Shown one piece after another: positions 1 to 24,208 of a stretch of 24,208 nucleotides of DNA; position 1 is the first letter of the stretch, and each line of letters opens with the position of its first letter. A program made the position numbers and the translations under genes. The stretch comes from a virus: positions 1 through 24,208 of IMG/VR virus record IMGVR_UViG_3300045146_000625; one strand, 5' to 3'. A model generated the notes under the pieces. It was not told the origin of the DNA. It saw only the letters and a program-made list of their open reading frames with translations, and made no database searches.

Positions 1-963
1 CTATTTATCAACATTATATTTTTTATTTAGATGCTTTATATAAGCGAGTCCTTTTGGAGTCATCACTATCCTCCTCACAAATGTACCAGCCATTTTTTCA
101 TAATTAGCCAATCCATAAGTTACCAGTGTTGGGATGATTTTATTTATAATAAACTTATAGCTTTCATGTTGTGAAGGAGATGTGTCCATTCCAGATACTA
201 GATCATCCCTCAGAGATAAAACTAAGCTTATGAGGTCCCTTTCAATATCCTCATCCCCCCCCAAAGTCTCGGCATCAATTGTTAGTTTTATTTTAGAGAA
301 ATCTTTATCAATCTCATTAAACTCATCTTCGTCATTATCAGTCAGCGCACGTTTCAATTTTAGATCTAAAGCCTCTTTTTCCTTTCTTAGTTTTCTTATT
401 TCCTCATTCAACTTGGTGATTTCGGTTGTGATTTTAGTCGTGTCTGGGGCATCAGCACCGGAAATCCATCCTGTAAGAGGCCTTTCGCTGGCGATTCTCG
501 GTAGGCTTTCCATAACGGCAATTTTAATATCTTTCGTATCCTCAAAAAAACAAACCATATTGGATGTAACTTTTTTCTTAAATTCTGAGTATAAAGTCCT
601 GTTTTCCAGCTCCATGACACTTTGCCCCTGGGCTTTAACTTTGCTTTCAAGCGCATGATCGTAAATAACAATAGAGAAAAGTGGCTTATTAGTTTCCATG
701 GCATAATTGTATTCAAGCTCGGTGTAGCTAAGTCTGGACTCTGGTTCTATTGAACCGTACCGCCCACCTAGAATAAGAATATAAACATCAGACTCATCAA
801 TCCAACGCTTTATTATCTCCCATTGACTTTTATCGCTAGCGGTAAACAGCTCCATTCCTGCGGGTATATCGCCATTTTTCAATATAGCAGAAACTGCCGC
901 TTGTCTTTCCTCGATTAAGTCAGTGAAAGTTGACGATATAAATACTTGTAATCTCTTTCTCAT
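1..963 (-). CDS. DUF4062 (TIR-like) protein, probable phage-borne defence cargo
   Basis: The protein has 320 residues. Residues 1 to about 150 carry the DUF4062 hallmarks: FISSTFTDL (8-16), GMELF (36-40), YILILGGRYGS (61-71) and SYTELEY (79-85). This domain has a TIR/SLOG-like Rossmann fold and is often found at the N-terminus of bacterial immunity proteins, where it is thought to act on nucleotides or as a signalling module. A charged helical, probably coiled-coil stretch follows at about 175-210. The C-terminal 90 residues look like a small helical/winged-helix domain (MTPKGLAYI). The start is supported by AGGA seven bases upstream. The gene begins 16 bases after the integrase stop on the same strand, so it is probably cotranscribed with int. 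It is more AT-rich than the structural genes. The domain call is firm. A defence role is inference from family and position, and no catalytic activity can be assigned. Confidence 0.85.
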   Translation of the reverse strand: MRKRLQVFISSTFTDLIEERQAAVSAILKNGDIPAGMELFTASDKSQWEIIKRWIDESDVYILILGGRYGSIEPESRLSYTELEYNYAMETNKPLFSIVIYDHALESKVKAQGQSVMELENRTLYSEFKKKVTSNMVCFFEDTKDIKIAVMESLPRIASERPLTGWISGADAPDTTKITTEITKLNEEIRKLRKEKEALDLKLKRALTDNDEDEFNEIDKDFSKIKLTIDAETLGGDEDIERDLISLVLSLRDDLVSGMDTSPSQHESYKFIINKIIPTLVTYGLANYEKMAGTFVRRIVMTPKGLAYIKHLNKKYNVDK

Positions 964-979
964 ATAGCATCCTAACTAT

Positions 980-1993
980 TTATGTTAATGAAGATAATTT
1001 ATCAAATGGATTCAATTTTAAAGCCGCATCTAAATGATCGGGAGCAAAATGCGCGTATCGCATTGTCATCATAATCGTGCTATGCCCGAGAATCTGTTGA
1101 AGCACCAAAATATTGCCCCCCCCCATCATGAAATGGCTTGCGAACGTGTGCCGCAGGACGTGAGTACGCTGACCCGTTGGTAGATCGATACCCGCCCGCT
1201 TAAGCGCGTGCTTAAACGCATCATATGATGTGCTGAAAAGTGCCCCACGCGTTTTCGGAAGCAGCTCCTGCAACCGTTTTGATATTGGAACCGTTCTGTT
1301 TTTGTTACTTTTCGTGTTGATGAAAGACACACGGCCAGGCAGGACCTGAGATTGCCGCATTGATTCAGCCTCCCCCCAACGTGCACCAGTAGCCAAGCAA
1401 AGACGAACAATGATACCTAGGCTTTTATTATCCGACTCATCACAAGCAGCCAGCAGGCGCTTAATTTCATCGGGGTACAGGAAAGATAATTCTTGATCAC
1501 CCTCCTTAAATTGGCGAATGCCATCTAGGGGGTTATTACCTTCCCATTCCCCCAATCGCTTCAACTCGGAAAACACTGCGTGCAGGTAGGATTGCTCTCG
1601 GTTTACCGTCGCTTCCTTAATGGCTTTGCGCCCCTTTGCCAGCCACTCGCCAGCAAGTCGACGTTCACGGTATACAGCAAACATATTCTTATCGACTTCA
1701 TGCGCCAACGGATCGCCAAGGCGTTCACAGATAGCTTGAAGCTTCGAAAGCCGGGATTCACCAGACGTCAGCGTTTTGCCATGCATGTCATACCAGCGTT
1801 GGATCAGATCGGCCAATTTGACCGCACCATCGCCAACTTCAACAGCTTTCTTGTTTGCCAAAAGGCGGCGCTCGTAGGAAAGCGCCTCCCCTTTGGTGGC
1901 AAACTGCTTTCTAACACGCTTCCCATCACGACCGTAAGGGAAGCATTGGCACAACCATTTACCTGATGGAAGTTTGCTAACTGCCATTGGCAT
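980..1993 (-). CDS. int: P2-type tyrosine recombinase (integrase)
   Basis: The 337-residue integrase matches P2 Int in length and layout. It has an N-terminal arm-binding region (SKLPSGKWLCQCFPYGRDGKRVRKQF), a core-binding domain at about 55-160 and a C-terminal catalytic domain. Catalytic residues are visible: R205 in ATGARWGEA, K228 near TKSNKNRTVPI, H278 and R281 in HVLRHTF, H304 in LGHS and the tyrosine nucleophile Y313 in MRYAHFAP. It should integrate and, with the Cox-like protein, excise the phage by site-specific recombination. The start could be ATG 1993 or ATG 1987 (MAVSKL), as both have only a weak upstream site. The gene overlaps the preceding secreted-protein gene by 17 bases, so it is expressed as part of the repressor operon in the lysogen. 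No att core can be identified from this window alone. Confidence 0.96.
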   Translation of the reverse strand: MPMAVSKLPSGKWLCQCFPYGRDGKRVRKQFATKGEALSYERRLLANKKAVEVGDGAVKLADLIQRWYDMHGKTLTSGESRLSKLQAICERLGDPLAHEVDKNMFAVYRERRLAGEWLAKGRKAIKEATVNREQSYLHAVFSELKRLGEWEGNNPLDGIRQFKEGDQELSFLYPDEIKRLLAACDESDNKSLGIIVRLCLATGARWGEAESMRQSQVLPGRVSFINTKSNKNRTVPISKRLQELLPKTRGALFSTSYDAFKHALKRAGIDLPTGQRTHVLRHTFASHFMMGGGNILVLQQILGHSTIMMTMRYAHFAPDHLDAALKLNPFDKLSSLT

Positions 1994-2399
1994 TTACCCA
2001 CTTCATCATGATCATGAGCATCATCGCTGTCGATTTAACGGTTTGGTTGGCAAACATCTTTTCATTTTCCGACTTCTTCGGTTCTGGCTTAAAAGCGGAA
2101 TCTAATTGTTTTACTAACTCAGCCGCATAAGGCTTGAAATCATCAACCGATTTAATTTTTCGGCTTATGTCATCTGATAATAAATTTTTGCTGTATAGCC
2201 CTGCAATAAAGTCAGCACAGGTTGCCAGTTTATTTTGCTGTGATGCCTTTTGCCACGTGAGAGCGTTAGCCTCATGTAGTGTTCCACCTTGATACCAACT
2301 GTTAGCAAATGCGACGTTTGAACTAATCACCATAATTGCTACAAAAGCAAAGAAACCATATTTAAAAAAGCATGCCATCCGAGCATTAATTGATTTCAT
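1977..2399 (-). CDS. Small secreted protein in the repressor-integrase operon (unknown function)
   Basis: The protein has 140 residues with a clear Sec signal peptide: a basic start, a hydrophobic core at about 11-30 (FFKYGFFAFVAIMVISSNVAFA) and a likely cut after AFA at residue 32. The mature part starts NSWYQGGTLHEANALTWQKASQQNKLATCADF, a pattern I associate with small uncharacterised proteobacterial exported proteins. The function is not known to me. Near the C-terminus is a hydrophobic, methionine-rich segment (TAMMLMIMMKWV), which may be a buried helix. The gene overlaps the repressor stop by four bases (ATGA) and overlaps int at its end, so it should be translated in the lysogen. Lysogenic conversion or superinfection exclusion in the periplasm is a reasonable guess from this position, but nothing in the sequence proves it. 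Confidence 0.8.
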   Translation of the reverse strand: MKSINARMACFFKYGFFAFVAIMVISSNVAFANSWYQGGTLHEANALTWQKASQQNKLATCADFIAGLYSKNLLSDDISRKIKSVDDFKPYAAELVKQLDSAFKPEPKKSENEKMFANQTVKSTAMMLMIMMKWVNANGS

Positions 2400-2764
2400 T
2401 GTCCCTCTGCCTTTTTATTTGGTTTTGAATGCGCGAACGAATCGCCAACCGCCTGTATATTTAATCGTGCCGAGTCATCCATTGCTCGATAGTTATCAAC
2501 TAGCCTTTGTTCTTCTATTGATATTTTTGATTCGGGGGTTTTTACCCCGGTTAATATATAAGCAACGTCTATCCCAAAATGACTGTTAAGTAGCGCAAGG
2601 GTAGCGGCGTCGGGCATGGTTTCTCCCCGCTCGTACTTCCCCCAGGTACGGGTAGATACGCCAAATGTGGAGGCGATGGACTCTTGGCTATTACCTGATT
2701 TTTCCCTTTCTTCGCGCAGGCGGCTACCGATCAGGAACAATAATTCCTCTTTTTCGATTGACAT
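2396..2764 (-). CDS. XRE-family prophage repressor (CI/C-like)
   Basis: The protein has 122 residues with an N-terminal helix-turn-helix of the XRE/Cro-CI type at about 10-67 (RLREEREKSGNSQESIASTFGVSTRTWGKYERGETMPD). A short helical tail follows (LVDNYRAMDDSARLNIQAVG), seen in many small phage repressors. There is no S24/LexA-type peptidase domain, so RecA-dependent self-cleavage is not expected. This is like P2 C, which is not SOS-inducible. It is the first gene of the leftward operon and is divergent from the early genes, with about 60 bases between them that should hold both promoters and the operators. An AGGAAG sequence lies upstream of ATG 2764. The repressor role is inferred from fold, size and position next to int and a Cox-like gene. 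Confidence 0.9.
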   Translation of the reverse strand: MSIEKEELLFLIGSRLREEREKSGNSQESIASTFGVSTRTWGKYERGETMPDAATLALLNSHFGIDVAYILTGVKTPESKISIEEQRLVDNYRAMDDSARLNIQAVGDSFAHSKPNKKAEGQ

Positions 2765-2821
2765 AGGAACATTTCTTCCTTAAATTGTGCTGTATAGGAA
2801 CTTAGTGGATCACAATATAAC
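2763..2821. promoter_or_regulatory. Divergent repressor/early promoter region with candidate operators
   Basis: This is the gap between the leftward repressor and the rightward early operon. ATAGGAAC occurs twice as a direct repeat (2763-2770 and 2794-2801), 31 bases apart, about three helical turns. An inverted repeat ATTGTG/CACAAT spans 2784-2789 and 2811-2816 and extends to nine bases with one mismatch. A possible early -10 is TATAAC at 2816-2821. No good -35 is evident. Either repeat could be the repressor operator. That assignment is inference. Confidence 0.55.
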
Positions 2822-2824
2822 ACT

Positions 2825-3016
2825 ATGAAACAAGCCAATCATGCGCCGCGCTCACGTTTGCCCGGTGGAATTGCTGCAAAAAAACCGATCCATATGCGCT
2901 TATCAGATACCGAGCGCACGGAGCTGGAGATCATCGCAGCTAAAGAAAGTCGTTCGATTTCAAGTATGGCGCGCCTGGTATATCTGCGCGGCATTGAATC
3001 TATCCAGGCGGAATAA
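2825..3016 (+). CDS. Small ribbon-helix-helix-like early protein
   Basis: The protein has 63 residues. After a basic N-terminus, the segment KKPIHMRLSDTERTELEIIAAKESRSISSMARLVYLRGIESI (about 19-59) has a beta-strand followed by two helices, as in Arc/MetJ-type ribbon-helix-helix DNA-binding proteins. It is the first gene of the early operon, between the repressor and the Cox-like gene, so a role in the lysis/lysogeny switch or early-promoter control is plausible. No Shine-Dalgarno sequence is visible before ATG 2825, and the candidate -10 lies only a few bases upstream, so translation could be leaderless. ATG 2894 is an alternative but would remove the strand region. A frame-shifted open frame over the same bases has no recognisable features. 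Confidence 0.7.
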   Translation: MKQANHAPRSRLPGGIAAKKPIHMRLSDTERTELEIIAAKESRSISSMARLVYLRGIESIQAE

Positions 3017-3028
3017 CGGGAGGTAAGC

Positions 3029-3232
3029 ATGGCGAATACCACTATAAATATCACCGTTCCTACAGGATACGTTTCACTTGATGCATACGCGGAGATGACC
3101 AAATTACCCATTGGCACCTGCCGCCGTATGGTGCGAGACGGCCGGATCATCATTCGTCCAAAGGTGAAACCAAAGGACAAGATCGAGGTAAACCTTGTCG
3201 CCATGCTGAAAGACGCAATAGCCAACAGTTGA
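3029..3232 (+). CDS. cox: Cox-like regulator/excisionase
   Basis: The protein has 67 residues and is preceded by a strong ribosome site (GGAGGT). The segment GYVSLDAYAEMTKLPIGTCRRMVRDGRIIIRPKVKPKDKIEVNLVAML is a winged-helix MerR/excisionase-like fold, with the recognition helix in PIGTCRRMVRDGRI. This fits P2-type Cox proteins (usually 60-100 residues), which repress the lysogenic promoter and help Int excise the prophage. Its place near the start of the early operon, facing away from the repressor, supports this. The fold call is good. The Cox name rests on position and resemblance rather than strong identity. Confidence 0.75.
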   Translation: MANTTINITVPTGYVSLDAYAEMTKLPIGTCRRMVRDGRIIIRPKVKPKDKIEVNLVAMLKDAIANS

Positions 3233-3241
3233 GGCATAAAC

Positions 3242-3454
3242 ATGCAGCCAATTGAACACACTATAACCAAAGTAAGCCGCAATTCTTCACGCTATCGTGG
3301 CTTTGTTATCACTTATCGTCCGCGCACTATCGTTAACCCAATAGCCAGATATGAAGTAAGCCAAGGCGATCAGTCTTATGGCTTATTCGATGCGCAAGCA
3401 CAGGCGACCGGCTATATCGACCAACTTTACTCACAGCACCAGGCGGCAGCATGA
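3242..3454 (+). CDS. Small early phage protein, unknown
   Basis: The protein has 70 residues: a basic, Arg/Tyr-rich N-terminal half (NSSRYRGFVITYRPRTIV) followed by YEVSQGDQSYGLFDAQAQATGYIDQL. No known domain is recognised. The start ATG 3242 follows GAGG (3231-3234) at the end of cox, and its stop overlaps the next start (ATGA at 3451-3454), so it is translated within the early operon. It is compact, probably a beta-hairpin plus helix. The function is unknown. Confidence 0.7.
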   Translation: MQPIEHTITKVSRNSSRYRGFVITYRPRTIVNPIARYEVSQGDQSYGLFDAQAQATGYIDQLYSQHQAAA

Positions 3455-3879
3455 ACAGTCAATTACCAAAACAACAAGAAAGATGGTTTTTGGTGGCAAT
3501 TGAGGGAGCCGGCATTGATGGACGAGTTCTCTCGGCAGACCAGATTAGGCAAATGGCTGCCAATTTTGAACCAAAGGAACTCCGCGTCAAAGTGACCAAA
3601 GATTTTCTGTCGAAAGGGTCAGCAGGCTATCTAAGTGATGTTACCAGCGCTGCGCTAGGGGAAAGAAACGGGAAAGTAGCGCTTTTGGTTGCGTTTTACG
3701 AAACCGAAGCTTTACGCGCCATGGCTGAAAATGCAAAGGAAAATAATCACCCCGTTTTTCCTGCTATTGGGATGATGAAACGTGACGGTAGTTATTGGCT
3801 TGCAGAAGTGGGTATCACTCGTAATCCGAGCATCTTAGGCACAGACCCTTTAACTTTTGATAAAAAGGCCGAAGCATGA
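3451..3879 (+). CDS. Truncated gpO-like protein lacking two protease catalytic residues
   Basis: The protein has 142 residues and aligns by eye to the N-terminal protease half of the gpO capsid scaffold encoded at 15155-15955. Shared landmarks include WFLVAIEGAGIDGR versus FFRVAVEGATSDGR, MAANFEP versus MAETFSP, GKVALL versus GKLALL, and AEVGITRNPSILGTDPLTF versus TGLAFTDNPASLGCEPMKF. gpO uses an Asp-His-Ser triad (here D17, H46 and S104). In this copy the Asp is kept (D23), the His position appears to be Asp (D51) and the Ser position is Ala (A105). The helical scaffold C-terminus is absent. It overlaps both neighbours by ATGA, so it is an intact early gene, not debris. It is probably an inactive paralogue. 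Possible roles are a decoy, an assembly inhibitor acting on this or other P2-like phages, or a repurposed fold. These are speculative. Confidence 0.75.
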   Translation: MNSQLPKQQERWFLVAIEGAGIDGRVLSADQIRQMAANFEPKELRVKVTKDFLSKGSAGYLSDVTSAALGERNGKVALLVAFYETEALRAMAENAKENNHPVFPAIGMMKRDGSYWLAEVGITRNPSILGTDPLTFDKKAEA

Positions 3880-4148
3880 AACAGGCATACATCACATTAG
3901 TGGGCGACCTACTGGCGCAGTACCACACCAAAGCCAACAACATCAACGCCGCCACGGCGATCGCGCCAGCGGTACGTTCTGTTTCGCTGAACGATTACGC
4001 ATTCCGTCTGTGCATCGGCCTGACTGGGCTGCTGAGTACAGCAGAAGCCGCCGGCCACGCCCCGGATGCCGCCGTTATCGACAGCCTGATCATGCGCTGC
4101 AACAACGGCGATATTCCTAACCCGCGCACTGTTGAACAGTCCGCCTGA
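3876..4148 (+). CDS. Small early phage protein, unknown
   Basis: The protein has 90 residues (MKQAYITLVGDLLAQYHTKANN...). It looks all-helical and alanine-rich (NINAATAIAPAVRSVSLNDYAFRLCIGLTGLLSTAEAAGH), soluble, with no known motif. It starts inside the stop of the gpO-like gene (ATGA overlap at 3876-3879). It is more GC-rich than its upstream neighbours, which suggests a different history. Its stop is followed immediately by the hairpins of a candidate antisense RNA. The function is unknown. Confidence 0.7.
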   Translation: MKQAYITLVGDLLAQYHTKANNINAATAIAPAVRSVSLNDYAFRLCIGLTGLLSTAEAAGHAPDAAVIDSLIMRCNNGDIPNPRTVEQSA

Positions 4149-4229
4149 GCCGGGAAAGCCCGGACCTATCTGAGAGCACACCCTCCCATCAACGTGTGGG
4201 GGATTGGCGTCCAGGGTGTGCTCCCAGAT
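4149..4229 (+). ncRNA. Candidate C4/isrK-like structured antisense RNA
   Basis: Immediately after a stop codon lie two hairpins. The first is CCGGG-AAAG-CCCGG at 4150-4163. The second is a long stem pairing 4168-4184 with 4213-4229 (16 of 17 bases matched) and enclosing 28 bases. The inner region exposes TCAACG (4189-4194) and ATTGGC (4203-4208). Both have perfect six-base complements just inside the next gene, in the reversed order needed for antiparallel pairing: GCCAAT at 4276-4281 and CGTTGA at 4296-4301. This architecture (two recognition segments against the start of the following cotranscribed gene) is that of the P1/P7 C4 antisense RNA and the related isrK family. The family call is from memory of that architecture and needs a covariance search. 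Confidence 0.55.
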
Positions 4230-4266
4230 GGGTATAACAAAGTATAAAGATATGAGAGGAAATAAT

Positions 4267-4554
4267 ATGATTTCAGCCAATGGCAAAGTTATTTGCGTTG
4301 AAGATGAAAAAATTAATACTCCATTTATCTACAGAGGGACCCTAACCGATGCTGAACTGCGTGAGTGGTTGCGCAGTGTGGAGCGAGCACTAGAACAGAA
4401 AAGCTCCTCAACAAATTTTGTCGAAGAGCTAAGTATACAACTCGAAAATGCGAGGATAAAGGAAGCTGAGAGAAACGAATTTATTTCAGCAAGCGTTTAT
4501 CCCAGAGGTCAGGATCCCATTCAGAGTCCTGATAACCTGAATATTGGTAAATAA
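4267..4554 (+). CDS. Small early protein downstream of the C4-like RNA, unknown
   Basis: The protein has 95 residues from ATG 4267, chosen because AGAGGAA lies at the right distance. A longer frame from 4204 would read through the RNA structure and has no ribosome site. The sequence has a short beta-like start (SANGKVICVEDEKINTPFIYRGTLTDAELREWL) and a helical acidic/basic second half (SVERALEQKSSSTNFVEELSIQLENARIKEAERN). No known domain is recognised. If the preceding structure is a C4-type RNA, this gene would be its target, in the position held by icd/ant in P1. Its last 74 bases overlap a convergent minus-strand gene. Confidence 0.6.
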   Translation: MISANGKVICVEDEKINTPFIYRGTLTDAELREWLRSVERALEQKSSSTNFVEELSIQLENARIKEAERNEFISASVYPRGQDPIQSPDNLNIGK

Positions 4555-4951
4555 AACGCTTTGAATCATAGCCATGGAAATTGAAATCATGGCCTTGTAG
4601 ATATCTAATGGCTTCATCGGGGATCGTCACACTGTTTAACTCGTTGGAAAGCAAAATTAAGGCATCCTCGAGATTAATATTTTTAGCTTCATTTAATGAC
4701 AGATTTTTGTTATTCACCAAATATGACACAAGAGCATTTTTACCTTTGAGGATAAGCCGATGTCGATCGTTTTCATTTTTATATTCAAACAGAAACTTAT
4801 CAAGCTTGAATATAATAAGAGCACGCTCAGTGAAATAATTATGCTCATCCGAACGCAAATCAATGTCGCCTTCATCAATGTTCAAAGAGGTAAGAACGTT
4901 CTTGTGTGTGTTTACGAGCAAACCAAAATAATCCGAAAGAGAGATTTGCAT
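4481..4951 (-). CDS. AT-rich minus-strand cargo gene in the early region, unknown
   Basis: The protein has 156 residues from ATG 4951, preceded by AAGGAAT at good spacing. A GTG one codon upstream is also possible. It is hydrophilic, acidic and rich in Asn, Asp and Tyr (NTHKNVLTSLNIDEGDIDLRSDEHNYF, FNFHGYDSKRFIYQYSGYQDSEWDPDLWDKRLL). No membrane segment or known family is recognised. It opposes the early operon and is visibly more AT-rich than the replication genes. These are typical marks of an independently expressed moron that could be on in the lysogen. It overlaps the 3' end of the preceding plus-strand gene tail-to-tail by 74 bases. A defence or exclusion role is possible but unsupported by any motif. 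Confidence 0.65.
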   Translation of the reverse strand: MQISLSDYFGLLVNTHKNVLTSLNIDEGDIDLRSDEHNYFTERALIIFKLDKFLFEYKNENDRHRLILKGKNALVSYLVNNKNLSLNEAKNINLEDALILLSNELNSVTIPDEAIRYLQGHDFNFHGYDSKRFIYQYSGYQDSEWDPDLWDKRLLK

Positions 4952-5276
4952 CACGATTCCTTTTTGTGGAGTGGTTGAAAGCTATACCTGTGTTCCTGCC
5001 AGAACTTGGTAGGTATGGTGAAGATACCACAACGCGGCCGGGCGCGTAATCCCGGAGCATTGAGGGTAATAAAAGCGTGTCCGGTCGCGTCCTAATAAAT
5101 TAATGGGCTGCAATAGAGCGGATAGGTTGCCCCAACCATGCGCCGGGCATGGCTAAAACCCGGCATATATTTCAGTGGGCACATTCAGCGCTTACTGAAA
5201 TATATCCACCACCCGAAATAAAAAATGCCGCCTTTTTGGTGGCGGGTTTCCTACATCCTGAATTCAGGGGGTTTTT
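4952..5276. other. Structured intergenic region with three tandem hairpins
   Basis: I see no convincing gene in these 325 bases. They hold the likely promoter of the leftward 4481-4951 gene and, further right, three consecutive inverted repeats. These are GCCGGG/CCCGGC (5142-5147 and 5159-5164), a perfect 12-base repeat ATATATTTCAGT/ACTGAAATATAT (5165-5176 and 5194-5205, 17-base loop), and CCGCC/GGCGG (5228-5232 and 5241-5245). The last has an A/T-rich tract on its left, so it could act as a terminator on the minus strand. The repeats sit directly upstream of the second block of early genes (5277 onward) and may control entry into it. Confidence 0.5.
5165..5205. repeat. Perfect 12-bp inverted repeat upstream of the replication block
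   Basis: The arms are ATATATTTCAGT (5165-5176) and its exact complement (5194-5205), separated by 17 bases. It could be an operator for a dimeric or tetrameric regulator such as the early ribbon-helix-helix protein, or an RNA hairpin. The AT-rich outer arms resemble protein-bound DNA sites more than terminators. Confidence 0.6.
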
Positions 5277-5474
5277 ATGAACGACGCCGAATTAATGGAG
5301 TTGCTTGCAGATGCCCGCCGCGCTTCACGGCTGCAACTTCTGGAGTTGTTGAGCACGAGGATTGAACGCCTTGAGGCCGACAACGCCACCCGCGAGCAAA
5401 TCCTTTCCATGCTGAAAAGCTGGATTTCCGCCCGCCAAAAAATCGGCACTCAACAAGAAGGTGCCGCGAAATGA
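5277..5474 (+). CDS. DUF2732-like small early protein
   Basis: The protein has 65 residues and looks almost entirely helical (MNDAELMELLADARRASRLQLLELLSTRIERLEADNATREQILSMLKSWISARQKIG). It resembles the DUF2732-type proteins found upstream of gpA in P2-like phages (P2 orf80 region). The family call is by position and pattern only. A strong site (CAGGGGG) precedes ATG 5277. It overlaps the next gene by ATGA at 5471-5474. Its biochemical role is unknown. Confidence 0.7.
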   Translation: MNDAELMELLADARRASRLQLLELLSTRIERLEADNATREQILSMLKSWISARQKIGTQQEGAAK

Positions 5475-5614
5475 TGAAGTTATGTTTTGTCATCGCCGCC
5501 ATCTGGGCCGTCGTTGCTTTCGGGCTGGTCGGCCTGCTCGCCTACCGTTACTGCAAATTCTGTCGTGCCTTCAATCGCCAGTGTTTGCAGCCTGAAGAAC
5601 GCAATTACGACTAA
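5471..5614 (+). CDS. Small single-pass membrane protein
   Basis: The protein has 47 residues. Residues 4-25 form one hydrophobic segment (LCFVIAAIWAVVAFGLVGLLAY), followed by a short basic, cysteine-containing tail (RYCKFCRAFNRQCLQPEERNYD). The CxxC motif and third Cys in the tail could bind a metal or form disulphides. It starts in the stop of the DUF2732-like gene (ATGA) and ends nine bases before the zinc-finger gene, so it belongs to the early operon. Short membrane proteins occur at this place in other P2-like early regions. The function is unknown. Confidence 0.65.
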   Translation: MMKLCFVIAAIWAVVAFGLVGLLAYRYCKFCRAFNRQCLQPEERNYD

Positions 5615-5623
5615 GGACGCCCA

Positions 5624-5842
5624 ATGGCCGATCAGATCGACATGGCACAGGAACGGCATCAGCTAATCCTTGACGCCCAAATCAAAAACGCCCGCCCGCA
5701 GCCTTGCGGGCCTTCGGCATTTCACTGCGAAGAATGCGGAGCACCCATCCCTGAGCAGCGCCGTCGCCTGATTCATGGCGTCAGCACCTGCGTGCACTGC
5801 CAGGCCACCAGAGAAGCAAAATCACGCCATTTCAAGGGGTAA
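5624..5842 (+). CDS. DksA/TraR-type C4 zinc-finger protein
   Basis: The protein has 72 residues. It has the four-cysteine zinc finger of the DksA/TraR family in FHCEECGAPIPEQRRRLIHGVSTCVHCQ (CxxC...CxxC), preceded by a short helix (MADQIDMAQERHQLILDAQIKNAR). TraR-like proteins bind the secondary channel of RNA polymerase and mimic ppGpp/DksA effects. P2-like phages carry such a gene (orf82 position) just upstream of gpA. It lacks the long coiled coil of DksA, so it is of the short TraR type. It is followed three bases later by the Dam gene. Confidence 0.85.
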   Translation: MADQIDMAQERHQLILDAQIKNARPQPCGPSAFHCEECGAPIPEQRRRLIHGVSTCVHCQATREAKSRHFKG

Positions 5843-5845
5843 ACC

Positions 5846-6667
5846 ATGACCAGAACAGTCCTTAAGTGGCTGGGCAGCAAGGCCGGCATCATTGACACCT
5901 TGCGCCAGCACCTACCAGCCGGTAAGCGACTGGTTGAACCGTTCGTCGGCAGCGGCGCGGTGTTTCTCAACACCGACTATGAAAGCTATTTGCTGTGCGA
6001 TATCAACAGTGATCTGATCAACTTCCACAACGTCGCCAAAAACCTGCCGGACGTCCTGATTCGCGAAGCGCGCAACCTCTTCAGGGAGCACGCCAACGAG
6101 GCCGGATATTACGCCGTGCGGGCCGATTTTAACCTGCGCTGCGACAGTAATTTCCTGTACCGCGCCGCGCAGTTCCTTTACCTGAATCGCCACGGCTTCA
6201 ATGGCGTTTGCCGCTACAACCTGCGCGGCGAGTTTAATGTGCCGTTCGGTCATCGAAAAGCGCCCTATTTCCCTGAAGACGAGATCCGAGCTTTCTCTGA
6301 GAAGGCGCAGGCCACAAAAGCGATTTTCCTGTGCTGCGCATTCCAGGAAGCGATCAGGATGGCACAGGCCGGCGACGTGATTTATTGCGATCCGCCCTAC
6401 ATCCCGGCCAGCGCCACAGCCAATTTCACCAGCTACCACACCGACGGCTTTACCAGCGAACAACAGAGAAAGCTGGCGCGCATGCTGCGCATTGCAGCAA
6501 AACGCGGCCGCCACGTCGTAGCCTCGAACAGCGAAACCGACGCCGCGCGGGAGCTGTATTCCGATTTCATCATCACAATCGCCACCGCACGCCGTTCTGT
6601 CAGCGCCAAAGCTGCCAGCCGCGCAACAGCTGGCGAGATCATCGCAACTTTGAAGGCAACAACATGA
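5846..6667 (+). CDS. dam: DNA adenine methyltransferase (Dam, D12 class)
   Basis: The protein has 273 residues, normal for phage Dam enzymes. It shows the D12 class motif order: KWLGSKAGII (7-16) at the cofactor-proximal N-terminus, motif I FVGSGAVF (33-40), acidic CDINSDLINFH (51-61) and catalytic motif IV DPPY (182-185). It transfers a methyl group from S-adenosylmethionine to adenine N6, probably in GATC. Phage Dam genes can protect DNA from restriction or affect replication timing. The start has AAGGGG upstream. Its stop overlaps the next start (ATGA at 6664-6667). Confidence 0.95.
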   Translation: MTRTVLKWLGSKAGIIDTLRQHLPAGKRLVEPFVGSGAVFLNTDYESYLLCDINSDLINFHNVAKNLPDVLIREARNLFREHANEAGYYAVRADFNLRCDSNFLYRAAQFLYLNRHGFNGVCRYNLRGEFNVPFGHRKAPYFPEDEIRAFSEKAQATKAIFLCCAFQEAIRMAQAGDVIYCDPPYIPASATANFTSYHTDGFTSEQQRKLARMLRIAAKRGRHVVASNSETDAARELYSDFIITIATARRSVSAKAASRATAGEIIATLKATT

Positions 6668-6933
6668 AAAAACACGAACTAAAGATCCTGCCGGAGCATT
6701 TCGCGGCAGTGGTCAGCGGTGAAAAGAAAGCAGAGTTTCGCATCAACGATCGGGGCTATTCCGTCGGCGATCTGGTGTGCCTGTTCGAATACGGATGGCT
6801 GAAGGATTGCGATGGTCTTGAAGGATTTTCAGGTCAGCACGTTTGGGTGCGAATCACCCATGTTACCGATTTGCACCCGTGGAAACCGGGTTACGTCATG
6901 TTGAGCATCGAACGTGGGCCATTCAAATGCTAA
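6664..6933 (+). CDS. DUF3850 (ASCH/PUA-like) protein
   Basis: The protein has 89 residues from ATG 6664, translationally coupled to dam. The sequence HELKILPEHFAAVVSGEKKAEFRINDRGYSVGDLVCLFEYGW followed by HVWVRITHV and GYVMLSI is the DUF3850 pattern, a small beta-barrel related to ASCH/PUA domains that bind RNA or modified nucleobases. Such genes are common in tailed-phage early regions. Its exact role is unknown. A longer frame running from 6331 is just an extension through dam in another frame. It overlaps the start of gpA by 20 bases if GTG 6914 is used. Confidence 0.88.
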   Translation: MKKHELKILPEHFAAVVSGEKKAEFRINDRGYSVGDLVCLFEYGWLKDCDGLEGFSGQHVWVRITHVTDLHPWKPGYVMLSIERGPFKC

Positions 6934-9523
6934 TGCCTTCACGCACAATCATTTATCCAGGTGGAACAGCAATAATCGACGCCGGCGTTTGCGAATGACG
7001 AACCCCATTCGAGGCCGTCGCCAACCATCACCGCCGTTACCATACCCTGGCAGCGGCGCGCCTGATTTTGAATGGACCTATCCGTGGAACGCCCCACGCC
7101 CGGCGCTCGAGCCACCTGTAGACCTGCTGGCCGAAAGCCAGAAACAGACCGAAGAACAGATCGCCGCCACGCTGCGCGCGCATCATCTGCTTGAGCAGCA
7201 GCCGCAACTGATCCAGCGCGATGTGCGTTACCACGTCAACCAGTTGGAAGAATCCCAGGGCATCCGCCGGAGCAATGCGTACTTGACGAAAAACTTTGTT
7301 GAGCGCGTATTGCCACGGCTTGATCTCGTCAACGAGAAATACCGCATTTCAGAAAACAACATCGACGCCGATCTGTGCCAGCGGTTCAATCGGCTGCCAG
7401 ATGCCAGCCGCGCCGACGTCGAGCTGTTGGCCAAGGATATCGCGATCACCATCAAGCGCGAGTTAAGCGTGATCGATGAAGATGCCGGCGGTGCCTCAGA
7501 GTTCCTGAGCGTGCTGGAGCTATACCTAGGCGCAGCTGCCTTGACCCGCCGATTCAAACAGACCCCGCCGCTGTGGGATACCTATCAGTCTGACAGCGAA
7601 AAAATGGCGATCGAGAATACCGGGCCGGCGGTGCGACGCATACTGTCCGAAAACTGGTGGCTGCGCCGCCTGCGCCGGCATGCTGACCGATGGAAAGAAC
7701 ACTTGCATATAGCGATCGGCCACGTCAGCAAGAAGGCGACGCCATACGCCAGCCGGCCAACGGTCGGAGACTGGCGGGAGCAGAAGCGGCGCACGCGCGA
7801 ATTTCTCAAGTCGATGGAACTTGAGGACGACGAGGGCAACCGCATTTCGCTGATCGACAAATACGATCACAGCGTGGCGAACCCAGCGATCCGCCGTTGC
7901 GAGCTGATGGCGCGCATCCGCGGCTTTGAAAATATCTGCAATGAAATGGGCTTTGTGGGGGAGTTTTACACCCTGACGGCCCCTTCTCGCTTCCATGCCA
8001 CCAACAAGCACGGCCACCGCAATAAAAAATGGCGCGGAGCCAGCCCGGATGAAACGCAGCGCTACCTGCGCGGCGTCTGGGAGCGCGCCCGCGCCAAGCT
8101 GCACCGAGAGGACGTTCGAATTTTCGGGATCCGGGTAGCCGAGCCGCACGCCGACGGAACACCGCATTGGCATATGTTGCTGTTCATGCGTCCTGAAGCA
8201 GTGGAGCAGGTACGCAGTATTCTGCGCAGCTACGCCTGCGAGGAAGACGCCGGCGAGCTGTACAGCGAGCGCACCAGAAAGGCCCGTTTCCACGCTGAAG
8301 CCATCGACCCCGAGAAAGGCAGCGCCACCGGCTACATCGCTAAATACATCAGCAAAAACATCGACGGTTACGCGCTTGACGGCGAGCTTGACGACGACAG
8401 CGGCAAAGAGTTGAAGGAAGTCGCCCCGGCCGTGTCTGCCTGGGCGGCCCGTTGGCGTATTCGTCAGTTTCAGTTTATCGGCGGCGCGCCGGTAACGGTT
8501 TATCGTGAGTTGCGCCGCATGGCCGATCATGAAACCGCCGTCGGCCTGAGCGTCGAATTCGCTGCCGTGCACGATGCTGCCGACTGCGGGAAGTGGGCGG
8601 AGTACGTCAACGCCCAGGGCGGGCCGTTTGTCCGTCGCGATGATCTGGTCGTGCGCACCTACTACGAGCCGGCAGAAACGCCGAACGATTATGGCGAAGA
8701 CGTGATCCGGATCCGTGGGGTGTTCTCTCCGCCTGTCGGTATCGACACGCCAATCATCACCCGCACGACAGAATGGAAGTTTGTACCGGCGCGTGCCGTT
8801 GACCTGGCCGTTGACCTTAAGGGCGCGCCTGCGCCCTCTCGGAGTTCTGTCAATAACTGTACGGCATCGCCGGAAAGGTTAAAAACCAAACAGCCACCGG
8901 AGCCACCGCCACCACCTGAAAACCTCAATTTTGAGCAATTAACCGACAAAGAACGGCGGTTGTTGCTCCGGCGGATACGCAGCACATCGCCAGAAAGAGT
9001 GAAAAACCCATACGCGGCAGTCGCCGACGGCTTCGCATTGCCTGATGAGGGGGATTATCTGCCCCAAATCCGGGCAAAACAGCCAGATCCAGACAGCCTG
9101 GCACGCTGGCGCGAACAGATTCACCAGGAGCAGCAGCAGCGTGCGCTGGCATATTTCTACCTGAGCGACATTCAGGATGCAGCAGCTGACAGACCGGCGG
9201 GCGCGAGCGAGGGGATCGGCACGCTCCGCCGGCCACTCAGTCCACAGGAACGCCAGATAGAAAGATTCGCTGAGTCGATAGGCTTCAGCCTGGACGCCAG
9301 TATTTTGAAGGCGGCGGCCAAAGGGGCAACGGTGATCGTTGACGGCAAGCGATATAGAGCGCGGGCTGACGGTTGTTTGTACCTGCAACCGACACCAGCA
9401 GCCACACCAAGCGCGCTGACTCGCCTTACTGCGCTATGGAAACGGCAGGTATCCGAGAAGGAAAGGCTTGTCGGCAATCATTTAAGAAGAGAAGCGGCAA
9501 AACAACAGGAATCGGAGGAATAG
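6914..9523 (+). CDS. A: Replication initiator gpA (HUH rolling-circle endonuclease)
   Basis: The protein has up to 869 residues and resembles P2 gpA throughout. Examples are TPYASRPTVGDWREQKRRTREFL, FYTLTAPSRFH, and the HUH motif in EPHADGTPHWHMLLF (H418 and H420). The dual-tyrosine motif GYIAKYISKNIDGY has Y474 and Y478, which nick and join DNA in turn. gpA nicks the phage origin, which in P2 lies inside A itself, and starts rolling-circle replication. The long N- and C-terminal extensions around the HUH core fit the family. The C-terminal third is proline-rich near 650-680 (KQPPEPPPPPENLNF). The start is uncertain: GTG 6914 gives the full frame, while ATG 6995 (MTNPIRGRRQ) is a reasonable alternative. 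Neither has a good ribosome site, suggesting coupling to the upstream gene. Confidence 0.95.
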   Translation: MGHSNANAFTHNHLSRWNSNNRRRRLRMTNPIRGRRQPSPPLPYPGSGAPDFEWTYPWNAPRPALEPPVDLLAESQKQTEEQIAATLRAHHLLEQQPQLIQRDVRYHVNQLEESQGIRRSNAYLTKNFVERVLPRLDLVNEKYRISENNIDADLCQRFNRLPDASRADVELLAKDIAITIKRELSVIDEDAGGASEFLSVLELYLGAAALTRRFKQTPPLWDTYQSDSEKMAIENTGPAVRRILSENWWLRRLRRHADRWKEHLHIAIGHVSKKATPYASRPTVGDWREQKRRTREFLKSMELEDDEGNRISLIDKYDHSVANPAIRRCELMARIRGFENICNEMGFVGEFYTLTAPSRFHATNKHGHRNKKWRGASPDETQRYLRGVWERARAKLHREDVRIFGIRVAEPHADGTPHWHMLLFMRPEAVEQVRSILRSYACEEDAGELYSERTRKARFHAEAIDPEKGSATGYIAKYISKNIDGYALDGELDDDSGKELKEVAPAVSAWAARWRIRQFQFIGGAPVTVYRELRRMADHETAVGLSVEFAAVHDAADCGKWAEYVNAQGGPFVRRDDLVVRTYYEPAETPNDYGEDVIRIRGVFSPPVGIDTPIITRTTEWKFVPARAVDLAVDLKGAPAPSRSSVNNCTASPERLKTKQPPEPPPPPENLNFEQLTDKERRLLLRRIRSTSPERVKNPYAAVADGFALPDEGDYLPQIRAKQPDPDSLARWREQIHQEQQQRALAYFYLSDIQDAAADRPAGASEGIGTLRRPLSPQERQIERFAESIGFSLDASILKAAAKGATVIVDGKRYRARADGCLYLQPTPAATPSALTRLTALWKRQVSEKERLVGNHLRREAAKQQESEE

Positions 9524-9524
9524 C

Positions 9525-9869
9525 ATGACCACATCAGCAGAACGTAAACGCAGCCAGCGCCAGCGCGACAAGGCCAACGGCATCACCACGATAACCCTGC
9601 GCGTTGATAGCCAGGAAATGGCGATGATCCTGGAAGGTTGCCAGCAGCGCCGGATCGCGAGGGAACCTTATGAGGTGACGGAATACCTGATCGGCCTCAT
9701 ACGACAAGACAATAAGCTGTTGCATAAACAACTGACCGAGCTGCGTAAAAGTAGCTGTGGGAAATGCGGCGATACGTTGCCGGGCGAGCTGGGCGGGTGC
9801 TGCATGCAAGGTGATTCGCAATGCTGGCAGACCACCGGCTACAGAAAGTTGATGTTGACAACACTATAG
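9525..9869 (+). CDS. Small early protein with cysteine-rich C-terminus
   Basis: The protein has 114 residues and starts one base after the gpA stop, with GGAGGAAT upstream. The N-terminal half is basic and helical (SAERKRSQRQRDKANGITTITLRVDSQEMAMILEGC), with an RHH-like strand-helix-helix appearance. The C-terminal part has clustered cysteines (CGKCGD...GGCC...CW), suggesting zinc binding. I recall similar small proteins after gpA in other enterobacterial P2-like phages but know no function. It is the last gene before the AT-rich cargo. Confidence 0.75.
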   Translation: MTTSAERKRSQRQRDKANGITTITLRVDSQEMAMILEGCQQRRIAREPYEVTEYLIGLIRQDNKLLHKQLTELRKSSCGKCGDTLPGELGGCCMQGDSQCWQTTGYRKLMLTTL

Positions 9870-9994
9870 CACTATCAGCAGACATAATATTGCAACAGAG
9901 GAAAAATGAGTGTAAAAACTGAGATTTGAGGTGTGGAATCATGCACAATAATTAACCCCCCCTCATGTTAAAAAACATTATTATTAGGTTTGAA

Positions 9995-10504
9995 ATGAAT
10001 AGACAACTTATAGAAAAAATTAAAAATGAATGCCTTCGCATTGAAGAGGATGCGCTCTATTCGTCGAAGTCACATTATAATGCCTCTGTTCCATGGGATA
10101 AATGCAATTTAATAGTTGGCGTGGCTATAGCAATATTAGCTGCACTTACTGGATTAAGCGCTGTAAAAGATATGACAATAGTAACAATAGTTATATCCAT
10201 AATACTGACGATTTTGACTGCAATAAATACTGCTTTGAACCCAAGCAAGAAGGCGAGTCAGTACAAATCCGCAGCAGGAGAATATAATAACCTTAAAAAT
10301 AATGTAAGGATATTTCGCGAGATCGAACTACATGAAACAAACTTGCCAGATAAAGAATTGAAAGAGAAAATACAAGTACTTTCTGATCACAGGAATCAGT
10401 TAAATATTACTTCACCAACGATCCCTCGTTGGGCTTATAAAATGACCCAATCTGACTTCAATAATGATTTTGTTACTTACGACGTTGACAAGGAAAATAA
10501 ATGA
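9995..10504 (+). CDS. SLATT-domain two-TM protein (candidate CBASS-like effector)
   Basis: The protein has 169 residues from ATG 9995, chosen because AGG lies six bases upstream. ATG 9965 adds ten residues but has no ribosome site. The protein has an N-terminal helix (QLIEKIKNECLRIEEDALYSSKSHYNA), two closely spaced membrane helices (about 38-56 and 61-81 from this start; VGVAIAILAALTGL and IVTIVISIILTILTAIN), then a cytosolic helical tail. This is the SLATT layout (SMODS- and SLOG-associating two-TM effector). Such proteins are predicted to form pores when a cyclic-nucleotide signal arrives. Its stop overlaps the next gene by ATGA, and that gene encodes a CD-NTase-like enzyme, as expected for an effector-synthase pair. 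AT-rich composition marks it as acquired cargo. Confidence 0.82.
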   Translation: MNRQLIEKIKNECLRIEEDALYSSKSHYNASVPWDKCNLIVGVAIAILAALTGLSAVKDMTIVTIVISIILTILTAINTALNPSKKASQYKSAAGEYNNLKNNVRIFREIELHETNLPDKELKEKIQVLSDHRNQLNITSPTIPRWAYKMTQSDFNNDFVTYDVDKENK

Positions 10505-11280
10505 GCGTTCAATCATATTTAGATTCTATAGCTAGAAATGCGATTTTGAAAGATAGCTCGGTAACAACATCGATAGCTACATTAAAAACAAGACTGAATT
10601 TATATTTTAATGCTACAGATGTAACTAATCATTTTACATTTGGTTCAAACACCAGATATACGATGCTGCCAAGAACATACGATCCTCAGTCTGATGTTGA
10701 CTACATGATTGTATTTAACAATACCGGCTACCAACCACAAACCTATCTCAATAAGTTGAAAAACTTTGTTGGATATTATTATACCTCATCAGAAATAAAG
10801 CAAAGCCACCCAACTATAAGGTTAAACCTTAATCATATTACTTTTGAATTAGTCCCTGCAATATATAACATATTTTATGGATATCAAATCCCTGCCCCTG
10901 CTGATAATTTTCAATCATGGATAAATACAGATCCTAATGCTTTTAATCTTAGCTTAACAGAAAAAAACAAGAATAATTATCACCTAATAAAACCATTAAT
11001 AAGAATTTTAAAATACTGGAATGCTAATGCCGGATATGTTTTTGAGTCTTATGAATTAGAAAAAAACATCGTGAGCATGAATTTTTTCTTTTGTCATAAC
11101 ATAAAAGATTACTTTTACAGTGCGGTAGAATCAATTTATTGCTCCTATTTAGCACCACAATGGAAACAAAACGCCGTAAACAAGCTAAAGAATGTGGTTG
11201 CAGAAACGAAGTTGAACGAAGCTAATGGATGGAACATCTTAGCTGAAGCAGAAATAAAAAAAATATTACCTGAAATTTGA
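10501..11280 (+). CDS. CD-NTase-like (SMODS) nucleotidyltransferase
   Basis: The protein has 259 residues. It has the pol-beta nucleotidyltransferase signature of CD-NTases: GSNTRYT (G48, S49), DVDYMIVF with metal ligands D65 and D67, and a third acidic residue in FELVPA (E116). The basic R52 and T54 after the GS motif also fit. The C-terminal helical region includes LIKPLIRILKYWNAN, which resembles the core of the OAS/cGAS-type helical domain. It should make a cyclic or linear oligonucleotide signal. The partner SLATT gene is directly upstream with a four-base overlap. It is shorter than many CBASS synthases. No Cap2/Cap3 ancillary genes are present, so this would be a minimal type I-like system. 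Enzyme class is confident. The defence role is inferred from the pairing and location. Confidence 0.85.
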   Translation: MSVQSYLDSIARNAILKDSSVTTSIATLKTRLNLYFNATDVTNHFTFGSNTRYTMLPRTYDPQSDVDYMIVFNNTGYQPQTYLNKLKNFVGYYYTSSEIKQSHPTIRLNLNHITFELVPAIYNIFYGYQIPAPADNFQSWINTDPNAFNLSLTEKNKNNYHLIKPLIRILKYWNANAGYVFESYELEKNIVSMNFFFCHNIKDYFYSAVESIYCSYLAPQWKQNAVNKLKNVVAETKLNEANGWNILAEAEIKKILPEI

Positions 11281-11302
11281 AATAAATAGAAATCTAAAAC
11301 TA

Positions 11303-11331
11303 TAAGCGCAGATAAAAAAACTGTGCTTATT
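11303..11331 (+). terminator. Hairpin after the CD-NTase gene
   Basis: ATAAGCGCAG (11303-11312) pairs with CTGTGCTTAT (11322-11331), with one G-U pair and a nine-base A-rich loop. It begins 22 bases after the stop. The following T tract is short, so termination strength is uncertain. Confidence 0.5.
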
Positions 11332-11574
11332 TATGTACTGCATCTGTAGTTTATAGAGTTAGCGTAATTATACTCGTTTACACCAGCCGTATGAAAACAC
11401 GAGAACACCGACAATAGCGTATTTTACTGTGCGTTTTTCATATTTAACTTTACTCTCACACATTATGCCCCAAACTAAAATCTGTGGTAGTAAATAGTTG
11501 CGGTGAATTAATATTCAAAAAAGTGAATAACACCCGCCCGGCAACATAGAAACCCGCATATTACCGCCCCCACC

Positions 11575-11612
11575 AAAGCGCCTACACGCCACACAGCGAG
11601 GCGCTTTTTCTT
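11575..11612 (+). terminator. Rho-independent terminator upstream of cos
   Basis: A perfect nine-base inverted repeat AAAGCGCCT/AGGCGCTTT (11575-11583 and 11599-11607) is followed by a T-rich tract (CTTTTTCTTT). It would stop rightward early and cargo transcription before the cos end. Confidence 0.65.
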
Positions 11613-11721
11613 TGCATCAACGATCGCACATCAAATCTGATCGCCTCGCAGCGATGCGCAGGTGAATGCGGTGCGGGGTTTGCGGCGCATAGGCAGGAAA
11701 AACGATCCCCATCGATCCCCT

Positions 11722-11752
11722 GTTCCGTGCCGTCCCCCCCGCCCCCACGCTG
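11722..11752. other. cos: Candidate cos (packaging end) site
   Basis: In P2 the cos end lies between the tin/old region and Q, which matches this place. The reverse complement here contains GGCGGGG followed shortly by GCAC, resembling the P2 cohesive end (GGCGAGGCGGGGAAAGCAC, from memory). The match is partial, and the exact nick positions cannot be set from sequence alone. Confidence 0.4.
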
Positions 11753-12007
11753 CATGCTTAACAATTCGCTTTTTATGCAGTAGGAAAAAGGCGCTAAAGC
11801 CTTGTTCGGTGCGGTTTTGAGGGGTGATTAGGTATGCAATGAACTATGCGGATTGTTGCACTTAGGATATGCGGCGTTTTTTTGGCAAAGAATCACTTTC
11901 GATCTCTGCAAAAACCGCCTTTGCGGGTTGAGTGCCGACATTGAGCATGGCGGGCGACTTGGCGTTATCCTGCCACGTCACATTTTAATTTTCAACAGCC
12001 GTGTGAC

Positions 12008-12074
12008 GCGACATTTTAATGAAAAAAAAAGCATGTGACATGTCACAATGGCGCACGGATAAAAAATGCGACAT
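12008..12074. repeat. Cluster of GYGACAT words next to cos
   Basis: GCGACAT occurs at 12008-12014 and 12068-12074 and GTGACAT at 12035-12041. The middle copy lies in a perfect 12-base palindrome GTGACATGTCAC (12035-12046). ACATTTTAAT is also repeated at 11980-11989 and 12011-12020, 31 bases apart. These could be terminase or host-protein binding sites near cos. Confidence 0.45.
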
Positions 12075-12095
12075 GAATAGCGCCGCATAAGAATG

Positions 12096-12117
12096 CAAAA
12101 ACCGCCTTTCGGCGGTT
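12096..12117 (-). terminator. Rho-independent terminator of the P-Q operon
   Basis: Read leftward, AACCGCC and GGCGGTT form a seven-base stem with a GAAA tetraloop, followed by a run of T. It lies about 40 bases after the portal stop and ends the leftward late operon. A weaker hairpin of similar form at 11911-11926 may be a back-up. Confidence 0.85.
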
Positions 12118-12159
12118 CACATGGCAAACATCAAGCCATCGACTCAATAAGCTAGTAAC

Positions 12160-13197
12160 TTATTGGTCATTCTTGAGCAATTCATACGAGTTGAAGCTGA
12201 TCACTTCCTCCCCTACCCAGTCGTTTAGCTCGCAAAGGCGCTCCTGCAACGGGGCCAGCTCATTAATCGCAAATACCCGTGCGGCCTTTTCCACATCCCC
12301 GAATCCGCCGGTGTTATTCGGCAAAATCCCCATTAACTGCGGCGGCGTGCGCTGGGACGCCAGCTGATCGTCGCGCGTCACGTTCTTGATGTTCAAAAAC
12401 TCATCTTTCGCTGCCACCTCAGCAAGCGGGATCAGCTGCAAGCCGTCCGGCTTACCGCCCGGCGCATACATGAACAGATTGCGGAAGTTGCCCGGCCCTT
12501 TCGATTCCTTCAGCGCTTTGCGCAGGTTGTCGATATCCTCCTGTTTATGCGCTGCATCGTTCATGTACAGGATAAAGCCGGCATGGCTGCCGTTGAGGTA
12601 GTATTTCCGGCGAAACAGCGTTGCGGCCTCGTTCAACCAGATGGAGTTAAGCGAGGAAAGATATTCAGGAACGCCGTAGATCTCCTGATTAATGTCCGGG
12701 TCAAGCAGGTGGAAAATGGTGCCATCTTCAAACTGATGCGGCTCCGCCCACGATTGCACGAACCAATAAGAATCAGTATTGACGCCGCGGCGGGTATATT
12801 TCGCCAGGCTGGGAACCAGCTTCATTATCCCGCCGAGGCGGTTGTAACGCGACTCCATAAAGCTGTTGCCGAACACCATGAAATCCTGCGCATAGCGGCT
12901 GAAATCCTGCTTTGACAGCAGCCGGTGGGGCTTGAACATGCTCACTAAGATGTTGCGCTTCATCGTGATCGGTGAACTGTGATGAACCGCCGCGCGGAAC
13001 GTCTTCGCCAGGCCGTTGAACGAGATAGGCGGTTCATACCAGCGATCGACGACACAGCACTCCAGATAATCCAGTATTTCGCGCCGATCCAGCATCGGGA
13101 TCGGGTCGCCGAAGGTGAACGCCTCGACGTGTTGCGCGCCAGTCTGTTTTTGTGTCGTCGGCTGGGCGTGCTTGCGGCCCCGGTTGCGCTTGCTCAT
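12160..13197 (-). CDS. Q: Portal protein gpQ
   Basis: The protein has 345 residues, almost the length of P2 gpQ. Typical portal segments are AFTFGDPIPMLDRREILDYLECC at the N-terminus, YEPPISFNGLAKTFRAAVHHSSPI, DFMVFGNSFMESRYNRLGG, GVPEYLSSLNSIWLNEAATLFRRKYYLNGSHAGFILYM and SQRTPPQLMGILPNNTGGFGD. Twelve copies form the ring at the capsid vertex through which DNA is packaged. It lies directly after gpP with no gap between the two genes and shares its leftward late transcript. A strong terminator follows. Confidence 0.97.
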   Translation of the reverse strand: MSKRNRGRKHAQPTTQKQTGAQHVEAFTFGDPIPMLDRREILDYLECCVVDRWYEPPISFNGLAKTFRAAVHHSSPITMKRNILVSMFKPHRLLSKQDFSRYAQDFMVFGNSFMESRYNRLGGIMKLVPSLAKYTRRGVNTDSYWFVQSWAEPHQFEDGTIFHLLDPDINQEIYGVPEYLSSLNSIWLNEAATLFRRKYYLNGSHAGFILYMNDAAHKQEDIDNLRKALKESKGPGNFRNLFMYAPGGKPDGLQLIPLAEVAAKDEFLNIKNVTRDDQLASQRTPPQLMGILPNNTGGFGDVEKAARVFAINELAPLQERLCELNDWVGEEVISFNSYELLKNDQ

Positions 13198-14967
13198 TTA
13201 GTAGATCTCCATAAAACCTGTATTGCTACCGGTTGCCCCTTCGAGCGGTTCATTGAATAAGGCGTGCATGACGGCCCAGGCCACATCGCCGTGGCTGACG
13301 CCTTCGGCGCGGCTGGTGACATAAGTTGTCCGGCGGCCGGTAGCCGTCATTTGCTTGCGGATGGACATAAACGCCTGGGCGATATCCAGCGCGCCGGCAT
13401 CAAACTCCAGGCGGCCGGAGCGGATCACGTCGCGGGCCTTCAGCACGAGGTCAGTTTTCATTTCCAGGCTGTAGTTGATGGCGTTCACCGCAGGGAAGAA
13501 TTGGCGCACCAGTTGCGACACCGCGCGGCCCAGGCCGGTGTTGTCGATGCCGATATAACTCACGTTGTAACGTTCGGTCAGCGCCTTGATGTTGCGGGCC
13601 TGCGCCGCAAAATCCATCCCGCGCCACTGATGGCGCTCCAGCACACGGAATTTCCCGCCGGCAACCAGCGGCGGCAGGATGACCGCGCACCCGGCGCTGT
13701 CGCCATCCTCAGAACTGGCAGGGTCATAACCGATCCAGACTTCGCGCGACGCTACCGGGCGTAACGCAAACGGCTTAACGTCCGTCCAGTGCTCCCAGCT
13801 GTCCACCATGCAGCGCTGCATTTCGCCCATCGGGAAGACGGACGATGTATCGTCGATGAAGTTACACATGAACAGGTTGTCAAAATCTTCATCGCTGTTT
13901 TCCTCTCGCAGCTCGTCGAGGTCAAACAGGTCGCAGCCGCCGCGCAACGCATCTTCAATGGTGACGATCTGGCGGAATTGCTTGTCCTCGCAGAGCACGC
14001 CGCCGGCCAGGCGTTTATAGCTAACGTCAATTTCACGGCGGCGATCCTTGGATTTTCCCTTGTTGAACAGCGTGCCATTCCAGAAGGAATAGGCCTCATG
14101 CGTCATGCTCGACGGGGTAGAAAAGTAGGTCGAACGGTAGCGGGTTTGCGACGCCATACCCGATGCGGCGCGGCGCAGTTTCTTAAAGCCGGGGATCCAG
14201 AAATACTCATCCAGATACAGATTGCCGGGCCGGCCCTGGGCGGTGTTGGAGTTGGTGCCGAGGAAATGCAATTCCGCCGCGTTTGGCAGGATGATGGTTT
14301 CCCCGCGCAGCTCCACATCGACCTCTTGCGCAAAGGCGGTGATGTAGTTTTTGAACTGGTGCGCCTGTGCTTTCGAGGCGGAAACAAACATCTGATTGCG
14401 CCCCGTGTCCAGGGCGTCGATCAGGGCTTCGCGTGCAAAATAGTACGTAGCGCCGATCTGGCGCGATTTCAGGATGTTGCGGATACGGAAATCTTTCGAC
14501 AGCCCCGCCTCATACCAGCGCCGCTGATAGGCAAACATCTGTTCGAGAAAGATTTCTTTCAGCCGGGCATGCTGTTCGTCGGTGAAAACGTTCTTTTGCG
14601 TGCGCTGGCGCGGCCCGGCGTTTCGGCTCCCAATGTTGGGATTGAGATCGGCCTCATTACCGCCGCCGTTGTATTTGCCGATGCGCGCGTGCCGTTCCGC
14701 CTGGCGCGCCAGCAGGTCAATTTCCTTGAGGTCGCGCCCTTCTTTCTCCGGCTTCAGTATCAGCTGGCAATAGCGTGCGGCGGTGGTGATCTGCATCTGA
14801 TCGAGCGGGCCGTAATCGTCCCACTTGTCGCGGCGTTTCCAACTGTGTACCGTGACGGGATTCTCCCCGATCATTTCGGCGATGCGAGTGACGCGAAGCC
14901 CCTGCCAATACAGGTACATGGCCTGACGGCGGGGATCTAGATCGGTGCTGATAGTAATAGCGCTCAT
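13198..14967 (-). CDS. P: Terminase large (ATPase/nuclease) subunit gpP
   Basis: The protein has 589 residues, as in P2 gpP. The N-terminus carries a helix-turn-helix-like segment (DPRRQAMYLYWQGLRVTRIAEMIGENPVTVHSWKRRDKW). The packaging ATPase follows: a Walker A-type loop SRQIGATY (168-175) and Walker B LYLDEYFW (250-257) with catalytic D252-E253. The C-terminal nuclease-like region includes VWIGYDPASSEDGDSAG and YIGIDNTGLGRAVSQL with acidic metal ligands. It cuts at cos with gpM and drives DNA into the prohead. It is the first gene of the leftward late operon, with the start at ATG 14967. The divergent gpO gene is about 190 bases away across an Ogr-type promoter. Confidence 0.97.
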   Translation of the reverse strand: MSAITISTDLDPRRQAMYLYWQGLRVTRIAEMIGENPVTVHSWKRRDKWDDYGPLDQMQITTAARYCQLILKPEKEGRDLKEIDLLARQAERHARIGKYNGGGNEADLNPNIGSRNAGPRQRTQKNVFTDEQHARLKEIFLEQMFAYQRRWYEAGLSKDFRIRNILKSRQIGATYYFAREALIDALDTGRNQMFVSASKAQAHQFKNYITAFAQEVDVELRGETIILPNAAELHFLGTNSNTAQGRPGNLYLDEYFWIPGFKKLRRAASGMASQTRYRSTYFSTPSSMTHEAYSFWNGTLFNKGKSKDRRREIDVSYKRLAGGVLCEDKQFRQIVTIEDALRGGCDLFDLDELREENSDEDFDNLFMCNFIDDTSSVFPMGEMQRCMVDSWEHWTDVKPFALRPVASREVWIGYDPASSEDGDSAGCAVILPPLVAGGKFRVLERHQWRGMDFAAQARNIKALTERYNVSYIGIDNTGLGRAVSQLVRQFFPAVNAINYSLEMKTDLVLKARDVIRSGRLEFDAGALDIAQAFMSIRKQMTATGRRTTYVTSRAEGVSHGDVAWAVMHALFNEPLEGATGSNTGFMEIY

Positions 14968-15044
14968 GCTTTATCGGCCTGAATTTCAACGTTTCAATAC
15001 CGAAAGGCTACCTACGCGCCACAACCAACACCCCTAAAGCGCCT

Positions 15045-15062
15045 TGTGCCATTGACCACACA
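15045..15062. promoter_or_regulatory. Ogr/Delta-type activator box between P and O
   Basis: A perfect TGT-N12-ACA element lies inside a longer dyad (TTGTG...CACAA). In P2 and P4-related phages this box is centred near -55 of late promoters and is bound by the zinc-finger activator Ogr. Its centre (15053/15054) would place a rightward start near 15108 for O and a leftward start near 14999 for P, both in the gap, so one box could serve both divergent operons. Confidence 0.82.
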
Positions 15063-15154
15063 AAGCCGCCGCGTTGTCCCGCCATCCCGCCCCAGCCAAC
15101 ATAGGCCAAACACGGCCAATCCCGGCCCATCTGCTGACTGATCGGGGCTTACCC

Positions 15155-15955
15155 ATGCCAATATCAAAATTTTTCCGCGTCGCCGTTGAAGGCGCGACCA
15201 GTGACGGCCGCAAAATCGAACGCCGTCATATCGAAGAAATGGCGGAAACGTTCTCGCCTGCATTCCGCCCGGCGCGCGCCAACCTTGAGCACTACCTGAG
15301 CATTTTTCCAGACGGCGACTTTAAGGCCCAGGGCGATGTTGTCGCGCTGAAGGCGCAGGAAATCACCTCCGGCCCACTGAAAGGCAAACTGGCGCTGCTG
15401 GCGCAGGTTGATGCGACGGATGGACTGGTGAAGCTGAACAACGATCGGCAAAAAATTTACACCAGTATCGAGTATTACCCGCAATTTGCCGACACCGGCA
15501 AAGCCTACCTGACCGGGCTGGCGTTTACCGACAATCCGGCGTCGCTGGGTTGTGAACCTATGAAATTCACCGCCAACAACCTGGCCGAAACCAGCGGATT
15601 GCACTTCGGGGCGATGGAAGAAACCGTGATGGAATTTGACGCGCCAGAAGCCGACAAACCGAACCTTCTGACCCAAATCAAGACCATGTTCAGCAAAAAA
15701 CAGCACTCCGATGACGGCCGTTTTTCCGACGTTCATCAGGCGGTGGAGTTTGTCGCAGAACGCCAGCAAGGGCTTGAAACCAAAATCGAAGCATTTTCCG
15801 GCCTGAAAACCACCGTCGAATCGCTGGAAAGCCAGCTGAAGGACGCGAAAACCGAGCTTTCCGAGCTGAAAACCACCCTCAGCACTTCTGACCGTTCTAC
15901 CCATCGCCGCGACCTGTCTACCGGCAGTGGCGATAGCGTCTTAACCGACTGCTGA
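15155..15955 (+). CDS. O: Capsid scaffold and maturation protease gpO
   Basis: The protein has 266 residues from ATG 15155 (MPISKFFRVAVEG), which aligns with the P2 start. An upstream extension of 27 codons lies over the promoter and is not used. The N-terminal half is the serine protease with triad D17 (SDGR), H46 (NLEH) and S104 (YTSIE), matching D19, H48 and S107 of P2 gpO. The C-terminal half is a helical scaffold (VEFVAERQQGLETKIEAFSGLKTTVESLESQLKDAKTEL) ending GDSVLTDC, like P2. It guides gpN into proheads, cleaves gpN, gpQ and itself, and leaves fragments inside. An early-region relative without the Ser and His is encoded at 3451-3879. Confidence 0.97.
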   Translation: MPISKFFRVAVEGATSDGRKIERRHIEEMAETFSPAFRPARANLEHYLSIFPDGDFKAQGDVVALKAQEITSGPLKGKLALLAQVDATDGLVKLNNDRQKIYTSIEYYPQFADTGKAYLTGLAFTDNPASLGCEPMKFTANNLAETSGLHFGAMEETVMEFDAPEADKPNLLTQIKTMFSKKQHSDDGRFSDVHQAVEFVAERQQGLETKIEAFSGLKTTVESLESQLKDAKTELSELKTTLSTSDRSTHRRDLSTGSGDSVLTDC

Positions 15956-16014
15956 CGGGCTAACGGCAAAACAGGCACCGCATCGACATAAACGACCGGA
16001 ACAAGGAACAATCA

Positions 16015-17109
16015 ATGAAACCGAATACCCGCAAGCAATATAAAATGCTGCTGAGCCAGGTCGCGAACCTGAACCACATCGAACCTGAAGACGTAGCCGC
16101 AAAATTCACCGTTGATCCGACGGTAACGCAGCGTCTCGAAGACAAGATTCAGGAAAGCAGCAGCTTTCTGAAACAGATCAACATCATTCCCGTTGACGAA
16201 CAGAGCGGCTCTAAAGTCGGTCTGGGCATTGACCGCCCCATCGCCAGTACGACCAATACCGACGACAAAGAACGTGAACCGATGGATCCAAGTAGCCTGG
16301 ACGAAGTGGGCTATGTGTGTACCCAGACCAACTTTGACACCGCGCTGAAATATTCCAAGCTGGACGCCTGGGCCAAGTTCAAAGACTTCCAGATCCGTAT
16401 TCGCAACCAGATCGTGAAGCGCCAAGGCCTCGACCGCATCATGATCGGCTGGAACGGCATCAGCCGGGCTAAAACCTCGGATATCACCGTCAATAAGCTG
16501 TTGCAGGACGTTAACATCGGCTGGTTGCAGAAAGTCCGCAAGGGTGCGCCAGAGCAGGTGATGGATAAGGTGCTGGGCGAAGACGGCAGCGTCGTGTCGG
16601 AAAAAATCCGCATCGGTATCGATGGCGACTATCACAACCTGGATGCGCTGGTGATGGATGCCGTCAACGAGCTGATTGCGCCCTGGTTCCAGGACGACAC
16701 CGAGCTGGTCGCCGTAGTCGGCCGTTCCCTGTTGGCGGACAAATATTTCCCGCTCGTCAACCAGGAACAGCCGAACACTGAGGCCCTGGCCGCCGATATC
16801 ATCATCAGCCAGAAACGGCTAGGCGGCTTGCAGGCGGTGCGTGTTCCGTCCTTCCCGGACAACACCATTTTCATCACCCGACTGGATAACCTGTCGATCT
16901 ACTGGCAAGACGGCACCCGCCGCCGCCACATTATCGACAATCCGAAACGTGACCGCATCGAAAACTACGAGTCCGTCAACGAAGCCTATGTCGTTGAAGA
17001 CTACGAGGGCGTGGCGCTGATCGAAAACATCCAGATCCTGAAGGCGAAAGCCCCAGCGCCAGCCGGCCAGCAGCCAGAGCAGCAACAAACGGAAAACCCG
17101 GAGGGCTAA
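16015..17109 (+). CDS. N: Major capsid protein precursor gpN
   Basis: The protein has 364 residues (P2 has 357). The HK97-fold P2-family capsid sequence is clear across its length: SSSFLKQINIIPVDEQSGSKVGLG, FKDFQIRIRNQIVKRQGLDRIMIGWNG, DALVMDAVNELIAPWFQDDTELVAVVGRSLLADKYFPLVN and VRVPSFPDNTIFITRLDNLSIYWQ. The gpO cleavage site of P2, after F31 in KFTVEP, is conserved as KFTVDP with F31. The C-terminal tail is Pro/Gln/Ala-rich (KAKAPAPAGQQPEQQQTENPEG) and probably disordered. The gene follows gpO by 59 bases, with AAGGA upstream. Confidence 0.98.
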   Translation: MKPNTRKQYKMLLSQVANLNHIEPEDVAAKFTVDPTVTQRLEDKIQESSSFLKQINIIPVDEQSGSKVGLGIDRPIASTTNTDDKEREPMDPSSLDEVGYVCTQTNFDTALKYSKLDAWAKFKDFQIRIRNQIVKRQGLDRIMIGWNGISRAKTSDITVNKLLQDVNIGWLQKVRKGAPEQVMDKVLGEDGSVVSEKIRIGIDGDYHNLDALVMDAVNELIAPWFQDDTELVAVVGRSLLADKYFPLVNQEQPNTEALAADIIISQKRLGGLQAVRVPSFPDNTIFITRLDNLSIYWQDGTRRRHIIDNPKRDRIENYESVNEAYVVEDYEGVALIENIQILKAKAPAPAGQQPEQQQTENPEG

Positions 17110-17112
17110 TCC

Positions 17113-17769
17113 ATGAGCAGCCCGGCACGCAGACACAAGCACTACATTGCCGCGCAGCAGTCCGCCTCACTGGATGAGGCGGCAAGCCTGAGCCATCTGG
17201 GCAATTACGACCTGTTGCTGTTCAAGATGCAGCAGGATCTGGCGCGACTGAGCGGCGTCGAGTCCCACGAAACCAAAGCCGAGTTGAAGCGCGGCATGCT
17301 GCCTACTTACATGCCGTGGGTGGCCGGTGTGCTGCAAAGCGACGCAGGCCGGCAGGATGCGATCCTGATGCGCGTGCTGGTCTGGTTTCTGGATATTGGC
17401 AACCTGGAATATGCCCTTGATATCGGCGAGTACGCCATCCGGCATGACCTTGTTGCGCCCGACGGTTTCGACCGATCGACCAGTTGCCTGCTCGCTGAAG
17501 AGATCGCAGCCGCTGCACAGCGCGATCTTTCCGCCGGCCGGCCACTGAACACGGCGCAGCTGCAACGCGCGCAGCAACTGCTGGCAAATCAGGACATGCC
17601 AGATCGGGTGAAAGCCCGTCTGTTCAAGTTTGTTGGCTATGCATTGCGGCAGGACGGCGACGCCGTGCTTGCACTGGACATGCTGAAAAAAGCCCTGCTG
17701 AAAGATGAAAACTCCGGCGTAAAAACGGATATCAAGCAGCTGGAAAAAGTCATTCAGGCAGGAAGTTAA
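17113..17769 (+). CDS. M: Terminase small subunit gpM
   Basis: The protein has 218 residues, somewhat shorter than P2 gpM. Family landmarks are SPARRHKHYIAAQQ at the N-terminus, NYDLLLFKMQQDLARLSGVESHETKAELKRGMLPTYMPWVAGVL, and the long helical segment DAILMRVLVWFLDIGNLEYALDIGEYAIRHDL. It binds cos and works with gpP in packaging and end cleavage. It starts three bases after the capsid stop. Confidence 0.95.
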   Translation: MSSPARRHKHYIAAQQSASLDEAASLSHLGNYDLLLFKMQQDLARLSGVESHETKAELKRGMLPTYMPWVAGVLQSDAGRQDAILMRVLVWFLDIGNLEYALDIGEYAIRHDLVAPDGFDRSTSCLLAEEIAAAAQRDLSAGRPLNTAQLQRAQQLLANQDMPDRVKARLFKFVGYALRQDGDAVLALDMLKKALLKDENSGVKTDIKQLEKVIQAGS

Positions 17770-17787
17770 CCGAATCGCCCCCGGCGA

Positions 17788-17844
17788 GGGCGGCACGGGA
17801 GCCGCGACAGGTTTAAACCGCATCAACGCTCCCGTCCACCGCCC
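17788..17844 (+). other. Stem-loop in the M-L intergenic gap
   Basis: GGGCGG and CGGGAG (17788-17793, 17796-17801) pair with CTCCCG and CCGCCC (17829-17834, 17839-17844), separated by a small internal loop. The apical part contains the palindrome GGTTTAAACC (17810-17819). It sits just before the ribosome site of L and could modulate readthrough, mRNA processing or translation. Confidence 0.5.
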
Positions 17845-17860
17845 ACCTACAGGAAAACGT

Positions 17861-18382
17861 ATGGTCAGCATCGCAATAGAACCCGCACCCGGCGACAAGA
17901 AACCCAGCAACGCGCTGGAAATCGACATCGCCAAGCAGCCGACGCCGCCGGCCAGCACCGTCATCAAAAATACGGACTTTTGGCCGGATATCGACCTGAA
18001 ACAGTACCGCGAAGACATGCGGCAGGACGGCACCATCACCCAGCCGCGTCTGCTTGAGGCGGCGCGGAACGCCATCAACGAAGTCAACGATCGGCTGGCA
18101 GGCTGGCGCAAGCAGCAACAACGCGCGGGCTACAGCGAACTGGAACAGGTTCCCGCCGATCACCTGGACGACGAGAGTACCCGCGTGCAGCTTTATCGCC
18201 GCGCCGTGTTCTGCCTGACTCAGGCCAGCGTTACCGAGCGTTTTCGCAGCTTCGACGCCACAGCATCCGGTTCAAAGCGCGCCGACGCGATCGAACCGTC
18301 GATCGATGATCTCCGCCGCGATGCAGATTGGGCCATCAATGACCTGCAATCGCTGCCGCGCATGACGGTAGAGCTGATCTGA
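17861..18382 (+). CDS. L: Head completion protein gpL
   Basis: The protein has 173 residues, like P2 gpL. Typical features are FWPDIDLKQYREDMRQDGTITQPRLLEAARNAINEVNDRLAGWRKQQQRAGYSELEQVPA and YRRAVFCLTQASVTERFRSFDATASGSKRADAIEPSIDDLRRDADWAINDL. It caps the filled head at the connector and prepares it for tail joining. AGGAAA lies before ATG 17861. The last base of its stop is the first base of the gpX start (TGATG). Confidence 0.96.
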   Translation: MVSIAIEPAPGDKKPSNALEIDIAKQPTPPASTVIKNTDFWPDIDLKQYREDMRQDGTITQPRLLEAARNAINEVNDRLAGWRKQQQRAGYSELEQVPADHLDDESTRVQLYRRAVFCLTQASVTERFRSFDATASGSKRADAIEPSIDDLRRDADWAINDLQSLPRMTVELI

Positions 18383-18585
18383 TGAAGGTGTATGCGCACC
18401 AGGGCGACACCGTTGATGCGCTGTGCCAGCGCTACTACGGCAAGACGCAGGACGTGACCGAGCAAGTATTGCTGAATAATCCAGGTCTGGCAGACCAGGG
18501 GCCGATATTGCCGCACGGCTACCCGGTCGACATGCCAGACATTGTTCAATCCGAATCGGTTCAGACCCTGCACCTGTGGGATTAA
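18382..18585 (+). CDS. X: Tail protein gpX (LysM-like)
   Basis: The protein has 67 residues, the usual size for gpX. It is a LysM-like tail protein: KVYAHQGDTVDALCQRYYGKTQDVTEQVLLNNPGLADQGPILPHGYPVDMPDI. It is needed for tail assembly and probably sits at the tail hub/tube end. It overlaps the L stop by one base and leads into the lysis genes, as in P2. Confidence 0.95.
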   Translation: MKVYAHQGDTVDALCQRYYGKTQDVTEQVLLNNPGLADQGPILPHGYPVDMPDIVQSESVQTLHLWD

Positions 18586-18608
18586 TCCCAGCGCGCGGGA
18601 GGTGGAGA

Positions 18609-18875
18609 ATGAAACTCATGACTGAAAAGATTGCCGCCGGTATTAACTATTGCATTGCCGGCGGCTTATGCACTGGCGGGCTGATCGACTGGTTTCGCCA
18701 CGTTGACTGGAATCAGGTAGCCGTGATCGGCGGTTTTCTCCTGGGCCTTATCACCTATCTCACGCAGACCTATTTCGACTGGCGGCGCACGCGGGCCTAC
18801 GAGAAAGGCGTCAGCGCCGGGATCATTACCGAGCCGCCGGCGAAACGCGGGCTTTTTAATAAGGAAGCCGAATAA
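18609..18875 (+). CDS. Phage 21-type pinholin with dual start
   Basis: The protein has 88 residues from ATG 18609. It begins MKLMTEKIAAGINY, with a second Met at residue 4 (ATG 18618). This mirrors phage 21 S (MKSMDKISTGIAY), where the long form is the antiholin and the short form the pinholin. TM1 (about 8-26) is Gly/Ala-rich, as a signal-anchor-release helix should be. TM2 (about 31-50) reads WNQVAVIGGFLLGLITYLTQTYF, close to phage 21. The cytoplasmic tail is basic and here longer (to KRGLFNKEAE). Two Shine-Dalgarno-like sites fit the two starts: GGGAGG (18597-18602) for the first and GGAG (18604-18607) for the second. It depolarises the membrane and so releases the SAR endolysin next door. 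Confidence 0.92.
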   Translation: MKLMTEKIAAGINYCIAGGLCTGGLIDWFRHVDWNQVAVIGGFLLGLITYLTQTYFDWRRTRAYEKGVSAGIITEPPAKRGLFNKEAE

Positions 18876-19354
18876 TGTCACCTGCCCTGCGTAAAAAGCT
18901 GTTCGGTGCGGCCGGTACTGGCGCGCTGGCGATCGCCACGTTGATGATCCCAGAGCTTGAGGACGTCAGATTTGAACCCTATCGCGACGTGGCCGGCGTG
19001 CTGACCGTATGTTACGGCCACACCGGGGCCGATATCGTGCCGGGCAAGCGCTACACCCAGGCGGAATGCAAGGCAATTCTGGACAAAGACCTGATCCCCT
19101 TTGCGCGATCGGTCAATCGTTCGGTAAAAGTGCCGGCGACGGAGTACCAAAAAGCCGCCCTGATCAGTTTCAGCTATAACGTGGGCGTCAGCGCCTTTGA
19201 GCGCTCGTCTCTGCTGCGCAAGCTGAACGCCGGCGACTATGCCGGCGCATGCGACGGCCTGCGCCAGTGGATTTATGCCGGCGGGAAGCCGTGGAAAGGC
19301 TTAATGAATCGCCGCGATATTGAACACGAGGTCTGCACCTGGGGGCAAAAATGA
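18875..19354 (+). CDS. SAR endolysin (phage 21 R-like lysozyme)
   Basis: The protein has 159 residues in the glycoside hydrolase 24 (T4-lysozyme-like) fold. The N-terminus is a weakly hydrophobic signal-anchor-release helix (about 9-25, LFGAAGTGALAIATLMI). The catalytic triad E29-D38-T44 follows in LEDVRFEPYRDVAGVLTVCYGHTG, with the E-8aa-D-5aa-T spacing. Later hallmarks are YTQAECKAILDKDL, SFSYNVG and GGKPWKGLMNRRDIEHEVCTWGQ. The enzyme is exported inactive and tethered, then released when the pinholin collapses the membrane potential. Cysteines near the active site (C46) could take part in disulphide control. Its start overlaps the holin stop (TAATG). Confidence 0.95.
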   Translation: MSPALRKKLFGAAGTGALAIATLMIPELEDVRFEPYRDVAGVLTVCYGHTGADIVPGKRYTQAECKAILDKDLIPFARSVNRSVKVPATEYQKAALISFSYNVGVSAFERSSLLRKLNAGDYAGACDGLRQWIYAGGKPWKGLMNRRDIEHEVCTWGQK

Positions 19355-19788
19355 CCCGCCTGGCCGCCGGTATCACGCTGATCGCGCTTTGTGCGCTGGC
19401 GTTTCTGGTTTACAGCAATCAGGGGCTGCGCCAGGAACGCGAAACGTTGCAACGCGACAACAAGAGACTGGCTGGCCAAATCGAGTGGCAGAACAAAACG
19501 CAAATAGCCGTTGCCACTATCGACGAAAACCGAAGCCGAGAGCTGACCGATGCAAAAAATAAAATTGATGATCTGCAACGCGATGTTGATGCTGGCCGCC
19601 GCCGGCTGCGCCTCAACGCCTCATGCCCGACCTCCGGCACCGCCGGCATGGTTGATGCAACCGCCGCCCGACTTACTGACGCCGCTCAACGGGATTATTT
19701 CACCCTCAGAAAGCGAATAGAAACCGCCAATAGCCAGATCGCCGGGCTGCAAGACTACATTCGCGACGTCTGCCTGACGCAACCGTAG
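19351..19788 (+). CDS. Inner-membrane spanin (Rz-like)
   Basis: The protein has 145 residues with one N-terminal TM helix (about 4-21, LAAGITLIALCALAFLVY) and a long periplasmic coiled coil (QGLRQERETLQRDNKRLAGQIEWQ...NRSRELTDAKNKIDDLQRDVDAGRRRL). A Rz-type C-terminal part follows (LRLNASCPTSGTAGM...RDYFTLRKRIETANSQIAGLQDYIRDVC). It pairs with the nested Rz1 lipoprotein to fuse inner and outer membranes in the last step of lysis. Its start overlaps the endolysin stop by ATGA. Confidence 0.93.
   Translation: MTRLAAGITLIALCALAFLVYSNQGLRQERETLQRDNKRLAGQIEWQNKTQIAVATIDENRSRELTDAKNKIDDLQRDVDAGRRRLRLNASCPTSGTAGMVDATAARLTDAAQRDYFTLRKRIETANSQIAGLQDYIRDVCLTQP
19550..19720 (+). CDS. Outer-membrane spanin Rz1 (nested lipoprotein)
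   Basis: The protein has 56 residues in the +1 frame, entirely inside the Rz gene. It begins MQKIKLMICNAMLMLAAAGC, a lipoprotein signal with a lipobox-like AAGC (lipidated C20). The mature protein is proline-rich (PHARPPAPPAWLMQPPPDLLTP), the standard Rz1 composition. It should be anchored in the outer membrane and bind the periplasmic end of Rz. It is small and lacks its own spacing, so it is easily missed. The -3 residue of the lipobox is Ala rather than Leu, a mild departure. Confidence 0.88.
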   Translation: MQKIKLMICNAMLMLAAAGCASTPHARPPAPPAWLMQPPPDLLTPLNGIISPSESE

Positions 19789-19796
19789 GAGCTGCC

Positions 19797-20264
19797 ATGT
19801 TAAAACCCGACTCCCTGCGCGCCGCCCTCGGCGACGCAGTCAACCACATCAGAGAAAACCCTGATTTCCTGCATATTTTTATTGATAAGGGCACGATTTA
19901 CAGCACCTTCGCCCCGTCGCTGTCGTTTGAGTATCAATACACCCTCAACATGATCGTGACCAACTACGCCGACGACGCCAATCTGTTGATCGTCCCCATT
20001 CTGCATTGGCTACGCACCAATCAGCCGGACATTATGGCGAACCCGGACAAGCGCGGCGACGGCTTCACCTTCGATGCGGATTTCTTGAATAACGGGGTGA
20101 GGGATATCAGCATTGATCTGAAACTGACGGAGCGCGTGATCGTCAAGGAGGAGAACGGCAAGCTGCACGTCAGCCACGTCGAGGAACCGCCACCGCCGCC
20201 GAACAACGTCACCGAGTTTGAAATCTGGATGCAGGGCCGGAAGGTGGCAGCATGGGCCGCTTAG
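19797..20264 (+). CDS. R: Tail completion protein gpR
   Basis: The protein has 155 residues, as in P2 gpR. Landmarks are MLKPDSLRAALGDAVNHIRENPDFLHIFIDKGTIYSTFAPSLSFEYQYTLNMIVTNYADDANLLIVPILHWLRTNQPDI and the C-terminal FEIWMQGRKVAAW. It takes part in joining heads and tails. AGGAG precedes ATG 19797. It overlaps gpS by 13 bases. Confidence 0.95.
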   Translation: MLKPDSLRAALGDAVNHIRENPDFLHIFIDKGTIYSTFAPSLSFEYQYTLNMIVTNYADDANLLIVPILHWLRTNQPDIMANPDKRGDGFTFDADFLNNGVRDISIDLKLTERVIVKEENGKLHVSHVEEPPPPPNNVTEFEIWMQGRKVAAWAA

Positions 20265-20707
20265 ATGATTTCCAAACGCTGGACGATACCCTTTCTGTCT
20301 TGCTCCAACAGCTTTCCCCGCAATCGCGGCGCGTATTCACGCGCCAGGTGGCGAAAGAATTGCGCCAGCGCCAGCAAAAGCATATTCAAGAGCAAAAAAA
20401 CCCGGACGGCTCCCCCTACGTTCCGCGCAAAAACAAGCGCCGGGACAAACAGGGACGTATCCGCCGCAAGATGTTCACGCGCTTGCGCACCGCGCGCTTT
20501 ATGAAAACGGAATCCGGCCCCGATGAAGCCGCCGTCACCTTCGCCGCCGGCGTGACGAATTTGTCCGCCGTCCACCATTACGGCCTGCGTGATAAAGTCA
20601 GCCGGAACGGCCCGACAGTGCGTTATGAGCGCCGGCAACTGCTCGGCTTTACTGACGACGACATCGAATGGATCAAGGATCTGGCCTTGACCCACATAGC
20701 CAAATAA
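20252..20707 (+). CDS. S: Tail completion protein gpS
   Basis: The protein has 151 residues, as in P2 gpS (virion morphogenesis family). Landmarks are RRVFTRQVAKELRQRQQKHIQEQKNPDGSPYVPRKNKRRDKQGRIRRKMFTRLRTARFMK and VHHYGLRDKVSRNGPTVRYERRQLLGFTDDDIEWIKDLALTHI. It is strongly basic and works with gpR in tail completion. It is the last gene of the O-to-S late operon; the next late promoter box follows 15 bases after the stop. Confidence 0.95.
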   Translation: MGRLDDFQTLDDTLSVLLQQLSPQSRRVFTRQVAKELRQRQQKHIQEQKNPDGSPYVPRKNKRRDKQGRIRRKMFTRLRTARFMKTESGPDEAAVTFAAGVTNLSAVHHYGLRDKVSRNGPTVRYERRQLLGFTDDDIEWIKDLALTHIAK

Positions 20708-20721
20708 CTACATCCCCGCCG

Positions 20722-20745
20722 CCTTGTGCCAGCGATAGCACAAGG
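20722..20745 (+). promoter_or_regulatory. Ogr-type activator box before V
   Basis: A perfect eight-base inverted repeat CCTTGTGC/GCACAAGG (20722-20729 and 20738-20745) contains TGT-N12-ACA (20725-20742), the P2 late activator consensus. It matches the box between P and O in its flanks (CCTTGTGCCA). Its centre is only about 55 bases before the V start, so the transcript leader would be very short. Confidence 0.85.
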
Positions 20746-20788
20746 CGCATCGCATGCCCCCCGCGCCCGCACGCGTCACACTGGCGGT

Positions 20789-21427
20789 ATGAATGCAATC
20801 CTCACTGAACTACGCCGCCGCCTGGCTAACATTGTGCGCATCGGCACCGTGTCCGACGTGGATACGGCGAAAGGCCTTTGCCGCGTACTAACCGGCGCAA
20901 ATGAAACCGACTGGCTGAACTGGCTGACGCTGCGCGCCGGCCGGGTGCGCTTCTGGTCGGCCCCGTCGGTGGGCGAACAAGTGATCGTGTTGAGCATTTT
21001 CGGTGAACTGACCACCGGCTTTGTGCTGCCGGCAGTGTTCTCCGATCAGCACCCTGCGCCATCTTCTTCACCTGACGCTGTCCGCATTGATTTTCCCGAC
21101 GGCGCGGTCATTGAGTACGAGCCGGAAAACAGCACGCTAACGGCGCGCGGCATGAAATACGCCGATATCCAGGCCGCTGAGAAAATCAGCGCCACGTCAA
21201 ACGTCGTCGTCGTTACCGCCGGCCAGATGATCACGCTGGATGCGCCCGTCGTGGAATGCACCAACAAGCTGATCGCCGGATCGCTGCTGCTGAAGTACGG
21301 CGGCGAGATGTACGGCAACATCACCCACACCGGCGGAGGCTTTAACTCCAACGGCGTGATCGTCCATCTGCATTATCACGGCAACGTGCAGAACGGCGGC
21401 GGCAACACCGGGGGGCCAACATCATGA
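20789..21427 (+). CDS. V: Baseplate spike gpV
   Basis: The protein has 212 residues from ATG 20789 (MNAILTELRRRLANIVRIGTVSDV). An upstream GTG at 20726 would read through the late promoter box and is rejected. P2 gpV is 211 residues with the same pattern: an N-terminal OB-like domain (VRIGTVSDVDTAKGLCRVLTGANETDWLNWLTLRAGRVRFWSAPSVGEQVIVLSIFGE), IRIDFPDGAVIEYEPE-type repeats, and a C-terminal beta-helix spike (VECTNKLIAGSLLLKYGGEMYGNITHTGGGFNSNGVIVHLHYHG). The HxH motif (HLHYHG) near the end is the likely iron-binding apex. It forms the trimeric tip that pierces the outer membrane. Confidence 0.96.
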   Translation: MNAILTELRRRLANIVRIGTVSDVDTAKGLCRVLTGANETDWLNWLTLRAGRVRFWSAPSVGEQVIVLSIFGELTTGFVLPAVFSDQHPAPSSSPDAVRIDFPDGAVIEYEPENSTLTARGMKYADIQAAEKISATSNVVVVTAGQMITLDAPVVECTNKLIAGSLLLKYGGEMYGNITHTGGGFNSNGVIVHLHYHGNVQNGGGNTGGPTS

Positions 21428-21771
21428 TGTATCTCGGCATGAACCGTAACAGCGGCGAGTCTATCAGCGAGATCGACCACATCCGCCAGTCTGTCAGCGA
21501 CATTTTGATCACCCCCGTCGGTAGCCGCGTCATGCGTCGCAAATACGGCTCGCAGCTGTCGGCCCTGATCGACCAGCCGCAAAATCCGGCGCTCAAGCTT
21601 CAGATGATGGCCGCTGTTTATGGTGCGGTGCTGCGCTGGGAAGACCGCATATCCCTGACCGCCGTCAACATCACATCGAACATGGACGGGGAAATGGTTG
21701 TTGACCTGGTCGGCAACCGAACCGATACCGCCGGCCGCATTCAATTTTCATTACCAATCAGGGGGCAATAA
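21424..21771 (+). CDS. W: Baseplate wedge protein gpW
   Basis: The protein has 115 residues, a T4 gp25-like baseplate wedge. It is close to P2 gpW across its length (MMYLGMNRNSGESISEIDHIRQSVSDILITPVGSRVMRRKYGSQLSALIDQPQNPALKLQMMAAVYGAVLRWEDRISLTAVNI). The two opening ATG codons at 21424 and 21427 are both possible. The gene overlaps the V stop by four bases and its own stop ends at the first base of J. Confidence 0.97.
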   Translation: MMYLGMNRNSGESISEIDHIRQSVSDILITPVGSRVMRRKYGSQLSALIDQPQNPALKLQMMAAVYGAVLRWEDRISLTAVNITSNMDGEMVVDLVGNRTDTAGRIQFSLPIRGQ

Positions 21772-22679
21772 TGGCGACGATTGACCTGAGTCAGCTACCC
21801 CGCCCCAATGTCATTGAGGCGCTGGACTATGAAACGCTCTTTGATGCGCGTAAAGAGCGATTGATCAGCCTGTACCCGGAGGAAGAACGGGAAGCAGTGC
21901 GCCGCACGCTGGGCTATGAGTCCGAGCCGATCGTCAAAGTCCTGCAAGAATCCGCCTACCGTGAAGTGTTGTTGCGCCAGCGCGTCAATGAGGCGGCGCA
22001 GGCCGTAATGGTGGCCTACGCCATGAGCAGCGACCTCGACCAACTGGCCGCAAACAACGACGTGAAACGATTGGTGATCGATCAGGGTGATCCGGGTGCT
22101 GTCCCACCCGTACCGCCGACGATGGAAAGCGATGCCGACCTGCGCCAGCGCGTCCCCGCCGCCTTCGAAGGTATGAGCGTCGCCGGCCCGACCGGGGCCT
22201 ATGAATTTCATGCGCAGAGCGCTGACGGCAAAGTCGCCGACGCCTCGGCGATCAGCCCTGCGCCGGCAGAAGTCACAATCAGCGTGTTATCCCGCGACGG
22301 CGACGGCACAGCATCGCCGGAACTGCTCGCCGCCGTCAGCGCCGCGCTGAATGACGAGGAAGTCCGCCCGGTGGCCGACCGCCTGACCGTGCAGTCTGCA
22401 AAAATTGTTAACTATCAGATTGATGCCACGCTCTACGTTTACCCCGGCCCGGCGATTGAGCCGATCATGGCCGATGCCGAACTGCGTCTAAAAAACTACA
22501 TCAACGAGCAGCGCCGGCTGGGTCGCGATATTCGGCTATCAGCCATCTATGCCGCCCTGCATACCCAGGGCGTGCAGCGCGTTGAACTGGCCGCGCCGCT
22601 CGCTGACGTGGTGCTAGATCGTACTCAGGCCGCCAACTGCACCGATTACCACATCAGGATCGGCGGTTCAGATGAATAG
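21771..22679 (+). CDS. J: Baseplate protein gpJ
   Basis: The protein has 302 residues, like P2 gpJ. Landmarks are TIDLSQLPRPNVIEALDYETLFDARKERLISLYPEEE at the N-terminus, ESAYREVLLRQRVNEAAQAVMVAYAMSSDLDQLAANNDVKRLV, MSVAGPTGAYEFHAQSADGKVADASAISPAPAEVTISVLSRDGDGT and the C-terminal RTQAANCTDYHIRIGGSDE. It is the T4 gp6-like wedge component that forms the outer baseplate. It overlaps gpI by eight bases. Confidence 0.97.
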   Translation: MATIDLSQLPRPNVIEALDYETLFDARKERLISLYPEEEREAVRRTLGYESEPIVKVLQESAYREVLLRQRVNEAAQAVMVAYAMSSDLDQLAANNDVKRLVIDQGDPGAVPPVPPTMESDADLRQRVPAAFEGMSVAGPTGAYEFHAQSADGKVADASAISPAPAEVTISVLSRDGDGTASPELLAAVSAALNDEEVRPVADRLTVQSAKIVNYQIDATLYVYPGPAIEPIMADAELRLKNYINEQRRLGRDIRLSAIYAALHTQGVQRVELAAPLADVVLDRTQAANCTDYHIRIGGSDE

Positions 22680-23271
22680 CCTGTTGCCGCCTGGTTCATC
22701 GCAGCTTGAGCGGCGAGCAGCGGAGGCGTGCGCGGGCATCAGCGATCTGAACGTCCCGCTGCGTGACCTGTGGAACCCGGCGCGCTGCCCGGTAAAGTTT
22801 TTGCCCTATCTGGCCTGGGCGTTTTCGGTAGACCGCTGGGACGAGAAATGGACGGCGGCAGAGAAGCGCAAGGCCGTGACGGATGCCTTTTACATACATC
22901 GCCGAAAGGGAACGGTTGCCGCCATTCGGCGTGTCATTGAGGCAATGGGTTTTTCAATGTCGATCGCTGAATGGTGGGAGGTCGCCGACCCGCGCGGCAC
23001 GTTCCGCCTCACTATCGACGTGAACGACGTCGGGATCACTGACGAAATCGTCAGGGAGCTGGAGCGATTGATTGGCGACGCCAGGCCGGTTAGTCGCCAC
23101 ATTGCCCAGTTGAACATTGCGACCGCCGTCACTGGCGTTATCTACTCCGCCATTACGGTACATGACGGCGATATCGTCACCATTTATCCGGCCGACTACG
23201 AGCCGGACGACAGCATCAAATATAACGGCGTTGCGGGTTTCAGCGGCGATTACCACTATTCCGGGGAGTGA
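22672..23271 (+). CDS. I: Tail protein gpI
   Basis: The protein has 199 residues, usual for P2 gpI. The N-terminal half is conserved: SLLPPGSSQLERRAAEACAGISDLNVPLRDLWNPARCPVKFLPYLAWAFSVDRWDEKWTAAEKRKAVTDAFYIHRRKGTVAAIRRVIEAMGFSMSIAEWWE. gpI joins the baseplate wedge to the tail fibre encoded next. The C-terminal quarter (GDIVTIYPADYEPDDSIKYNGVAGFSGDYHYSGE) is more variable between phages. Its stop lies one base before the fibre start. Confidence 0.96.
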   Translation: MNSLLPPGSSQLERRAAEACAGISDLNVPLRDLWNPARCPVKFLPYLAWAFSVDRWDEKWTAAEKRKAVTDAFYIHRRKGTVAAIRRVIEAMGFSMSIAEWWEVADPRGTFRLTIDVNDVGITDEIVRELERLIGDARPVSRHIAQLNIATAVTGVIYSAITVHDGDIVTIYPADYEPDDSIKYNGVAGFSGDYHYSGE

Positions 23272-23272
23272 T

Positions 23273-24208
23273 ATGACGAAAATTACCGAAAACAACCATT
23301 GGGAAGACGAGATTTATCAAATCGAGCGCGGCGATAAAGTCACCGGCGGCCGTGGCGGCGTTGCCAATATTCAGGCGCAGCAGCTGGCAAACCGCACGCA
23401 GCATTTAAAGGCAGAAGCCGAACGGCTAAATGGGCTGGCACTAAGTTCGAGTGGATCATACGAGAATCAAGAGCAGGCGCAAAAAGCCATTGATGCCGGC
23501 ATTGAAAAACATCGATTCTTCACCGTCTGGTCAGACTCTTCAAAGTTTTGGTCTGAAAAATATGAAAATGTGAATGGTGTAGCAACACCGACCGGCGTCA
23601 CGCTGTCAAGCGGTGAATATTTGAATGAGGTCGGTGAAATTGCAACTGAAGCGGCAGAGCGTTCACAGAAAATCACTAACGTTTCAGATTTGCGGGATGA
23701 ATTTCAAAACAAAATCATTGGTGCAATTGGTTCTGAGGATTTCAAGATACCATTTTATGTAACTGAAAATGGCGATTCATTTATCAGTGGCATGAGGATT
23801 ATCAACGTTCCCGGCAAGGGCGCAGTATTTACTGATAGATTCCTTGTTCCCTATTTTTGCACCCCTGATTATGAAAATAACGAGGGAATCCCCGTTATCG
23901 GAAACTTTGCAGTGCCTGAGCATGTAATACGCAAAATTGATATAAATGGTGTTCTGGGCATCAATAATGAAGGGCAATCTTTGTCGGTAGGCGGCACAGA
24001 CCAAGCGCATGTGAAAATAGTTAACGATATTCAACCACACAAAAATAAAACGTTCAGCGGTTCAATACGTAGCAAGAACCCCGACGCAGATACATCAATC
24101 CCGCTGGTTGAGAGTAACTACGTTATTCCGGGGTTTGAGAAATACCCACAATCGGAAACCTATCTCAGTGCCTTTGTGAATGAGCTGACGAGAAAAATGA
24201 TGGCAGAG
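23273..24208 (+). CDS. H: Tail fibre protein gpH, N-terminal part (runs off the window)
   Basis: The frame is open from ATG 23273 to the last base (312 codons), with a GGGGAG site upstream. The N-terminus (MTKITENNHWEDEIYQIERGDKVTGGRGGVANIQAQQLANRTQHLKAEAERL) has the common fibre-attachment pattern EIYQ(I/L)E...V.GG..G..N.QA.QLANRT. After about residue 60 the protein changes: the coding DNA becomes AT-richer and the sequence (KHRFFTVWSDSSKFWSEKYENVNGVATPTGVTLSSGEYLNEVGEIATEAAERSQKITN, then a beta-rich part) is not P2-like. This is expected of modular fibres, whose distal part decides host range. The receptor-binding end and any chaperone gene lie beyond the window. Confidence 0.9.
   Translation, partial: MTKITENNHWEDEIYQIERGDKVTGGRGGVANIQAQQLANRTQHLKAEAERLNGLALSSSGSYENQEQAQKAIDAGIEKHRFFTVWSDSSKFWSEKYENVNGVATPTGVTLSSGEYLNEVGEIATEAAERSQKITNVSDLRDEFQNKIIGAIGSEDFKIPFYVTENGDSFISGMRIINVPGKGAVFTDRFLVPYFCTPDYENNEGIPVIGNFAVPEHVIRKIDINGVLGINNEGQSLSVGGTDQAHVKIVNDIQPHKNKTFSGSIRSKNPDADTSIPLVESNYVIPGFEKYPQSETYLSAFVNELTRKMMAE

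Follow-up and report, generated by a model that had tools for sequence, protein, structure and literature searches.

The capsid protease of phage P2, gpO (Pfam family PF05929, Phage_GPO), combines a protease domain (residues 1-141) with a scaffold half (residues 195-284) and is encoded between the terminase gene P and the capsid gene N. Herpesvirus assemblins and HK97-type prohead proteases are likewise active enzymes of capsid maturation. The satellite proteins Sid, from P4, and CpmB, from SaPI, redirect the capsids of their helpers by means other than a dead protease domain. A laboratory mutant, gpO S107A, yields uncleaved procapsids (PMC7552001), and P2-like phages are in competition with satellites (PMC9122126). 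Additionally, immune defenses can be set off by a capsid protease: two papers state that the type I CBASS cyclase EcCdnD12 is bound and activated by the prohead protease of Bas13 (PMC11312562, PMC12409349).

The stretch of DNA that we analyzed (24,208 nucleotides, referred to as the window) carries a P2-like prophage. At positions 3451-3879, adjoining the lysis/lysogeny switch genes, lies an intact gene for an inactivated copy of the capsid protease domain. The full gpO gene is separate and begins 11.7 kb away. The features that bear on this locus are as follows.

2396-2764, minus strand: divergent helix-turn-helix protein, likely the lysogeny repressor, judging from its sequence and position
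2758-2786, plus strand: sigma-70-like promoter match TTGACA-17-TAAATT between the repressor and the early operon, a consensus match only
2825-3016, plus strand: Arc-like repressor (phrog_3431), first gene of the early operon
3029-3232, plus strand: Cox-like excisionase/repressor (phrog_575), which puts the locus in the early operon
3242-3454, plus strand: 70-residue protein (phrog_2492), overlapping the pseudo-protease start by ATGA
3451-3879, plus strand: gpO-protease-like pseudo-protease of 142 residues; Asp kept, Ser replaced by Ala105, His by Phe52 (Asp51 adjoining), no scaffold tail
3876-4148, plus strand: 90-residue protein (phrog_2549), its start overlapping the pseudo-protease stop by ATGA; directly after the 70-residue gene in relatives without the insert
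15155-15955, plus strand: true late gpO, protease plus scaffold, 266 residues, D17-H46-S104 intact

Sequence and predicted fold of the early gpO-like protein

The open reading frame at 3451-3879 is intact, and its product matches PF05929 with E = 2.2e-13 and 50.9 bits; the curated cut-off, which we took as the criterion for membership in the sequence family, is 33.6 bits. The homology to the gpO protease claimed in an earlier, sequence-only reading of this DNA is thus far beyond chance. PHROG profiles also place the protein in the gpO family and not in an unrelated one, with matches to the head maturation protease family (PHROG_11933, 1.4e-19) and the head scaffold family (PHROG_73, 1.9e-13). 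The Pfam match joins residues 11-140 to positions 2-139 of the 268 in the profile, which is the protease part only. The reading frame stops just past this domain, a few residues beyond the 141 boundary, so that the product is about the size of the P2 domain and the scaffold half is absent, as had been claimed. Being above the Pfam cut-off, the gene risks being annotated automatically as an active capsid scaffolding peptidase, and pipelines that trust Pfam would give 3451-3879 a label that its product cannot live up to.

An AlphaFold model of the pseudo-protease, built from a 43-row alignment, has a mean pLDDT of 86 and a pTM of 0.80. The corresponding values for the gpO domain are 89 and 0.84, and the order of strands and helices is nearly the same, with the caveat that the two models are not fully independent because both alignments mix early and late sequences. 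In the viral structure library BFVD, the best match is a P2-like protein, the scaffolding protein of Serratia phage KSP20 (E 1.3e-9, TM 0.80), and prohead proteases of other phages rank below it. The best two PDB matches are herpesvirus assemblin proteases at probabilities of 0.97-0.99, no PDB match falling below E 0.001; a sequence search found no solved structure of gpO itself. The pseudo-protease is predicted to keep the assemblin-like gpO protease fold, the outcome that the sequence-only reading had anticipated. It resembles P2 gpO in protease-domain sequence, in predicted fold and in an invariant DGR motif. Unlike the active assemblin and HK97-type enzymes, it has no catalytic Ser or His.

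A multiple alignment with 105 late gpOs shows what happened to the active site. P2 residues D19, H48 and S107 fall at the aligned catalytic positions, as the earlier reading had stated. That reading was also right that Asp23 is kept, that Ala105 occupies the Ser position and that no His is present; its assignment of the His position to D51 has to be revised, since the gpO His aligns with F52 and the Glu that precedes it in gpO aligns with D51. Strand ends in the AlphaFold models agree with F52 (strand 47-50 in the pseudo-protease, 41-44 in gpO, with the His two residues further) in a comparison of strand positions. Across the five early family members described below, both His and Ser are lost in every case, whereas all 105 late gpO domains keep the Asp-His-Ser triad. 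Within the early family, the conserved residues concentrate on strand 1, in the DGR loop and on the former Ser strand. The FADTGxAY loop and the TD-PAS residues of gpO are gone, as are several residues past the last strand.

Judged by these substitutions, the pseudo-protease cannot cut by the gpO mechanism. It makes the same nucleophile change, Ser to Ala, as gpO S107A. That mutant is artificial, full length and still scaffolds, whereas the pseudo-protease is natural and has lost the His and the scaffold domain as well. Could it still be a protease that uses other catalytic residues? Asp23 and the acidic residue before the His position are retained, but Pro-Ala-Ile is invariant on the nucleophile strand, and the nucleophile position is Ala in all five members, never Ser, Thr or Cys, which makes an active enzyme very improbable.

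An early clade in a variable accessory slot

The five early members, all from one virus collection, are the protein in the window, a close relative in record L001 (87% identical, from a single-protein scan) and those of L118, L119 and L126, which were found by scans with the replication protein and the 90-residue neighbor followed by family alignments. All five exceed the PF05929 cut-off and lie at the same early place, right after the cox-like region, and not between P and N as gpO does. A full late gpO is also present in each of the four carrier records long enough to show one, L126 being an 11.6-kb fragment. In a phylogenetic tree, the early proteins form one side of a branch with 100/100 support and a long stem, well apart from every late gpO, those of the carrier phages among them; because the branches are long, it is uncertain exactly where the root lies and how the inner branches are ordered. 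This inactive clade spans about 60% residue divergence. With only 27% identity between the pseudo-protease and the late gpO of the same phage, and with the two in separate clades, a recent duplication of the phage's own gpO is ruled out. The early set is an old paralogue of the gpO protease domain with a single origin, and it has stayed inactive in several phage lineages. The gpO family itself is known; what is new is a pseudo-enzyme branch that occupies another place in the genome and includes a fusion form. Here a phage capsid protease has given rise in nature to a pseudo-enzyme, which has long been kept in other genomic surroundings and probably with different expression.

Our literature search found no description of an early gpO-like copy. 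The window protein matches 279 annotated phage and 56 plasmid records, each phage record at one place, and the matches listed are late gpOs; the same was seen when the L118 and L126 proteins were used as queries against annotated phages and plasmids. Among the matches listed, no annotated phage record carried an early copy, and candidates in plasmid records of Vibrio campbellii, Serratia and Rahnella turned out to be late gpOs. Two scans of bacterial genomes, using short peptide patterns that reach close relatives only, returned no member, and GenBank phages contained no DNA relatives of positions 2400-5000.

The gene occupies a precise position. In relatives without the pseudo-protease, the 70- and 90-residue genes overlap directly (GCGGCAGCATGAAACAGG), and the insert in the window sits exactly between two copies of GCATGAA. 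Other phages leave the same ATGA junction empty or fill it with other small genes, so we regard it as a variable accessory slot. The pseudo-protease is found in five of 81 phages that have the 70-residue gene, a sample that comprises the 80 best loci for this gene plus the window and is not exhaustive. ATGA overlaps flank the pseudo-protease gene on both sides (3451/3454 and 3876/3879), in line with the earlier proposal that it is an intact, translationally coupled gene.

In three records the domain and a homologue of the 70-residue protein form one in-frame fusion (202 residues in L118 and L119, 205 in L126). These records represent two lineages, and two of the three are near-identical at the locus. 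In L210, L211 and L212 (about 2552-3470), the 70-residue protein instead has another fusion partner, a C-terminal region some 90 residues long that is unrelated to gpO. Fusions of both kinds, and the company of small early accessory genes, would suit a domain re-used for purposes unrelated to capsids, as a binding module that extends the 70-residue protein in host take-over or gene control. We give this possibility some weight, short of favoring it: the fold core and the surroundings of the former active site are kept, and a general module would need neither.

Coding sequences were compared within two pairs. Between the window and L001, dN/dS is 0.33-0.39, with 19 nonsynonymous changes against 26.5 expected (p = 0.0035); between L118 and L119 it is 0.22-0.32 (p = 0.031). 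Pooling both pairs gives p = 0.0004 for purifying selection in what is a simple binomial test on small numbers of counted changes. The earlier claim that the gene is under selection gains support from this test, which disfavors a pseudogene. Neighboring genes have a dN/dS of about 0.1 in most comparisons, so the constraint on the pseudo-protease is real but weaker than theirs. The higher ratio resembles that of genes caught in an arms race or loosely constrained, and it would suit the decoy role proposed below. Together with the patchy distribution, it might also be taken as a sign that a gpO gene gained by horizontal transfer is decaying into a remnant without function. Such a remnant is unlikely, since the gene is intact in all five records, its dN/dS is below 1, one inactive clade has lasted over the divergence given above and the ATGA coupling is exact. 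The predicted fold, the loss of Ser and His in five of five early members against none of 105 late gpOs, the single old clade, the selection results and the gene order all support the idea of a retained pseudo-protease in the early operon.

Probable early expression and possible roles

Upstream of the gene lie the Arc-like and Cox-like genes and, next to the divergent repressor, a promoter-like site; by analogy with P2, this gene order points to early lytic expression. Promoter-like matches in the early region are no more numerous than expected from shuffled sequence or chance. Early genes of E. coli N1420 showed no useful similarity to the 70- and 90-residue neighbors. Loss of cutting by the gpO mechanism, set beside the retention and occasional fusion of the domain, makes binding the simplest proposal: the pseudo-protease probably binds a target rather than cleaving one.

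One candidate target is capsid assembly. When another P2-like phage co-infects, the dead domain would bind that phage's gpO or gpN N-arm, or else the capsid that a satellite has borrowed, and block maturation. Its derivation from gpO fits such a role, as do the uncleaved procapsids made by gpO S107A with the same Ser-to-Ala change (PMC7552001) and the rivalry between P2-like phages and satellites (PMC9122126), and an identity of 27% to the phage's own gpO could spare self. We give this role about as much weight as re-use of the domain. Against it, the protein has neither the scaffold tail nor the gpO-specific loop past the Ser strand, and its gene is early rather than late, in an operon that is presumably silent in the lysogen. 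Classical, prophage-encoded superinfection exclusion is less likely for a similar reason, as a repressor-controlled early operon would be off in a lysogen. If the pseudo-protease does bind gpO or gpN, P2-like phages would have a new way to interfere with rivals or satellites. It would then share with Sid and CpmB the binding of helper capsid machinery; those proteins are satellite-encoded and are not protease domains.

We prefer a different explanation over both capsid interference and re-use of the 70-residue module, and put its probability at about one in three: the dead paralogue in the accessory slot is an early decoy for sensors of capsid proteases. Made before the late genes switch on, the decoy would occupy immune sensors for capsid proteases without activating them, and the real gpO, made later, would go unnoticed by the occupied sensors. 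The sequence-only reading had suggested that the protein blocks superinfecting phages, interferes with satellites or delays self-assembly; early expression would be explained at least equally well if the protein were a decoy directed at defenses that recognize capsid proteases. The idea is modeled on Bas13, whose prohead protease is reported to trigger defense, whereas the pseudo-protease would be a dead decoy. More tentatively, there may be a family of such decoys, dead copies of a phage's own class of capsid protease that are made early and blind sensors, whether type I CBASS or others. In the literature we found neither a report of a P2-type gpO triggering CBASS nor a description of a dead decoy of a capsid protease. 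The pseudo-protease has no match in PADLOC, a library that covers defense and not counter-defense. Given that a CBASS cyclase is known to respond to a prohead protease, the pseudo-protease provides a simple way to ask whether phages turn dead copies of their own immune trigger into decoys.

Other features of the window

A CBASS-like pair lies at 9965-11280, between gpA and the portal gene, and consists of a SLATT protein (NCBIfam SLATT_4; PADLOC 2TM effector) overlapping an oligonucleotide cyclase (PADLOC, 1e-112). No CBASS cyclase was found in the other four carrier records, one of which is the 11.6-kb fragment L126. With the cyclase in one of the five carrier records, a fixed partnership with the pseudo-protease is not supported.

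At the right end of the window, no plus-strand reading frame of at least 60 codons follows the tail gene at 22672-23271, leaving 23272-24208 empty in this respect. The tail fiber genes of P2 lie at the corresponding position, past the tail gene. The record seems to be cut or to be a damaged prophage.

Two reading frames at 4204-4554 (plus strand) and 4481-4954 (minus strand) are convergent and overlap, and the minus-strand gene matches the NCBIfam ECs1072 family of phage-associated proteins (7.5e-31). Finally, a 320-residue gene at 1-963 (minus strand), downstream of the integrase, encodes a protein that starts MRKRLQVFISSTFTDLIEER; it has no NCBIfam or PADLOC match of note and looks like a DUF4062-type protein.
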